Positions 1 through 64,000 of a stretch of 64,000 bases of DNA are shown here, piece after piece. The notes beneath the pieces are model-generated. The model saw nothing but the letters and a program-made list of their open reading frames with translations, was not told where the DNA came from and ran no database searches. Origin of the DNA: Tateyamaria omphalii (GTDB taxonomy: Bacteria; Pseudomonadota; Alphaproteobacteria; Rhodobacterales; Rhodobacteraceae); the NCBI RefSeq assembly GCF_014651375.1, contig NZ_BMWT01000003.1, positions 558,001-622,000 on the forward strand. The letters run 5' to 3'. The position numbers and the translations under genes are program-made. The first letter of the stretch is position 1. Each line of letters starts with the position of its first letter.

Positions 1-1
1 T

Positions 2-664
2 TCCATGATGAAAGCTGTGACGGGCCACAAGGGCGGGCAGGGGTTTGACACGCATGTGATTGGCTTCGAAGTGCATTCCTCCCTTCTGCCCCAAGGGGTG
101 AGCGCGATCCTTGAAGGGGCAAAGATCATCGACTTTGCCAATCATCGGAACGCGGAGAATATGGTGGCTGAACCCTCAACGCTGGCCGCCATGTTCGATC
201 CGCCATTTACAACCTGGCATGTCGGGCAGGTGAGCGGCGGAACAGCGCACAACATCACCGCCAAGGACTGCTTTTTCGCCATGGATTTTCGTGCAGTGCC
301 CGGTGACGATGTCGTTGCTTTGAAAGAGGCGTATCTGGCCCATGTTGCCGAGGTCGAAAAGGGGATGAAGGCCATACATCCCGAGACGCGCGTCGATATC
401 GAGACACGCTTTGACGTGCCACCGCTCACACCCGAGGAAGACGGGGCTGCCGAAGGCCTAGTGCGGGCCATCACGGGCGACAATGGGACCCATGTGGTGA
501 GCTATGGGACCGAGGCCGGGCAGTTTCAGGCCGCCGGTTATTCCGCAGTGGTCTGTGGACCCGGCGATATTGCGCAAGCGCATCAACCCAACGAGTTCAT
601 CACGGTCGCCCAGTTCGAGGCGGGACACGCATTCATGCGTGATCTTGTGGCCCGCCTTGCTTAA
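2..664 (+). CDS. Acetylornithine deacetylase-like M20 peptidase, C-terminal part (cut by window edge)
   Basis: The reading frame is open to the left edge, so only the last ~220 residues are present. The visible start SMMKAVTGHKG matches the stretch just after the GEPT motif of ArgE/DapE-type M20 metallohydrolases, so the fragment holds the dimerisation (lid) domain followed by the C-terminal catalytic half. Near the end the motif AHQPNEF carries the conserved metal-ligand histidine. Known members remove the acyl group from N-acetylornithine or related N-acylated amino acids using two zinc or cobalt ions in the cytoplasm. The next gene on the same strand is a flavin oxidase and then come two more M20 hydrolases, so a catabolic role is as likely as arginine synthesis. 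Family call is secure; the exact substrate is not. Confidence 0.85.
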   Translation, partial: SMMKAVTGHKGGQGFDTHVIGFEVHSSLLPQGVSAILEGAKIIDFANHRNAENMVAEPSTLAAMFDPPFTTWHVGQVSGGTAHNITAKDCFFAMDFRAVPGDDVVALKEAYLAHVAEVEKGMKAIHPETRVDIETRFDVPPLTPEEDGAAEGLVRAITGDNGTHVVSYGTEAGQFQAAGYSAVVCGPGDIAQAHQPNEFITVAQFEAGHAFMRDLVARLA

Positions 665-754
665 GGCGCCGGGGCACGCGGTCAAAAGTGGGCCGACGCC
701 AGTGCGGGGGCGCCTTTTGCACACGAAGTCCGCGGTAACTCCGATTGGCATGAT

Positions 755-2101
755 GTGACCGGTTTTCCGTTCCATGATGCAACGCCGGTGACTTGGTCCG
801 GCCCGCCGCCGGAACAGGCAGATGTGGTTGTGATTGGCGGCGGTGTGATTGGTGTCTGCACTGCCCTCTATTTGGCTGAGGGTGGGCAGCGCGTTGTTCT
901 ATTGGAAAAGGGACGCATTGCCGGGGAACAGTCCAGCCGCAACTGGGGATGGATTCGTCAACAGGGGCGGGACCCAGACGAATTACCCATCATGGTCGAG
1001 GCCAACCGTTTGTGGCGCGATCTGGCGCAACGCACAAACGTTGATATTGGCCTGACGCAGGGCGGCGTGACCTATCTGGCAAAAACGGATGCCGAAATGG
1101 CGCGCTATGCCGATTGGCTACCGCATGCTGCGGCCAATGATGTTGATAGTCGTCTGCTGAGTGCCGGCGAAGTTGCTGACCTGATCCCGGGGATGTCGCG
1201 GAGCTATGCCGGTGCGCTTCATACCGCATCCGACATGCGGGCCGAGCCGTGGGTGGCCGTGCCAGCGCTGGCGGGCGTTGCGGTGCGTGCAGGTGCGACC
1301 ATTGTTGAGAACTGCGCGGTTCGGGCACTCGATGTGCAGGCGGGTCGCGTCGCGGGGGTTGTCACGGAACAGGGCCGGATCGCTGCGCCTGAGGTTGTTC
1401 TTGCGGGGGGCGCGTGGTCTTCGTTGCTGCTGCGCCGACATGGTATTTCGTTACCGCAATTGTCGGTGCGTGCGACGGTTGCCGCAACCGAGCCGTTGCC
1501 GATGGTGTTTCCCGGCGGTGCTGCCGATGATGAGGTCGCGTTTCGACCGCGTCAGGATGGGGGCTATTCACTTGCTGCCGGAGGGTTCCACGAACTGTTC
1601 ATTGGCCCGGATGCGTTCCGGGCGCTGCCGAAATACCTGCCGCAACTGCGCGCTGATCCTTTTGGAACGCGTTTCCTTCCGGCCGAACCGCGGGGTTATC
1701 CCGATGCGTGGTCAACGCCGCGCCGTTGGGATGCCGATGGGCCAAGCCCGTTCGAAGAGATGCGCATTCTCAATCCCGCTCCCAATCGCCGCAAGGTGGC
1801 GCAATTGACCAGCAGATTTCAGGCGTTGTTCCCGCATATTGGCCCTGTGCGGATCAAGACCGCATGGGCGGGTATGATTGACACCATGCCCGATGTGGTT
1901 CCGGTGGTGGATCGCGTGGAAGCATTGCCCGGACTGACCATCGGCACAGGAATGAGCGGTCACGGGTTTGGCATTGGTCCGGGCATGGGAAAGGTGCTGG
2001 CGGCTCTGGTCATGGGCGACGATCCGGGCCATGATCTGACACGGTTCCGCCTGAGCCGTTTTTCCGATGGCAGCAAGATGCGCCTCGGCCCATCTGTCTG
2101 A
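755..2101 (+). CDS. FAD-dependent amino-acid-type oxidoreductase (DAO family)
   Basis: 448 residues, starting at GTG. The N-terminus holds a Rossmann FAD site (VVVIGGGVIGV at about residues 25-35) and an acidic end of the second strand (LLEKG). The C-terminus carries the second FAD contact typical of the family (GTGMSGHGFGIGPGMG). This is the fold of D-amino acid dehydrogenases, glycine/sarcosine oxidases and opine oxidase subunits, which oxidise a C-N bond to an imine with electron transfer to O2 or quinones. Position 13 bases before an M20 amidohydrolase and 90 bases after another suggests one transcription unit that oxidises and hydrolyses modified amino acids. The substrate cannot be read from sequence. 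Confidence 0.85.
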   Translation: MTGFPFHDATPVTWSGPPPEQADVVVIGGGVIGVCTALYLAEGGQRVVLLEKGRIAGEQSSRNWGWIRQQGRDPDELPIMVEANRLWRDLAQRTNVDIGLTQGGVTYLAKTDAEMARYADWLPHAAANDVDSRLLSAGEVADLIPGMSRSYAGALHTASDMRAEPWVAVPALAGVAVRAGATIVENCAVRALDVQAGRVAGVVTEQGRIAAPEVVLAGGAWSSLLLRRHGISLPQLSVRATVAATEPLPMVFPGGAADDEVAFRPRQDGGYSLAAGGFHELFIGPDAFRALPKYLPQLRADPFGTRFLPAEPRGYPDAWSTPRRWDADGPSPFEEMRILNPAPNRRKVAQLTSRFQALFPHIGPVRIKTAWAGMIDTMPDVVPVVDRVEALPGLTIGTGMSGHGFGIGPGMGKVLAALVMGDDPGHDLTRFRLSRFSDGSKMRLGPSV

Positions 2102-2113
2102 CAGGATCACACT

Positions 2114-3280
2114 ATGCCCATCAAGAATCGCCTTGCCGAGACCCACGCCGAGATCACGGGCTGGCGCCGCCACCTGCATGCGCATCCGGAATTGGATTTC
2201 GACGTGCATGAAACGGCGGCCTTTGTTGTGGAACGGCTGCGGGATTTCGGTGCTGACGATATCGCAACAGGTATTGGCAAGACCGGCGTCGTTGCCGTCA
2301 TCAAAGGCCGTACGGACACGAAGGGTCGCGTAGTGGGGTTGCGTGCCGATATGGATGCACTTCCGATCGAAGAGGCGACCGGGCTCGACTATGCGTCAAA
2401 GCACCCGGGCAAGATGCATGCCTGTGGCCATGACGGGCACACGTCGATCCTGCTGGGCGCAGCGCAATATCTGGCCGAAACGCGGAACTTTGACGGCACG
2501 GTGGTGCTGGCCTTCCAACCTGCCGAGGAAGGCGGAGGCGGGGGCCGTGAGATGGTCAATGACGGGTTGATTGATCGGTGGGGCATTCAGGAGATCTATG
2601 GCCTGCACAACATGCCGGGTCTGCCCACCGGCGCCTTTGCCATTCGTCCGGGCGCATTGCTGGCCTCGGCAGATGAATTCGAGGTGACGGTGACGGGCAA
2701 GGGGGGGCATGCGGCAGCTCCGCACCAGTCCATTGATCCCAATGTGGCGGCGGCGCATATCATTCTGGGCCTGCAAAGCATTGCGAGCCGCAACGTGGAT
2801 CCGTTGGCGTCGGCCGTTGTGTCAGTGTGCGCGCTGCATTCAGACATCGACACCCACAACATCATCCCGCAAGTGACACGCATGACTGGTACAGTTCGTG
2901 CATTGGATCCAGAGGTGCGGGATTTTGTTGAGGCGCGTGTGACCGAGATCGCGACCGCCACGGCACAAGCCTACCAATGCGAGGCCAAGGTGGACTACAC
3001 CGTCGGGTATCCGGTCACAATCAACCATGGTGAACACACAGAGTATGCAGCGGCGGCCGCGCGTGCCGTCGCCGGGGACGTGATCACCGATTATCCTCCC
3101 ATCATGGCAGCAGAAGATTTCTCGTTTATGTTGAATGCCTGTCCCGGTGCCTACATCATGCTCGGGAACGGGGACGGGCCGATGGTTCACCACCCCGAGT
3201 ATCAATTCGATGACGAAGCTATTCCCGCTGGCGCCAGCTGGTTCGTGGAACTGGTCGAACAACGCATGCCTGCGCAGTAA
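2114..3280 (+). CDS. M20 family metal-dependent amidohydrolase (hippurate hydrolase/aminoacylase type), copy 1
   Basis: 388 residues. The metal centre of the M20D/AmhX-HipO group is complete by eye: MHACGHDGHT at residues 101-110 gives Cys104 and His106, QPAEEGGGGG gives Glu138/139, and His165 lies in YGLHNMPG; a late His is in MVHHPEYQFDD. These enzymes hydrolyse N-acyl amino acids (hippurate, N-acetyl-amino acids) or indole-acetic-acid conjugates to free amino acid plus acid, in the cytoplasm. The next gene is a close paralogue, so the pair arose by tandem duplication. Twelve bases separate it from the flavoprotein gene, which implies co-transcription. Family is certain; substrate is open. 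Confidence 0.9.
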   Translation: MPIKNRLAETHAEITGWRRHLHAHPELDFDVHETAAFVVERLRDFGADDIATGIGKTGVVAVIKGRTDTKGRVVGLRADMDALPIEEATGLDYASKHPGKMHACGHDGHTSILLGAAQYLAETRNFDGTVVLAFQPAEEGGGGGREMVNDGLIDRWGIQEIYGLHNMPGLPTGAFAIRPGALLASADEFEVTVTGKGGHAAAPHQSIDPNVAAAHIILGLQSIASRNVDPLASAVVSVCALHSDIDTHNIIPQVTRMTGTVRALDPEVRDFVEARVTEIATATAQAYQCEAKVDYTVGYPVTINHGEHTEYAAAAARAVAGDVITDYPPIMAAEDFSFMLNACPGAYIMLGNGDGPMVHHPEYQFDDEAIPAGASWFVELVEQRMPAQ

Positions 3281-3295
3281 CCAAAGGACGCATTA

Positions 3296-4462
3296 ATGCC
3301 CATCAAGAACCGTTTTGCCGAAATGCACGCTGACATCACCGCGTGGCGACGTGACATTCATCAGCATCCTGAAATTCTGTTCGAGACGCACCGCACAAGC
3401 GCACTGGTTGCCGAAAAGCTGCGGGCCTTTGGCTGCGATGAAGTTGTTGAGGGCATCGGCCGCACGGGCGTCGTGGGTGTGATCAAGGGAAAGGCCGACG
3501 GGTCAGGCAAGGTCATTGGCCTGCGCGCTGATATGGATGCGCTGCCGATCCATGAGGCGACAGGCGTTGAATATGCGTCGAAAACCGATGGAGCCATGCA
3601 CGCCTGCGGCCATGACGGTCACACGGCGATGCTGTTGGGGGCTGCGCAGTATCTTTCTGAGACGCGGAATTTCGATGGCACGGTTGTGGTCATCTTCCAA
3701 CCTGCGGAAGAGGGCGGCGGCGGCGGTCGCGAGATGTGTAACGATGGCATGATGGACCGTTGGGGAATTCAGGAAGTCTATGGTATGCACAACTGGCCAG
3801 GCATGCCCGCAGGCGAGTTTTCCATCCGCCCGGGGCCTTTTTTCGCGGCAACCGATCTGTTGGAGATAGAGTTCGAGGGGCTTGGGGGACACGCCGCCAA
3901 ACCGCACGAGACAATCGATACGACCCTGATGGCGTCGCATGCGGTGACGATGTTGCAATCCATTGCCAGCCGCAATGTAGACCCAATCGACCGGATGGTT
4001 GTGTCCGTTACATCTTTCGAGACGTCTTCCAAAGCCTTCAACGTGATCCCGCAGAAGGTACAGATCATGGGTACCGTGCGCACCATGAGTCCCGAGGCGC
4101 GTGATCTGGCCGAAAAGCGGGTGGTGGAAATCTGCGAGGGCGTTGCCAGCACTTTTGGCGGTGTGGCGCGGGTGAATTATAACCGGAACTACCCGGTGAT
4201 GGTGAACCATGACGAGCAGACGGAGTTTGCGGCCGATGTGGCGCGGTCGGTGTCAGGCCAGTGCGAAGAAGCGCCGTTGGTCATGGGCGGTGAGGATTTC
4301 GCCTTTATGTTGGAAGAGCGGCCCGGGGCTTACATCCTTGTGGGCAATGGTGACACGGCGATGGTTCACCACCCGGAGTACAACTTCAATGACGAGGCCA
4401 TTCCTGCCGGCTGTTCCTGGTGGGCCGGGATTGTCGAGCAACGGCTGCCGCTGGCGTCGTAA
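3296..4462 (+). CDS. M20 family metal-dependent amidohydrolase, copy 2 (tandem paralogue)
   Basis: 388 residues, the same length as its neighbour, and 37 of the first 60 residues are identical by my count. The same metal motifs are kept (MHACGHDGHT, QPAEEGGGGGRE, GMHNWPG, MVHHPEYNFND), so both copies should be active. Differences cluster in the lid domain (for example FFAATDLLEIEFEGLGG against LLASADEFEVTVTGKGG), which lines the substrate pocket in this family, so the copies probably differ in substrate preference. The gap to copy 1 is only 15 bases. It is the last gene of the cluster and runs into a convergent glycosyltransferase gene. Confidence 0.9.
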   Translation: MPIKNRFAEMHADITAWRRDIHQHPEILFETHRTSALVAEKLRAFGCDEVVEGIGRTGVVGVIKGKADGSGKVIGLRADMDALPIHEATGVEYASKTDGAMHACGHDGHTAMLLGAAQYLSETRNFDGTVVVIFQPAEEGGGGGREMCNDGMMDRWGIQEVYGMHNWPGMPAGEFSIRPGPFFAATDLLEIEFEGLGGHAAKPHETIDTTLMASHAVTMLQSIASRNVDPIDRMVVSVTSFETSSKAFNVIPQKVQIMGTVRTMSPEARDLAEKRVVEICEGVASTFGGVARVNYNRNYPVMVNHDEQTEFAADVARSVSGQCEEAPLVMGGEDFAFMLEERPGAYILVGNGDTAMVHHPEYNFNDEAIPAGCSWWAGIVEQRLPLAS

Positions 4463-4507
4463 CGGCGGGTGACGCTCCTGCCTCTGGCAGATCGCCCCAC
4501 CCGCCGT
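4462..4507. terminator. Nested inverted repeat between convergent genes (likely bidirectional terminator)
   Basis: A perfect 10-bp inverted repeat (ACGGCGGGTG at 4462-4471, CACCCGCCGT at 4498-4507) encloses a second hairpin with 5-bp arms CTGCC/GGCAG around TCT (4478-4490). It lies exactly between the 3' ends of the second amidohydrolase and the glycosyltransferase. There is no long T-run on either side, so efficient intrinsic termination is inference from position and symmetry. Confidence 0.45.
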
Positions 4508-4511
4508 CCCT

Positions 4512-5561
4512 TCAAGCGCTTAGAAGATCTTTGTAGATCGCAATGATGGCGTCCGCTTCCTGCTGAATCTGGAAGTGGTCGACCATGTGCTGGCGAGCGT
4601 TGTTGGACCATTCCTCTAACGTGTCCGCATTGGTCACTAGTGAACTGGTCGCGCTTGCCATTTGATCGACATCGCCTGCATCGATCAGTGTTCCGGTGCG
4701 TCCATCGACGATCAACTCTTCGAACGCGCCGACGCGGGTTGCGATGGTGGGAGCACCGCACGCCATGGCCTCAAGTGGTGTAAGGCCAAACCCTTCCCAA
4801 CGCTGCGGGGCAATGTAGATGTCCAGAGCCTGATAGAAACGAGGAGTTTCCCAGACCGGAACCTCGGGCAGGAACAGTAGTCGATCAGCCAGATTGGCAG
4901 CCTGCACACGCGCTTTGAGGTCATCGAGAAACCCCTGATCCTTGTCGACTGTTCGACCCATGACAATCGCAACGGCGTCGGGCTGTTCGTTCAAGACGCG
5001 GATCATCGCATCCACAAACACATCGGTTCCCTTTTGTGCACGAATACGTCCGAAACAGCCTATCAGTGGTCCGCTGGGCAGTCCGAGCTCAGTCCGCAAC
5101 GCAGCCTTGTCTGGATTCGGCACAAAGGTATCCGTATCAATGCCATGGTGGATCACCGTTGCCTCGCGTTCGAGGTAGCCGGCTGTTTTGGCCGAGGTGG
5201 CGATGACCCGGTCCATGCGCGCAATAAGCGCCTTGGTCAGACGGGTGTGGTGGCGTTGGCTGGCTGAGGTGAAAAGCAGTTTGAGCCGCTTGCCCAGCAC
5301 TCCACGCAGTGTGAGACCCGCAATCATCTCGACATTGCGCCGTGCGTGCCAGACCCGTGCCCCAGACGGGCCGCTGCGGGGCATCGTCAGAAGGCGGGTC
5401 CACGACACGTTTGGAACATCGTCGGGCATCTCCGGTGCACAGGCACTGATGGCGATGGACTGCGCTTGCAGCGGTACCAGTCGGGCCACGGTGGCTGTCA
5501 CGCCTGAAAGCCGTCTTTTAAAATTTGGCGCAATAACGTCGATATCAGCAAGATCAGGCAT
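4512..5561 (-). CDS. GT4-type glycosyltransferase, probably LPS core
   Basis: 349 residues from the ATG at 5561, which overlaps the kdtA stop by 8 bases (ATGCCTGA); an open frame continues upstream but lies inside kdtA. The C-terminal half has the GT-B/GT4 signature: GCFGRIRAQKG for the phosphate region and RWEGFGLTPLEAMACGAP with the paired glutamates of the EX7E nucleotide-sugar site. It should transfer a sugar from a nucleotide donor at the inner face of the membrane. Translational coupling to kdtA, the Kdo transferase, points to lipopolysaccharide core assembly as the process. No signal peptide or transmembrane segment is evident. Sugar and acceptor are unknown. Confidence 0.82.
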   Translation of the reverse strand: MPDLADIDVIAPNFKRRLSGVTATVARLVPLQAQSIAISACAPEMPDDVPNVSWTRLLTMPRSGPSGARVWHARRNVEMIAGLTLRGVLGKRLKLLFTSASQRHHTRLTKALIARMDRVIATSAKTAGYLEREATVIHHGIDTDTFVPNPDKAALRTELGLPSGPLIGCFGRIRAQKGTDVFVDAMIRVLNEQPDAVAIVMGRTVDKDQGFLDDLKARVQAANLADRLLFLPEVPVWETPRFYQALDIYIAPQRWEGFGLTPLEAMACGAPTIATRVGAFEELIVDGRTGTLIDAGDVDQMASATSSLVTNADTLEEWSNNARQHMVDHFQIQQEADAIIAIYKDLLSA

Positions 5562-6849
5562 GCGCGCCCACAGCCTGACCATCCGCCAGAGAGAAGAGGC
5601 GGTGCGCAATCGCGTCCAGCGCTTCTGTGCCAGTGGGGGCAAGAGGGCGAGCGTTGGCGGCGAGTTGCGCGGCGCGGCTTGGGTGGGTGAGGAGCGTGTC
5701 GATCTCTGCCGCGAGCATGGTGCCATCTGTGATTTGTACGCTCGCGTCCTTCATCTGGAACGCGGCATAGGCCTCTGCGAAATTCGCATAGTTCGGTCCG
5801 TGCAAGATCGCCGTATGCGCAGCAGCCGGCTCGAATGGCGTATGGCCTCCGACATCCGAGAAAGAGCCGCCAAGGAACACGATAGGGCTAAGCGCATACC
5901 ACAGGTCTGTCTCGCCCATTGTGTCGGCAAGGTAGACTTGCACGGGGGCATCCAGAGTCTGCCCCGTACTGCGCTGCGCAACGCTCAGGTTCGCATCATG
6001 TATTATGGGCAGGATATCATTGGCCCGTTCCGGGTGGCGGGGAACGAGGATCAGGCAGAGGTTCGGGTGCGACTTCAACAGTATGTTGTGCGCGGCCAGC
6101 ACTTGCTCTTCTTCTCCGGGATGGGTCGAAGCAGCGACCCAGACGGGCCGTCCTCCAAGCGTGCTGTGCGCTGCGTCCAACTCTTCCGGTTTGACGCGTG
6201 GTGCGCCGAGGATGGATTTGAGGTTGGTGCCCTTTTCAGCCTCGGTCAAACCCAGTTCCCTCAGGTGGTCACGGCTGCGCTTGTCCTGACAATGGGCCCA
6301 GGTTATCCCGCGCAGAAGATAGGACGCGGTTGTTGGAAACTTCTTCCAACCGTCTGCGCTGCGATCTGATAGGCGGGCATTGAGTAGGGCAACGGACAAA
6401 TCCCATTGCGCACAGATGTCCAGCAAGTTGGGCCACAATTCGGACTCGACCAGCACGCATAGGTCGGGCCGCCAGTGGTTCAGAAAGCGGGTGAGGGGAC
6501 CAATCCCATCCAGTGGGCTGAATTGGTGCAGGACGCCCGGCGGTAGTTGGGGCCCAACAGCCTCAGCCGATGTGGCGGTGCTAGACGTCAGCAGCACCTG
6601 CATATCCGGAGCCACGTCGCGGATGCGCTTGATCAGCGGCAGGACCGACTTGGCTTCACCTACCGACGCGCCGTGTATCCAGATCAGTGTTCCCAGAGGG
6701 CGCTCAGCGCTGGCATGGCCCAGTCTTTCATGGGCCCGATCTACCGTAACACCACCTTTGCGTAAACCGTTCACGGCAGTGCGTGCGACAAAAGGCAAAG
6801 CCACCGTGCTGAGGGCGCGGTAAAGCAGGAACAGGGCGGTGGGCCGCAT
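5554..6849 (-). CDS. waaA: 3-deoxy-D-manno-octulosonic acid (Kdo) transferase
   Basis: 431 residues (also named kdtA). It attaches Kdo from CMP-Kdo to lipid A precursor at the cytoplasmic face of the inner membrane. A hydrophobic N-terminal anchor (about residues 5-25) is followed by WIHGASVGEAKSVLPL, where Glu65 matches the catalytic glutamate of the family. The C-terminal GT-B half shows VWVAASTHPGEEE, LVPRHPERA and FLGGSFSDVGGHTPFEPAA, all standard for WaaA. Length is normal. The gene follows moaA by 7 bases and overlaps the next glycosyltransferase by 8 bases, so all three probably share a transcript. moaA as first gene of an LPS unit is unexpected but the spacing is tight. Confidence 0.93.
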   Translation of the reverse strand: MRPTALFLLYRALSTVALPFVARTAVNGLRKGGVTVDRAHERLGHASAERPLGTLIWIHGASVGEAKSVLPLIKRIRDVAPDMQVLLTSSTATSAEAVGPQLPPGVLHQFSPLDGIGPLTRFLNHWRPDLCVLVESELWPNLLDICAQWDLSVALLNARLSDRSADGWKKFPTTASYLLRGITWAHCQDKRSRDHLRELGLTEAEKGTNLKSILGAPRVKPEELDAAHSTLGGRPVWVAASTHPGEEEQVLAAHNILLKSHPNLCLILVPRHPERANDILPIIHDANLSVAQRSTGQTLDAPVQVYLADTMGETDLWYALSPIVFLGGSFSDVGGHTPFEPAAAHTAILHGPNYANFAEAYAAFQMKDASVQITDGTMLAAEIDTLLTHPSRAAQLAANARPLAPTGTEALDAIAHRLFSLADGQAVGAHA

Positions 6850-6856
6850 GGGGTGC

Positions 6857-7864
6857 CTAGCCGCCCGTATGGCTCATGTGCCGGGGCATCTGCCCATCCA
6901 ACCGTTGCCGGGAATAGTCGAAATCATGCCCCTTGGGCTTGAGTGCGATGGCCGCGCGAATGGCTTCCTTGAGCGGGCCGTTGTCCTCGGGAAAATCACG
7001 CAGCGGCGGGCGCAGGTCCGCCATATCTTCCTGGCCAAGACACATATAGATTTCGCCCGTGCAGGTGATCCGCACGCGGTTGCAACTTTCGCAGAAATTG
7101 TGGCTAAGCGGGGTAATGAAGCCGATCTTCTGGCCTGTTTCTTCCAGTCTGACATAGCGCGCCGGGCCGCCTGTGCGTTCTGCTAGATCGGTGACGGTGT
7201 AGTGCTCGGCATAGCGCGCGCGGACATCCTTCAATGACCAGTATTGGCCCAAACGGTCCTCGTTGCCGATGTCACCCATGGGCATGACCTCGATCCAGGT
7301 CAGGTCCATGTCGCGGTCGGCGCACCATTGGGTGATGGTTGGGAGTTCTGCTTCGTTGAAACCTTTGAGAGCGACGGCGTTGATTTTGATGCGCAGACCG
7401 GCGGCCTGTGCTGCATCAATGCCGCGCAGTACTTGCGGCAGGCGGCCCCAGCGTGTGATGTCTGCGAATTTACCTTCGTCCAGAGTATCCAGCGATACGT
7501 TTACACGACGCACGCCAGCGGCATAGAGGTCCTTGGCAAACCGTTCCAGCTGACTGCCATTTGTCGTCAGCGTCAGTTCCTTGAGCGATCCAGCTTCAAG
7601 ATGCCGACCCATGCTGTTGAAGAACGTCATGATGTCCCGTCGCACCAGCGGTTCACCGCCGGTAATGCGCAGCTTTTGCACACCGAGGTCGACAAAGGTC
7701 GAACACATGCGGTCGAGTTCTTCCAGCGTCAGCAATTCTTTCTTGGGCAGAAAGGTCATGTTTTCCGACATGCAATACACGCAGCGAAAATCGCACCGGT
7801 CGGTGACGGAGACGCGCAGATAGGTGATTGCGCGCTGGAAGGGGTCGATCAAAGGGGCTGTCAT
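6857..7864 (-). CDS. moaA: GTP 3',8-cyclase (molybdenum cofactor synthesis)
   Basis: 335 residues, standard length. A radical-SAM enzyme that converts GTP to 3',8-cyclo-7,8-dihydro-GTP, the first step to molybdopterin. The SAM cluster motif CDFRCVYC supplies Cys24, Cys28 and Cys31; the second 4Fe-4S cluster that holds GTP is seen as [15 protein letters not shown] in the C-terminal third. The protein ends in Gly-Gly, which is required in MoaA for the C-terminal tail to enter the active site. The start ATG is 76 bases from the divergent lipoprotein gene, leaving room for a promoter. Downstream genes are for LPS rather than cofactor synthesis. Confidence 0.95.
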
Positions 7865-7940
7865 AGGTTAATTGGTATGCATCGCGCGGCCCACCTGCAA
7901 GGGGCATTGCGCGACAATGGACCAAAGTCGAGGTGTGGGA

Positions 7941-8390
7941 ATGCGCTGGTTAATATTGAGTGTCTGCGTTCTGAGTGTGGCGGGATGCGATGCGCTGCCC
8001 AGATGGGCGGGCGGGGCACAGCCTGCGCCCGTCGTTGAACAGCCGGCGGAAGATCAGGCTGGCGAGTTGGAAACAGGTTTGGATGATGTGGTTGAGGATC
8101 AACCCCTGCCAGACCCCGATGATGCGCAAGAAGTTTCGATTGGCACACTTGGGCGCACCGTTGCATCCCTTGGGAATGCTGCGGAACCGGGACTGTGGTT
8201 GAAGACGCCTTTGGTGTCCGTCGAACAGTCCGGGCGCGTGTACTATGCAGAAACCAACACGACCGTGGACGTCACATTGATCCCTATTGATGGCCCCCGC
8301 ACAGCCGGAAGTCGCTTGTCCCTTCAAGCGATGCAAGCGCTGGGTGCGCCGTTGACCGGACTGCCGGAAGTGGATGTCTTCGGCGCGTAG
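7941..8390 (+). CDS. Small predicted lipoprotein of unknown function
   Basis: 149 residues from the ATG at 7941; a longer frame starts upstream but only this start yields a clean lipoprotein signal peptide (MRWLILSVCVLSVAGC, lipobox VAGC with Cys16). After the signal the chain is acidic and proline rich for about 45 residues, then a compact domain follows (SIGTLGRTVASLGN to the end), consistent with a linker that lets the domain stand off the membrane. I know similar short proteins in roseobacters but no function. Divergent from moaA and convergent with alkD (11 bases apart), so it is probably transcribed alone. Confidence 0.75.
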   Translation: MRWLILSVCVLSVAGCDALPRWAGGAQPAPVVEQPAEDQAGELETGLDDVVEDQPLPDPDDAQEVSIGTLGRTVASLGNAAEPGLWLKTPLVSVEQSGRVYYAETNTTVDVTLIPIDGPRTAGSRLSLQAMQALGAPLTGLPEVDVFGA

Positions 8391-8401
8391 CGCTTGGGCC
8401 G

Positions 8402-9076
8402 TCAGAGGTACTTTCCCGCCTCACGCCGTGCAAAGGGCTTCATCGCATCACCGTGCGTTGCCAGGAACTTCGTGGCGCGCGGGATGTCGTGTTTTGAAAG
8501 CTCGCGGACCCACCAAGCAATCGCTTTCTGGATGAACCATGTCTGATCCGGCACATAGGCCGCGGCCCAGCCTAGCACACGGTCACGTATTTCGATGTCC
8601 TGAGGCTTGGGGTTGTTCTGCTTGGTCCATGGGAGGGTGATGACGAGAGCGGCCCGACGCGTCCACATGTGATCCGAGACTGTCCAGGCTTCGACTTGGT
8701 CGATCCGCGTTGGATCGGCGACCAGCCGTTTTTGACCCGCCATGCAGGCGTGATCAGCGATGGCCCAGCTGTCGAAGTCGGGCACCCAGGATGCGATCAG
8801 GGCCCAAGCAGCTTCGTCGGGGCGGATCCGAGCTTGTGTCAGCAGCTTGGCGGCTGCCACACGCGCCTCGTAAATGTCTGTCTGCCAAAGCCCATCTGCC
8901 AAGGCGACACGCGTTGGCACGTCCAATGCCTGCCGCCACTGCTTGGACAGATCGTTCAATACCGGATTTGGCACGCCCAAATGCAATCGATCGGACTTGT
9001 GGTAGGCTTTTGCGCCCGCTGCGCGTTCGACATCGGCATGTGCCTTGATCTGGTCGAGGGCTTGTTCGGGGGTCAT
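8402..9076 (-). CDS. AlkD-like DNA alkylation repair protein (HEAT-repeat)
   Basis: 224 residues. The chain is a run of amphipathic helices with the family landmarks LGVPNPVLNDLSKQW, ADGLWQTDIYEARVAAAKLL, WVPDFDSWAIADHAC and SDHMWTRRAALV, as in the AlkD branch of the DNA_alkylation superfamily. AlkD glycosylases remove bulky or cationic alkylated purines without base flipping, using Trp and Asp side chains; the WVPDFDSWAIADH segment carries candidate residues. The start overlaps the glmS stop by four bases (ATGA), so it is the third gene of glmU-glmS-alkD. A second, different repair protein of the AlkC type is encoded at 62.7 kb. Confidence 0.85.
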   Translation of the reverse strand: MTPEQALDQIKAHADVERAAGAKAYHKSDRLHLGVPNPVLNDLSKQWRQALDVPTRVALADGLWQTDIYEARVAAAKLLTQARIRPDEAAWALIASWVPDFDSWAIADHACMAGQKRLVADPTRIDQVEAWTVSDHMWTRRAALVITLPWTKQNNPKPQDIEIRDRVLGWAAAYVPDQTWFIQKAIAWWVRELSKHDIPRATKFLATHGDAMKPFARREAGKYL

Positions 9077-10893
9077 TCCACGGTCACGGACTTTGCAAGG
9101 TTGCGCGGCTGATCCACATCAGTGCCCTTGGCGACGGCCGTATGATAGGCCAGCAACTGCGCAGGCAGGGCATAGAGAATGGGTGCGATGATGTCCGGAC
9201 AGTCCGGCATGGCGATTTCGGACCAGACGCCATCCCCGGCCTCTGCAATGCCAGCCGCATTTGACACCAGAACAACCTTGCCCTTGCGGGCCATAACCTC
9301 TTGCATGTTCGAAACGGTCTTGTCGAACAGCCCGTCCTTGGGGGCCATGACAACCACTGGAACGTGTTTGTCGATCAATGCGATAGGGCCGTGTTTTAGC
9401 TCACCTGATGCATAGGCCTCGGCGTGTATGTAGCTGATTTCCTTCAGCTTCAGGGCGCCCTCAAGCGCGAGCGGATACATCACTCCGCGGCCTAGGAAAA
9501 GAATGTCTCGCGCTTCCGCCAGCTTGCGCGCGGTGCGCTTCATCACCGCGCTGCGGTCAATGCCATGAGTCATCAGGGCTGGCAAGCTGCGCAAAGCGGA
9601 CACGTGATCGGCGAAGGTGGCGGCGTCAATCTCGCCGCGGTCGCGGGCTGCACGCAGCGCCAACATCAGCAGAACGGTTAACTGGCAGGTAAATGCCTTG
9701 GTCGAGGCCACGCCAACTTCGACGCCTGCATGGATGGGCAGGGCGAGGTCGCTTTCACGCGCAATCGAGCTTTCGGGAACATTGATCACCGATACGATCT
9801 TGTCCGCCTTGCCCTCGCAATAACGCAATGCCGCAAGCGTGTCGGCGGTTTCGCCGGACTGGCTGACAAACAGGGCCAGCGTTTTGCCCGGGATGGGTGG
9901 TTCGCGGTAGCGGAATTCGGACGCAACATCAACCTCGACTGGCAGGCGGGCGATCTGTTCGAACCAGTATTTTGCGGTCAGACATGCATAGTAGGCAGTG
10001 CCGCAAGCGACCATCGTCAGACGCTCGATGTTTGCAAAATCGATGCCGGGATCGGGCAGGGTGATTTCGCCATCGCTGCCGAGATAGTTGGCCAGCGTGT
10101 TGTTCAGCACATTGGGCTGTTCTGCGATTTCCTTTGCCATGAAGTGCTTGTGCCCCGCCTTGTCTACGCGGGCGGCGTCGATCTGGATTTGGCGCACTGC
10201 CCGGTTGGCCAAAGTCCCGTTGGCATCGCGGATTTCGACGCCTTGGCGGGTGACAACAGCGCGGTCGCCTTCCTCCAGATACGTGATGCGATCGGTCAGC
10301 GGGGCCAATGCAATGGCATCTGAACCCACGAACATTTCACCGTCACCATGACCGATGGCGAGGGGCGAGCCTTTGCGCGCAGCGACGATCAGATCGTCAT
10401 GACCGTCAAAAAGGAAGGCGAGGGCGAACGCGCCTTCCAACGCATCCAGCGTTTTGAAGGCGGCGTCCACAGGCTCTGCGCCCTGCTGCATATGGTGGTG
10501 CGTCATCAGGGCGACGGTTTCGCTGTCTGTCTCAGTCTCAAAACTGATCCCGGCGTCGGCCAGTTCGGCGCGCAATTCGCGGAAGTTTTCGATGATCCCG
10601 TTGTGGACGACAGCAACGGGGCCAGCGCGATGCGGGTGTGCGTTGCCCTCGCTCGGGCCGCCATGTGTGGCCCAGCGTGTGTGACCTATCCCAGCTTTCC
10701 CGGCCAAAGGCTCATGCACCAGCTTGTCGCTGAGGTTCACCAGCTTGCCGACCGCGCGCCGCCGATCCAGTGTGCCGCCATTGATCGTTGCGATCCCGGC
10801 ACTGTCATAGCCGCGGTATTCAAGCCGCTTCAGCGCTTCGACCAGAATGGGGGCAACTTCATGATCGCCCAGAACCCCTACAATTCCACACAT
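9073..10893 (-). CDS. glmS: Glutamine--fructose-6-phosphate aminotransferase (isomerising)
   Basis: 606 residues. Makes glucosamine-6-phosphate from fructose-6-phosphate and glutamine, the entry step to UDP-GlcNAc for peptidoglycan and LPS. The N-terminal class II glutamine amidotransferase begins MCGIVGVLG, where Cys2 becomes the nucleophile after Met removal; RYDSAGIA-type and HTRWATHG motifs follow. Two SIS sugar-isomerase domains fill the C-terminal half (VSQSGETADTLAAL; GRGVMYPLALEGALKLKEISY), and the protein ends NLAKSVTVE as is usual. The start codon follows the glmU stop with no gap, and the stop overlaps alkD. No ribozyme-like leader is possible because the gene abuts glmU. Confidence 0.97.
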   Translation of the reverse strand: MCGIVGVLGDHEVAPILVEALKRLEYRGYDSAGIATINGGTLDRRRAVGKLVNLSDKLVHEPLAGKAGIGHTRWATHGGPSEGNAHPHRAGPVAVVHNGIIENFRELRAELADAGISFETETDSETVALMTHHHMQQGAEPVDAAFKTLDALEGAFALAFLFDGHDDLIVAARKGSPLAIGHGDGEMFVGSDAIALAPLTDRITYLEEGDRAVVTRQGVEIRDANGTLANRAVRQIQIDAARVDKAGHKHFMAKEIAEQPNVLNNTLANYLGSDGEITLPDPGIDFANIERLTMVACGTAYYACLTAKYWFEQIARLPVEVDVASEFRYREPPIPGKTLALFVSQSGETADTLAALRYCEGKADKIVSVINVPESSIARESDLALPIHAGVEVGVASTKAFTCQLTVLLMLALRAARDRGEIDAATFADHVSALRSLPALMTHGIDRSAVMKRTARKLAEARDILFLGRGVMYPLALEGALKLKEISYIHAEAYASGELKHGPIALIDKHVPVVVMAPKDGLFDKTVSNMQEVMARKGKVVLVSNAAGIAEAGDGVWSEIAMPDCPDIIAPILYALPAQLLAYHTAVAKGTDVDQPRNLAKSVTVE

Positions 10894-12249
10894 TTAACTG
10901 CCTCTGCTCTGGCGGGCCTTTTTGGCCTTCAACATTTCAAAGAGTTTGCGGGCCATGCCCGGTTTCTCGACCTGTGGCGCGCGGGCAATGGCGAGTGCGC
11001 CGTCCTCCACATCGGATGTGATGACCGAACCGGAGCCGGTCATCGCCTCGTCCCCGACGGACACAGGCGCAACAAGCATTGTATTGGAACCGATAAAGGC
11101 GCGCGCGCCGATCTCCGTCCGGTGTTTCATGACGCCATCGTAGTTGCAGGTGATGGTGCCGGCACCGATATTGCTGGCCTCGCCCACAGATGCATCACCG
11201 ATATAGGATAGGTGATTGACCTTTGCCCCGGTGGCCAACGCCGCATTCTTCACCTCGACGAAATTGCCGATGCGTACATCCTCCGCCAGTTCCGCGCCGG
11301 GACGCAGGCGGGCATAGGGGCCGACGATCGCACCACGTGACACGTGGCAGCCCTCAAGATGCGAAAAGGCGCGGATGGTTGCGCCGCTTTCAACGGTCAC
11401 GTTGGGGCCAAAAACTACATTTGGTTCAATCAAAGCATCCCGCCCGACGACAGTGTCAAAAGACAGGTAAACCGTGTTCGGGGCCATCATCGTCACGCCG
11501 CTGTCCAGCAATTCGGCGCGCGCGCGGGCCTGAAAGATGGCATCCGCCGCCGCAAGGTCAGAGCGGCTGTCGACGCCCAGTGTTTCTGCCTCATCGCACT
11601 TCACCGCCGTGACCTTCAGTCCGCGGGCATTTGCCAGTTCGGGCACAGCGGTAAGGTAGTATTCGCCCGATGCGTTGTCGTTTGTGACCTCAGACAAAAG
11701 CTCGAACAGCACCTTTGCGTCACAGGCCATCAATCCGCTGTTGGTAAAGCGGATGGTGCGTTCGTCTTCGGTGGCATCCTTATATTCGACGATCTTGATC
11801 AGGCGATCCCCGTCCATGACCAGACGTCCGTAACGCGGTTGCACCTCGGCAATGTCAAAGCCCAACACGACCACATCGTGGGTGCGCCGCGCCTCAACCA
11901 TACGAGTGAGGGTGTCGGGTTGCAGAAAGGGCGTATCCCCAAAGACGACAACCACATCACCGTCAAACCCTTCAAGCGCCTCGCGGGCCTGATCCACCGC
12001 GTGGCCAGTGCCAAGCTGCTCGTCCTGCAGCACCACCTGAACGCTTGGGTCAAAATCCATTGCTGATGCATGCACCTGATCGCTGCCATGGCCCGCCACC
12101 ACGATAGTGTGCTCGGGCTCAAGGACTGAAGCGGCCCTGAGCGCATGGTGCAGCATCGGGGCGCCAGCGATGGGATGAAGGACCTTGGGCAGGTCCGATT
12201 TCATCCGTGTGCCTTTGCCCGCGGCCAGGATGATTAGTGCAACGCTCAT
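10894..12249 (-). CDS. glmU: Bifunctional N-acetylglucosamine-1-phosphate uridyltransferase / glucosamine-1-phosphate acetyltransferase
   Basis: 451 residues from the ATG at 12249; longer frames run into the divergent gene region and are not supported. The N-terminal pyrophosphorylase domain has the signature LAAGKGTRMKSDLPKVLHP near residues 8-26. From about residue 250 the sequence becomes hexapeptide left-handed beta-helix repeats (for example GATIRAFSHLEGCHV, GAIVGPYARLRPGAEL) with the acetyltransferase site around NFVEVKNAALATGAKVNHLSYIGD. It acetylates GlcN-1-P and then makes UDP-GlcNAc. First gene of glmU-glmS-alkD, so both ends of the UDP-GlcNAc pathway are co-expressed. Confidence 0.96.
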   Translation of the reverse strand: MSVALIILAAGKGTRMKSDLPKVLHPIAGAPMLHHALRAASVLEPEHTIVVAGHGSDQVHASAMDFDPSVQVVLQDEQLGTGHAVDQAREALEGFDGDVVVVFGDTPFLQPDTLTRMVEARRTHDVVVLGFDIAEVQPRYGRLVMDGDRLIKIVEYKDATEDERTIRFTNSGLMACDAKVLFELLSEVTNDNASGEYYLTAVPELANARGLKVTAVKCDEAETLGVDSRSDLAAADAIFQARARAELLDSGVTMMAPNTVYLSFDTVVGRDALIEPNVVFGPNVTVESGATIRAFSHLEGCHVSRGAIVGPYARLRPGAELAEDVRIGNFVEVKNAALATGAKVNHLSYIGDASVGEASNIGAGTITCNYDGVMKHRTEIGARAFIGSNTMLVAPVSVGDEAMTGSGSVITSDVEDGALAIARAPQVEKPGMARKLFEMLKAKKARQSRGS

Positions 12250-12376
12250 GGCTTTCTCTTTGTATTTTTGTTTGGCCCTGTTTATCCGCTGGGCGCAAAG
12301 GCGCAAGCGCGCGGTAATCAAAGAAGATTTCGGCTTGCAACAGGAACGGGCGGTGATCCGCCAGAAGGGGCGACGC

Positions 12377-13042
12377 ATGGCGGCAGTGATTTTCGATCTC
12401 GATGGCACATTGGCAGACACCAGCGGGGACCTGTTGGCCGCAGCCAATCACTGTTTTCGCGACATGGGTTTGGGTGATGTTCTGGGGCCGGATGATGCGG
12501 GTGTGGCGCTGCGGGGGGGACGGATGATGCTGCGCACTGGCCTGACACGTGTCGAGCAGATGGATGATGCGTTGGTCGACAAGTACTACCCGATACTCCT
12601 CGAAGCCTATGCGGCGGATATCAGCAGTCTTACAACGCTGTATCCGGGGGCAATGCAGGCCATCGCGGCCTTGTCCGATCAGGGCTATGCCATCGGCATC
12701 TGCACCAACAAACCCGAAGGCTTGGCCGAACAATTGATGCAGGACCTTGGTGTACGGGATGCCTTTGGCAGCCTGGTCGGCGCGGATACACTGTCAGTGC
12801 GCAAACCTGACCCGGAACCGTTGTTCGAAGCGACCCGTCGTCTTGGGATCGATCCGCAGACCTGCATTCTGGTGGGTGATAGTGACACTGACCGGAACAC
12901 TGCGCGCGCGGCGGGTGTGCCATCGGTCCTTGTCACCTTTGGTCCGTCTGGCGACGACATGGCGGCCTTGGAGCCAGAAGCATTGCTCGATGACTACGCC
13001 GCTCTGCCGAGCGTAGTCGCGGCGCTTCGCCCACTGGCGTAA
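12377..13042 (+). CDS. gph: HAD-family phosphoglycolate phosphatase-like hydrolase
   Basis: 221 residues from the ATG at 12377, preceded by an AGAAGGGG ribosome-binding site; upstream in-frame codons extend into glmU territory. HAD motifs are complete: FDLDGTLADT with Asp7 nucleophile and Asp9 acid/base, CTNKPEG for motif II, KPDPEP for motif III and LVGDSDTDRNTARAAG for motif IV. The alpha-helical cap between residues about 15 and 80 is of the C1 type. The protein most resembles bacterial Gph, which clears 2-phosphoglycolate, but related enzymes use other small phosphates. It is divergent from glmU across a 127-base gap that should hold both promoters. Confidence 0.82.
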   Translation: MAAVIFDLDGTLADTSGDLLAAANHCFRDMGLGDVLGPDDAGVALRGGRMMLRTGLTRVEQMDDALVDKYYPILLEAYAADISSLTTLYPGAMQAIAALSDQGYAIGICTNKPEGLAEQLMQDLGVRDAFGSLVGADTLSVRKPDPEPLFEATRRLGIDPQTCILVGDSDTDRNTARAAGVPSVLVTFGPSGDDMAALEPEALLDDYAALPSVVAALRPLA

Positions 13043-13122
13043 TCCCGCAGGTTCGCTTTCGGAACATGAAATAAAGACAGGATGTCTTGACGGGTTCTGC
13101 GCCACATCCCACAAACGCTCGC

Positions 13123-14322
13123 ATGACAGAGCATTTTACCGGCAGTTTCACCCAGCAAGAGCCCATTCCCGAAGAGGGGATCGAGGCCGCGATTGCAGTT
13201 ATGCGGCATGGCCGCCTGCACCGATATAACACGGTTGAAGGCGAATTGTCGGAGACGGCATTGCTGGAACAGGAGTTTGCGAACGAGGTTGGCGCGCAAT
13301 ACTGCCTTGCCGTGGCATCGGGCGGATATGCCATGGCGACGGCCCTGCGGGCCGTCGGGGTGCAGGCAGGGGACAAGGTGTTGTCGAATGCCTTTACCCT
13401 TGCGCCGGTGCCCGGAGCGATTGCATCGCTGGGTGCCGTGCCTGTCTTTGTCGGCGTGACCGAGAGCCTGACCATCGATCTGGATGATCTCGAGGGCAAA
13501 CTGGGCGAGGCGAAGGTACTGCTTTTGAGCCACATGCGCGGGCATATCTGCGACATGGAGCGCCTGATGGCGATGTGCAACGCGGCAAGTGTAACAGTGA
13601 TCGAAGACTGCGCCCACACCATGGGGGCCGCATGGAACGGTGTCGCCTCAGGGCGTTATGGGGCCATTGGGTGCTATTCCTGCCAGACCTACAAACATGT
13701 CAATTCGGGCGAGGGCGGATTTCTGGTCACCGATGACCCGCATCTTGCTGCCAAGGCCGTGATGCTGTCCGGCAGCTACATGTTGTTCGAGCGTCACCTT
13801 GCCGCCCCGCCGAAAGAGGCGTTCGATGACATCAAGTACCACACGCCCAACATCTCGGGTCGTATGGACAACCTGCGTGCGGCCATCTTGCGCCCTCAGA
13901 TCGCCGATCTTGCAACGCAATGTCAGCGTTGGAATGACCGCTACAATGCGATTGAAGACGGTTTGCGCGACACGCCCGGCCTGACCGTGATTGACCGTCC
14001 CAAGGCAGAAACCATTGTTGGGTCATCTATTCAGTTTCTATTGTTGGATTGGGCTGCATCCGCGGTGCGCGAGGTCATCAGCCAATGCGCTGCGCGGGGT
14101 GTCGAATTGAAGTGGTTTGGCGCAGCAGAACCCGTTGCGTTCACCAGCCGCTATGACAGCTGGCGCTATGCGCCTTCAAAGCCAATGGCGGCAAGTGACC
14201 GGGTTTTGGCGGGCATTGTGGACATGCGTGTTCCACTGACCTTCAGTCTGGAAGACTGCGCGCTGATTGCCCGGATCATTCGGGACGAAGTCACACGCAT
14301 CAACAACAGAATGACCGCTTAA
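13123..14322 (+). CDS. DegT/DnrJ/EryC1-family PLP-dependent aminotransferase
   Basis: 399 residues from ATG 13123; a TTG 36 bases earlier is an alternative, and neither has a strong ribosome-binding site. The fold-type I signature of sugar aminotransferases is present: IEDCAHTMGA for the PLP-contacting Asp, and CYSCQTYKHVNSGEGGF with Lys191 as the Schiff-base lysine. Family members transaminate nucleotide-linked keto-sugars for LPS, capsule or antibiotic sugars. No other sugar-modification gene is adjacent, so the substrate is open; the glycosyltransferase genes elsewhere in the window are the only hint. It stands alone between gph and the EF-hand gene. Confidence 0.82.
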   Translation: MTEHFTGSFTQQEPIPEEGIEAAIAVMRHGRLHRYNTVEGELSETALLEQEFANEVGAQYCLAVASGGYAMATALRAVGVQAGDKVLSNAFTLAPVPGAIASLGAVPVFVGVTESLTIDLDDLEGKLGEAKVLLLSHMRGHICDMERLMAMCNAASVTVIEDCAHTMGAAWNGVASGRYGAIGCYSCQTYKHVNSGEGGFLVTDDPHLAAKAVMLSGSYMLFERHLAAPPKEAFDDIKYHTPNISGRMDNLRAAILRPQIADLATQCQRWNDRYNAIEDGLRDTPGLTVIDRPKAETIVGSSIQFLLLDWAASAVREVISQCAARGVELKWFGAAEPVAFTSRYDSWRYAPSKPMAASDRVLAGIVDMRVPLTFSLEDCALIARIIRDEVTRINNRMTA

Positions 14323-14476
14323 TACGCTGCCGATAGGCGGATGAGCGCCGCAATTGCGGCTCAAACGCCTTGTCCGGACACGATTTTGCGTGCGTCCCGG
14401 CAAGCTGATGATAGCAATCGGCGTACTCTGTGCGGCCTATGGCGGGCAGCACGACATTGATCAAAAGTAATCAGCT

Positions 14477-15199
14477 ATGCGTACAGAAAAGAAATCTGAA
14501 ACACTCGAAGTCCGGGTGAGCCTGAGTGAAAAATCCGCCTTTGCAGCCCGTGCGGCTGCGCGTGGAGAGTCCATGAGCGCAGCCTTGCGCAGGCTGATTG
14601 CCGAAGATGCCGTGCCTCATCTTTTATCCAATGAGGTTCCCATGTGGCGTAAATTCATCATTGCCGGTGCGCCGGCTGCAATCACTGCTTCTGTTTTCAT
14701 TGCCGTCTCACTGGCCGGTGCGGCCGCCAATACTGACTTCAAAGGCGGGTTTCGGTCTTTGGACGCCAATCGAGATGGCATCGTCGACCACGCGGAATTG
14801 GTGGCGGACATGACCCATCAAATTTCCCAAGCAGACGTCCCGCCTGAATGCGAAGGCACGCAGTGGGAAGAACGATGGTCAGCAACACCTGAGAAATTGG
14901 CCGACGGGCACATGGAATTCTACGATGCAAATGGCGACGGGGAAGTGACGTTAAAGGAATACATTGCTTCCTACGAGCGCCAGCGTGCGAGCGATTTTGT
15001 TGAGGCGGATACCGATGACAGCGGATTTGTCACACTCGACGAACTTGAGGCGGCCTATCGTCTGGATGAGGCCAAGGTGAGTGCCGAGTGTCGTGCGGCG
15101 ATTGGTATGCAAAGCGCGGCCAAGGCCCCCGAGATCATGGCGTTCCTCGATGCTGACGGTGATGGGCGCGTGAGTCTTCGGGAATTCGTGGACCACTGA
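14477..15199 (+). CDS. Ribbon-helix-helix / transmembrane / EF-hand fusion protein
   Basis: 240 residues. Residues about 8-45 (TLEVRVSLSEKSAF ... MSAALRRLIAED) resemble a ribbon-helix-helix strand-helix-helix unit such as Arc/CopG-type DNA-binding proteins. Residues about 60-83 form one hydrophobic segment. Beyond it lie four EF-hand loops of 12 residues with canonical spacing: 96-107 (DANRDGIVDHAE), 150-161 (DANGDGEVTLKE), 178-189 (DTDDSGFVTLDE) and 225-236 (DADGDGRVSLRE), each ending in Glu. If translated in full, the DNA-binding part would face the cytoplasm and the calcium-binding part the periplasm. An internal ATG at 14642 with an upstream GAGG could instead give a plain secreted EF-hand protein of 185 residues. 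Function unknown. Confidence 0.75.
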   Translation: MRTEKKSETLEVRVSLSEKSAFAARAAARGESMSAALRRLIAEDAVPHLLSNEVPMWRKFIIAGAPAAITASVFIAVSLAGAAANTDFKGGFRSLDANRDGIVDHAELVADMTHQISQADVPPECEGTQWEERWSATPEKLADGHMEFYDANGDGEVTLKEYIASYERQRASDFVEADTDDSGFVTLDELEAAYRLDEAKVSAECRAAIGMQSAAKAPEIMAFLDADGDGRVSLREFVDH

Positions 15200-15206
15200 C
15201 CGGGAC

Positions 15207-15235
15207 TCGACACCGAAATCCTTCCTCGCTATTAT
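15207..15235 (+). promoter_or_regulatory. Predicted sigma-70-type promoter of the ivd operon
   Basis: TCGACA at 15207-15212 and TATTAT at 15230-15235 are separated by exactly 17 bases, a good match to the housekeeping consensus, 44 bases upstream of the ivd start codon. The operator palindrome begins inside the -10 element. Confidence 0.55.
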
Positions 15236-15251
15236 TGAACGTGCGTTCAAT
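15234..15251. promoter_or_regulatory. 18-bp palindromic operator overlapping the ivd promoter
   Basis: ATTGAACG-TG-CGTTCAAT is perfectly symmetric apart from the two central bases. It overlaps the last bases of the -10 box and the likely start of transcription, 27 bases before the ivd ATG, the classical place for a repressor. TTGAACG half-sites are reminiscent of TetR-family regulators of fatty-acid and branched-chain amino acid catabolism (LiuQ/FadR-like) in proteobacteria; that assignment is from memory and tentative. No TetR or MerR gene lies in the window. Confidence 0.65.
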
Positions 15252-15278
15252 TTACGTGCGAATGTCGGGGGAGGATCC

Positions 15279-16442
15279 ATGTTCCACGCATCAATGACCT
15301 TTGATCTGGGTGACGAGATCGGCGCGCTGCGCGACATGGTGCATCGCTGGGCGCAGGAACGCGTCAAGCCGATGGCAGCCAAGATCGACACGGACAACAG
15401 TTTCCCACCCGAACTTTGGCCCGAGATGGGCGAACTTGGTCTGCTGGGGATCACCGTCTCGGAAGACGATGGTGGGGCGGGCATGGGCTATCTCGCCCAT
15501 ACCGTCGCTGTCGAAGAAATCGCGCGCGCCAGTGCTTCTGTCTCTCTCAGCTACGGCGCGCATTCGAACTTGTGCGTGAACCAGATCAAGCTGAATGCAA
15601 CGCCCGAGCAGAAGGCAAAATACCTGCCCGGATTGGTCAGCGGAGAACATGTTGGCGCGCTGGCCATGTCTGAGGCGGGGGCCGGTTCAGATGTTGTGTC
15701 GATGAAGCTGCATGCCGAGAAACGCAATGATCGCTTTATCCTGAACGGGACAAAGTACTGGATCACCAACGGGCCGGATGCCGATACGCTGGTTGTCTAT
15801 GCCAAGACCGATCCAAACGCGGGCCCGCGGGGCATGACCGCGTTCCTGATTGAACGGGATATGGTCGGTTTTTCCACGTCTCCGCATTTCGACAAGTTGG
15901 GCATGCGGGGGTCGAACACGGGCGAGCTGATCTTTGAGAATGTCGAGGTCCCGTTCGAAAACATTCTTGGTCAAGAAGGGCACGGCGTGGCGGTCCTCAT
16001 GTCCGGCTTAGACTATGAACGGGTAGTGTTGGCGGGAATTGGGCTCGGCATCATGGCGGCCTGCCTGGACGAGGTCATGCCCTATGTCACCGAACGCAAG
16101 CAATTCGGCCAACCCATCGGAAACTTCCAACTGATGCAGGGCAAGATCGCCGATATGTATGCGGCGATGAATTCGGCCCGCGCTTACGTTTACGAGGTCG
16201 CCAAAGCCTGTGATCGGGGCGAGGTGACACGGCAAGATGCTGCGGCGTGCTGCCTTTATGCATCCGAAGAAGCCATGAAGCAGGCGCATCAGGCCGTTCA
16301 GGCCATGGGCGGTGCAGGCTTTCTGAACGATGCGCCCGTTGCGCGGATATTCCGCGACGCAAAGCTGATGGAGATTGGTGCCGGAACGTCAGAGATCAGG
16401 CGCATGCTCGTGGGGCGCGAGCTGGTTTCGGCGATGGCCTGA
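15279..16442 (+). CDS. ivd: Isovaleryl-CoA dehydrogenase
   Basis: 387 residues. Oxidises isovaleryl-CoA to 3-methylcrotonyl-CoA with FAD and passes electrons to electron-transfer flavoprotein; first committed step of leucine breakdown. The sequence shows the acyl-CoA dehydrogenase fold with AMSEAGAGSDV and WITNGPDADTLVVYAKT for FAD binding. Two features separate it from other family members: a glutamate at position 247 within GLDYERVVLAG, where isovaleryl-CoA dehydrogenases keep the catalytic base, and glycine/alanine in IGAGTSEIRR, where straight-chain enzymes have the base. It heads the liu-type operon and is preceded by a strong promoter and operator. Confidence 0.95.
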   Translation: MFHASMTFDLGDEIGALRDMVHRWAQERVKPMAAKIDTDNSFPPELWPEMGELGLLGITVSEDDGGAGMGYLAHTVAVEEIARASASVSLSYGAHSNLCVNQIKLNATPEQKAKYLPGLVSGEHVGALAMSEAGAGSDVVSMKLHAEKRNDRFILNGTKYWITNGPDADTLVVYAKTDPNAGPRGMTAFLIERDMVGFSTSPHFDKLGMRGSNTGELIFENVEVPFENILGQEGHGVAVLMSGLDYERVVLAGIGLGIMAACLDEVMPYVTERKQFGQPIGNFQLMQGKIADMYAAMNSARAYVYEVAKACDRGEVTRQDAAACCLYASEEAMKQAHQAVQAMGGAGFLNDAPVARIFRDAKLMEIGAGTSEIRRMLVGRELVSAMA

Positions 16443-16717
16443 TGCCGCGCCAAATTGTCATCACAACAGCCAGTTTGGTTGTTCTGGCAGCATTCGGTGG
16501 CTTCTGGTTGGGCCAGCGGCAGGTGAATGTTGATGCCAGCGACGTCATCGCGGCTGTGGCTGACGCACATGTGGCAAAGCATGGCGGTGACAGGCGCCTC
16601 TGTGTGGGGTGGCCCGGGGACGACGGTGTTGTATTTTTTGTGCGGTGTGTGGCGTCGCTCTATGCCGTGGACCGGTGGGGCCGCGTTTCCGAAATAGATC
16701 AGGAGGGTGCCATATGA
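16442..16717 (+). CDS. Small membrane-anchored protein of unknown function in the leucine operon
   Basis: 91 residues from ATG 16442, overlapping the ivd stop by one base (TGATG); the stop overlaps the next start by four bases (ATGA). An N-terminal hydrophobic stretch (IVITTASLVVLAAFGGFWLG) would serve as signal anchor. The rest is periplasmic and holds two cysteines (RRLCVGWPG and FVRCVASLY) that could form a disulfide. The frame spans the whole interval between two recognisable genes and is coupled at both ends, which argues that it is real. I do not recognise the family. Confidence 0.65.
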   Translation: MPRQIVITTASLVVLAAFGGFWLGQRQVNVDASDVIAAVADAHVAKHGGDRRLCVGWPGDDGVVFFVRCVASLYAVDRWGRVSEIDQEGAI

Positions 16718-18180
16718 ACATGGCCGCCCAATGCCTGGCGCATCCCAAAGATCAGATTGCAATCATTGATCTCGCATCGACTGCGCGCGTCGAAGTCACC
16801 TACGCCGATTTGTCCGAGATGGTGGATGGTTTGGCGCGGGCTTTGCAAGTCGAGGTGAAAAAGGGTGATCGCGTCGGCGTGTTGTTGTCACAGTCGCCCT
16901 GGTGCGCGGCGGCGCATCTTGCAATCTGGAAAATCGGCGCGATTTCAGTGCCTTTGTTCAAGTTATTCAAGCACGATGCATTGCGATCCCGTATCAATGA
17001 TGCAGATGTTTCCTTGGTGCTGACCGACCCTGAGGGTGCTGCACTGGTCGGGGAACTGGCCCTGTGCTGGCAGGCTGATCAAGCAGGCATCCCGGGCGAT
17101 CCGGTGCCTTTTGCTTCTGCAACTATGAAAACGCCTGCTGTTCTCATCTATACGTCCGGCACCACTGGTCACCCGAAGGGTGCACTCCATGGGCACGGGG
17201 TTCTGGATGGCCACTTGCCCGGTGTCTCGCTCAGCCATGATGAGCTGGGCCAACTGGGCGATCGCTTGTGGACACCAGCGGACTGGGCCTGGATTGGTGG
17301 TCTCTTTGACGTGTTGATGCCCGCGCTGGCCTTGGGCGTGCCCGTTGTCGCGGCACGTATGTCAAAGTTCACAGTAGAAGGCTGCCTGAGAACCATCGAA
17401 CAAGCCTCTGTACAAAATGTGTTTTTCCCGCCAACGGCTCTGCGGATGTTGAAGGCCGAGGGCGCCCGGATTGACGGATTGCGGTCGGTTGCTAGCGGTG
17501 GCGAACCGTTGGGCGCAGAAATGCTGGCGTGGGGTCGGGACGCGCTGGGTGTCACGATCAACGAGTTTTACGGCCAAACGGAATGCAACATGGTGGTGAC
17601 GTCCTGTGCGGCACAGTACGAGACCAAGCCGGGATGCATGGGTCGCCCGGTGCCGGGCTTTGACGTGGCGATCATTGATGAAGATGGCAACATGGCAGAA
17701 GGTGAGGGCGATATAGCGGTCAGGCGCGGCGCTCCCTCAATGATGCTTGAGTATTGGCAGCGCCCGGAGGCTACGGCGGACAAGTTTCGTGGCGAATGGA
17801 TGCTGACCGGGGATCGTGGTCAACAAGATGGGCCCGATATCCGGTTTGTTGGACGCGATGACGATGTCATCACGTCGGGAGGTTATCGTATTGGACCGGC
17901 CGAGATTGAAGACTGCTTGCTGACACACCCAGACGTCGCAACGGTCGGCGTCGTGGGCAAGCCCGATGCACTAAGAACCGAGATCGTCAAAGCCTTTGTT
18001 GTGCCAAAACCGGACAGGCAGCCGGACGCGCATTCGCTGCAGACCTTCGTGAAAGAGAGGCTCGCAAGCTATTCATACCCAAGGGAAATTGAGTTTCTGG
18101 AGGCCTTGCCCATGACTGTCACGGGCAAGGTTATTCGCAAAGAGCTCAAGGCGCGCGCAATCCGCGAGGTGCAGGATTGA
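16714..18180 (+). CDS. AMP-binding acyl-CoA synthetase (short-chain or acetoacetyl-CoA type)
   Basis: 488 residues from ATG 16714; a longer open frame lies inside the upstream small gene. All core motifs of the ANL superfamily are present: YTSGTTGHPKGALHGHG (P-loop), EFYGQTECNMV, LTGDRGQQDG, and the C-terminal TVTGKVIRKELK with the catalytic lysine of the adenylation half-reaction. It activates a carboxylic acid to its CoA thioester via an acyl-adenylate. The operon context suggests isovalerate, methylcrotonate or acetoacetate (an end product of the pathway) as substrate; this is inference. Length is shorter than acetyl-CoA synthetase (~650) and fits medium/short-chain ligases. Confidence 0.88.
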   Translation: MNMAAQCLAHPKDQIAIIDLASTARVEVTYADLSEMVDGLARALQVEVKKGDRVGVLLSQSPWCAAAHLAIWKIGAISVPLFKLFKHDALRSRINDADVSLVLTDPEGAALVGELALCWQADQAGIPGDPVPFASATMKTPAVLIYTSGTTGHPKGALHGHGVLDGHLPGVSLSHDELGQLGDRLWTPADWAWIGGLFDVLMPALALGVPVVAARMSKFTVEGCLRTIEQASVQNVFFPPTALRMLKAEGARIDGLRSVASGGEPLGAEMLAWGRDALGVTINEFYGQTECNMVVTSCAAQYETKPGCMGRPVPGFDVAIIDEDGNMAEGEGDIAVRRGAPSMMLEYWQRPEATADKFRGEWMLTGDRGQQDGPDIRFVGRDDDVITSGGYRIGPAEIEDCLLTHPDVATVGVVGKPDALRTEIVKAFVVPKPDRQPDAHSLQTFVKERLASYSYPREIEFLEALPMTVTGKVIRKELKARAIREVQD

Positions 18181-18194
18181 TGCGCGCCTTGGCC

Positions 18195-18797
18195 TCAGAA
18201 GCGCCGCACGTAGGCAAAGTTCAGAACGATCGGGTCAATTTCGGCGGTGCCGACATTTGCGCCATTCAGAGTCACATCGCTGTCGATGTCGATCCAGCGG
18301 ATGTTGGCGCGGAAAGCGTCACGATCGCTGATCGCATAGTCAATCCCGGCCTGAACGGCTACGCCCCAACTGTCGTCCAGCTCCAGGTTTCCGAGGCCGG
18401 AGGATTCATCCGAGAAGGTGGTGTAGTTCACACCGACACCCAGATATGGCTTCCAAGCGGTCTGGGTCGGGAAGTGATAGTTGACCGACAGGGTTGGCGG
18501 CAAATGCTTGACCGACCCGATTTCACCACCGTTCAGGGAAACGTCGTGTTTGAACTGGGTCGCGGCGAGAAGCTCGACACCCCAGTTGTCGGCAAAGAAG
18601 TATTCGCCGGTGATGGTCAGGGCATAGCCGTTGTCAACATCTGCGGCGGCCCCTGCGAGGGTCCCATTGTCGGAGTCGGGGAAGACACCTCCCAAACCGA
18701 CACCAAGGGTCCAGTCCCCTTTCGATTGAGCGGATGCGCCTCCGGCAAGGGCCAGGGCAGCGCAGGCGGCGATCACGAATCTGCTGGTGTGTTTCAT
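18195..18797 (-). CDS. ompW: OmpW-family outer-membrane beta-barrel protein
   Basis: 200 residues from ATG 18797, which has an AGGTGA site 8 bases upstream; a GTG 12 bases earlier is the alternative. A signal peptide (MKHTSRFVIAACAALALAGG, cut after ASA) is followed by eight-strand barrel sequence with alternating hydrophobics and the family phrases LTITGEYFFADNWGVELLAA, LPPTLSVNYHFP and YLGVGVNYTTF; it ends VLNFAYVRRF with a terminal Phe, as outer-membrane porins do. OmpW channels small hydrophobic molecules across the outer membrane. It runs opposite to the flanking leucine genes. An FNR-type box lies 62 bases upstream, in line with oxygen control of ompW in enteric bacteria. Confidence 0.92.
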   Translation of the reverse strand: MKHTSRFVIAACAALALAGGASAQSKGDWTLGVGLGGVFPDSDNGTLAGAAADVDNGYALTITGEYFFADNWGVELLAATQFKHDVSLNGGEIGSVKHLPPTLSVNYHFPTQTAWKPYLGVGVNYTTFSDESSGLGNLELDDSWGVAVQAGIDYAISDRDAFRANIRWIDIDSDVTLNGANVGTAEIDPIVLNFAYVRRF

Positions 18798-18858
18798 CTC
18801 TTTTTTCACCTGTTATTAAGTTCCTGCGTATCTTTTGCGCGCGCAGCATTTTCGCGCG

Positions 18859-18872
18859 ATGATCCAGATCAA
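18859..18872 (-). promoter_or_regulatory. FNR/FnrL-type box upstream of ompW
   Basis: On the minus strand TTGAT-CTGG-ATCAT matches the TTGAT-N4-ATCAA consensus at nine of ten positions. The centre is about 69 bases before the ompW start codon, compatible with an activator site near -41.5 of a promoter whose transcript has a short leader. The divergent mccB gene starts 63 bases on the other side, so control of mccB is also possible. Confidence 0.6.
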
Positions 18873-18934
18873 TCGCGGACCAAATTCGATTGCGACATTC
18901 CGTCCACCCGCCGTCCTACATGTGGAGTTCTGCC

Positions 18935-20539
18935 ATGCGCCTGACATCTTCGGTCCTGACCGGATCCGATGACTTTCGTTCCAATCGTGCGGCCCATCTC
19001 GATGCGTTGCGCGTTGTGGAAGAGGCGGCGCAGGCTGCGGTGCAGGGCGGTGGCGACCGGTCACGCGACCGGCACGTCAGTCGCGGCAAAATGCTGCCGC
19101 GTGATCGGGTGGCAAATCTGTTGGACCCCGGTTCGCCTTTTCTCGAGGTCGGGGCGACGGCGGCGCACGGGCTCTACGACAGCGCGGCGCCCTGTGCCGG
19201 GGTGATTGCAGGTATAGGCCGTGTCATGGGGCACGAGGTCATGGTGGTGTGCAATGACGCGACGGTGAAGGGCGGCACGTACTACCCGATGACCGTCAAG
19301 AAGCACCTGCGCGCCCAAGAGATCGCGGAGCAAAACCATCTGCCCTGTATCTACCTGGTCGACAGCGGCGGGGCGAACCTGCCCAATCAGGACGAGGTGT
19401 TTCCAGACCGGGATCATTTCGGTCGCATCTTCTTCAACCAGGCGCAGATGAGCGCAAAGGGCATTCCCCAGATTGCGGTCGTCATGGGGTCATGTACGGC
19501 GGGCGGCGCCTATGTCCCGGCCATGTCCGACGTGACCATCATCGTCAAGGAACAGGGCACGATCTTTCTGGCCGGGCCGCCGCTGGTCAAGGCGGCCACC
19601 GGCGAGGTTGTCAGCGCCGAAGACCTTGGCGGCGGCGACGTACACACGCGCCTGTCGGGGGTGGCCGACTACCTGGCCGAGGACGATGCCCATGCGCTGG
19701 CTCTAGCGCGCCGCAGCGTTGGCAACCTGAACCTGCGCAAGCCGACAACCGTCACGCTGCATAGTGTCGAGGAACCTGCCTATGACCCAGAGGAAATACT
19801 GGGTGTCGTCCCCGCGGATTTGCGCACGCCGTATGACATTCACGAGGTAATTGCGCGCACCGTGGACGGATCACGTTTCGATCCTTTCAAGGCGCGGTTT
19901 GGCGAAACGCTGGTCTGCGGCTTTGCCCATATCAAGGGCGTGCCTGTCGGCATCATCGCCAACAATGGCGTGCTGTTTTCCGAAGCCGCCCAGAAAGGTG
20001 CGCACTTCGTTGAACTGTGTTCGCAGCGCAAAATCCCACTGGTGTTCTTGCAGAACATCACGGGGTTCATGGTCGGCCAGAAATACGAAAACGAAGGGAT
20101 CGCGCGCCACGGGGCCAAGATGGTGACGGCAGTGGCGACCACGTCGGTGCCCAAGGTGACGATGCTGGTGGGCGGATCCTTTGGCGCCGGTAATTATGGC
20201 ATGGCCGGGCGTGCCTACTCGCCGCGCTTTCTGTGGTCTTGGCCCAATTCGCGCATTTCCGTCATGGGCGGCGCGCAGGCGGCGGGTGTGCTGGCCACCG
20301 TGAAACGGGACGGGATCGAGCGGGGCGGGGGCACTTGGTCAGCCGAGGAAGAGGCCGCGTTCAAGCAACCAACCATAGATATGTTCGAGGAACAGTCGCA
20401 CCCTCTCTATGCCTCTGCGCGGCTTTGGGATGATGGCGTGATCGATCCCCGCAAAGCGCGGGATGTCTTGCACCTCAGCCTATCTGCAGCCCTGAATGCA
20501 CCGATTGAGGACACACGCTTTGGCGTGTTCCGGATGTGA
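18935..20539 (+). CDS. mccB: 3-methylcrotonyl-CoA carboxylase, carboxyltransferase (beta) subunit
   Basis: 534 residues from ATG 18935, chosen because GTGGAG sits 7 bases upstream; two earlier in-frame ATGs add up to 15 residues. The protein has the paired crotonase-fold carboxyltransferase domains, with [56 protein letters not shown] and [18 protein letters not shown], which together are diagnostic for MccB over propionyl-CoA carboxylase. It moves CO2 from carboxybiotin to 3-methylcrotonyl-CoA to give 3-methylglutaconyl-CoA. The biotin subunit mccA follows after one inserted gene. Confidence 0.95.
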
Positions 20540-20545
20540 GGCTTG

Positions 20546-21235
20546 ATGATCAAACCCAGTGACATTGCCAGCCGGATTAAGAATGCATTGCCGGACATCA
20601 GTATACCAACGCTTGGGCGCGAGGTGAAATTGCCAGTTTATGTGATTCACAACTCGCTCGATTCCGAGGACTATTTCTTTATCTTTGATTTCGAACAGTT
20701 TGTTGAACAGACTCGCGCGGGCGTGTTTGTCCGACCTGCATTGACTGTCTGGTCCGGACGTTCTGATTTCCGGCGGTCATTGTTTGCGCGCCAATTTCGC
20801 GAAAGCTTCGCACGCGAGTTTGACATTGCACGCGCGCAGTTGGCGCACAGCGATAAGAAGCCAAGAGGTTGGTTCGGTTTCTTGTCTGGCACATTCTTAG
20901 AATTGCGCGGCGCAAACCTTTCGGCCTTTCTGGCCAACCTCGTCCTGCTCGTGGCGACATCAGCAGGGACCAAAGTTCTGTCGCACATTCTTCCCAAGAG
21001 CTGGCTCTCTGGGAAATCTGACACCTCGAAGTTGGAAGAAAGCATCGAAGCCACCCAATCAAAGGTGGATGTGGCATTGGAGAACATACAAATTCGTTTG
21101 CATGAGGAACTGTACAATCATGCGTACCGGGATGGCGGGCGCGGCAAGCGCGCGCAATTGGAATATGACGCTTGGCCGCTGCCAGGATATGTGCGCCAAC
21201 ACCTAAATGATGGCGCTTCGGGAGCTTGGTGGTAA
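20546..21235 (+). CDS. Unknown protein inserted between mccB and mccA
   Basis: 229 residues from ATG 20546, 6 bases after mccB; its TAA directly abuts the mccA ATG. The first 85 residues look like a compact globular domain rich in aromatic and charged residues (EDYFFIFDFEQFVEQ). A hydrophobic stretch (ANLSAFLANLVLLVATSAGT, about residues 124-143) could span the membrane once, and a helical segment with coiled-coil character follows (KLEESIEATQSKVDVALENI). GC is low: I count 89 of 180 in 20581-20760, against 38 of 60 in a sampled mccA row. I recognise no family. Intact frame and tight coupling to both carboxylase genes argue that it is expressed. Confidence 0.7.
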   Translation: MIKPSDIASRIKNALPDISIPTLGREVKLPVYVIHNSLDSEDYFFIFDFEQFVEQTRAGVFVRPALTVWSGRSDFRRSLFARQFRESFAREFDIARAQLAHSDKKPRGWFGFLSGTFLELRGANLSAFLANLVLLVATSAGTKVLSHILPKSWLSGKSDTSKLEESIEATQSKVDVALENIQIRLHEELYNHAYRDGGRGKRAQLEYDAWPLPGYVRQHLNDGASGAWW

Positions 21236-23170
21236 ATGTTCGACACAATCCTCATAGCAAACCGGGGCGAGATTGCGTGCCGTGTGATGGAGACGGCCCA
21301 AGCCATGGGCGTGCGTTGTGTAGCGGTGTACTCCGAGGCCGATGCGGCAGCAAAGCACGTACAGATGGCCGACATGGCTGTGTCCATCGGTGGCGCGGCC
21401 CCTGCTGACAGTTACTTGAAGGGCGACGTGATTGTTCAGGCTGCGTTAGACACAGGTGCGCAAGCCATCCATCCCGGTTATGGTTTCCTGTCTGAAAACC
21501 CGGACTTCGTGGAAGCTGTAGAAGCGGCGGGTCTGACCTTTATCGGACCATCGGCGCAAGCGATCCGGGCCATGGGCCTCAAGGACGCGGCCAAGGCCCT
21601 GATGGTTGAAGCGGGCGTGCCTGTTGTGCCCGGCTATCACGGCGCGGATCAGTCCGATGACCTGTTGGCGACCGAGGCGGACAAGATGGGTTATCCCGTT
21701 TTGATCAAGGCGGTTGCAGGCGGTGGCGGCAAGGGTATGCGCCTTGTCGAAAGTGCAGCCGACTTTGCCGATGCGCTCGCCAGCGCCCGGAGCGAGGCGC
21801 AGACCGCCTTCGGCAATCCGGATGTGCTCGTCGAAAAATTCGTAACGCACCCCCGGCATATTGAGGTGCAGGTGTTTGGCGATGGTACGAACGCCGTGCA
21901 TCTCTTTGAACGCGACTGTTCGCTGCAGCGCCGTCACCAGAAGGTCATTGAAGAGGCGCCAGCCCCCGGCATGACGGACGAGATGCGGGCGACAATGGGG
22001 GCCGCTGCCGTGCGTGCTGCGGAAGCCATTGGCTACAAAGGGGCAGGGACGGTTGAGTTCATCGTCGATGGCTCAGGCCCGCTGCGCCCCGACGGCTTCT
22101 TTTTCATGGAAATGAACACACGCCTGCAAGTGGAACACCCTGTGACCGAAGCGATCACCGGTGTTGATCTGGTCGAATGGCAATTGCGCGTCGCGGCGGG
22201 GGAGCCTTTGCCTGCCGCGCAGGAGAATCTATCGATTTCGGGCCATGCCTTTGAGGCGCGGCTCTATGCCGAGGATGTGCCGGCCGGTTTCTTGCCCGCC
22301 ACGGGGACATTGACGCATCTGACTTTCCCGGATGCAGCACGCGCGGACAGTGGCGTGCGGGCAGGGGACGAGATCAGCCCGCATTACGATCCGATGATCG
22401 CCAAGGTCATTGTGCACGGGCCAACGCGCGATGTTGCCCTGAAACGCTTGTCGCAGGCACTGGAAAAGACACAGGTGGCAGGGACGGTGACTAACCTTGC
22501 CTTTCTGGGCGCGCTGGACGGGCACGCGGGTTTTGCTGCTGGTGAAGTGGATACTGGGCTGATTGCGCGCGACATTGATATGTTGACCACGCCAACGGAG
22601 GTTCAGCCAAGACACGCCATTGCGGCTGCGATGATTGCATCCGGTTTGGACGGCGTTGTTCCGGATGCTGGGTTCTCTTTATGGCAACCATTGCGCCGCT
22701 CCGTGCCGTTGATGCATGGCGACGACGTATTGGACGCTCGTGTTGAGGTTCTCAATCAGGACACGCAACGCTGGTATCTTGATGGAACCGAAATGTTGGC
22801 TGAACGGCGGCAGGGACAATGGACGATCGCGGGCCATCCCGCCCCGGATGTCCACTTGGCTGGCGGTATTGCCACGGTCTTTGACGGTTACGGGATTGCG
22901 TTCCACATCGTCGACCCGCTGGACGTGAACGCCACAGAAGCGGGCGATGGCAATGTGGTCGAGGCGCCAATGCCCGGTCTGGTCAAGGCGGTGTTTGCTG
23001 CACCGGGGGCAATTGTCGCCGAAGGGGATAGGCTCGCCATTCTCGAAGCGATGAAGATGGAGCATGTCCTGCTGGCAGCCCGCGACGGCACGGTCGCCGA
23101 GGTGCTGGCCGCCGAAGGCGATCAGGTGGTTGCGGGTGCGGCACTGGTCCGGCTGGAGGATCAGGCGTGA
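21236..23170 (+). CDS. mccA: 3-methylcrotonyl-CoA carboxylase, biotin-carrying (alpha) subunit
   Basis: 644 residues. The N-terminal two thirds form a biotin carboxylase: FDTILIANRGEIACRV, ATP-grasp glycine loop KAVAGGGGKGMRLV, RDCSLQRRHQKVIEEAP and FMEMNTRLQVEHPVTE. The C-terminal biotin carrier ends with EAMKMEHV, where Lys607 takes biotin. It fixes bicarbonate on biotin using ATP and hands it to MccB. Length matches MccA (~650) better than acetyl-CoA carboxylase AccC (~450). The stop overlaps the next start (GTGA). Biotin is probably attached by the BirA encoded at 49.6 kb. Confidence 0.95.
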   Translation: MFDTILIANRGEIACRVMETAQAMGVRCVAVYSEADAAAKHVQMADMAVSIGGAAPADSYLKGDVIVQAALDTGAQAIHPGYGFLSENPDFVEAVEAAGLTFIGPSAQAIRAMGLKDAAKALMVEAGVPVVPGYHGADQSDDLLATEADKMGYPVLIKAVAGGGGKGMRLVESAADFADALASARSEAQTAFGNPDVLVEKFVTHPRHIEVQVFGDGTNAVHLFERDCSLQRRHQKVIEEAPAPGMTDEMRATMGAAAVRAAEAIGYKGAGTVEFIVDGSGPLRPDGFFFMEMNTRLQVEHPVTEAITGVDLVEWQLRVAAGEPLPAAQENLSISGHAFEARLYAEDVPAGFLPATGTLTHLTFPDAARADSGVRAGDEISPHYDPMIAKVIVHGPTRDVALKRLSQALEKTQVAGTVTNLAFLGALDGHAGFAAGEVDTGLIARDIDMLTTPTEVQPRHAIAAAMIASGLDGVVPDAGFSLWQPLRRSVPLMHGDDVLDARVEVLNQDTQRWYLDGTEMLAERRQGQWTIAGHPAPDVHLAGGIATVFDGYGIAFHIVDPLDVNATEAGDGNVVEAPMPGLVKAVFAAPGAIVAEGDRLAILEAMKMEHVLLAARDGTVAEVLAAEGDQVVAGAALVRLEDQA

Positions 23171-23820
23171 TCACGCTGCATCACTGTCCCCAAACCAGGT
23201 CAATGCGGTCGCTATGGTTGCTGCACGAACTGGAGGTGGAGTTTCAGGTCCAGGTGCATCCCTTCGACAAGTCGCTGCGCGCGCCCGAGTTCCTGAGCCG
23301 CAGCCCTGCAGGGCGCGTTCCGGCGCTCGAGATTGATAGCCACTGCATGTTCGAAACCGGGGCCATCACACAGTATCTGTGTGAGCAGTTCAGCCCCGAA
23401 GGGCTTGGCCGCAGCCCCGGCTCGCCGGAGCGCATGGAGTGGCTGGTCTGGGTGCACTTTGCCGAAACAGTCAGTCAACACTCGGCGGCGCTGACACAAC
23501 AGCACGTCGCCCTCTACGATGACAGTATGCGCAGCCCGACCGTGATGAAGCTGGAAGCGGCGCGTCTGGGAAAATGCTATGATGCGATCGAGGCGCGCTT
23601 GTCCGAACGGGATTACCTGTTAACGTCTGGGTTCTCTGCCGCAGATGTGTCCGTTGGACAGGCTGTCTATATGGCGCGCTACTTCCGCAAGCTTGACGAT
23701 CATCCAACCCTCGCGCGTTGGTTTGAGCGGATCACCAACCGTCCCGCATTTCAGGCAAGCTTGCCGGATGCATCAGCGCGGCTCTATGATCAAGACTTCT
23801 ACCCTGCTTGGGAGGCATGA
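23167..23820 (+). CDS. Glutathione S-transferase-like protein
   Basis: 217 residues from a GTG that overlaps the mccA stop by four bases. The N-terminal thioredoxin-fold half has ITLHHCPQTRSMRSLWLLHE and the cis-proline/glutathione segment GRVPALE ... ETGAITQYLCEQF; the C-terminal half is all-helical with FSAADVSVGQAVYMARYF, the N-capping box of GSTs. It may conjugate or reduce electrophiles with glutathione; unsaturated CoA intermediates of the pathway are conceivable targets, but that is a guess from its place in the operon. Directly followed by HMG-CoA lyase with no gap. Confidence 0.87.
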   Translation: MITLHHCPQTRSMRSLWLLHELEVEFQVQVHPFDKSLRAPEFLSRSPAGRVPALEIDSHCMFETGAITQYLCEQFSPEGLGRSPGSPERMEWLVWVHFAETVSQHSAALTQQHVALYDDSMRSPTVMKLEAARLGKCYDAIEARLSERDYLLTSGFSAADVSVGQAVYMARYFRKLDDHPTLARWFERITNRPAFQASLPDASARLYDQDFYPAWEA

Positions 23821-24675
23821 ATGGACGCGGTTGAAATCTACGAGGTTGGACCGCGCGATGGTCTGCAGAACGAGGCGGGTGAGATCGCGATTGCCGACAA
23901 GATCGCACTGGTCGACAAGCTGAGCGCTGCCGGCTTTCGGCGGATCGAATGTGCAAGCTTCGTCAGCCCCAAATGGGTCCCACAAATGGCGGGCAGCGCC
24001 GAGGTGCTGGCAGGCATTGCCCGTGCCCCGGGTGTTCGCTATGCCGCGCTGACCCCGAACATGCGCGGGTTTGCTGACGCGCGTGCAGCTGGCGCAGACG
24101 AGATTGCGGTGTTTGGCTCCGCCAGCGAAGGGTTCTCACGCGCCAACATCAACGCCAGCATTGACGAGTCGCTGGATCGTTTTGCGCCAGTCATTGATGC
24201 CGCGCGCGCCGTCGATCTGCCCGTGCGGGGTTACGTGTCTTGCGTGGTGGAGTGTCCCTATGACGGTGCGGTTGATCCCGAGGCGGTGGCGCGCGTCGCG
24301 GACCGCCTGTTTGCCATGGGTTGCTATGAGATCAGTCTCGGGGACACCATTGGGCAGGGCACGCCGGACGCGGTCGCACGCATGCTGCTTGCCGTGCGCG
24401 ACGTGGTGCCGGTGGGCCGCCTTGCAGGGCATTTTCACGACACCAATGGACGGGCGCTCGACAACATCGACGCCTCTCTTGCGCTTGGCGTTCGAGTTTT
24501 TGACGCCGCTGTTGGGGGGCTGGGTGGATGCCCCTATGCGCCGGGGGCTGCGGGCAATGTTGCGACCGAAGCGGTGGCAGCGCATTTGGCGCGTTTGGGA
24601 TACGAGACCGGTCTTGATCAGTCGCTGATCGAAGAAGCCGCCGAATTGGCACGCAGCATGCGCATCACCGCATAA
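23821..24675 (+). CDS. mvaB: Hydroxymethylglutaryl-CoA lyase
   Basis: 284 residues. Cleaves 3-hydroxy-3-methylglutaryl-CoA to acetyl-CoA and acetoacetate, the last step of leucine degradation. The TIM-barrel signature VGPRDGLQNE is at residues 9-18; the metal ligands His204 and His206 are in GHFHDTNG; the catalytic Cys237 is in VGGLGGCPYAPGAAGN. Length is normal for the bacterial enzyme. It starts one base after the GST stop and precedes the hydratase by 16 bases. Confidence 0.95.
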   Translation: MDAVEIYEVGPRDGLQNEAGEIAIADKIALVDKLSAAGFRRIECASFVSPKWVPQMAGSAEVLAGIARAPGVRYAALTPNMRGFADARAAGADEIAVFGSASEGFSRANINASIDESLDRFAPVIDAARAVDLPVRGYVSCVVECPYDGAVDPEAVARVADRLFAMGCYEISLGDTIGQGTPDAVARMLLAVRDVVPVGRLAGHFHDTNGRALDNIDASLALGVRVFDAAVGGLGGCPYAPGAAGNVATEAVAAHLARLGYETGLDQSLIEEAAELARSMRITA

Positions 24676-24691
24676 GGCAAGGAACAGAACC

Positions 24692-25477
24692 GTGACTGAC
24701 ACTCTTTCGATCACTGTTGATCCACGCGGCGTTGCGACGCTGCTGCTGGACCGTGCGGACAAGCACAACGCGATGAATGCGGCCATGATTGCGGACCTGC
24801 ACGATGCAGCCCGTACGCTGGGCAGCGACGACGCCGTTCGTGTTGTCGTTCTTGCCGCCGCTGGCAAGACCTTCTGTGCGGGTGGCGATCTGGGATGGAT
24901 GCGCGAGCAGATGCAGTCGGATGCGGAAACGCGGGCGCAAGAGGCGGGCAAGCTTGCCCATATGCTGCATGCACTCAATACAATGCCAAAGCCGCTGATC
25001 GGGGCGATCCACGGCAACGCCTTTGGGGGCGGGGTCGGGATGGCGTCGGTCTGTGACATCGCGATTGGGGCTGATCACATCAAGATGGGACTGACGGAGA
25101 CTCGGCTTGGCATTATCCCAGCCACAATCGGTCCCTACGTGGTCGCACGGATGGGCGAGGGGCGCGCGCGGCGCGTGTTCATGTCGTCGCGGCTGTTTGA
25201 TGCCTCCGAAGCGGTTGAGCTTGGCCTTTTGGCCAAAGCGGTCCCGGCGGACGATCTGATGCAAGCCGTCGAGGCCGAAGTAACCCCATATCTAAGCTGT
25301 GCCCCCGGCGCGGTCGCCGCCGCCAAGGCACTGGCGCGGGAGTTTGGCCCCCGGATCGATGACCAGACGATTGCAACATCCATCGGCGCCCTGAAATCGC
25401 GCTGGGAAACCGAAGAGGCTGCGGAGGGCATTGATGCATTCTTTGCCAAGCGCAAGGCAAGTTGGGCACGCACCTAA
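24692..25477 (+). CDS. liuC: Enoyl-CoA hydratase, probably methylglutaconyl-CoA hydratase
   Basis: 261 residues from a GTG start with AAGGAA about 8 bases upstream. Crotonase-fold signatures are clear: DKHNAMNAAMIADLH, AAGKTFCAGGDLGWM for the CoA oxyanion hole, and HGNAFGGGVGMASVCDIAIG with LTETRLGIIPATIGPYV. It adds water to 3-methylglutaconyl-CoA to give HMG-CoA, and that role is inferred from its place after mccA, mccB and HMG-CoA lyase, which otherwise lack this step. It is the last gene of the module; its stop overlaps the convergent lysR stop by four bases. Confidence 0.9.
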   Translation: MTDTLSITVDPRGVATLLLDRADKHNAMNAAMIADLHDAARTLGSDDAVRVVVLAAAGKTFCAGGDLGWMREQMQSDAETRAQEAGKLAHMLHALNTMPKPLIGAIHGNAFGGGVGMASVCDIAIGADHIKMGLTETRLGIIPATIGPYVVARMGEGRARRVFMSSRLFDASEAVELGLLAKAVPADDLMQAVEAEVTPYLSCAPGAVAAAKALAREFGPRIDDQTIATSIGALKSRWETEEAAEGIDAFFAKRKASWART

Positions 25478-26352
25478 CCCTCGGTCTCACCGGCAAAAGC
25501 AGAACGCTTCCGGCGCAGTGCCGTTGAAACAAATTCGGTAAAGGTGGCAATACGTGGTACCGCCCGCAAATCTGCGTGGGTTAGCACCCATATGGGCAGG
25601 TATGGCATAAGCGGAAGGCCGGGCACGCGCGCAAGGTCCGGATCCGTGTCGCCGATAATGCACGCCACACGCGAGGCGCCAAGACCAGCACGCATCGCCC
25701 CCAACATGGCCACCATGTCATCAAGGGCCATTGCTGTTGTCGTATTTGGATATACGGCCATCACTTCCTTGGGCGTCGGTTGCCAATGCAGGAAGCGCAA
25801 CCACCGCAACGCGCGATTAGGGTCGTTTTCAAGCTCTGCAATATAGGTTTTGCTCGCGTAGACAGCCGATTTCTGCACCGCCACCTGCCGTCCGACCAAA
25901 TCCGGATCAGGGGTGTCAGAGATCCGAATGGCCACATCGGCCTCGCGTTCCGCAAGGTTCAGCGTTTCGATGCTGCCGATAATGGTCAATTCGATGTCCG
26001 GGTGCGCTTTCGCGAAATCACCAAGGATCGGCGCAAGCACAGACTGCACCATCAAGTGGGGTGCAGTGACGGTCAATGGCCCGCTTAAAGCAATATCACG
26101 TGCGGCAATCACGCGCGTCAAACTGGACTGTTCGGTTTCAAACGCCTCGGCGGTACGAGCTGCATCGCGACCAGCTTGGGTGGGCACGTACCCGGAAGGC
26201 CGCCGGTCAAAAAGTGATGTCCCAAGCGCTGCTTCCGCCGCTGAAATCCTGCGTGAGACGGTGGCGTGATTGACGCCAAGCGACCGCGACGCACCGCTGA
26301 TGCCACCATGTCGTACGGTCTCAAGTACATATTTCAGATCGTTCCAGTCCAT
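25474..26352 (-). CDS. LysR-family transcriptional regulator
   Basis: 292 residues. The first 60 residues are a winged helix-turn-helix of the LysR type (MDWNDLKYVLETVRHGGISG, ASRSLGVNHATVSRRISAAE), the rest a periplasmic-binding-protein-like effector domain (GPLTVTAPHLMVQSVLAPIL, EREADVAIRIS). Such proteins act as tetramers and usually activate a divergent gene in response to a small ligand. Here the divergent gene encodes a DUF1330 protein, and a 20-bp palindrome lies between them. It converges on the hydratase gene, so control of the leucine module is possible but not indicated. Confidence 0.92.
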   Translation of the reverse strand: MDWNDLKYVLETVRHGGISGASRSLGVNHATVSRRISAAEAALGTSLFDRRPSGYVPTQAGRDAARTAEAFETEQSSLTRVIAARDIALSGPLTVTAPHLMVQSVLAPILGDFAKAHPDIELTIIGSIETLNLAEREADVAIRISDTPDPDLVGRQVAVQKSAVYASKTYIAELENDPNRALRWLRFLHWQPTPKEVMAVYPNTTTAMALDDMVAMLGAMRAGLGASRVACIIGDTDPDLARVPGLPLMPYLPIWVLTHADLRAVPRIATFTEFVSTALRRKRSAFAGETEG

Positions 26353-26401
26353 ATCGATCTCTTGTCAGCCGATCTGCTTGATCATTTTTGCACAGGTGTG
26401 T

Positions 26402-26421
26402 CGAAAATATTCTCATTTTCG
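26402..26421. promoter_or_regulatory. 20-bp palindrome between lysR and the DUF1330 gene
   Basis: CGAAAAT-ATTCTC-ATTTTCG has perfect 7-base arms around six bases, AT-rich, in a 126-base divergent gap. It is 50 bases from the lysR start and 57 bases from the start of the DUF1330 gene, the usual place for a LysR-type operator. Binding by this LysR is inference. Confidence 0.45.
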
Positions 26422-26478
26422 TCACATGGCCGGCATGGTCAAGATACTGGTGGACTTCATATGCAAAGGACCCAAGCC

Positions 26479-26760
26479 ATGACCACCCATGCCGTTGTAA
26501 TGCTGCGGATCACAAACCTCGAAAGCCTGACGCAGTATCGGGAAAAGGCGGCCGAGGCACTTGCGCGCCACGGTGGGGAAGTGCTTCAAGCCTCTCCTGA
26601 TCCTGTTGTGCTTGAAGGCGCACCTGTAATGCCGGACATGATTGCCATTTTGCGGTTTCCTGACCGGGCGAGGGCAGAAGCATGGAAAACCGACCCGGAA
26701 TTACAGAGCATACATGAGCTCAGGCGAGGCAGCGGGACATCAGATATTATTCTTATGTGA
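26479..26760 (+). CDS. DUF1330-like small protein
   Basis: 93 residues from ATG 26479, chosen because AAAGGA lies 8 bases upstream; another in-frame ATG is 18 bases earlier. The pattern VVMLRITNLESLTQYREKAA followed by VLEGAPVMPDMIAILRFPDR and AEAWKTDPELQ is that of DUF1330, a ferredoxin-like alpha/beta barrel related to dimeric ABM/monooxygenase-like folds. Biochemical role unknown. Divergent from lysR and probably its target. The next gene is 176 bases away with a strong hairpin in between. Confidence 0.75.
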   Translation: MTTHAVVMLRITNLESLTQYREKAAEALARHGGEVLQASPDPVVLEGAPVMPDMIAILRFPDRARAEAWKTDPELQSIHELRRGSGTSDIILM

Positions 26761-26813
26761 CGACACGTCCAAAATCCTTATTTGTGTCTGCACTTGCAAC
26801 GCAATTCTTACCC

Positions 26814-26844
26814 CGGTTCGAAAGGCAGCCAGCCTTTCGAACCG
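26814..26844. terminator. 13-bp perfect stem-loop downstream of the DUF1330 gene
   Basis: CGGTTCGAAAGGC (26814-26826) and GCCTTTCGAACCG (26832-26844) are exact complements around the loop AGCCA. It lies 53 bases after one stop codon and 92 bases before the next start, where a terminator would be expected, but no T-run follows on either strand. It might instead be an mRNA-stabilising hairpin or a regulator site. The GGTTCGA motif recalls a tRNA T-loop, but no other tRNA part is present. Confidence 0.45.
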
Positions 26845-26936
26845 TACTTGTTTACCCAAGGTCAGTATTTCGATATTTCCCATCGAGTTAGCTGCGCTAT
26901 ACTGCGCATGAAGAATGGCGCAGTGGACCCCGAACA

Positions 26937-27728
26937 ATGGCAGAATTTGCATTTGATTTTAGCCATACGGACGAGTTTGACAAACTGGCGCGGGCCGTGA
27001 AGGCAAAGTTGAGCTGCCGAACCGTAATGATAAGCGTGAAGCAGGATGACGCGCTGCTGGCATTGGGCCATTCCACGCGGTTGATACAGCTTGAGGATCG
27101 CTTATTCCCGGCACAGGACACGATTTGCACATATGTGATCCAAACCGGGGCACCGCTCCGGGTGGTTGATGTTCCAAGTCACAGCTGTTGGCGCCATGCA
27201 CCGGTGTCTACAACACTTGGGATCGGCGCCTATCTCGGGGTGCCCGTGCGATTAAATGAAGGTGAACCCATTGGAACCTTGTGCGCACTGTCAGATGCGC
27301 CGCGTATCTGGAACGACGAAGAGTTCGCCTATCTTGAGACAATTGCTGATCTGATCGGCAGCAAGATCGAGCGGCTTATGCTGCGTTACGAACAACAGGC
27401 GCTGAGCGATGCGCTGGCCGAAAACGATGCGATCCTGACCACTCTGGCGGAGACTAGCGGCAAGGCCATCACCGTTCACAATGATGCAGGCGAATTGGTC
27501 TTTGCCAACGCCGCGCTCAGGGCAGAGTTGGACCTGACGTATCAGGAACTTCTGACGCTGCCCCACGTTGCGCAACGGCTGGCTGACGACGGATCACGCT
27601 CAGGCGCGGTTTCCGTCAGCGCGCCGGGCAGGCCAAGTCACGCGTTGCACGTGCAGCTTTATGCGCCAAAGGAAGGACTGACCCTGGCCGAGTGGAGCCG
27701 GTCGGACGCGTCGATCACATTGATCTGA
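26937..27728 (+). CDS. GAF-domain sensor protein with PAS-like C-terminus
   Basis: 263 residues. Residues about 10-150 fit a GAF domain (RLFPAQDTICTYVIQTGAPLRVVDV, YLGVPVRLNEGEPIGTLCALSD), followed by a helical linker (RYEQQALSDALAENDAILTTL) and a PAS-like segment (GKAITVHNDAGELVFANAALRAE). No kinase, cyclase or DNA-binding domain follows, so the output must be a partner protein or the ligand response itself. Cys and His residues near SHSCWRHA could bind a ligand or metal. It stands alone just upstream of the nuo operon and may be in the same transcript, though a 148-base gap with a promoter-like sequence separates them. Confidence 0.75.
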   Translation: MAEFAFDFSHTDEFDKLARAVKAKLSCRTVMISVKQDDALLALGHSTRLIQLEDRLFPAQDTICTYVIQTGAPLRVVDVPSHSCWRHAPVSTTLGIGAYLGVPVRLNEGEPIGTLCALSDAPRIWNDEEFAYLETIADLIGSKIERLMLRYEQQALSDALAENDAILTTLAETSGKAITVHNDAGELVFANAALRAELDLTYQELLTLPHVAQRLADDGSRSGAVSVSAPGRPSHALHVQLYAPKEGLTLAEWSRSDASITLI

Positions 27729-27782
27729 ATACGCTGCGGCGAAATCACCCGGAGAATTCGGTCACTTCCGGTCCTGGCTTTA

Positions 27783-27811
27783 TTGACCCTGCCGGGTGGC
27801 GCGCGTAAACC
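27783..27811 (+). promoter_or_regulatory. Candidate promoter of the nuo operon
   Basis: TTGACC at 27783-27788 and TAAACC at 27806-27811 are separated by 17 bases, 66 bases upstream of the nuoA start codon. It is the best sigma-70-like pair in the gap between the GAF gene and nuoA. The -10 element is weak. Confidence 0.4.
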
Positions 27812-27876
27812 CTTGTAAGCCAAACCTGCCACTTGACCTGGCGCATTCACACCCGCGCCAAGAAAAGGAGCCCACC

Positions 27877-29370
<1,494 letters not shown>

Positions 29371-29374
<4 letters not shown>

Positions 29375-29979
29375 GCGAAGCAATGACCGAACTTGGCACC
29401 TATCTCGAAGCCAAGCGCCCCGATTGCGTGCTGGCCTGGGATGTCACCCATGGTGAACTGAACGTTGACGTGGCGCCCTCCAGTCTGACCGGCTTCGTCG
29501 AGTTCCTGACCAGCGACAGCACCTGCCGGTTCTCGACACTCGTGGACATCACCGGCGTGGACTATCCCGGCCGGGCCAAGCGGTTCGACGTCGTCTACCA
29601 CTTCCTGTCGATGTACCAGAACCACCGCATCCGCCTGCGCGTGTCGATCCGCGAAGATCAGATCGTGCCGTCCCTGGTGGACGTCCACCCCTCGGCCAAC
29701 TGGTTTGAACGCGAAGTGTTCGACATGTTCGGCATCCTGTTCTCCGGCCACCCGGACCTGCGGCGCATCCTGACGGATTACGGCTTCCGCGGCTATCCGC
29801 TGCGCAAGGATTTCCCGACGACGGGCTATACCGAAGTGCGCTATGACGAGGCCGAAAAGCGCGTCGTCTACGAACCCGTCAGCCTCGTTCAGGAATACCG
29901 CCAGTTCGACTTCATGTCGCCCTGGGAAGGGGCCGAATACATCCTTCCGGGGGACGAGAAAGAAGCGGAGGCGAAGTAG
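29371..29979 (+). CDS. nuoC: NADH-quinone oxidoreductase subunit C
   Basis: 202 residues; separate from NuoD, unlike the fused NuoCD of Escherichia coli. The 30-kDa-subunit signature is seen as [32 protein letters not shown] split over about residues 110-140, followed by GYPLRKDFP. It sits in the peripheral arm between NuoB, NuoD and NuoI. The start overlaps the upstream gene and the TAG stop overlaps the GTG of the next small gene. Confidence 0.96.
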
Positions 29980-30152
29980 TGGAAATGCTCTGGTGGCTTT
30001 TGATCGCAGCGGCAAGCATCATCCCGATGTTCAAGCTGCTGCCCCATTTCGGGCTCAACCAATACTGGGCTCTGTTCTGCATCCTGCCGGTGGGCACCAT
30101 CGTGCTGCTCTGGGTGATGGCGATGAAGCTGCAAGAGTTGGAGAAGCGGTAA
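29979..30152 (+). CDS. 57-residue two-helix membrane protein in the nuo operon
   Basis: Too short to appear in most automatic calls. GTG 29979 overlaps the nuoC stop (TAGTG) and has GGAGG 7 bases upstream; the stop overlaps the next ATG (TAATG). The product begins MEMLWWLLIAAASIIPMFKL and continues with a second hydrophobic stretch (YWALFCILPVGTIVLLWVMA) and a charged tail KLQELEKR. Two transmembrane helices with a short loop are clear. A subunit-like or assembly role for complex I is possible; there is no family evidence. Confidence 0.6.
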   Translation: MEMLWWLLIAAASIIPMFKLLPHFGLNQYWALFCILPVGTIVLLWVMAMKLQELEKR

Positions 30153-30295
30153 TGGTGCCTCCATCTGGCGTATTTTATCTTTTCGGCGTCATAATCCTCT
30201 TGGTCATATTCGTCGGCATAATTGCGGTGTTTCTTGGCATCGCGCGCCTTTCTCGCCTACTCGGTTCTAGATTTTGCCTAGGAGACAGACAATGA
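30152..30295 (+). CDS. 47-residue single-helix membrane peptide in the nuo operon
   Basis: ATG 30152 overlaps the preceding stop by one base, and the TGA overlaps the nuoD start (ATGATGA). The product [20 protein letters not shown] continues hydrophobic to about residue 32 and ends with a basic tail ([10 protein letters not shown]), so one helix with cytoplasmic C-terminus is expected. Codons such as ATA, GTA and TTT make it less GC-biased than nuoC and nuoD. Support is the coupling at both ends and the protein-like composition; it could also be chance. Confidence 0.45.
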
Positions 30296-31509
30296 TGGAC
30301 GGCTCCAAATTCGACGACGCTCTCACGGGCGAGCAGAAAATCCGCAACTTCAACATCAACTTCGGCCCGCAACACCCTGCGGCGCATGGGGTTCTGCGGC
30401 TTGTGCTGGAACTGGATGGTGAGATCGTGGAACGCTGCGACCCGCATATCGGCCTGCTGCACCGTGGCACCGAAAAGCTGATGGAGTCGCGGACCTACCT
30501 TCAAAACCTGCCCTATTTCGACCGGCTCGACTACGTGGCGCCTATGAACCAGGAACACGCCTGGTGCCTGGCCATCGAAAAGCTGACGGGCGTGGAAGTG
30601 CCCCGCCGCGCATCCCTGATCCGCGTGCTGTTTTGCGAGATTGGCCGCGTCCTGAACCACCTCCTGAACATCACCACCCAAGCGCTCGACGTGGGCGCGC
30701 TCACGCCGCCGCTTTGGGGCTTTGAAGAGCGTGAAGAACTGATGATCTTCTACGAAAGAGCGTGTGGCGCACGTCTGCACGCGGCTTATTTCCGGCCCGG
30801 CGGTGTCCATCAGGATCTGCCGCCCGAACTGCTCGATGATATCGAGCAATGGGCGCACAAGTTCATGTCGGGCTTCATGGTCGACATTGACGGGCTGTTG
30901 ACAGAAAACCGCATTTTCAAACAGCGCAACGCCGACATCGGTATCGTGACCGAAGACGATATCCTGAAATATGGCTTCTCGGGCGTCATGGTACGAGGCA
31001 GTGGGCTGGCTTGGGATCTGCGCCGGTCGCAACCCTATGAATGCTACGACGAGTTCGATTTCCAGATACCCGTGGGCAAGAACGGCGACTGCTATGACCG
31101 GTACCTCGTCCGCATGGAAGAAATGCGCCAGTCGGTGTCGATCATCAAGCAGGCCATTGCCAAATTGCGCGATTGCCCCGGTGACGTGTTGGCGCGCGGC
31201 AAGATCACACCACCGTCGCGCACCGACATGAAAACGTCGATGGAAGCGCTGATCCACCACTTCAAGCTCTACACTGAAGGGTTCCATGTGCCTGAAGGCG
31301 AGGTCTATTGTGCGGTTGAGGCCCCCAAGGGCGAGTTCGGCGTGTACCTTGTGGCCGACGGCACCAACAAACCCTACCGCTGCAAAATCCGTGCGCCTGG
31401 TTTCCTGCATTTGCAGGCGATGGACTATATCTCGAAAGGGCACCAACTGGCAGACGTGGCCGCGATCATTGGCACGATGGACGTGGTGTTCGGAGAGATC
31501 GACCGGTGA
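30292..31509 (+). CDS. nuoD: NADH-quinone oxidoreductase subunit D
   Basis: 405 residues from ATG 30292. The 49-kDa subunit that forms the quinone pocket with NuoB. Seen are [20 protein letters not shown] with the quinone-binding His in the loop, [31 protein letters not shown], and the C-terminal [20 protein letters not shown] with DVVFGEIDR as the last residues, all standard. Related to the large subunit of NiFe hydrogenases but without the metal cysteines. AGGAGAC lies 5-7 bases upstream of the start. The stop overlaps the GTG of the next gene. Confidence 0.97.
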
Positions 31510-31871
31510 AGATCGCAACTATTTTTCTGGCCTCAGTCCTTGCGTCGCCAATTCATGCTCAAGCTCCGGATCGATTGAAGGAACGCGTACGGTCTGTGGA
31601 TCAGGCTGCTGTACAGAAAACGTACTTGCAGGTTTTGCGCGATTTTGGCTGCCAGGTTGATAATTCGGATGTTTCAGAGCGGGTTGCACATGGGCGCTTG
31701 ATGGTGGACGAGGTGTTTGACTTGGCGAAAATACCGAAACGACATCGTGACAACCAAGACCTTCGCAATATCGCGTTGGAGCCCGTCGATGATGCCGTAT
31801 TCGCTTTGGAACGAGCAGGGCACCTCAAGTTCAATGGGGCAACTTCCGTGATTTCTGTCACGGAGTGTTAG
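31506..31871 (+). CDS. Unknown secreted protein between nuoD and nuoE
   Basis: 121 residues from a GTG overlapping the nuoD stop. A signal peptide ([18 protein letters not shown], cut after IHA) precedes a small, mostly helical, charged domain with two cysteines (DFGCQVDN and the C-terminal VTEC). GC is low: 92 of 180 bases in the three rows I counted (31561-31680 and 31741-31800). No family recognised. A 58-base gap then leads to nuoE, one of the few non-coupled junctions in the operon. Confidence 0.65.
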
Positions 31872-31929
31872 GCCACTCAAAGGTACTTACAATCCCGCGC
31901 CCGATATGGGGTGGATGAGGAAAAAGAAC

Positions 31930-33093
31930 ATGCTGCGCAGACTACATTCTGACCAACCTGATAGCTTCGCCTTTACACCAGACAACAAGGCGTGGGCCGA
32001 AGCACAGATCACCAAGTATCCCGATGGCCGTCAGGCATCGGCCATCATTCCGCTGCTCTGGCGTGCACAGGAACAAGAGGGTTGGTTGACCCGCCCGGCG
32101 ATCGAAACTGTCGCGGACATGCTTGACCTTGCCTATATCCGTGCGCTCGAAGTGGCTTCCTTCTACTTCATGTTCCAGCTGCAACCCGTTGGCTCTGTTG
32201 CACATATTCAGGTTTGCGGCACCACGTCTTGCATGATCTGTGGCGCCGAAGATCTTGTGGCCGTTTGTAAGGAAAAAATCGCCCCAAAAGCGCACCAGCT
32301 CTCTGCCGACGGCAAGTTCAGCTGGGAAGAAGTCGAATGTCTTGGCTCCTGCGCCAATGCGCCCATGGCGCAGATTGGCAAGGACTACTACGAGGACCTG
32401 ACCGCTGCTCGCATGGGTGAAATGATCGACGAATTGGCGAAGGGCGAGGTGCCGACCCCCGGCCCACAGAACGGTCGTTATGCGTCTGAACCTCTCGGCG
32501 GTCTGACCAGCCTCAAGGATTTCGATAGCGGGCACACCAAATATAATGCATCTGTCCAACTGGCGACGGATATTGGCGACACGGTTAAACGTATCGAGGG
32601 GACCGAAGTGCCGTTGCTCGCCCCATGGGGCAAGGCGAACGCGTCGGCAGATGCCAGTAACGCCAATGAAAAGCCTGCTGCCAAGGCTGTGAAAAAGACA
32701 CCTGCGAAGGCGGCAAAACCTAAGGCAAAGCCCAAAGCGGACGCCTCGGTAACCAAAAATAAATCTGATAAGAAACAATCAGATACGGCTGTCCCCGCGG
32801 GGACAAAACCGGCGCTGCTTTCAGAAGCCCGCGAAGGTGGGGCGGACGACCTGAAGCTGATCAAAGGTGTCGGACCGGGCCTTGAGAAAGAATTGAACGC
32901 GGCGGGCGTGTTTCATTTTGACCAGATTGCATCTTGGACTGCAGACGAAGTGGCCTGGGCCGATCAACACCTCGTGCGCTTCAAGGGACGGGTCAGCCGT
33001 GACAGCTGGGTCACGCAAGCACAGGCCCTCTCACGGGGAGAAGACACAGAATTTTCCCAACGCGCGAAAAAAGACGATATCTATAAGGAATAA
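31930..33093 (+). CDS. nuoE: NADH-quinone oxidoreductase subunit E with C-terminal helix-hairpin-helix extension
   Basis: 387 residues from ATG 31930 (GAGG 9 bases upstream). Residues 1-165 are the normal thioredoxin-like 24-kDa subunit with 2Fe-2S ligands Cys96, Cys101, Cys137 and Cys141 ([20 protein letters not shown]). The usual subunit is about 160-240 residues. Here an Ala/Lys-rich linker (about 225-285) and a 93-residue helix-hairpin-helix-like domain follow ([38 protein letters not shown]). The same domain ends the next gene product. Long NuoE proteins are known in Rhodobacter relatives. The extension's job is unknown; such folds usually contact nucleic acid or protein. Confidence 0.95.
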
Positions 33094-33119
33094 CATCCTT
33101 AAACGGGAGAGGTATCGTA

Positions 33120-33893
33120 ATGAACAAGAACGAGGGAATGATCAGCTGCGCCGTGGGTTGCTGGCTGGTCGCGCTGCTGGGCGGCGTTTTGGCAGCAATG
33201 CTACTAATGGTGCTGGGCGGTTGGACCTTTATGCAAGGCGTGTTTATGGGCGTCGTTGTGTTTGTGGTCGCCGGAGCGCTTCTCAGCTGGATTATTTGCA
33301 AGCCGTTGCCCGCAGCTGGCGAAGCGTCGATTGAGCAGGCCAAACCAGCCGATGCGGCAAAGCCCGCAGCGCAAGCGGCAGCTCCGGTTGCTGCAACATC
33401 GACAGCTGCAGCGGCAGAACCAGAGATAAAACCTTCGACCCCATTGCCGGGGGAGGCCGATCTGGCTGAGCGCAAGGGCGAATGGAAGTACGAGGCGGAG
33501 CCCAAGGCAAAGGAAAAGCCGAAGGCAAAGAAAGCTGCCAAAAAACCGGCTGCCAAGAAAGCCACCAAGTCAAAAGCTGAAACACCTGCCTCCGCTGCGG
33601 GCGAGGGAACCAAGCCCCAGACACTGTCCGCTGCGCGCGACGGTGGGCCTGACAATCTGAAAGAGATCAAAGGCGTTGGGCCGAAGCTGGAAGCGCTTTT
33701 GCACTCAATGGGCTTCTACCATTTCGATCAGGTTGCCAGCTGGGGTGCCGACGAGGTGGCTTGGGTCGATCAGAACCTGCAAGGCTTCAAGGGGCGTGTC
33801 AGCCGCGATGATTGGGTTTCGCAGGCCAAAATCCTTGCCGAAGGGGGCGAAACCGAGTTTTCCAAGAAAGTCGGTAAGGGCGACGTCTACTAA
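33120..33893 (+). CDS. Membrane protein with NuoE-like helix-hairpin-helix C-terminus
   Basis: 257 residues; GGGAGAG upstream of ATG 33120. Two transmembrane helices (about 8-32 and 38-60) are followed by a long Ala/Pro/Lys-rich tether (residues about 65-165, with repeated PKAKEKPKAKKAAKKPAAKK-type sequence) and a 93-residue terminal domain (LKEIKGVGPKLEALLHSMG, FDQVASWGADEVAWVDQNL). By my alignment 58 of 93 residues are identical to the NuoE tail, so the domain was duplicated between neighbours. The layout suggests a membrane-anchored partner holding the same contact surface as NuoE. Function unproven. Confidence 0.85.
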   Translation: MNKNEGMISCAVGCWLVALLGGVLAAMLLMVLGGWTFMQGVFMGVVVFVVAGALLSWIICKPLPAAGEASIEQAKPADAAKPAAQAAAPVAATSTAAAAEPEIKPSTPLPGEADLAERKGEWKYEAEPKAKEKPKAKKAAKKPAAKKATKSKAETPASAAGEGTKPQTLSAARDGGPDNLKEIKGVGPKLEALLHSMGFYHFDQVASWGADEVAWVDQNLQGFKGRVSRDDWVSQAKILAEGGETEFSKKVGKGDVY

Positions 33894-33896
33894 CGC

Positions 33897-34115
33897 ATGT
33901 CCGATCATCTTGATCCAAAACTGGCCCGGCAGGGCCGTATCGCGGCCCTTGTCATAGCAGGGGCCGCTTTGTTGTCGGTGTTCGCACCGGTGATTGTGCA
34001 GGGCTTTGGTTTGCCCGCGCGTTACGAAATTCTGATTTTGCTTTTTGCCTTGGCTGCGTTCATTTGGTCTCTGGTGGTTGCCATCAGGATTTGGCAAAAG
34101 AGCCGTGACAATTGA
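33897..34115 (+). CDS. DUF5337-type small membrane protein
   Basis: 72 residues, two transmembrane helices (LARQGRIAALVIAGAALLSV; ILILLFALAAFIWSLVVAIR) and short charged ends. I recall this family (DUF5337) as a Rhodobacteraceae protein encoded next to nuoF; naming is from memory. It starts 3 bases after the previous stop. An accessory or assembly role in complex I is possible from context only. Confidence 0.75.
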   Translation: MSDHLDPKLARQGRIAALVIAGAALLSVFAPVIVQGFGLPARYEILILLFALAAFIWSLVVAIRIWQKSRDN

Positions 34116-34154
34116 TAGCCCCGCGCAGGGCTTGCGAGGCAAAGGATAATACCC

Positions 34155-35435
34155 ATGCTGGCTGACAAGGATCGCATCTTTACCAATATCTACGGCATGC
34201 ATGATCGCACGCTGAAAGGTGCGCGGGCACGTGGGCATTGGGATGGCACGGACAAGCTGATCCAGAAGGGTCGTGATTGGATCGTGCAAGAGATGAAGGA
34301 CAGCGGCCTGCGCGGTCGTGGTGGTGCTGGTTTTCCCACCGGTCTGAAATGGTCCTTCATGCCCAAGGAAAGTGATGGTCGCCCCAGCTACCTTGTTGTA
34401 AACGCTGATGAATCCGAGCCGGGCACGTGCAAGGACCGCGAGATCATGCGCCATGATCCGCATACACTGGTCGAAGGGTGTTTGATTGCGTCCTTCGCGA
34501 TGAATGCAAACGCCTGCTACATTTACATCCGCGGCGAATACATCCGGGAAAAGGAAGCGCTGCAGGCGGCTATCGACGAAGCCTATGACGCCGGTCTGGT
34601 GGGCAAGAACGCCGCAGGCTCCGGTTGGGATTTCGACATTTACCTGCACCACGGGGCAGGGGCCTATATCTGCGGTGAGGAAACCGCACTGCTTGAATCG
34701 CTTGAAGGCAAGAAGGGCATGCCTCGCATGAAGCCGCCATTCCCGGCGGGCGCGGGTCTGTATGGCTGCCCGACCACGGTGAACAATGTTGAATCCATTG
34801 CGGTTGTTCCGACGATCCTGCGCCGTGGTGCGTCGTGGTTCTCTGGCTTTGGTCGTGCAAACAATGCCGGGACCAAGCTGTTCGCTATCTCGGGCCATGT
34901 GAACAACCCCTGTGTGGTCGAAGAGGCGATGTCCATCACCTTCGAAGAGTTGATCGAAAAGCATTGCGGCGGCATTCGCGGTGGCTGGGATAACCTCAAG
35001 GCCGTGATTCCTGGTGGGTCGTCTGTTCCCTGCGTGCGCGGGGAGAAGATGAAAGACGCCATTATGGACTTCGACTATCTGCGGAATGATCTGCAGTCGG
35101 GTCTGGGCACGGCGGCGGTGATCGTGATGGATCAGAGCACAGATATCATCAAGGCGATCTGGCGGTTGTCCAAGTTCTACAAGCATGAGTCTTGCGGTCA
35201 GTGCACGCCTTGTCGTGAAGGCACGGGCTGGATGATGCGCGTGATGGAGCGGCTGGTGTACGGCGAGGCGGATGTCGAGGAGATCGACATGCTGCTGGAC
35301 GTGACCAAGCAAGTTGAAGGCCATACGATTTGTGCGTTGGGTGATGCTGCCGCGTGGCCGATCCAGGGGCTGATCCGGAACTTCCGGGATGAGATCGAAG
35401 ATCGGATTGCAGGCAAGCGGATCGCGGCAGAGTGA
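34155..35435 (+). CDS. nuoF: NADH-quinone oxidoreductase subunit F (NADH-binding)
   Basis: 426 residues. Binds NADH and FMN at the tip of the peripheral arm and carries 4Fe-4S cluster N3. The FMN/NADH loop is [18 protein letters not shown], followed by [16 protein letters not shown] and [13 protein letters not shown]; the cluster cysteines are in [19 protein letters not shown], with the fourth in [18 protein letters not shown]. Length is standard. The stop overlaps the next ATG by one base (TGATG). Confidence 0.97.
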
Positions 35436-35836
35436 TGCTGCGCATACTGACCGTTTGCGTTGGGCTTGTCGCAGGGTCTTCCGCCGTTGCTTTGGAAATG
35501 AACTCCACCGAAAGAGCTATGGCTGGCCTGATGGTCGCGCGAATGCTGCAAAACGATTGTAAACCGGATGTCACTTGGGCAGGTCAATCCGGTGCGACAA
35601 CCTTCTACGCAAAGAACTTCAATGTTCTTGTCGCCGAAGGCCATTCGAAATCGGCGCTGCGGAAGTTTGAGCGACATAGGACGAAATGGTTGCAAGCCTC
35701 CATCGCTTGGATGGAAGACGCTGGTATCAAACTCGCAGGCCTATCCCGGGAACAGGTACGAGATGCAGGTTGCGATTGGGCGTCTTCAATCTCTGGGACC
35801 AATCACCCAGCCGGGCGGTTTCTTAAAAGCAAGTGA
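35435..35836 (+). CDS. Unknown secreted protein after nuoF
   Basis: 133 residues from ATG 35435, coupled to the nuoF stop. A signal peptide ([19 protein letters not shown]) is followed by a helical domain with two cysteines (LQNDCKPDVTW and RDAGCDWASS) and several tryptophans. The pair of cysteines separated by about 65 residues suggests a disulfide in the periplasm. No family recognised. One of eight exported products I find in this operon. Confidence 0.65.
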   Translation: MLRILTVCVGLVAGSSAVALEMNSTERAMAGLMVARMLQNDCKPDVTWAGQSGATTFYAKNFNVLVAEGHSKSALRKFERHRTKWLQASIAWMEDAGIKLAGLSREQVRDAGCDWASSISGTNHPAGRFLKSK

Positions 35837-35869
35837 CACAGAGCGTTGTGTGTGAGCGGGTTCTGAACA

Positions 35870-36346
35870 ATGCACCTGGCTGAGTTCAACATCGGCACTC
35901 TGAAGTACGATTGGGAAGACCCGCGCGTTGCAGACTTTCTGAACAACCTCGATCGCGTCTATGACATCGCGCGTCGCTCGCCGGGTTATGTCTGGCATTT
36001 GGAAGGCGAGGAGATGGAGGCGGCACAGCTTGACCCCCATGGCCCGCTGGGTGGCAATCCACGCACGGCTAGTACGCTATCGGTTTGGAAAGACGTTGAA
36101 AGCCTGCGCAATTTCACCTTCAGCACCGTTCATAAGCAGTTCTATGACCGCAAAGGTGAATGGTACGATCCAGATCAGGGTTTGCGCTTTGTCATGTGGT
36201 GGGTGCCCGACGGGCACAAACCGACAGTCAAGGAAGCAATCGACCGCTTCCATCATCTTGAAAAGCATGGCAATACGGACATTGCCTTTGGCTGGGACTA
36301 CCCGGCACATCGAAGCGTTGACCCCGGGGGGAGGAGACTGCAGTGA
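35870..36346 (+). CDS. DUF3291 protein
   Basis: 158 residues. The start MHLAEFNIGTLKYDWEDPRVADF and the phrases RSPGYVWHLEGEE, TLSVWKDVESLRNFTF and RFVMWWVPDGHKPT are typical of DUF3291, a ferredoxin-like alpha/beta barrel family related to ABM-type monooxygenases and heme-degrading proteins. Activity is not established. No signal peptide, so cytoplasmic. Its GTG-coupled partner downstream is a lipoprotein. It is not known as a complex I component. Confidence 0.8.
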   Translation: MHLAEFNIGTLKYDWEDPRVADFLNNLDRVYDIARRSPGYVWHLEGEEMEAAQLDPHGPLGGNPRTASTLSVWKDVESLRNFTFSTVHKQFYDRKGEWYDPDQGLRFVMWWVPDGHKPTVKEAIDRFHHLEKHGNTDIAFGWDYPAHRSVDPGGRRLQ

Positions 36347-36717
36347 CCAAGACAAAGACCCGTGCACTGCCGGATATGCGGCCAGCATTTTTGACCTTTG
36401 TTTTGCTGATCGCGGTTTTGCTGCTGTCAGCCTGTCAGGAACGGCGTTCGGAACGCGTTGCCTTTGACGGCGTGTTTTTCCGGGCAAGCTCGGGCAAGGT
36501 TGATAAGCAGCGTGATCAGTTCGAGATCGGTGTGAGCCCTGTCTCTGCCTCTCTTGAAGGTGCGCGCGAAGCCGGGCGGTACGAGGCTGTGCGGTATTGC
36601 ATCAAGGAGTTCGGTTCATCGGATATCACGTGGATCGAAGGCCCGGATGCCGAGGATGGACGCCTGCGCATTTCAGGGGACAAGCTGCTGTTGCGGGGCA
36701 CCTGTACACCTGTGTAG
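36343..36717 (+). CDS. Predicted lipoprotein in the nuo operon
   Basis: 124 residues from a GTG overlapping the DUF3291 stop. A basic stretch and a hydrophobic helix (FLTFVLLIAVLLLSAC) end in the lipobox LSAC. The mature part is about 94 residues with a beta-rich pattern and a C-terminal pair YCIKEFG ... GTCTPV whose cysteines may bond. Conserved-looking segments include GVSPVSASLEGAREAGRYEA. Function unknown. It is followed by a 120-base gap with an inverted repeat before the next gene. Confidence 0.68.
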   Translation: MTKTKTRALPDMRPAFLTFVLLIAVLLLSACQERRSERVAFDGVFFRASSGKVDKQRDQFEIGVSPVSASLEGAREAGRYEAVRYCIKEFGSSDITWIEGPDAEDGRLRISGDKLLLRGTCTPV

Positions 36718-36719
36718 TA

Positions 36720-36762
36720 ACAACCCGTTTTCAAGGCGACATTTTGCGTCCTGACGGGTTGT
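36720..36762. repeat. Inverted repeat inside the nuo operon
   Basis: ACAACCCGT (36720-36728) and ACGGGTTGT (36754-36762) are perfect 9-base complements with a 25-base loop, directly after a stop codon. The 120-base gap here is the largest intergenic space within the nuo operon. It could attenuate transcription or act as an mRNA processing site. No T-run follows. Confidence 0.4.
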
Positions 36763-36840
36763 GTCGGCCCGTGTTATTGCATAGCACAGACCTGCTTTCC
36801 CACATGGCATCAAAGTGATGCAGCACGTGGAGAGAAAATG

Positions 36841-37239
36841 ATGCGCGCGATGACCATGGCCTTGATCCTTAGCCTGACTGCCGGGATAGCCTCGGCGAAG
36901 CCACACCTCCGGGATGTGCCCGAAATCGACGGTACGATTCTGGCCGTCGGAATTGCGGATGAAATCCGTAAGAATTGCCCGGATATTTCGGCCCGTCTGT
37001 TGCGGGCGTATTCGGTGGTCAACGGCTTGAAGGCACGGGCCCGCACTTTGGGCTACTCGGACGAAGAGATTGACGCATACCGCAAATCGGATACCGAAAA
37101 GGCGCGCCTCAAGGCCAAGCGCGCAGAGTATCTTCGAAGTGCGGGCGTGACCCCTGGCCAATCGGCAAGCTATTGTGCCGTCGGCCGGCAAGAGATTGAA
37201 AAAGGCGGCCAGATCGGCGCCCTACTGAGGATGAACTGA
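36841..37239 (+). CDS. DUF5333-type secreted protein
   Basis: 132 residues from ATG 36841 (GGAGAG 6 bases upstream); the ATG three bases earlier is too close to that site. A signal peptide (MRAMTMALILSLTAGIASA) precedes a helical domain with LRDVPEIDGTILAVGIADEI, NCPDISARLLRAYSVVNGLK, YSDEEIDAYRKSD and YCAVGRQEIEKG. I recall this as DUF5333, found beside nuoG in Rhodobacteraceae; the name is from memory. Two cysteines may bond. Function unknown. Three bases separate it from nuoG. Confidence 0.72.
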   Translation: MRAMTMALILSLTAGIASAKPHLRDVPEIDGTILAVGIADEIRKNCPDISARLLRAYSVVNGLKARARTLGYSDEEIDAYRKSDTEKARLKAKRAEYLRSAGVTPGQSASYCAVGRQEIEKGGQIGALLRMN

Positions 37240-37242
37240 CGC

Positions 37243-39264
37243 ATGAGCGACCTCCGCAAGATCATCATCGACGGTAACGAGATCGAGGTGGACGGGGCAA
37301 TGACCTTGATCCAGGCCTGTGAAGAGGCCGGGATCGAGATCCCGCGGTTCTGTTATCACGAGCGTCTGTCGATCGCAGGCAACTGCCGGATGTGTCTTGT
37401 GGAAGTTGTGGGTGGTCCACCCAAACCTGCCGCGTCTTGCGCGATGCAGGTGCGCGATTTGCGCCCCGGGCCCGAGGGGCAGCCACCGGTTGTGAAAACC
37501 AACTCGCCCATGGTCAAGAAGGCCCGCGAGGGGGTGATGGAGTTCCTGCTGATCAACCACCCGCTAGATTGCCCGATCTGCGATCAGGGCGGTGAGTGCG
37601 ACCTGCAGGATCAGGCCATGGCCTACGGTGTCGATTTCAGCCGCTTCCGCGAACCAAAGCGTGCGGTGGATGATCTGGATCTTGGTCCATTGGTCGAAAC
37701 ACATATGACCCGCTGCATTTCCTGCACCCGCTGCGTGCGCTTCACGACCGAGGTCGCTGGCATCACTCAGATGGGGCAGACGGGTCGCGGCGAGGATGCT
37801 GAGATTACCAGCTATCTGGGCGAGACACTGGATTCGAACTTGCAGGGCAACATCATCGACCTGTGCCCGGTGGGCGCGTTGGTGTCGAAGCCATATGCCT
37901 TTACGGCCCGTCCGTGGGAACTGACCAAGACCGAGAGCATCGATGTGATGGATGCACTTGGGTCCTCCATCCGCGTGGACACCAAGGGGCGCGAAGTCAT
38001 GCGGTTCCTGCCGCTGAACCACGATGGCACGAATGAAGAGTGGATTGCGGACAAGACGCGTTTCGTCTGGGATGGTTTGCGCCGTCAGCGTCTGGACAAA
38101 CCTTATGTTCGTGAGAACGGCAAACTGCGCCCCGCAACGTGGGGGGAGGCCTTGGGCAAAGCCGCCGAGGCCATTAAGGGGGCATCATCCTTGGCCGGTC
38201 TGGTCGGTGATCTGGCGCCGGTCGAAGCCGCTTACGCTTTGAAAGAGTTGATTGAAGGGCAGGGTGGGTTTGTCGAGTGCCGCACCGACGGCGCCAAGCT
38301 GCCCTCGGGCAACCGGGCTGCATATGTTGGCACCGCGGCGATTGAGGATATCGATAGTGCAGAAGCCATCATGCTGATCGGTACCAACCCGCGTCTGGAA
38401 GCGCCTGTGTTGAACGCGCGTATCCGCAAGGCCTGGGCACGTGGGGCCAGTGTGGGTGTGATCGGTGAGATGCCGGACCTGACCTACGAGGCCAACCACA
38501 TTGGGACAGAGGCGACCGTCATTAACGATCTTCTGAAGCGTGACCATTCAGGGGTGCAGGAAAAGCCGTCGATCATCATTGTCGGCATGGGCGCGTTGAC
38601 CCGTGGGGACGGCGCGGTAATTCTTGCCGGGGCGCAGGCGCTGGCGGAAAGCACCAAGTCGGGCCTGATGATCCTGCATACAGCCGCGGGCCGCGTGGGT
38701 GCGATGGATGTTGGTGCCACAAACCCGGATGCAATGGCAGCCGTTGAGAAAGCGGATGTCATCTACAACCTGGGCGCCGATGAAATCGAAATCGGTGAAG
38801 GGGCCTTTGTGATCTATCAGGGCAGCCACGGTGATCGTGGAGCGCACAGGGCAGATGTGATCCTGCCGGGGGCGGCCTACACAGAAGAAGGCGGCCTGTT
38901 CGTCAACACCGAAGGGCGGCCACAACTGACGCAACGCGCTGGTTTTGCACCGGGTGAAGCCAAGGAAAACTGGGCCATCCTGCGTGCTTTGTCGGGTGAG
39001 ATCAGCGCGGCCTTGCCCTATGACAGCCTTGCTGCTCTACGTCAGAAACTGGTGGGTGACCATCCGCACCTCGGCGATGTCGATGTGGTGGCTGAGAACT
39101 CCGGTGATGCTCTTGAGGCGGGTGAGATCGAAGGTGGCGTGCTGACCTCGACCATTAGCGATTTCTACCTGACCAACCCGATTGCCCGTGCCAGCCAGTT
39201 GATGGCGGAACTGAGCGCCAACGCGAAGGCCCGTAAATCCCAAGAGGTACTGGCAGCAGAATGA
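37243..39264 (+). CDS. nuoG: NADH-quinone oxidoreductase subunit G
   Basis: 673 residues, the shorter form common in alphaproteobacteria and mitochondria. It carries the N1b 2Fe-2S cluster ([20 protein letters not shown] with a preceding Cys further on) and two 4Fe-4S clusters ([19 protein letters not shown] with its histidine region; [12 protein letters not shown] and [13 protein letters not shown]). The C-terminal half is a molybdopterin-oxidoreductase-like fold without cofactor. It forms the large peripheral-arm subunit. The stop overlaps the next ATG by four bases. Confidence 0.96.
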
Positions 39265-39641
39265 TTGTTCGCAGCATAATCAAGGTTGTTGCACTTGGCG
39301 CTGTGGTGACCCTGTCTGCCTGCGCGTCGCAGGTGTTGGACGGCTATGTTGGCAAGTCCATCACAGAGCCGATGCTAGATTATGGTCAACCGGCCGCGGT
39401 TTTTGACCTTCCTGACGGGCGTCGTGCCTTTCAGTGGTCGATCAGTTCTTGGGGCTCTGTTCCGATTGTCAGCACCGAAAGACAAACGTCTGATGGGCTT
39501 CACGATTGGGCGGATGTGACAAAAACACGGACCATCAGCATTCCGGTGGAAGAAACGTGCCTGTACACGCTCTACGGCGTTCCGCGTGGCAACGATTGGA
39601 TCGTCACCGGGTACCGGCAGCCGTCGTTCGAGTGCGAATGA
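39261..39641 (+). CDS. Predicted lipoprotein after nuoG (first of a pair)
   Basis: 126 residues, ATGA overlap with nuoG. Signal peptide [16 protein letters not shown] with lipobox LSAC at about residue 21. The mature part has the layout of small outer-membrane lipoproteins with an SmpA/OmlA-like look ([36 protein letters not shown]), in which a short repeat links sequence variability to assembly of other proteins; that resemblance is weak. Two cysteines near the end ([14 protein letters not shown]). Directly coupled to a second lipoprotein gene. Confidence 0.7.
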
Positions 39642-40018
39642 AGGCTGCGTGGATCATAGCCGCGTTGCCGCTTGCGGCCTGTGACCCTGTGCCGACGGCG
39701 GAACAGTTCATTCCCGACTACCGAGGCGTGGAAACGCAGTTGTTGGCGGATGATCTGGTTCAATTTAACGTGGAAATGAGCAATGCCCTATCCGCGGCGG
39801 ATGTCGAAGATTACGCCGAATGTGCTGCCGCTGGATACACATTGATCCGGGGGTGGGGATTTGCGCGTCATTTGCGCACAAATGTGAATGAAGAGGCTGG
39901 CGTGTGGAGAGCGGATGCTGTTTACACCATTTCGCCAGCTCTGCCGCGTGGAATACGGACCATCGACGCCGAAGTCGTGGCCGCAGCCTGCGCGGAGAAG
40001 GGAATACCGACGGTGTGA
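39638..40018 (+). CDS. Predicted lipoprotein after nuoG (second of a pair)
   Basis: 126 residues from ATG 39638, overlapping the previous stop by four bases. Signal peptide [15 protein letters not shown] with lipobox LAAC at residue 15. The mature chain contains YAECAAAGYTLIRGWGFARH and VVAAACAEKGIPTV, so three cysteines besides the lipidated one. It ends 6 bases before nuoH. No known family. The pair of adjacent lipoprotein genes in a respiratory operon is notable. Confidence 0.7.
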   Translation: MKAAWIIAALPLAACDPVPTAEQFIPDYRGVETQLLADDLVQFNVEMSNALSAADVEDYAECAAAGYTLIRGWGFARHLRTNVNEEAGVWRADAVYTISPALPRGIRTIDAEVVAAACAEKGIPTV

Positions 40019-40024
40019 GGACTG

Positions 40025-41062
40025 ATGGCTGAATTCTTTACCACTCCTGGCGGCATCGCCGTCCTTGTTCTGGCCCAAGTGCTGGCCGTCGTGGCGTTTG
40101 TCATGATCTCGCTGCTGTTCCTTGTCTACGGTGACCGCAAGATCTGGGCCGCGGTCCAGATGCGCCGTGGACCGAACGTGGTGGGTGCCTTTGGCCTGCT
40201 GCAGACGGTGGCGGACGCCCTGAAGTATGTTGTGAAAGAGGTTGTGGTGCCTGCTGGGGCAGACAAGACCCTGTTCATGCTTGCCCCGATGACCAGTTTT
40301 GTGCTGGCGATGGTCGCATGGGCCGTGATCCCGTTCAACGACGGCTGGGTGCTGTCCGACATCAATGTGGCAATCCTGTATGTCTTTGCTATCTCTTCGC
40401 TTGAAGTTTATGGCGTAATTATAGGCGGTTGGGCGTCGAACTCAAAGTACCCCTTCCTTGGCTCGCTGCGGTCTGCAGCACAGATGATTTCCTATGAAGT
40501 CAGCATCGGCTTGATCATCATCGGTGTGATCCTTTCGACCGGGTCGTTGAACTTCGGCGCCATCGTGAATGCACAGGATACCGGCTACGGGTTCTTTGGC
40601 TGGTATTGGTTGCCGCACCTGCCCATGGTGTTCCTGTTCTTTATCAGCGCATTGGCTGAAACGAACCGCCCGCCCTTCGATTTGCCGGAAGCGGAATCCG
40701 AATTGGTTGCTGGCTACCAGGTTGAATACTCGTCGACCCCGTTCCTGCTGTTCATGGCGGGCGAGTACATTGCCATCTTCCTGATGTGTGCGCTGATGTC
40801 GCTGCTGTTCTTTGGTGGCTGGCTGTCGCCTATCCCGGGGCTGCCCGACGGTGTGCTGTGGATGGTCGCGAAGATGGCATTCTTCTTCTTCCTCTTCGCA
40901 ATGGTGAAGGCGATCACGCCGCGCTATCGCTATGACCAGCTGATGCGCCTGGGGTGGAAAGTGTTCCTGCCGTTCAGCCTGGTCTGGGTCGTGTTCGTGG
41001 CCTTTGCCGCCAAGTTTGACTGGTTCTGGGGCATCTACGCCCGTTGGGCCGTGGGGGGCTGA
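40025..41062 (+). CDS. nuoH: NADH-quinone oxidoreductase subunit H
   Basis: 345 residues with about eight transmembrane helices. The quinone-entry subunit that links both arms of complex I. Diagnostic segments: [20 protein letters not shown], the acidic loop [20 protein letters not shown] and [20 protein letters not shown], and the C-terminal [20 protein letters not shown]. Length is standard. A TGA-TATG junction leads to the 64-residue gene. Confidence 0.97.
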
Positions 41063-41063
41063 T

Positions 41064-41258
41064 ATGGGATTGGCTGCCGCCATCAACGAAGCGCCGGAAC
41101 ACCATCTGGATGACCTTGTGTCATTCCTGGGCTCCGAGTTCGCTATTGGAACGACCGATGAAGATGGGAAGCTCGACAGAGCGGATCCCGGAGAAGTCGT
41201 CTCGGCCCTCAAAGCCTGGGCGTACATGCACCTTAACGATGGAACACAGGGAGACTAG
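41064..41258 (+). CDS. Small acidic protein between nuoH and nuoI
   Basis: 64 residues from ATG 41064, one base after the nuoH stop, ending two bases before nuoI. The composition is acidic and soluble ([40 protein letters not shown]) with no signal peptide. GGAGAC near its end also serves as the ribosome-binding site of nuoI, so translation of the two genes may be linked. No family recognised. Confidence 0.55.
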
Positions 41259-41260
41259 CA

Positions 41261-41755
41261 ATGACGCAGATCGACTACGGCCGCGCCGCCAAATACTTCC
41301 TGCTGCAGGATTTCTGGCAAGGCATGAAGCTGGGCTTGAAGTACTTTTTCGCCCCTAAGGCCACTGTAAACTATCCGCACGAAAAGGGGCCTTTGTCCCC
41401 ACGTTTCCGTGGTGAACACGCGTTGCGCCGTTACCCCAACGGGGAAGAACGCTGCATCGCATGCAAGCTGTGCGAGGCGATTTGCCCGGCGCAGGCCATC
41501 ACCATTGATGCTGAACCGCGCGAGGACGGCAGCCGCCGCACCACACGCTATGACATCGACATGACCAAGTGCATCTACTGTGGCTTCTGTCAGGAAGCGT
41601 GCCCGGTCGATGCCATTGTCGAAGGTCCGAACTTCGAATTCGCCACCGAAACCCGCGAAGAGCTTTTCTATGACAAGGAAAAGCTGTTGGAGAATGGTGA
41701 GCGTTGGGAAGCCGAGATCGCACGCAATCTTGAACTGGATGCACCGTATCGCTGA
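41261..41755 (+). CDS. nuoI: NADH-quinone oxidoreductase subunit I
   Basis: 164 residues. The TYKY subunit carrying clusters N6a and N6b. Two 4Fe-4S motifs are complete: Cys65, Cys68, Cys71 and Cys75 ([12 protein letters not shown]) and Cys104, Cys107, Cys110 and Cys114 ([12 protein letters not shown]). The family tail [10 protein letters not shown] and [17 protein letters not shown] are present. The N-terminal helix lies on the membrane surface. The stop overlaps the next start by one base. Confidence 0.97.
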
Positions 41756-42447
41756 TGGGAGCCTGGGGACCACATAGCTTCGACAACGACACGGCAGCTG
41801 ATCTGCTGGACACGTTGAAAAACCTCGATCAGCCGGTCGAGCAAGCAGGAGCCGTGTGCGAAAGCTTTGAGGCCGTGTTTGAGGCGCCAGCCGGTGATCT
41901 TGATGCGCATCTGGCATCGACAGCGGTGGCCGGAGCCGAGATCATTGCAGCGTGTTTGGGCCAACCTCGGGACGGGGCCGAGGCGCCATTTGATCTCGAA
42001 GCCTCCTTCAAATTCTACGATGACGCTGTTGGCATGGCACTGGCCGCTTTGGACCGCGTGACCGCCGAAGGCTCGGAACTGGCGGAATTGTGGGACGAGA
42101 GCGAAGAAGCGAGCACTTGGCGAGCCAGCATTGCTGATTTGGCCGGGCGCTTGAAGGCTGCGGCGAAATCCCATGACCTTGGGACTGAGTTTGCACCCGA
42201 CGCGCCCGAGGCTGATCCCGAGCAGGCGCTGCGGAGCGACGTGGACCAAGTCTATGCCGATATGATGGCCGAGATTGAGCGTCTTGCCGACGCCGGCGGG
42301 GGCGAGGTTCAGGTCGAGGTACTGCGTCATTTGGTGCGCAAGCTGCATCTGATCCACAGCGACATCAGCAACATGCGGTATTTCATTGCGGATAGCCTGG
42401 ATGCACTGACCACCCGCATCGAAGGTCTCGAGGGGCAACGCTCATGA
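41755..42447 (+). CDS. DUF4259 domain protein with C-terminal helical extension
   Basis: 230 residues. The N-terminus [20 protein letters not shown] is the hallmark of DUF4259, a helical family of unknown role. After about residue 150 a further helical section follows (DVDQVYADMMAEIERLADAG, RKLHLIHSDISNMRYFIADS) that could form a coiled coil. No signal peptide, so cytoplasmic. Overlaps nuoI by one base and the next gene by four. DUF4259 is scattered in bacteria and not otherwise tied to complex I. Confidence 0.75.
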   Translation: MGAWGPHSFDNDTAADLLDTLKNLDQPVEQAGAVCESFEAVFEAPAGDLDAHLASTAVAGAEIIAACLGQPRDGAEAPFDLEASFKFYDDAVGMALAALDRVTAEGSELAELWDESEEASTWRASIADLAGRLKAAAKSHDLGTEFAPDAPEADPEQALRSDVDQVYADMMAEIERLADAGGGEVQVEVLRHLVRKLHLIHSDISNMRYFIADSLDALTTRIEGLEGQRS

Positions 42448-42866
42448 CAGATGACAAGAACAACCCTTTTGCGGCGATGCTGGCTCAGATGCAGGAGATG
42501 ACCAAAGCGTTTCCGCAAATGGCGGCGTTCGACCCGTCGAAAGGGTTTGACCCCAAGATGTTCGAAGCCTTGTGGCCCACCATGCCCAAGGATTTGATGG
42601 AGACGTGGTTTGGCAACAAGCTCAACGAGAATGGGCTGGACGCCAAAACCCGGCTGCTGCTGACACTTGCCGGGCTGACCATGCAGGGCGCCCAGGCTGA
42701 TACAGCCATTCGCCAGACCGTGCGACACGCGCGTGAGGCGGGGGCCACCGACCAACAGATTTCCGAGACTTTGGGCATGATGGCGATGTTTGCCGGTGTG
42801 CCCGCGATGACTCGCGCCATGGGATTGGCGCAAGAGGTCATGGATGACGACGAGGACGAGACATGA
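42444..42866 (+). CDS. Carboxymuconolactone decarboxylase-like protein lacking cysteines
   Basis: 140 residues. The segment [40 protein letters not shown] and [20 protein letters not shown] is the all-helical CMD/AhpD core. AhpD-type peroxidase enzymes need a CxxC pair, but no cysteine is present anywhere in this protein, so it cannot act by thiol chemistry. A decarboxylase-like or purely structural role is left. A Met-rich N-terminal region ([18 protein letters not shown]) precedes the domain. Coupled to nuoJ by ATGA. Confidence 0.78.
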
Positions 42867-43465
42867 CTGTATTTGCCTTCTACCTCTTTGCGATCAGCGT
42901 GATCGCGGGCGGCCTTTTCACGGTGATCAGCCGGAACCCCGTCCACTCGGTTCTCTGGCTGATCCTGTCTTTTCTGAGTGCAGCAGGCCTGTTTGTGCTG
43001 TTGGGGGCCGAGTTCGTCGCGATGCTTTTGATCATCGTCTATGTAGGCGCGGTCGCAGTGCTGTTCCTGTTCGTCGTGATGATGCTTGACGTGGACTTTG
43101 CCGAATTGAAGGCGGAGATGGCGAAATACATGCCGCTCGCGTTGCTTATTGCGGTCGTGATCCTGATGCAGTTCGTGATGGCCTTTGGCGCCTGGGAGTC
43201 GAATGCGGCAGCAGAAGGCCTGCGCGCGCAGGTGACGCCGGTGGATCGTCACAACACTGAAGCGCTGGGGATGATCCTGTATGATCAGTATTTCCTGCTG
43301 TTCCAACTTGCAGGGCTGATCCTGTTGGTCGCCATGGTGGGCGCCATTGTTCTGACCCTGCGCCACCGCTCGGATGTGAAGCGTCAGGATGTGATTGCCC
43401 AGATGATGCGTGATCCCGCAACGGCGATGGAGCTGAAGGACGTCAAACCGGGGCAGGGGCTCTGA
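42863..43465 (+). CDS. nuoJ: NADH-quinone oxidoreductase subunit J
   Basis: 200 residues with five transmembrane helices. Identified by its order between nuoI and nuoK and by [20 protein letters not shown] and [20 protein letters not shown], where the third helix holds the conserved pi-bulge region. Part of the membrane arm near the proton entry of complex I. Three bases after its stop another unknown gene begins with TTG. Confidence 0.95.
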
Positions 43466-43468
43466 TCA

Positions 43469-43939
43469 TTGAAGACCCGGTACGCATATCTGGCAGCGGT
43501 TGTCGCGATGCTTGGGGGTGAGGCTGTGGCCTTGTCGCTAACCGATTGCGACCGTACCACGCATATCAGCCACGGTGGTGAAGCGGATCATGTCGATCTG
43601 GGCGAAGGCCGCGTGATGTGGCGTGACTGGTGGAGCCAGGAAGGGACGGCGACGTCCTTCTCTGTTGTTGACTGTGCGCCCGGCACGGCGATGACATTTC
43701 GCACACAAGAAGAGAACATGGGCAACCGCTTGCCTTTCGACCGGACGGAGAAAGCGCTTGCCGTGATCGAACGCCACGAAACTGGTGCACGCGCTTTTGC
43801 CACCTTGGACCGCATGGCCGCCGATCTGGACGGCATCGCGCACGACATAGACATCATCACGCTGGACGCAGAGCCTTGCGCCTGCGCCGCACTCTACCCC
43901 GAGGCTCGGGGCGAGAAGACAGAATTCATGCTGGGCTGA
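43469..43939 (+). CDS. Unknown secreted protein between nuoJ and nuoK
   Basis: 156 residues from a TTG start with AGGGG about 9 bases upstream. A signal peptide (MKTRYAYLAAVVAMLGGEAV, cut near VALS) leads to a domain with four cysteines (LTDCDRTTH, VVDCAPGT and the pair DAEPCACAAL). Conserved-looking segments include GEGRVMWRDWWSQEGTATSF. Four cysteines in a small exported protein suggest two disulfides. No family recognised. A 45-base gap with GGAGGG then leads to nuoK. Confidence 0.65.
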   Translation: MKTRYAYLAAVVAMLGGEAVALSLTDCDRTTHISHGGEADHVDLGEGRVMWRDWWSQEGTATSFSVVDCAPGTAMTFRTQEENMGNRLPFDRTEKALAVIERHETGARAFATLDRMAADLDGIAHDIDIITLDAEPCACAALYPEARGEKTEFMLG

Positions 43940-43984
43940 GCCCAGCAACAGACGACAAGCGGGGACACACCCCGGAGGGACGAC

Positions 43985-44290
43985 ATGATAGGACTTGAGC
44001 ATTACCTGACCGTCGCGGCGACGCTGTTCGTCATCGGTATCTTCGGGCTTTTCCTGAACCGCAAGAACGTGATCATTCTGCTTATGAGCATCGAACTGAT
44101 GCTCTTGGCGGTGAACATCAACCTTGTGGCCTTCTCAAGCTTCCTGGATGACCTTGTGGGGCAGGTTTTCACCCTGTTCGTGCTGACCGTCGCTGCGGCT
44201 GAGGCGGCAATCGGCTTGGCCATCCTGGTCTGTTTCTTCCGCAACCGCGGCACCATTGCCGTCGAAGACGTCAACGTGATGAAGGGCTGA
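43985..44290 (+). CDS. nuoK: NADH-quinone oxidoreductase subunit K
   Basis: 101 residues, three transmembrane helices, standard length. The MrpC-like subunit of the membrane arm. The second helix region [20 protein letters not shown] carries the conserved glutamate essential for proton transfer and the third helix [20 protein letters not shown] the second. A strong GGAGGG site precedes the ATG. Confidence 0.97.
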
Positions 44291-44294
44291 TCGG

Positions 44295-44405
44295 ATGAGT
44301 CTCGCACTATGGATCGCCATCATCGTGGCCGGGGTCGGAGGCGCAGCGGCCGTGCTGTACTTTGCATGGCCTGACGTTGCCGCAACCAAAGAAGACAAAG
44401 GGTAG
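44295..44405 (+). CDS. 36-residue membrane peptide between nuoK and nuoL
   Basis: A short frame from ATG 44295 to TAG 44405 fills the interval between nuoK and nuoL almost exactly (4 and 6 bases left). The product MSLALWIAIIVAGVGGAAAV continues through LYFAWPDVAATKEDKG, one transmembrane helix with a charged C-terminus. Its ribosome-binding site is weak. Support is its position, membrane-like composition and GC-rich codons; conservation in relatives would settle it. Confidence 0.45.
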   Translation: MSLALWIAIIVAGVGGAAAVLYFAWPDVAATKEDKG

Positions 44406-44411
44406 CGCACA

Positions 44412-46478
44412 ATGGAAACCATCATCCTCTTTGCCCCTCTGGTTGGCGCACTGCTGTGCGGGTTCGGCTGGCGCATCTTTGGTGAAACAGCGGCCATGTG
44501 GATTGCCACGGGCCTGTTGTTACTGTCGGCCATTCTGTCGTGGATCGTGTTCCTGACCTTTGACGGCACGACCGAGCAGATCCAGATCTTGCGCTTTATC
44601 GAAAGCGGATCGCTCAGCACCGATTGGTCCATCCGCCTCGATCGTTTGACAGCCATCATGCTGATTGTGATCACCACGGTGTCGAGCCTCGTCCACCTTT
44701 ATAGCTTCGGCTACATGGACCACGACCCGCAATGGAAAGAGGGCGAAAGCTACAAGCCGCGCTTCTTTGCCTACCTGTCCTTTTTCACTTTTGCGATGTT
44801 AATGCTGGTGACGGCGGACAACCTTGTTCAGATGTTCTTTGGCTGGGAAGGTGTGGGCGTCGCCTCGTACCTGTTGATCGGGTTCTACTATCGCAAGCCA
44901 TCGGCCAACGCGGCGGCCATCAAGGCCTTTGTGGTGAACCGTGTTGGAGATTTCGGTTTTACGCTGGGTATCTTTGCACTCTTTTTCCTTACCGACTCCA
45001 TTAAGTTCGACGATGTCTTTGCTGCCGCACCCGAATTGGCGCAGACGCAGTTGTCCTTCCTCTGGTCGGAATGGAATGCCGCGAACCTTGTGGCCTTCCT
45101 GTTGTTCATTGGCGCCATGGGGAAATCGGCGCAGTTGATCCTGCACACGTGGCTGCCTGACGCGATGGAGGGCCCGACACCGGTGTCGGCCCTGATCCAC
45201 GCCGCGACCATGGTGACCGCGGGTGTCTTTCTGGTCTGCCGCATGTCGCCGCTGATGGAGTTCGCGCCCGAGGCGATGGCCTTTGTCACCGTGTTGGGGG
45301 CTTTGACTGCATTTTTCGCTGCGACCGTCGGTTTGGTACAGACCGACATCAAGCGCGTGATCGCCTATTCGACCTGTTCGCAGCTTGGCTACATGTTCGT
45401 GGCTGCTGGCGTTGGCGTCTATTCGGTCGCCATGTTCCATCTGTTCACGCACGCGTTCTTCAAGGCGATGCTGTTCCTTGGTGCGGGCTCGGTCATCCAC
45501 GCGATGCACCACGAGCAGGACATGATGAACTACGGTGGCCTGCGGAAGAAGATTCCTTACACCTTCTGGGCCATGATGATTGGCACGCTTGCCATCACCG
45601 GTGTGGGCATCCCGTTAACGGGGTGGATCGGTTTTGCAGGGTTTGCGTCCAAAGATGCAGTGATCGAAAGCGCATATGTCGGATCGACCTTCGCATTCTG
45701 GGCGCTGGTCATCGCGGCGCTGTTCACGTCCTTCTATTCCTGGCGTCTGATGTTCCTGACCTTCTACGGCACGCCGCGCGGCGACAAGCACACGCACGAG
45801 CACGCGCATGAAAGCCCGATGGTCATGCTGATCCCTCTGGGCGTGCTGAGCCTTGGCGCGATCTTTGCCGGTGCAATCTGGTATGGGTCTTTCTTCGGCA
45901 AGCCGAACGAGGTCATCAAATTCTTCGGTGGTCACTACGAAACGCCTTCGGAAGAGATCAAGAAAGCTGTGGCAGAACGCAGCCCCAAAGCCTCTGAACT
46001 GAAATACGTGATGGAGGATGGACCGGGCGAGGCCGGTATCTATATCGTGCCCGAGAACACTGTGCTGCACGAAGCCCATTACGTGCCCACATGGGTAAAG
46101 CTGTCGCCGTTCGTGTCGATGCTGCTTGGGTTCGTCGTGGCCTTCTGGTTCTACATCAAGAACCCGTCGCTGCCGGGCCGTTTGGCCGAAAACCAGCGCC
46201 CGCTCTACCTGTTCCTGAAGAACAAGTGGTACTTTGACGAGCTCTACGATTTCATCTTCGTGCAGCCCGCCATGTGGATTGGCAAGAAGCTGTGGAAGAA
46301 GGGCGATGGCGACGTAATTGACGGGACCATCAATGGTGTGTCGATGGGCATCGTACCCTTCTTTACCCGCCTCGCTGGCCGCGCGCAGTCCGGCTACATC
46401 TTTACCTATGCCTTCGCCATGGTGATCGGGATCGCGGTCCTTGTCACTTGGATGACGCTCAGCGGAGGAGCGAACTGA
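44412..46478 (+). CDS. nuoL: NADH-quinone oxidoreductase subunit L
   Basis: 688 residues with about 16 transmembrane helices. The distal Mrp-antiporter-like proton pump with the long lateral helix. Landmarks: [19 protein letters not shown], the TM7 lysine region [40 protein letters not shown] and the discontinuous-helix motif [14 protein letters not shown]. The C-terminal 100 residues form the piston-like helix and a final helix. The stop overlaps nuoM by one base. Confidence 0.97.
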
Positions 46479-48019
46479 TGGACAACATTCTTTCCATCAC
46501 CACGTTCATGCCCGCGCTGGCGGCCCTGATCCTGGCCGTGTTCCTGCGTGGTGAAGATGAGGCTGCGCAGCGCAACGCCAAGTGGGTGGCCATGGCCACT
46601 ACGGTGATCACCTTCATCGCGTCGTTGTTCATCCTGTTTGAGTTCGATCCGAACGATACCGGCTTCCAATTTGTAGAAGAAGGCACGTGGATCATGGGCC
46701 TGACCTACAAGATGGGGGTCGACGGTATCAGCGTTCTGTTCGTAATGCTGACCACCTTCATCATGCCGCTGGTCATTGCCGCGTCGTGGTCCGTGACCGA
46801 CCGGGTCAAGGAATACATGATTGCCTTCCTGCTTCTGGAAACGCTCATGCTGGGCGTATTCATGGCGCTGGACCTGGTGCTGTTTTACCTGTTCTTCGAG
46901 GCCGGTCTGATCCCGATGTTCCTGATCATCGGCATCTGGGGCGGGGCGAACCGTATCTATGCAAGCTTCAAGTTCTTCCTCTACACCTTCCTTGGCTCGG
47001 TGCTGATGCTGGTGGCGATGGTCGGGATGTATGCCGATGCGGGCACCACCGACATCGAGACGCTGTTGAACCACCAGTTCGGGACCGAGACGTTCAGCCT
47101 GCTGGGTATTCAGATCGTGGGCGGGATGCAGACCCTGCTGTTCCTCGCGTTCTTTGCCAGCTTCGCGGTCAAAATGCCGATGTGGCCGGTGCACACATGG
47201 CTGCCTGACGCACACGTGCAGGCCCCTACGGCGGGTTCAGTTGTGCTGGCGGCCATCCTGCTGAAGCTGGGTGGCTACGGCTTCATCCGCTTCTCCATCG
47301 GCATGTTCCCGATCGGCTCTGACGTGATGGCGCCGCTGGTTCTGTGGATGTCGGCCATTGCCATTGTCTACACCTCGCTTGTCGCGCTGGTGCAGGAGGA
47401 CATGAAGAAGCTGATCGCCTATTCGTCCGTTGCGCACATGGGCTTTGTAACCATGGGCATCTTTGCGGCCAACCAGCAGGGGCTGGATGGTGCGATCTTC
47501 CAGATGCTGTCGCACGGCTTTATCTCTGGCGCTCTCTTCCTTTGCGTCGGCGTGATTTATGACCGGATGCACACGCGCGACATCGACGCCTATGGCGGTC
47601 TGGTGAACCGGATGCCGGCCTATGCGCTGATCTTCATGCTGTTCACCATGGCCAATGTGGGCCTGCCCGGCACCTCCGGGTTTGTCGGTGAATTCCTGAC
47701 GCTGATGGCGGTGTTCCAGGTCAACACCTGGGTTGCTGCGGTGGCGACCACCGGTGTGATCTTCTCAGCCGCTTATGCCCTTTGGCTGTACCGCCGGGTG
47801 GTCATGGGCGACCTGATCAAGGAAAGCCTGAAATCGATCACGGATATGGGCCGCCGCGAGAAGGCGATCTTTGCGCCGCTGGTGGTGATGACGATCCTGC
47901 TGGGTGTTTATCCTGCGCTGATCCTCGACATCATAGGGCCTTCCGTGGCTGCCCTTGTGACCCAATACGATACGGCACTGGCCGCGGCCGAGGCCGCGAC
48001 ACAGTTCGCCGAAAACTAA
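46478..48019 (+). CDS. nuoM: NADH-quinone oxidoreductase subunit M
   Basis: 513 residues from ATG 46478, overlapping the nuoL stop (TGATG); a longer in-frame start lies within nuoL. About 14 transmembrane helices. The antiporter-like core shows [17 protein letters not shown] with the conserved glutamate, [20 protein letters not shown] with the TM7 lysine, [20 protein letters not shown] and [17 protein letters not shown]. Length is standard. Confidence 0.97.
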
Positions 48020-48067
48020 GGACACGTTCTTTCATGTCCTACCACTACGTTACTTGAGGACGTTTAT

Positions 48068-49504
48068 ATGTCTGCTGATCTGACCATCATCCTGCCCGAG
48101 ATCCTGCTGGCCGTTTTTGCCATGCTGGGCCTGATCGGGGCGGTCTATACGTCCAAGGACGGCCTCGCGTCACCGTTGCTGTGGGCCACATCCGCCGTGT
48201 TCTTGGCCGTTGCCGCCTGGATCGGGTTTTCGGGCGAGGGGACGAATGTCGCCTTTGGCGGCATGTTTGTGGATGACGGATTCTCGCGCTTTGCCAAGGT
48301 GACGATCCTTGTCTCCGCCGCTGCCGTGTTGTTGATGAGCGAAGGCTATATGTCCCAACGCGGCTTGCTGCGCTTTGAATACCCGATGCTGGTGGCGCTG
48401 GCCGCGGTTGGCATGATGACCATGGTGTCCGCCGGTGATCTTATGGCGCTCTACATGGGCCTCGAATTGCAGTCGCTTGCGCTTTACGTCGTGGCATCGC
48501 TGCGTCGTGACAGCGTGAAGTCGACCGAGGCGGGGCTGAAGTATTTTGTACTGGGCGCCCTGTCTTCCGGTCTTTTGCTCTATGGCGCGTCGCTGGTTTA
48601 TGGCTATGCAGGCACAACGCTGTTCTCGGGCATCGTGCAGGTAGCGGAAGAGGGCGTGTCGCTTGGCCTGCTCTTTGGCCTTGTGTTCCTGATGGCAGGG
48701 TTTGCGTTCAAGGTGTCCGCCGTGCCGTTCCACATGTGGACGCCGGATGTTTATGAGGGCTCGCCCACGCCAGTCACGGCCTTCTTTGCAACGGCGCCCA
48801 AGATGGCGGCCATGGCCCTCTTCGCTCGTGTGATGCACGACGCCTTTGGCGGTGCAGTCGCTGACTGGCAACAGGTCATGGCGCTGCTGTCCGTTCTGTC
48901 GATGTTCCTTGGGGCATTTGCCGCCATTGGTCAGACCAACATCAAGCGACTGATGGCTTTCTCGTCTATTGCTCACATGGGGTACGCCCTCATGGGATTG
49001 GCGGCGGGCACCGTGCTGGGTGTGCAGGCGATGCTGGTCTACATGGCGATCTATGTGACCATGAATGTCGGCACCTTTGCCTTCATCCTGATGATGGAGA
49101 AGGACGGCCAACCCGTTGTCGAGATCAGTGCGCTCAGAATGTATTCCAAGCGTGAGCCGGGCAAGGCGCTGGCAATGCTGGTGTTGCTGTTCTCCCTTGC
49201 TGGTGTTCCGCCGATGTTGGGTTTCTTTGGCAAGCTCTATGTCCTGCGCGCGGCCTACGAAGGCGGGTTAGCATGGTTGGCCATCGCGGGTGTGATCGCG
49301 TCGGTGATTGGCGCCTATTATTATCTGCGCATCGTCTTTTATATGTACTTTGGCGACACGGATGAAGAGCGCTTGAATGGCGGCAAGTCGCCCATCCTGT
49401 GGGCCATGCTGATGGGGTCGGCTGCCGTCATGGTGCTGGGGATCATCAACATGTTCGGTGTCGAAGGGGCTGCGGCTTCGGCTGCGCTGACCTTGGTGAA
49501 CTAG
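48068..49504 (+). CDS. nuoN: NADH-quinone oxidoreductase subunit N
   Basis: 478 residues, about 14 transmembrane helices, the third antiporter-like subunit. Seen are [20 protein letters not shown] with the conserved glutamate, [20 protein letters not shown] with the lysine, [20 protein letters not shown] and [26 protein letters not shown] sits 7 bases before the ATG. Last structural gene of the operon. It is followed by a 54-base gap with CCC-TTCG-GGG and a T-run, too short a stem to call a terminator with confidence. Confidence 0.97.
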
Positions 49505-49558
49505 GGCGCATTTGGCAAACCGACCCTTCGGGGAGGATTTTTTGGAAACAGGGAAGTC

Positions 49559-50308
49559 ATGACCGCTTGGCCCGCAGGATATGGGCGACGCGTGTTGAGT
49601 TCTGTGGATTCAACGCTGAGCGAAGCCGCGCGTATTGCGCCGGATCTGGCTGGGCCTGAATGGCTTTTGGCACTTGAGCAGACTGCAGCGCGTGGGCGGC
49701 GCGGGCGGGCTTGGGCGATGCCGGTTGGGAACTTTGCAGGCACGTTGGTGTTGCCGTTGGACGAAGCGCCAGGGCAAGCCGCATTGCGGTCCTTTGTGAT
49801 GTCGCTGGCCCTGCGCGATGCGTTTGTAGCTGCGACCGGGCGCGAGGATGTTTTTGCGCTTAAGTGGCCGAATGATGTGCTGCTGCGCGGTGGTAAGGTA
49901 GCCGGTATTTTGCTTGAGAGTGTTGGCCGTGGCGCGCGGGTCACTCACCTGGCAATTGGCGTAGGCGTGAACCTGGCGGCGGCACCTGACGCATCTCAGG
50001 TCGAAGAGGGCGCACTGCTGCCCGTGGCGCTCAAGTCGACGCTCGGGACGGATATCTCGCCGGAGAGTTTCCTGGATTTGCTGGCGACGGCCTACGCGCG
50101 CTATGAAGATCAGTTTCGCACCTATGGCTTTGACCCGATCCGCACCGCCTGGCGTACCCACGCTGCCAAAATGGGTGAGGTCATCACGGCTCGTACCACG
50201 CGTGACACATATGTGGGGACCTTTGTGGACGTGGACGGCGATGGGCAACTTGTTCTAGAGACGGCCAAGGGCCGGATCACCATTCCGGCGGGCGACGTCT
50301 TTTTCTGA
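49559..50308 (+). CDS. birA: Biotin--[acetyl-CoA-carboxylase] ligase
   Basis: 249 residues. Activates biotin to biotinyl-AMP and attaches it to carrier lysines. The catalytic loop ARGRRGR is at residues 44-50 with GNFAGTLVLPLDE next, and LKWPNDVLLRGGKVAGILLE contains the biotin-binding lysine region. It lacks an N-terminal helix-turn-helix, so it is a class I enzyme without repressor function. A short C-terminal SH3-like domain is present (GTFVDVDGDGQLVLETAKGR). Its substrates here should include MccA encoded at 21.2-23.2 kb. Lies between nuoN and coaX with short gaps. Confidence 0.92.
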   Translation: MTAWPAGYGRRVLSSVDSTLSEAARIAPDLAGPEWLLALEQTAARGRRGRAWAMPVGNFAGTLVLPLDEAPGQAALRSFVMSLALRDAFVAATGREDVFALKWPNDVLLRGGKVAGILLESVGRGARVTHLAIGVGVNLAAAPDASQVEEGALLPVALKSTLGTDISPESFLDLLATAYARYEDQFRTYGFDPIRTAWRTHAAKMGEVITARTTRDTYVGTFVDVDGDGQLVLETAKGRITIPAGDVFF

Positions 50309-50321
50309 AAAGGGGCATGTG

Positions 50322-51095
50322 ATGCTTCTGACAATCGATTGCGGCAACACGAACACGGTCTTCTCGATTTGGAACGGGACGCAGTTCCTTGCCACGTGGC
50401 GCACCTCGACCGAATGGCAACGCACGGCCGATCAATACTATGTCTGGCTATCGACCCTGATGGAGTTCCAGAAGCTGGATGTTGAGATAACGGATGTGAT
50501 TGTCTCGTCCACGGTGCCGCGGGTTGTCTTTAACTTGCGTGTTCTGTGTGACCGTTACTTCAATTGCCGTCCTTACGTTGTCGGCAAACCCGATTGCCTG
50601 CTGCCCGTGCAGCCACGGGTGGATGAAGGGACGCAAATCGGGCCGGATCGCTTAGTCAATACGGCGGGGGCCTATGATCGCTGTGGCGGCGATCTGATTG
50701 TTGTGGATTTTGGCACCGCGACCACCTTTGACGTTGTAGCCTCGGACGGTGCCTATGTCGGCGGGGTGATCGCGCCGGGTGTGAACTTGAGCCTTGAGGC
50801 CCTACATAGTGCTGCAGCTGCGCTGCCACATGTGGACATCACCAAGCCGCAAGCCGTTGTGGGGACCAACACGGTCGCCTGTATGCAGTCTGGCGTCTTT
50901 TGGGGTTACGTGGGCCTTGTCCGTGAGATATGTGCCCGAATTAAAGCGGAGCGCGACCGCGAGATGCGCGTGATTTCGACCGGGGGGCTGGCCCCTCTGT
51001 TTCAACAGTCCGAAGCGCTGTTTGATGACTTTCAAGATGATTTGACGATGCATGGCCTGACGGTCATCTATCGCTACAACAAGGAAAACAACTGA
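50322..51095 (+). CDS. coaX: Type III pantothenate kinase
   Basis: 257 residues from ATG 50322 (AAAAGGGG 6 bases upstream); a GTG three bases earlier is the alternative. Phosphorylates pantothenate in the first step of coenzyme A synthesis. The ASKHA fold shows the phosphate loop MLLTIDCGNTNTVFSIW with Asp6, GPDRLVNTAGAYDR, VVDFGTATTFDVV and GGVIAPGVNLSLEALHSAAA. Type III enzymes use potassium and are not inhibited by CoA. The birA-coaX-rnj order is frequent in alphaproteobacteria. Confidence 0.95.
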   Translation: MLLTIDCGNTNTVFSIWNGTQFLATWRTSTEWQRTADQYYVWLSTLMEFQKLDVEITDVIVSSTVPRVVFNLRVLCDRYFNCRPYVVGKPDCLLPVQPRVDEGTQIGPDRLVNTAGAYDRCGGDLIVVDFGTATTFDVVASDGAYVGGVIAPGVNLSLEALHSAAAALPHVDITKPQAVVGTNTVACMQSGVFWGYVGLVREICARIKAERDREMRVISTGGLAPLFQQSEALFDDFQDDLTMHGLTVIYRYNKENN

Positions 51096-51099
51096 ACTT

Positions 51100-52770
51100 A
51101 TGAGCAGTGAACGTTTGATCTACCTGCCCCTTGGGGGGGCGGGTGAAATTGGCATGAATGCCTATGTTTACGGTTATGGCACCGAAGATGCCGAGCGGTT
51201 GATCGTTGTCGACCTGGGCGTGACCTTTCCCGATATGGACAGCACGCCCGGTGTGGACCTGATCCTGCCCGATATCACCTGGTTGGCTGAGCGGAAGGAC
51301 CGCATTGACGGTATCTTTGTTACGCACGCCCACGAAGACCACATCGGTGCCGTCGCGCATACTTATGGCCAGCTTGGCGCGCCGATCTATGCGCGACCTT
51401 TCACGGCCAACATCGCGCGGCGCAAGATGGATGAGCATGGGCACCCCGAGGATGCAGTGCGGGTGGTCGCGGGTTGGCCGGACCAAGTGCAGGCGGGACC
51501 GTTCAAGGTGGGGTTTCTGCCGATGTCCCACTCGATCCCCGAGAGTGCTGCGTTGATCATCGACAGCCCCGAGGGCCGTTTGATCCATTCGGGCGATTTC
51601 AAACTGGACCAAACACCTGTTGTCGGAGAGCCGTTTGATCCCGACCTGTGGGCCGAGGTCAGCAAGGATGGGGTCAAGGCGCTGGTCTGCGACTCGACCA
51701 ACATCTTTTCCCCGCATCCCGGACGATCCGAGATTTCGGTCGGGCCCGAAATCGAAAAGCTGGTGCGTGGCCACACCTCAGGGATCGTGGTCGCCACAAC
51801 ATTTGCGTCCAACGTTGCGCGGGTCAAAACACTGGCCGAGGCCGGTGAACGGGCAGGGCGGTCCATCGTGTTGTTGGGGCGCGCCATGCGTCGGATGATT
51901 GAAGCGGCGATTGAAACAGGTGTGCTGACCGACTTTCCGTCTGTTGTCAGTCCGGAAGATGCCAAGAGCATTCCACGCGAGAACCTGATGCTACTGGTTA
52001 CGGGCAGTCAGGGGGAACGGCGTGCGGCATCGGCCCAGCTGGCGAATGGTAAGTACATGGGGTTGGAGCTGAAAGAGGGAGATCTGTTCCTGTTCTCCTC
52101 CAAGACCATTCCGGGCAACGAACGTGGCGTGATCCGTATCATCAATCAATTGTCCGAAAAGGGCGTGGATGTGGTGGATGATTCTTCGGGCCTGTATCAT
52201 GTTTCAGGTCACGCCAATCGGCCTGACCTTGAACGCCTGCAGGACATCGTGAACCCTCAGATCGTCGTGCCCATGCACGGCGAACACCGGCACTTGCGGG
52301 AACATGTCAAGCTGACCGAGAGCAAGGGGCGCACCGGTGTGCTGGCGGTCAACGGGATGATGATTGACCTAAGCGGTAATGCCCCGAAGGTTGCAGAGTA
52401 CATCGAGACCGGGCGGACATATCTGGATGGGTCCGTGCAGATCGGTGCGCTGGACGGTGTGGTCCGTGACCGTATCCGCATGGCATTGAATGGACATGTG
52501 CTGGTCACGCTGATCCTGGATGAAGAGGATGAGCCACTTGGTGAGCCATGGTGCGAGTTGATGGGTCTGTCCGAGGCCGGGCGCAGCAATGCCGCGCTGG
52601 TTGAGGTTCTGGAAGAAGATCTGAGCCAGTTCCTTGGGCGCGCGGATGCCAAGACTTTGCGTGATGATGACAGCTTGATCGAAGCGTTGCGGCGGATCGT
52701 GCGCAAGTCAGCGCAGGACGAGATCGGTAAAAAGCCGGAAGTGACAGTTGTGATCAGCCGGATGCACTAA
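51100..52770 (+). CDS. rnj: Ribonuclease J
   Basis: 556 residues. A metallo-beta-lactamase/beta-CASP RNase with 5'-3' exonuclease and endonuclease activity in mRNA decay and rRNA maturation. The zinc motif THAHEDHIGA supplies His76, His78, Asp80 and His81; further landmarks are LIHSGDFKLDQTPV, VCDSTNIFSPHPGRSE and the beta-CASP segment VTGSQGERRAA with HVSGHANRPDLERLQ. Length matches the family. It starts 4 bases after coaX. Its last base overlaps the following start. Confidence 0.94.
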   Translation: MSSERLIYLPLGGAGEIGMNAYVYGYGTEDAERLIVVDLGVTFPDMDSTPGVDLILPDITWLAERKDRIDGIFVTHAHEDHIGAVAHTYGQLGAPIYARPFTANIARRKMDEHGHPEDAVRVVAGWPDQVQAGPFKVGFLPMSHSIPESAALIIDSPEGRLIHSGDFKLDQTPVVGEPFDPDLWAEVSKDGVKALVCDSTNIFSPHPGRSEISVGPEIEKLVRGHTSGIVVATTFASNVARVKTLAEAGERAGRSIVLLGRAMRRMIEAAIETGVLTDFPSVVSPEDAKSIPRENLMLLVTGSQGERRAASAQLANGKYMGLELKEGDLFLFSSKTIPGNERGVIRIINQLSEKGVDVVDDSSGLYHVSGHANRPDLERLQDIVNPQIVVPMHGEHRHLREHVKLTESKGRTGVLAVNGMMIDLSGNAPKVAEYIETGRTYLDGSVQIGALDGVVRDRIRMALNGHVLVTLILDEEDEPLGEPWCELMGLSEAGRSNAALVEVLEEDLSQFLGRADAKTLRDDDSLIEALRRIVRKSAQDEIGKKPEVTVVISRMH

Positions 52771-53312
52771 TGCACACACACTACCGCGACATTCTTGACC
52801 GTGTTTCTGACCCAGTCCTGTGGTTCGATGAGGCAGCGGTGCCAAGGTTCGAACCGTTTTCGCCAAAGCTAACGGCGAATATCTATGCACAGGAGGCAGT
52901 GCTCGTACGTATTGAATGTCAAGGCTGCAGGACAGAGTTTGATGTAGCTTTCACCTCGCCTGCAGCGTCAAAGCCAATAGAGCCGGATGACACGCGCTAC
53001 CGGAAATACCCTCTACTGCAGGACTATATTTCCTCACGAAAGCTGCACTATGGTGACCCTCCAAATATTCGATGCTGTGCGGCTGGTGCCAGCATGAACA
53101 GCATTCCAAAGACAGTTCTTGAATACTGGGTCAAGCCTTATGCCTTGGGTGAAGGCTTAGGGTGTAGTTGGCCGAACCGACTAGACCTTGAGAACCCAAA
53201 ACATGTTGAGCGCGCGCGCAAAGGTGATCTGATTTTGGCCCCGGGTTCAATGCAGTTCCGCCGAAATCCCGCGTTCGAGGGAATTGACCTTACTCCGGAA
53301 TGGGCAAGCTAA
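52770..53312 (+). CDS. Unknown protein with CxxC motif after rnj
   Basis: 180 residues from ATG 52770, overlapping the rnj stop by one base. No signal peptide. RIECQGCRTEFDVAF holds a CxxC and NIRCCAAGASM an adjacent Cys pair, together a possible zinc-ribbon or similar metal site. The C-terminal half is aromatic and charged. GC is low: 30 of 60 and 31 of 60 in two rows I counted, against a visibly higher rnj. No family recognised. It converges on the helicase gene with adjacent stops. Confidence 0.65.
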   Translation: MHTHYRDILDRVSDPVLWFDEAAVPRFEPFSPKLTANIYAQEAVLVRIECQGCRTEFDVAFTSPAASKPIEPDDTRYRKYPLLQDYISSRKLHYGDPPNIRCCAAGASMNSIPKTVLEYWVKPYALGEGLGCSWPNRLDLENPKHVERARKGDLILAPGSMQFRRNPAFEGIDLTPEWAS

Positions 53313-54755
53313 TCAGCTTGCCATACGCTCTTCAAAACTCAGGCCGATAAAACTGGGCGTGTGATCCCCCAACCCAACCACTTTGTTGCCACCGCGATCG
53401 TCGCGGGACGACCGACTGCGGCTGGAGGATGAGCGGCTGCGCGATTTCGATGAGGTGTCTTCGCGCGGCGTTTCTGCCTTGGTTTCGGTGGTTGCTTCGA
53501 CCGGTGCTTCGGTTTTCGGTTCGGACTTTGACCGTGTCGACCGGCTGCGTGTCGACTTTGGTTTTTCTTCCGCATCCGATGTCTTTGAAGCGGCAGGTTT
53601 GGACGACTTCACCGGGTTGTCGAGGCGTGGGATTTCTTTCTGGATCAGCTTTTCAACTGCATCGAACTGCTTTTCATCGCGGGGCACACATATGGTGATC
53701 GCTTTGCCCTCGCGGCCAGCACGGCCCGTCCGGCCGATACGGTGCACGTAATCCTCGGGGTGGCCGGGAACGTCGAAGTTGAACACATGGCTGACCGACG
53801 GAACATCGAGACCGCGCGCTGCCACGTCGGAGGCCACAAGGATGCGCAGTTCACCATTGCGGAACCCGTCCAGCGTACGTGTCCGTTGCGACTGGTCCAG
53901 ATCACCATGGATCGGTGCCGCGTCATATTTGTATTTTTTCAAAGACTTGGCGACGATATCCACATCCGTCTTGCGGTTGCAAAAGATGATCGCGTTGGTC
54001 AGTTTTTCACCTTCGACATCGATCAGGCCACGCAACACCTTGCGCTTTTCGGATGCCTCGCGGTCCTTGCGTGACCCTTTGAACATCACGACACCCTGTT
54101 CGATCGTCTCGGATGCGGTGGCCTGACGGGCCACTTCGATACGTTCCGGGTTCGACAGAAAGGTGTTGGTGATGCGCTCAATCTCGGGCGCCATGGTGGC
54201 GGAGAAGAACAGCGTTTGGCGGGTGAAGGGCGTGAGGCCAAAGATGCGTTCGATGTCGGGAATGAACCCCATGTCGAGCATACGGTCGGCTTCGTCCACG
54301 ACCATGACCTTCACGTCGTTCAGGATCAGCTTGCCGCGCTCGAAGTGATCGAGCAGGCGGCCGGGCGTGGCGATCAGCACATCGACGCCTTTGTCGATCA
54401 GCAGGTCCTGCTCTTTGAAGCTGACGCCGCCAATCAGCAGCGCCTTGGTCAGCTTTACATGCTTGGCATAGGTGTCGAAGTTTTCGGCCACCTGCGCCGC
54501 CAGTTCGCGTGTCGGGCACAGCACAAGGCTGCGTGGCATACGGGCGCGGGCGCGGCCACGGGCCAATGCGGTGATCAGGGGCAAGGTGAAGCTGGCAGTT
54601 TTCCCGGTCCCGGTCTGGGCAATCCCCAAAACATCGCGCCCGTCAAGGGCTGCCGGAATCGCACCGGCCTGAATAGGTGTTGGCGTTTCATAGCCAGCTT
54701 CATCGATGGCTTTCAGCACCTTGGGATTCAGGTTCAGATCAGAAAATTTTGTCAT
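53313..54755 (-). CDS. DEAD-box RNA helicase, RhlE-like
   Basis: 480 residues from ATG 54755; an upstream in-frame extension of 36 residues lacks support. Helicase motifs are complete: Q-motif region YETPTPIQAGAIPAALDG, motif I AQTGTGKT, PTRELA, DEAD in VVDEADRMLDMGF, SAT in FFSATMAPE, and HRIGRTGRAGREG. After about residue 390 comes a disordered tail rich in Ser, Arg, Lys and Glu with several SRS and SSR repeats, ending in SFIGLSFEERMAS. Such enzymes remodel RNA structures in ribosome assembly and decay. A probable member of the prfC run on this strand, with a 123-base gap upstream. Confidence 0.93.
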   Translation of the reverse strand: MTKFSDLNLNPKVLKAIDEAGYETPTPIQAGAIPAALDGRDVLGIAQTGTGKTASFTLPLITALARGRARARMPRSLVLCPTRELAAQVAENFDTYAKHVKLTKALLIGGVSFKEQDLLIDKGVDVLIATPGRLLDHFERGKLILNDVKVMVVDEADRMLDMGFIPDIERIFGLTPFTRQTLFFSATMAPEIERITNTFLSNPERIEVARQATASETIEQGVVMFKGSRKDREASEKRKVLRGLIDVEGEKLTNAIIFCNRKTDVDIVAKSLKKYKYDAAPIHGDLDQSQRTRTLDGFRNGELRILVASDVAARGLDVPSVSHVFNFDVPGHPEDYVHRIGRTGRAGREGKAITICVPRDEKQFDAVEKLIQKEIPRLDNPVKSSKPAASKTSDAEEKPKSTRSRSTRSKSEPKTEAPVEATTETKAETPREDTSSKSRSRSSSSRSRSSRDDRGGNKVVGLGDHTPSFIGLSFEERMAS

Positions 54756-54878
54756 GTATGTCCGTTGGTTGCGGACACTGACTTGGCCCGCGGCGTCTGA
54801 TGATGTCAGCCCGAGTGGCCCAGAGGGGGCACCGTGCCCCGACATGCTGCGCGTCCATAGCAAAGGCGCTGCTTCGCG

Positions 54879-55814
54879 TCAAACTGCGGCATTCGGGAAA
54901 TGCCGTGCCGTCATTGCGTCAAGGTTCAAATCCACCTTGCGCAAAAGCCCTTTGGCTTCCAAACGGGCACGCAAGTTCGGGCCGTCGCCGATCACTTCGT
55001 CGTAGAACGCACGCAACCCGTCTTCGCCTTCGGTTGATTGCAGGTGCTTGAACAATTGGTGCAGTGTCTTTCCGCCGCGTTCGGCAGGCAGGGCAGGCTT
55101 GAGTTCGGCCCGGTAAGACCCCTTTTCCAGCCGATACAAAAAAGTGGTCCGCCACGCCTCCCACGATGTTGCATGACAATGCGCAAGCGCCATCTCGGAC
55201 AGTTCAGTTGCGTTTGGAAGCATTTGATCGTCCTGAAACGCGTTGTGTATGCGGATTTGTATATCTGGCTGTCCGGTGCGCACAAAAACCTTTCCCGCAA
55301 CGTGGCTGAGGAACCCGCCAGTCAGGTAGTTTCCAAAGGTGGGGTAGAGCGCACGCACGGTTTTTGCACGACTGGGTCCTGGCGCTACAAATGCCTTGAA
55401 CGCGTTTTGTGATCCGCCAAGCAGTTCCATAGGGCGGATGCGGGCGTTGAGGTGGTTGCTGTCCAACCCCTCCAAACGCTCTGAGACGGAGTGGTTGCCT
55501 GTGACGATGAATTCGTCGACGTCCATGTGAATGAGCCAATCAACCTCTGCCCGACGATGATAGGCATGTGTCGCGTTCATCGTTTGGCGCAACTGATGCT
55601 TGGCAGGACGTCGTCCGTACAGTTTACTCCAATAGGTAGCGTCGCATATCTGGACCCGCACCTTTGGATGCTGCTTGAGCGGTGCGAAGGCTGCCTGATT
55701 GTCGTCATCAAGATAGATGTAGAGGCGATGGGCCCCCAGTTCGATATGATACGCTGCAAAGCGCAGGATGTCCGCCGCGGGCGCCAGAATGGTTGCGGAC
55801 AGGCCCCAGGTCAT
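54879..55814 (-). CDS. Family-2-like glycosyltransferase (Glyco_tranf_2_4 type)
   Basis: 311 residues. The start GLSATILAPAADILRFAAYH and LGAHRLYIYLDDDNQAAF are characteristic of a roseobacter-rich family of GT-A glycosyltransferases; VDWLIHMDVDEFIV gives the DxD metal site. The middle contains the acceptor-side variable loops. No membrane segment or signal. Sugar and target are unknown; surface polysaccharide or protein glycosylation are both possible. ATGA overlap with the upstream unknown gene, which suggests a joint function. Confidence 0.82.
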   Translation of the reverse strand: MTWGLSATILAPAADILRFAAYHIELGAHRLYIYLDDDNQAAFAPLKQHPKVRVQICDATYWSKLYGRRPAKHQLRQTMNATHAYHRRAEVDWLIHMDVDEFIVTGNHSVSERLEGLDSNHLNARIRPMELLGGSQNAFKAFVAPGPSRAKTVRALYPTFGNYLTGGFLSHVAGKVFVRTGQPDIQIRIHNAFQDDQMLPNATELSEMALAHCHATSWEAWRTTFLYRLEKGSYRAELKPALPAERGGKTLHQLFKHLQSTEGEDGLRAFYDEVIGDGPNLRARLEAKGLLRKVDLNLDAMTARHFPNAAV

Positions 55815-56548
55815 ATCTTGTCCTTGTAGGCCTGCATCCGCGCAAAGATCGTTGCCTTATCTTCCATCAGCATGTGTAGCATTCGCATGGCGAGAGGGCG
55901 GATCGTGGCATCCCGTTCTGCCAGTTGCCAGAACCGTGCGAGCATCACCTTGTCCGCGTCCCCGTTCTCTATGGAATAAGGGGGCATGCTGAGCCCCAGC
56001 GGGGGACGCCGTTTCAGACGCACAAACTTTGATTTCTCGTTACCCGGTTTGCCGGTTGAACGGCGTTCACTGTCGTGCAGTTTGACGAGGTCAAAGAGGG
56101 TAGACAGCCCCATACCAAGCGCCCGCTGATCACCCGTCTCACCACAATCCGCAAACGTGGTGGCTGCCGAAATCAACCAGCGCACATTTAGCGTCATTGC
56201 CAGCGCGTGACCTTCTTCGCGCCACATACGAAAGAACAAGGGCATCGCGCCCGCGGGTGGGGTGTTGCGGCGCGACATGGCAATCAAAAGCGCGTGCAAG
56301 AGCAGTATTTGTGGCGCGCCTTCGAATTCCATCTGTAAACCCAGATGCTTATGCCGAATGTCGTACCGCGGAACATCGGAAAAACTGAGCGTTGTCGCCG
56401 GGACCTTTGTATCCCAAAGCACCTTGAGATCAGTATCGACCGGCGGCACCAGATCAGCCGCGTTCTCGAAGGGGCGTTGCCGTTTCTCGAGGAATTTCAT
56501 CAGGCCGGCATACCCACCACGGTGGATAGGAGTGTCGTCCGCTCCCAT
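55811..56548 (-). CDS. Unknown protein between prfC and the glycosyltransferase
   Basis: 245 residues starting 4 bases after the prfC stop. No signal peptide or transmembrane region. The sequence is largely alpha-helical (LLHALLIAMSRRNTPPAGAM, RFWQLAERDATIRPLAMRML) with an N-terminal basic section (GLMKFLEKRQRPFENAADLV). It has a four-base overlap with the glycosyltransferase and may assist it. I recognise no family. Confidence 0.65.
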   Translation of the reverse strand: MGADDTPIHRGGYAGLMKFLEKRQRPFENAADLVPPVDTDLKVLWDTKVPATTLSFSDVPRYDIRHKHLGLQMEFEGAPQILLLHALLIAMSRRNTPPAGAMPLFFRMWREEGHALAMTLNVRWLISAATTFADCGETGDQRALGMGLSTLFDLVKLHDSERRSTGKPGNEKSKFVRLKRRPPLGLSMPPYSIENGDADKVMLARFWQLAERDATIRPLAMRMLHMLMEDKATIFARMQAYKDKI

Positions 56549-56552
56549 GACC

Positions 56553-58151
56553 CTAGACCATCATTTCCTTGGTTGCGCTGAGTGTTACATCCGGATAGTC
56601 ACGTGCGACGCGGTCAATATCCCACTGCAAACGCGTCAGGTAAACGATGTCGCCATCGTGGTCATGGCTGATGTGTTGTTTGTTGCTTTCCGTAAACTTA
56701 TCAACGGCTTGCTTGTCGCCGCTCACCCAACGAGCAGACGTGAACTGCGATTGTTCGAAGCGCACGGGCAAGCCGTACTCCAGCTCAATTCGGCTGGCGA
56801 GCACTTCGAATTGCAGTGCACCCACCACGCCCACGATAAAGCCCGATCCAATGGACGGTTTGAATACTTTGGCCGCCCCTTCCTCGGCAAATTGCATCAG
56901 CGCCTTTTCCAGGTGCTTCGCTTTGAGAGGATCACCGGCGCGCACGCCTTGCAGTAGCTCGGGGGCAAAGCTGGGGATACCTGTAACACGCAAAGCTTCA
57001 CCTTCGGTTAACGTGTCGCCGATGCGCAGTTGGCCGTGGTTCGGTATGCCGATGATGTCGCCCGCCCAAGCCTCTTCCGCGAGTTCGCGGTCGGAGGCGA
57101 GGAACATGACAGGGTTTGAAATCGCCATGGGTTTCTTGGACCGTACGTGGGTCAGTTTCATGCCGCGTTTGAAGTGGCCGGACGCCATGCGGAGGAAGGC
57201 GACGCGGTCGCGGTGCTTGGGATCCATGTTGGCTTGCACTTTGAAGACAAAGCCGGAGACCTTTGATTCTTCAGGGGAAATCTGGCGCGGTTGGGCAGAC
57301 TGAACCTGGGGTTCTGGCCCGTAATTCGCAATCCCTTCCATCAATTCTTTGACACCAAACGAGTTGATGGCGGAGCCGAACCAGATGGGGGTCAAAGTGC
57401 CTTGCAGCATTGCTTCGGCGTTCAGCGGCGGCAGCAATTCCCGGGCCATTTCCAGCTCTTCGCGAAGCTGGTTCAACTGCGCTTCGGGCACGTGTTCGGC
57501 CAGTTTGGAGTCATCCAGGCCGTTGATTTCAATGCTTTCGGCAACTTTGTTGCGGTCAGCGCGGTCCATCAGTTCGAGCCGGTCGCGCAGGATGTCGTAG
57601 CAGCCGATGAAGTCGCGACCTATGCCGATGGGCCAGGACGCGGGGGTCACGTCGATCGCCAGGTTTTCCTGAATTTCGTCAATGATCTCAAAGACGTCGC
57701 GGCTTTCCCGGTCCATCTTGTTACAGAAAGTTAGGATCGGCAGGTCACGCAGGCGGCAGACCTCGAAAAGCTTTTGCGTCTGGCTCTCCACACCCTTGGC
57801 GCCGTCGATGACCATGATGGCCGCGTCCACTGCCGTGAGCGTGCGATAGGTGTCTTCGGAGAAGTCGGAGTGGCCGGGTGTGTCGACAAGATTGAACCGG
57901 AACTCTTTGAAATCAAAGGACATCGCCGAAGCGGAGACAGAGATGCCGCGGTCCTTCTCCATCGCCATGAAGTCGGAGCGGGTGCGGCGTGCTTCGCCCT
58001 TGGCCCGGACCTGTCCGGCCATCTGGATGGCTCCGCCGAACAGCAGGAACTTTTCGGTCAGGGTCGTCTTGCCCGCGTCAGGGTGCGAGATGATCGCGAA
58101 GGTGCGGCGACGGGCGATTTCGGGGGGCAATTCAGGGCGGTTATCCAACAT
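56553..58151 (-). CDS. prfC: Peptide chain release factor 3
   Basis: 532 residues. A ribosome-bound GTPase that removes RF1 or RF2 after termination. GTPase motifs: SHPDAGKTTLTEKF (G1), DTPGHSDFSEDTYRTLTAVD (G3), NKMDRESRD (G4). The switch segment EKDRGISVSASAMSFDF and GSAINSFGVKELMEGIANY identify RF3 rather than EF-G or BipA. Length is normal. Heads a minus-strand run that includes two unknown-context genes and the helicase. Confidence 0.96.
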   Translation of the reverse strand: MLDNRPELPPEIARRRTFAIISHPDAGKTTLTEKFLLFGGAIQMAGQVRAKGEARRTRSDFMAMEKDRGISVSASAMSFDFKEFRFNLVDTPGHSDFSEDTYRTLTAVDAAIMVIDGAKGVESQTQKLFEVCRLRDLPILTFCNKMDRESRDVFEIIDEIQENLAIDVTPASWPIGIGRDFIGCYDILRDRLELMDRADRNKVAESIEINGLDDSKLAEHVPEAQLNQLREELEMARELLPPLNAEAMLQGTLTPIWFGSAINSFGVKELMEGIANYGPEPQVQSAQPRQISPEESKVSGFVFKVQANMDPKHRDRVAFLRMASGHFKRGMKLTHVRSKKPMAISNPVMFLASDRELAEEAWAGDIIGIPNHGQLRIGDTLTEGEALRVTGIPSFAPELLQGVRAGDPLKAKHLEKALMQFAEEGAAKVFKPSIGSGFIVGVVGALQFEVLASRIELEYGLPVRFEQSQFTSARWVSGDKQAVDKFTESNKQHISHDHDGDIVYLTRLQWDIDRVARDYPDVTLSATKEMMV

Positions 58152-58341
58152 GGGCGCCGTATATCCGGCGTCTCAAACCGGGGCAAGCGTGGCATGTTCT
58201 GAGGCCAGCAGCAGGGTGCCATCCCCCGTGCAGCATCCGTACACCCCCTGTGCACCCCCAACGCACGCTTGGGTCAGGGCGCGTTAACCCTTTGGTGACA
58301 GTCTTGCCCCTGTGCGCAGATAGCAAACAGGAGCCGACGCC

Positions 58342-58716
58342 ATGCACCAGAGCCAACGCAAAGCCCAACTGGACCTGATGGTGACGCTGGACCGTCATCA
58401 GGGCGAGATGCGGTACAAGCATATTGAGGACTCGATCCCGGCGGCATGGAACGGGCTGGACAGTTTCGATGGCGTCAAACCGCACAAGACGCGCGTCACC
58501 ATTCGACTGGATGCGGACATGGTGAAGTGGTTTCGCAAGCTCGGGCCGAATTACTCCCAACGAATGAATGACGTGTTGCGCATCTACTGGTCCGCATTGA
58601 TGGGCGGGCAGATCACGGCTTTTGTCGGGGATGACCCGATGCCACGGATGTCGCTGGAGATGAATGCGCTGAACAAGCGGATGAAAGAGCTGAGCGCCGA
58701 AATGGGGATCACCTGA
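58342..58716 (+). CDS. BrnA-like antitoxin-type protein without toxin partner
   Basis: 124 residues; AGGAG lies about 8 bases before the ATG. The segment KTRVTIRLDADMVKWFRKLG with NYSQRMNDVLRIYWSALMGG is the ribbon-helix-helix-like C-terminal region of BrnA antitoxins (about residues 48-90). BrnA normally pairs with an adjacent BrnT ribonuclease, but the flanking genes here are prfC and a SnoaL-like gene, so it is solitary. A stand-alone DNA-binding regulator is the likely role. The N-terminal 45 residues are not part of the known domain. Confidence 0.72.
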   Translation: MHQSQRKAQLDLMVTLDRHQGEMRYKHIEDSIPAAWNGLDSFDGVKPHKTRVTIRLDADMVKWFRKLGPNYSQRMNDVLRIYWSALMGGQITAFVGDDPMPRMSLEMNALNKRMKELSAEMGIT

Positions 58717-58785
58717 GGCTTCGTGACAAAAACTGTCAGTGGGGCGGCGTAGGGTTGGGATATTCATTCCAATGAGGATATCGCC

Positions 58786-59151
58786 ATGACGTTAAATGAA
58801 ATCGCCGACAAATTGGTCGAAGGCTGCCGCAACAACACCTCGGCCGCAAATCTGGACATGCTGTATGCGGCTGACGCCGTTTCGGTCGAGGCCATGGACA
58901 ATGGCATGGGGCGCGAGGTTCAGGGTATCCCAGCAATCCGCGGCAAGCACGAATGGTGGGAGGCCACGTTCGACGTGCTGGATGCGTCGGTGTCCGACGC
59001 GATGCTGCATCCGGACGACCGCTTTGCCGTGATTTTTGAGCTGAAGGCCAAGCACAAGGAAAGTGGCGAAGTCACCGACATGAAAGAGGTGGCGCTGTAT
59101 ACGGTCGCGGATGGAAAGATCGCACGGGAAGAGTTTTTCTACGCGGTCTGA
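58786..59151 (+). CDS. SnoaL/NTF2-like small protein
   Basis: 121 residues; GAGGA precedes the ATG by 7 bases. Sequence layout fits the NTF2-like cone: an N-terminal helix (LNEIADKLVEGCRNNTSAAN), LDMLYAADAVSVEAM, then strand pairs with IPAIRGKHEWWEATFDVLDA and FAVIFELKAKHKESGEVTDM, ending EVALYTVADGKIAREEFFYA. Family members range from polyketide cyclases to isomerases and binding proteins, so no activity is assigned. It converges with the next gene at adjacent stop codons. Confidence 0.8.
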   Translation: MTLNEIADKLVEGCRNNTSAANLDMLYAADAVSVEAMDNGMGREVQGIPAIRGKHEWWEATFDVLDASVSDAMLHPDDRFAVIFELKAKHKESGEVTDMKEVALYTVADGKIAREEFFYAV

Positions 59152-59664
59152 TCAGTCTTTGCGACGCAGCCGAATGCTGTGAAACAACCCTTTCTCCGTG
59201 TTTCCCCGCAGCTCGATCACCGTCGTTCCTTTGTTGTATTTGGAACTTGAACGGGTTGCGGGGTCCCAGCCGTTTTGCTGCAGGAGTGTTTTCGCGAGTT
59301 TCAGCGATGTTGCATAGTTGAGGTCAGGTCGAAACAGGAACACGGCACAGGAATCGGTTGTGCCGACCGGTTGATAAATGGTGCGTGCCGCCGGGTTGTC
59401 CAGAAATTCCGACCCTTGACCGGTGTCCCGTTGCCAGGTCACAGAAGGCCGTTCCGGGTCGATCAGATCAATACCGGCGGCGACAAGTGCTTGACGCTGC
59501 ATCGCTCCGTCAGTGAGTTCGGATGTGCAACTGCCTATTGCTGTCGCCAATGTGCGTTCAATTTCGTCTTGCCCGAGCGTTTGCGCCATTGCAGCAGAGA
59601 CCAACAGGTTTAAAGCAATCACGAGTGCGGAGGCCATGGCAGGGCGGAGATGCATTTTGAACAT
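59152..59664 (-). CDS. Unknown secreted protein
   Basis: 170 residues if started at ATG 59664; ATG 59655 and ATG 59688 are alternatives and no start has a clear ribosome-binding site. A signal peptide ends near LLVSAAMAQ. The mature part has two cysteines (AIGSCTSEL and TDSCAVFLF) that could bond, and no recognisable motif. The C-terminal tail is basic (GLFHSIRLRRKD). It is convergent with the SnoaL-like gene and downstream of the UspA gene on the same strand. Confidence 0.65.
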   Translation of the reverse strand: MFKMHLRPAMASALVIALNLLVSAAMAQTLGQDEIERTLATAIGSCTSELTDGAMQRQALVAAGIDLIDPERPSVTWQRDTGQGSEFLDNPAARTIYQPVGTTDSCAVFLFRPDLNYATSLKLAKTLLQQNGWDPATRSSSKYNKGTTVIELRGNTEKGLFHSIRLRRKD

Positions 59665-59728
59665 GCGGGCACAATAGCTGTCATCCAACCTCGCGCAAGA
59701 CGGGAAATTGGGGCAAGCTGTGGGGTTT

Positions 59729-60568
59729 TTAGGGCCTGGCGATCAGCACATCACACAGGGGCTCCCGCATCAGATCGGTCGCAAGAGAACCAAGAATGCT
59801 GCGGGCTGCGCCGACCCGTCCATGGGCGCCAACCGCAATCAGGTCCACGTTGCCCGTGTCTACCTTGCGACGGAGAATAGGATAGGGCACGCCTGCCAGA
59901 ATTTCGAGTTGTTCCATCCGCTCTTTTGGCAACTCCTCAGTTCGCATCCACGCCTTGGCCGCGCTTTCAGCCTCTTGTCGGAACGATGCTTCGATGGCGT
60001 CGGCAGCGGCCTTGGTTTGCGACAGCATTCCAGAATAGGGGATGTGCAGCGCATGGACCGGGTTGATCGTCGCGGTCGGGGCTAGGGTGTGCGCCATCCG
60101 GATGGCTCCGCTAGAGGCTGGGGAGAAGTCGCAGGCAGACAGAACCGTGGAATAGGCATGATCGACACGGTCCGTCACCAGAAGAACAGGAGTCGAGATG
60201 CGCCGCACGATGCGTTGCATCGTCGTTTCACGTACCGCGTCCAAAAACGGTCGTTGGCGATGCGTGCCCATGATCAGCAGGTCCACATCGTCCGTGCAGG
60301 CGCGAATGATGTTGGCGCACGGATCGCCTGGCTCGGCCTTTATTGTGACATTCACCCCATCGCAGACCGTATCGACGAACCGGTCCAGAGTTGCGCGGGC
60401 CTTGGCGTGGAGCGTGTCGATGATCTCAAGCGGCATGGCATCATCCAGCACCGTCAGGACGGTCAATGCTGCGCCATGTTCCCGCGCAATTTGCGCGGCC
60501 CGTCGCACGGCCCGATCAGATCGAATGGACAGGTCGGTGGCAACAAGGATCGATGTCAGCTTGGTCAT
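59729..60568 (-). CDS. Tandem universal stress protein (UspA family)
   Basis: 279 residues holding two Usp domains. The first (residues 1-135, TKLTSILVATDLSIRSDRAV) has a degenerate nucleotide loop (GTHRQRPFLDAVRETTMQRI). The second (about 140-279, TVLSACDFSPASSGAIRMAH) ends with GAHGRVGAARSILGSLATDL, which fits the ATP-binding G-2x-G-9x-G(S/T) pattern, so only the second is likely to bind ATP. Such proteins are induced under stress, often by oxygen limitation. An FNR-type box sits 58 bases upstream, which agrees. Confidence 0.92.
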   Translation of the reverse strand: MTKLTSILVATDLSIRSDRAVRRAAQIAREHGAALTVLTVLDDAMPLEIIDTLHAKARATLDRFVDTVCDGVNVTIKAEPGDPCANIIRACTDDVDLLIMGTHRQRPFLDAVRETTMQRIVRRISTPVLLVTDRVDHAYSTVLSACDFSPASSGAIRMAHTLAPTATINPVHALHIPYSGMLSQTKAAADAIEASFRQEAESAAKAWMRTEELPKERMEQLEILAGVPYPILRRKVDTGNVDLIAVGAHGRVGAARSILGSLATDLMREPLCDVLIARP

Positions 60569-60625
60569 TGAAGTCTCCGTTTCAGATGCATGAACCTGAT
60601 GTGGAGATTATGGCCCTCGCTTGCC

Positions 60626-60639
60626 TTGATATGCGTCAA
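60626..60639 (-). promoter_or_regulatory. FNR/FnrL-type box upstream of the usp gene
   Basis: TTGAT-ATGC-GTCAA matches the TTGAT-N4-ATCAA consensus at nine of ten positions and extends to CTTGA-N6-TCAAG with perfect symmetry. It lies in the 84-base gap between the usp start and the stop of the Hint gene, so usp is the only sensible target. FnrL control of usp genes is known in related bacteria. Confidence 0.62.
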
Positions 60640-60652
60640 GCGTCGGCGGATT

Positions 60653-61654
60653 TTAGCGCGTTGATGCCCGTTTAAGCAATTCGGCAGCGTCCGGACGGTT
60701 CAAGAGGCTCTCGGTGACATCGAGCCCGGACAGGCTTGTGTTGCTGTGCGACACAAGTTGCGATGACACTTCTTCGGGTACAACCGGAATGGTCCGCGTA
60801 TCGATCAGCATGGATTCTGCGGCGATCCCTTCGGCATAGATGATTTGGTGCGTGTCAAAGAGCAGTTCAAAGTAGTCGACGAATCCGCCGTCCTGCACGA
60901 ACACGCTGTCATTGTTGACGAGGTGCCGCGCCTTGATGAGGAGCTCGGACCGCCCCGCGCCAAGGCGATCTTTGCGTTGATAGATAAACAGCCGGTGATC
61001 CGGTGACACGATCAGGTCACGTTCATTGTTCAACGTACCGGCACGGATGCAGATGGGGGCGAAATCACCCGTGGCCCGCACGGTGGACTGCCCGACCCAT
61101 CGCACCTGCTGAACGCCGTCATTGCGAGTCAGCACACGGTCTCCAACCGACAGGTCCTCAATCGGTATTTGTTTGCCAGATGCCATGGTTATATGGGTGC
61201 CGCGCGTGAAACGGGCGCAGGTGAGATGCGCAAACTTGCTGCGTGCATCCTCGCGATCAATGCCAACAAGGGCGTAGTCCGTTCGCGGTTCGAGCCGGGC
61301 CAGTGGCAGCAGGTAGACCTGATCAATCGTGCCGACTGTGTCCACTTCGACCAATACGATTGCATCCGTGATCTTGCCATCCGGCGACATCAACGTCAGA
61401 GCGCAATCGAGGTGAATGGCGGCGCCGGGTGTTCCGCATTCGCTGCCTTCCGCGACGGTCAGGTGTGACGGGTCCCCGGCATGTGTCGACAACCGTTCTG
61501 GCTGAGCAGAGGCGGCCAAGGCATAGATGTCGTCAAGCATCATATCGTCGGCGCAGGCCAGAGGATCGCCCAAATTGGCCCCTTCGCTTACCACAAAGCT
61601 TTCTGCCCGGAAGACGGACATGCTTTGCGCGGGGGTGTCTGCAATCATTGTCAT
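60653..61654 (-). CDS. Hint-domain protein of the roseobacter type
   Basis: 333 residues. An N-terminal region of 145 residues precedes a Hint (hedgehog/intein) fold: CARFTRGTHITMASGKQIPI, EDLSVGDRVLTRNDGVQQVR, VSPDHRLFIYQRKD with the TxxH-like block and GGFVDYFELLFDTHQIIYAE. In autoprocessing Hint proteins the cysteine directly precedes the phenylalanine; here that place is Arg148 and the cysteine is Cys146, so splicing activity is doubtful. No signal peptide is clear. Similar proteins are common in roseobacters, role unknown. A promoter with TTGACC/TATTTT lies upstream. Confidence 0.82.
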   Translation of the reverse strand: MTMIADTPAQSMSVFRAESFVVSEGANLGDPLACADDMMLDDIYALAASAQPERLSTHAGDPSHLTVAEGSECGTPGAAIHLDCALTLMSPDGKITDAIVLVEVDTVGTIDQVYLLPLARLEPRTDYALVGIDREDARSKFAHLTCARFTRGTHITMASGKQIPIEDLSVGDRVLTRNDGVQQVRWVGQSTVRATGDFAPICIRAGTLNNERDLIVSPDHRLFIYQRKDRLGAGRSELLIKARHLVNNDSVFVQDGGFVDYFELLFDTHQIIYAEGIAAESMLIDTRTIPVVPEEVSSQLVSHSNTSLSGLDVTESLLNRPDAAELLKRASTR

Positions 61655-61686
61655 TGTTGTGCTGCTTGGGCCTCGGAGGAACTGCT

Positions 61687-61715
61687 AAAATAGAATTGTG
61701 GCGCGGGTCGGTCAA
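61687..61715 (-). promoter_or_regulatory. Predicted promoter of the Hint-domain gene
   Basis: On the minus strand TTGACC and TATTTT are separated by exactly 17 bases, with the -10 element 32 bases upstream of the ATG at 61654. Match to the housekeeping consensus is good, and it lies in a divergent 137-base gap. Confidence 0.55.
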
Positions 61716-61791
61716 CGGCTCGGCGTTTTACTGGCGCATTGGTGAACGTAGCGTTACCAGTTGGTGTGACAATAGGCACAGGAGAGCGGTG

Positions 61792-62571
61792 ATGGACCTT
61801 GGAATTGCGGGAAAACGGGCGGTTGTATGCGCGTCGTCGAAGGGACTTGGATTGGGATGTGCAGAGGCTTTGGCGGCTGCAGGTGTTCATCTGGTGATGA
61901 ACGCCCGCGGCTCGGACGCGCTTGAAGCGTCGGCAGAGGCGATTCGCGCGGCCCACGGCGTAGAGGTGCAAACGATTGCCGCAGATGTGACAACGGCTGA
62001 GGGGCAGGGTGCATTGATCGCCGCTGCAGGGGATGCCGACATTCTGGTCAATAACGCCGGCGGCCCGCCTCCCGGCATGTGGCATGATTGGGACCGTGAT
62101 GATTTCATCAAGGCGTTGGATGCCAACATGCTGGCCCCCATTGCTCTGATCAAAGCCCTTGTGCCTGGCATGATGGATCGCGGCTGGGGCCGTGTGGTGA
62201 ACATCACGTCGCAATCGGTGAAAGCTCCCATTCCCGTGCTTGGTTTGTCCAATTCGGCCCGTGCGGGTCTGACCGGCTACGTGGCAGGAACCTCGCGGCA
62301 GGTGGCGAACAAGGGCGTGACCATCAACAACCTGCTTCCCGGCATTCACGCTACGGACCGGGCGGATGCGCTGGATGGGGGCGTGGTTGCGGCCAAGGGG
62401 ATCACGTTGGAAGAGGCGCGGGCTGAACGCGCAGCCACCATTCCAGCGGGCCGCTATGGCACACGGGAAGAGTTTGGCGCGGCTTGCGCGTTCCTATGTT
62501 CACAGCACGCGGGCTTTATTGTTGGGCAGAACCTGCTGCTGGATGGCGGGGCGACTGTGGCGACAATTTAA
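61792..62571 (+). CDS. Short-chain dehydrogenase/reductase family protein lacking the catalytic Tyr and Lys
   Basis: 259 residues from ATG 61792 (AGGAGAG upstream). The NAD(P) fold is clear: CASSKGLGLGCAEALAAAG, VTIAADVTTAEG-type Asp and DILVNNAGG at 83-91. Ser140 in VVNITSQSV is kept. Thirteen residues on, where classical enzymes have Tyr, is Ser153, and the Lys four later is Arg157 (GLSNSARAGLTGYV). This deviates from the YxxxK rule, though a known divergent clade shares it. The protein may be an inactive cofactor-binding member or use other chemistry. C-terminal GQNLLLDGGATVATI is typical of FabG-like members. Confidence 0.85.
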   Translation: MDLGIAGKRAVVCASSKGLGLGCAEALAAAGVHLVMNARGSDALEASAEAIRAAHGVEVQTIAADVTTAEGQGALIAAAGDADILVNNAGGPPPGMWHDWDRDDFIKALDANMLAPIALIKALVPGMMDRGWGRVVNITSQSVKAPIPVLGLSNSARAGLTGYVAGTSRQVANKGVTINNLLPGIHATDRADALDGGVVAAKGITLEEARAERAATIPAGRYGTREEFGAACAFLCSQHAGFIVGQNLLLDGGATVATI

Positions 62572-62693
62572 GGCGCGGTTGCATCGGCAGACGCGACCAA
62601 TGGCAAGGGTCGCTTCTGCTGTCAAAAATTGTCAGCGTCCTGGGGCTATTGGGACTTTGCACGCAACCCTCTTTGCATTGAAGGATAGACCCA

Positions 62694-63821
62694 ATGGCCA
62701 AGGCGCAGCCGACTTTTTCGCTGAAAGACCAACTGTTCAACACGGAGTCCTTGGGTGACTTGGCGGACGAGTTCGTAGCGGGGGTTCCCGGCTTCGACCG
62801 TGATGCCTTTCATGCGGCTGCCTTGTCCGGCATTGCCGAGCGGTCACTGATGGAGTGTCTGGATTGGTTTGCGGATTGTCTGGAGCCGCATCTGGCGGCT
62901 GATTTCCCAACGATGGCGGACCAGTTGCAAGCGGCGATGCCGCCCCGGCTTGACCCCACGCTGCGCGATGACGATTTTGGTCGCTTCATTCACGCGGTAC
63001 CGGGGGTGTTGGCGGTCCGGCATGGGCTGGAGGATCATCGGGAGCGCGCGTTGGACCTGCTTTATGAAGCCACGCAGCGCTTTTCCATGGAGTTTTACAT
63101 CCGCGCCTTCCTGAACCGGTGGACAGATGAAACACTGGCCCGCCTCGAGATGTGGGCGGGTGACGACAACTACCATGTCCGGCGATTGGTCAGTGAAGGG
63201 ATGCGGCCCAAACTGCCCTGGGCACGGAAGGTGGAGCTGACGCTGGATCAAACCTTGCCCCTGTTGGATCGCTTGCAGGCGGATTCCACGCGCTTTGTCA
63301 CCCGATCTGTGGCCAACCATCTCAATGACGTGGCCAAGACCGCGCCTGACGCCGTGTTGGAGCGGTTGGCCGTCTGGGAGGCGCAAGCCACGCAGGATGC
63401 CAAAGAGAGGGCGTGGATGCGCCGCCATGCCCTGCGGACGTTGGTCAAGGACGGGCATCCGGGCGCGATGGAGATGCTGGGCTATCGCGGTGATGCGGAC
63501 CTGTCGGTGTCCGTTGATGTGGCCTCGCCAAAGGTGCCGTTGGGTGACGGGCTGGAATTCACCGTCACATTGCAGGGGCCTGAGGCAACCCCTGTCCTGG
63601 TCGATTATCGCATCCGGTTTGCGCGGCCGGGGGGTAAAACCGGTGAAAAAGTGTTCAAGCTGAAGGTGGCCGAGGTGAAACCCGGCAAGCCGCTGGTGCT
63701 GAAAAAGGTACACAAACTGAAGGCCAATGCGACGACCTTTGAACTGCATCCCGGTGCACATGGGTTGGTAGTTCAAGTGAACGGGGTGGATCGGGCGGAG
63801 GCGTCATTCGACATCGTTTAG
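62694..63821 (+). CDS. AlkC-like DNA alkylation repair protein (HEAT-like plus Ig-like domain)
   Basis: 375 residues. The first about 260 residues are helical repeats with LNRWTDETLARLEMWAGDDN and YHVRRLVSEGMRPKLPWARK, the signature of the AlkC/AlkD superfamily. From about residue 270 the chain becomes beta-rich (LSVSVDVASPKVPLGDGLEF, TVTLQGPEATPVLVDYRIRF), which matches the Ig-like domain that AlkC, but not AlkD, uses to encircle DNA. It should excise 3-methyladenine or related cationic lesions. Unlike the AlkD homologue at 8.4-9.1 kb it stands alone. A 9-bp inverted repeat follows the stop. Confidence 0.82.
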   Translation: MAKAQPTFSLKDQLFNTESLGDLADEFVAGVPGFDRDAFHAAALSGIAERSLMECLDWFADCLEPHLAADFPTMADQLQAAMPPRLDPTLRDDDFGRFIHAVPGVLAVRHGLEDHRERALDLLYEATQRFSMEFYIRAFLNRWTDETLARLEMWAGDDNYHVRRLVSEGMRPKLPWARKVELTLDQTLPLLDRLQADSTRFVTRSVANHLNDVAKTAPDAVLERLAVWEAQATQDAKERAWMRRHALRTLVKDGHPGAMEMLGYRGDADLSVSVDVASPKVPLGDGLEFTVTLQGPEATPVLVDYRIRFARPGGKTGEKVFKLKVAEVKPGKPLVLKKVHKLKANATTFELHPGAHGLVVQVNGVDRAEASFDIV

Positions 63822-63870
63822 GGTTGGTGTGTGCACTCTTTGCTGCGCAAATTCGCCCACCCACCAACCC
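63821..63870 (+). terminator. Inverted repeat after the AlkC-like gene
   Basis: GGGTTGGTG (63821-63829) and CACCAACCC (63862-63870) are perfect 9-base complements with a 32-base loop, beginning at the last base of the stop codon. Position suggests termination, but no T-run follows and the loop is long. Confidence 0.3.
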
Positions 63871-64000
63871 GGTCGTCCATGGACGGTCAGGCGGATGACA
63901 TGTGAAAACGCTTTTGCGTCAGGTATGGATGTCTCGTGTTTTTGTGCGCAGCGCCCGTGATCGGTTCGGTCGAGGCGTTTTCAAGGAGTAAGAACCGGTG

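Follow-up and report, generated by a model that had tools for sequence, protein, structure and literature searches.

Why should a subunit of respiratory complex I and the membrane protein encoded next to it end in the same domain? The sequence analysed here is a 64,000-nt window of Tateyamaria omphalii DNA (NZ_BMWT01000003.1); gene positions are numbered within this window, and the nuoE, O, DUF5337 and nuoF features described below all lie on the + strand. An initial annotation had described the last 93 residues of NuoE (32806..33084) and of the next gene product (33612..33890) as one shared domain. Both stretches are indeed in frame and align without gaps, with 58/93 residues identical, and a BLASTP comparison of the two whole proteins gives 61/100 identical residues (E 2e-39). 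The core of this observation is already in print for another species, Dinoroseobacter shibae (PMC12079452).

The nuoE gene (31930..33093) encodes the 24 kDa-type subunit of complex I in a long, tailed form, which matches NCBIfam NF009040 (PRK12373) over its full length (597.5 bits; cut-off 514). Counted in the longest ORF, the profile begins at residue 9, which is base 31930, in agreement with the start placed by the initial annotation. The thioredoxin-like [2Fe-2S] core (31999..32436; residues 32-177 of the ORF starting at 31906) is normal and scores 172.4 bits with Pfam PF01257 (cut-off 24.8). The next gene (33120..33893) encodes a protein of 257 aa; in its AlphaFold2 model, two membrane helices are followed by a linker, most of it modelled at low confidence, and by a folded tail domain (mean pLDDT 94.2); the helix hairpin comprises residues 3-59 (33126..33296) by model and alignment. 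The model thus bears out the earlier description of a two-helix anchor, a tether and a tail. The tether had also been called Ala/Lys-rich, which is true of this genome but does not extend to its relatives, since the net charge of the O linker ranges from -35 to +35 over 85 of them.

Among solved structures, the best match of this neighbour is chain O of 8YY9, the RC-LH1 complex of D. shibae (phmmer E 1.3e-63, over the stretches 8-126 and 159-257). Further O-like chains are found in 9WQV (E 2.5e-39) and in 9LTS ('Protein LRC', E 3.2e-8), and a reaction-centre M chain is present in all three entries. Since the chain of 9LTS agrees with the D. shibae stretch, it may come from the same species as 8YY9. 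A chain name suggested that 9WQV might be a complex I structure; this was rejected because the entry holds the M chain, and among the 56 matches of NuoE it appears with its O-like chain only. By sequence similarity, then, the neighbour is a homologue of D. shibae protein-O, an RC-LH1 subunit, an identity that the initial annotation did not give.

According to the D. shibae report, protein-O is positioned between RC and LH1, its hairpin is closed by a Cys10-Cys59 disulfide, its tail resembles that of NuoE, and nuoE and nuoF lie on either side of its gene (PMC12079452). A role as RC-LH1 assembly factor has been proposed for it; the report leaves open both its function and its origin (whether it was always there or was recruited). 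The same report describes protein-U/Y of Rhodobacter sphaeroides RC-LH1 as another helix hairpin in the same gap, with a sequence quite distinct from that of protein-O (PMC12079452). The D. shibae protein (GenBank ABV93056.1) and the one in our window share the hairpin, the Cys pair, the long linker, the NuoE-like tail and the location of the gene between nuoE and nuoF. In the latter, Cys10 lies inside the hairpin and Cys60 just past it; they align with the D. shibae pair and may likewise form a disulfide. The association with RC-LH1 was seen in D. shibae, a different species, and is a possibility for the window's O; in both cases, the genome contains reaction-centre genes (here two PF00124 matches, on contig C9). 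In a literature search covering few subscription journals, neither the NuoE tail nor the domain was treated in any of the matches listed, and PMC12079452 was the only one of them on protein-O.

Contig C9 (116,703 bp) carries the reaction-centre genes together with ORFs that resemble ParA, ParB and RepC by eye, and is probably a plasmid. A further copy of nuoF lies there too (84% identity over 147 aa), and it was the only nuo gene noticed in that locus (L182). In the window itself, O is adjoined by a gene for a small DUF5337 membrane protein (33897..34115; Pfam PF17272, 75.5 bits against a cut-off of 27), which separates it from nuoF (34155..35435); similar ORFs were recognized by eye in about 30 of 51 loci that have no tailed O. 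Small ORFs are interleaved with the nuo genes at 28769-29374, 31506-31871, 35432-35836, 36343-36717 and 39261-39641, and give no Pfam match at E 0.01. The interval from nuoF to the following nuo gene, presumably nuoG, encodes a DUF3291 protein (35870-36346) and a DUF5333 protein (36838-37239).

Is O, then, a photosynthesis protein that happens to sit among nuo genes? We surveyed 149 genomes of the window's family, one per genus, with PF00124 as a proxy for phototrophy; it is present in 61 of them, the window's genome included. The downstream gene nuoF served as the anchor, its first 148 aa being matched in 148/149 genomes at E <=1e-20. Loci upstream of nuoF were obtained from 144 genomes; the other five were the window's own genome, which was read in the window, and G032, G119, G122 and G124, which had no good NuoF match. 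Five of the 144 loci (G133, G147, G028, G022 and G144) end before NuoE and were excluded, so that 139 were readable through NuoE. A tail was counted at 30 bits or more.

A tailed O with a predicted membrane helix is present in 46/84 genomes without PF00124 and in 42/55 with it (p 0.012, kinship ignored); for any tailed ORF between nuoE and nuoF, the corresponding numbers are 46/84 and 43/55 (p 0.0065, kinship ignored). When 12 short, tail-less O forms are added, all assigned by eye except that of G057, which was assigned by a linker-motif match, the counts become 57/84 and 43/55 (p 0.25, kinship ignored). Four single-contig genomes (G003, G055, G093 and G141) contain O and are not among the 61 with PF00124. 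Likewise, 12 of 24 named O carriers (the 24 being our own choice from 79 loci) are without PF00124, including Pelagimonas phthalicica, Pseudohalocynthiibacter aestuariivivens, Yoonia ponticola and Roseovarius halotolerans; Roseovarius tolerans, a phototroph, carries O and has PF00124. Given that O with its tail is found in so many genomes without reaction-centre genes, and that half of these named carriers lack them, we conclude that O is a gene of the complex I operon and not one of photosynthesis only. Since many non-photosynthetic relatives keep the NuoE-O pair, O probably also has a job beyond photosynthesis.

The membrane part of O is equally variable in both groups, with a mean identity of 0.230 in phototrophs (43 rows) and 0.227 in non-phototrophs (45 rows). 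The Cys pair, judged near the predicted helices, is commoner in genomes without photosynthesis genes (36/46 versus 21/42, p 0.007, kinship ignored). Hence, neither the gene nor its Cys pair gives the impression of being adapted to RC-LH1. That O is common in genomes without reaction-centre genes is new here and answers the question of its origin in part. The place to look for O's function is now respiration, in preference to photosynthesis, along with a possible connection of the two.

Are the two tails always found together? Among the 139 loci, NuoE is tailed in 111, and in 34 of these there is no tailed O beside it. Conversely, 11 of 88 tailed O proteins accompany a NuoE in which the profile detects no tail; seven of these NuoE frames are short (232-271 aa), and the other four (G023, G104, G107 and G125) are long (372-428 aa) and may contain a diverged tail. 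Given that each tail occurs without the other, and that neither is present in 17/139 loci, the module is dispensable. The NuoE tail and a tailed neighbour nevertheless co-occur above chance before tree correction (78 loci with both, 33 with the former only, 11 with the latter only and 17 with neither; Fisher p 0.0037). A quick nuo tree of 137 rows (G098 and G102 absent) implies 31 changes of O and 19 of the NuoE tail, and tree-aware pairs are few. A tailed ORF without membrane helices, phasin-like by eye, occurs in the nuo operon of at most 11 relatives (for example in loci L096, L070, L112 and L119); the class of third ORFs comprises 12 rows, one of which (G050) is an O with one predicted helix. 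A Pfam search with one of these phasin-like ORFs named no family.

As to the domain itself, the AlphaFold2 model of the tail is a compact six-helix domain, and the nearest solved folds are the N-terminal domain of RadA (Z 7.1) and the AR2 domain of NusA (Z 6.4), the latter bound to SuhB in 6ib8. The predicted fold thus bears a weak resemblance to NusA AR2 and the RadA/Rad51 N-terminal HhH domain, the helix arrangement having been compared by model. A Foldseek search of the predicted fold against solved structures gave no significant match (best E 0.3), the tail has no sequence match to NusA AR2 or RadA among solved structures, and Pfam HHH_5 (PF14520) scores 15.6 and 14.8 bits, below its gathering cut-off of 27. 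The helix-hairpin-helix assignment of the initial annotation is therefore retained as a predicted type of fold, suggested by weak structure matches, and not as membership of that Pfam family.

The domain is not confined to the NuoE-O pair. The window's genome holds three copies, on NuoE, on O and on ribosomal protein L21, where it is C-terminal and follows a low-complexity linker. NCBIfam models of L21, S2 and the phasin PhaH (NF008915, NF008916, NF008966 and NF045508) match both tails. The similarity is lower than between NuoE and O, as L21 tails are about 47% identical to those of NuoE and O, and the ones compared stop short of the last residues that NuoE and O share. Over the class, the domain was found in 19/190 genomes sampled; in the 30 loci that were read, its carriers are NuoE, L21 and proteins that are membrane-anchored or coiled-coil-like, and it mostly sits at the C-terminus or close to it. 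Membrane proteins from another family of the class (loci L194 and L190) carry it twice in tandem.

NuoE tails (112 rows) and O tails (89 rows) have almost identical consensus sequences. For a tail tree of 75 rows, 33 of the 77 two-tailed genomes were used (the window and 32 taken at random, with long tails), together with G170 and seven outgroup rows. In this tree the O tails do not form one clade: well-supported branches require at least seven label changes, and a constraint of O monophyly is rejected with a p-AU of 1.5e-68, a value obtained from few columns and with a bootstrap that had not settled. The NuoE and O labels are weakly clustered (20 changes versus 25 in shuffles). Supported sister pairs of NuoE and O from the same genome are found in G003, G103, G108 and G170; the L21 tail from the genome of the window falls in one group with the two tails of G170. 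Over all 77 two-tailed genomes, the NuoE and O tails of the same genome are 0.655 identical versus 0.613 when permuted (0/2000 permutations), and this excess persists when six genomes of high DNA identity are removed (0/5000). We conclude that the NuoE and O tails evolve in concert.

No same-genome excess was seen in controls with L21 (NuoE-L21, 792/2000, n=21; O-L21, 347/2000, n=14) or with the tailed third ORF (NuoE, 1492/5000, n=11; O, 1356/5000, n=10). In the L21 set, 23 of the 30 loci gave a 'tail', of which one (G119) is spurious and was kept out of the pairs. These controls are weaker than they look, given that conversion needs similar DNA and these tails are 47-50% identical. The distances among the tails show a partial correlation of 0.207 (permutation p 0.009); the NuoE core is a weak control for it, as these distances hardly follow those of the core (r -0.03 and 0.08). 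In G103, the two tails are 98% identical in DNA, and identical residues share their codon in 97% of cases, against 60% expected. The tract is about 300 bases long, takes in the domain with some ten codons ahead of it, fades at the stop codons and represents a recent gene conversion. Across the 77 pairs as a whole, codon sharing exceeds expectation slightly (0.555 versus 0.529 expected, and above expectation in 47/77), and most of the likeness between the tails therefore resides at the protein level; the window's own pair, at 62% identity, is old. Outside the family, tailed NuoE was found in four genomes (G205, G330, G332 and G336) with no second tail within 20 kb, so that the NuoE tail is probably older than the O tail.

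What might the two tails do? Our main reading, to which we give a probability of roughly 0.4, is that they are two tethered copies of one docking module for a common, putative cytoplasmic protein partner, by which complex I and O-containing complexes would be gathered. Each tail would be a small protein-docking domain, of the NusA acidic-repeat or RadA N-terminal sort by its predicted fold, on a long flexible tether that in this strain presumably lies at the cytoplasmic face of the membrane. O, encoded in the complex I operon, would serve as an accessory membrane protein, and its hairpin could slot into membrane complexes, in the D. shibae case by filling the gap of the RC-LH1 ring. With both tails binding the same partner, which would be a protein and not a nucleic acid, complex I and the O-carrying complexes would be loosely brought together. 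A more far-reaching form of this idea is that the matched tethered domains hold complex I and the reaction centre together, directly or through one hub, with another membrane complex in the reaction centre's place in relatives that lack photosynthesis, and that the L21, S2 and phasin tails use the same hub; we regard this as rather doubtful. The concrete question raised is what the tails of NuoE and O bind to.

Counting against a common partner are the occurrence of each tail without the other, the dispensability of the module, the weakness of the fold matches and the fact that conversion between neighbouring genes could make the tails alike without any joint function. The domain would then be an old mobile end domain whose likeness in NuoE and O is kept by conversion alone, as the G103 tract, the scattered O tails and the frequent gains and losses would allow. 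However, 12/95 columns do not vary at all across 18 diverse tails, an L21 tail among them (27/95 over 51 tails picked for similarity), which speaks for selection on the sequence; Gln42, Trp46, Arg64, Arg67, Trp70 and Gln73 are among the conserved residues in the numbering of that alignment (A1). In addition, the same-genome excess outlasts the removal of the six genomes of high DNA identity; conversion as the whole explanation appears unlikely. It is likewise improbable that the tails bind each other or self-associate, with O bridging complex I to RC-LH1 in phototrophs or to another complex. Such binding would fit the likeness of the two tails within a genome, the partial correlation, weak as its control is, and the co-occurrence before tree correction, but not the tailed NuoE proteins without a tailed O, the O proteins without a detected NuoE tail, or the four genomes from outside the family, in which NuoE is tailed and no second tail lies within 20 kb. 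A strict handshake between NuoE and O is, on the first two of these counts, less likely than a common partner, and obligate pairing is not supported. The local duplication with joint function proposed in the initial annotation is thus partly supported: one domain in two copies and a specific tie between them, their concerted evolution, speak for it, and the presence of the domain outside the pair, at lower similarity, speaks against it.

Many HhH domains bind RNA or DNA, and nucleic acid had been named as a possible contact of the tails. Anchoring of the complexes to nucleoid or ribosome would agree with the weak HhH-type fold matches and with the domain's presence on L21 and in the models of S2 and a phasin. 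Nevertheless, the mean net charge of the tails is -0.2 to -0.9 with no conserved positive charge, and the O linkers vary widely, being below -5 in 33/85 and above +5 in 15/85; this disfavours nucleic-acid binding, which we consider quite unlikely. Least probable, in our judgement, is that O is a plain RC-LH1 assembly factor of phototrophs and its place in the nuo operon accidental. The D. shibae RC-LH1 structure (PMC12079452) and the somewhat greater frequency of tailed O in phototrophs argue for it; against it are the 46 tailed O genes in genomes without PF00124 and an enrichment that loses significance with the short forms included.

A minor feature of the O linker is the motif KPSxxLxGExxLAxRKGxWxY (33426..33497), which was matched in the search of 149 genomes and forms a short helix in the model. 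Its profile is positive in 25 O and 8 NuoE proteins among the 139 loci. The idea that the motif sits in NuoE mainly where O is missing (5/34 versus 2/77, p 0.027) was dropped, because short tail-less O forms with the motif were found in several of those genomes. Besides some NuoE proteins and short O forms, it also occurs near the start of one ABC-transporter ATPase (G035, L324; named by eye).
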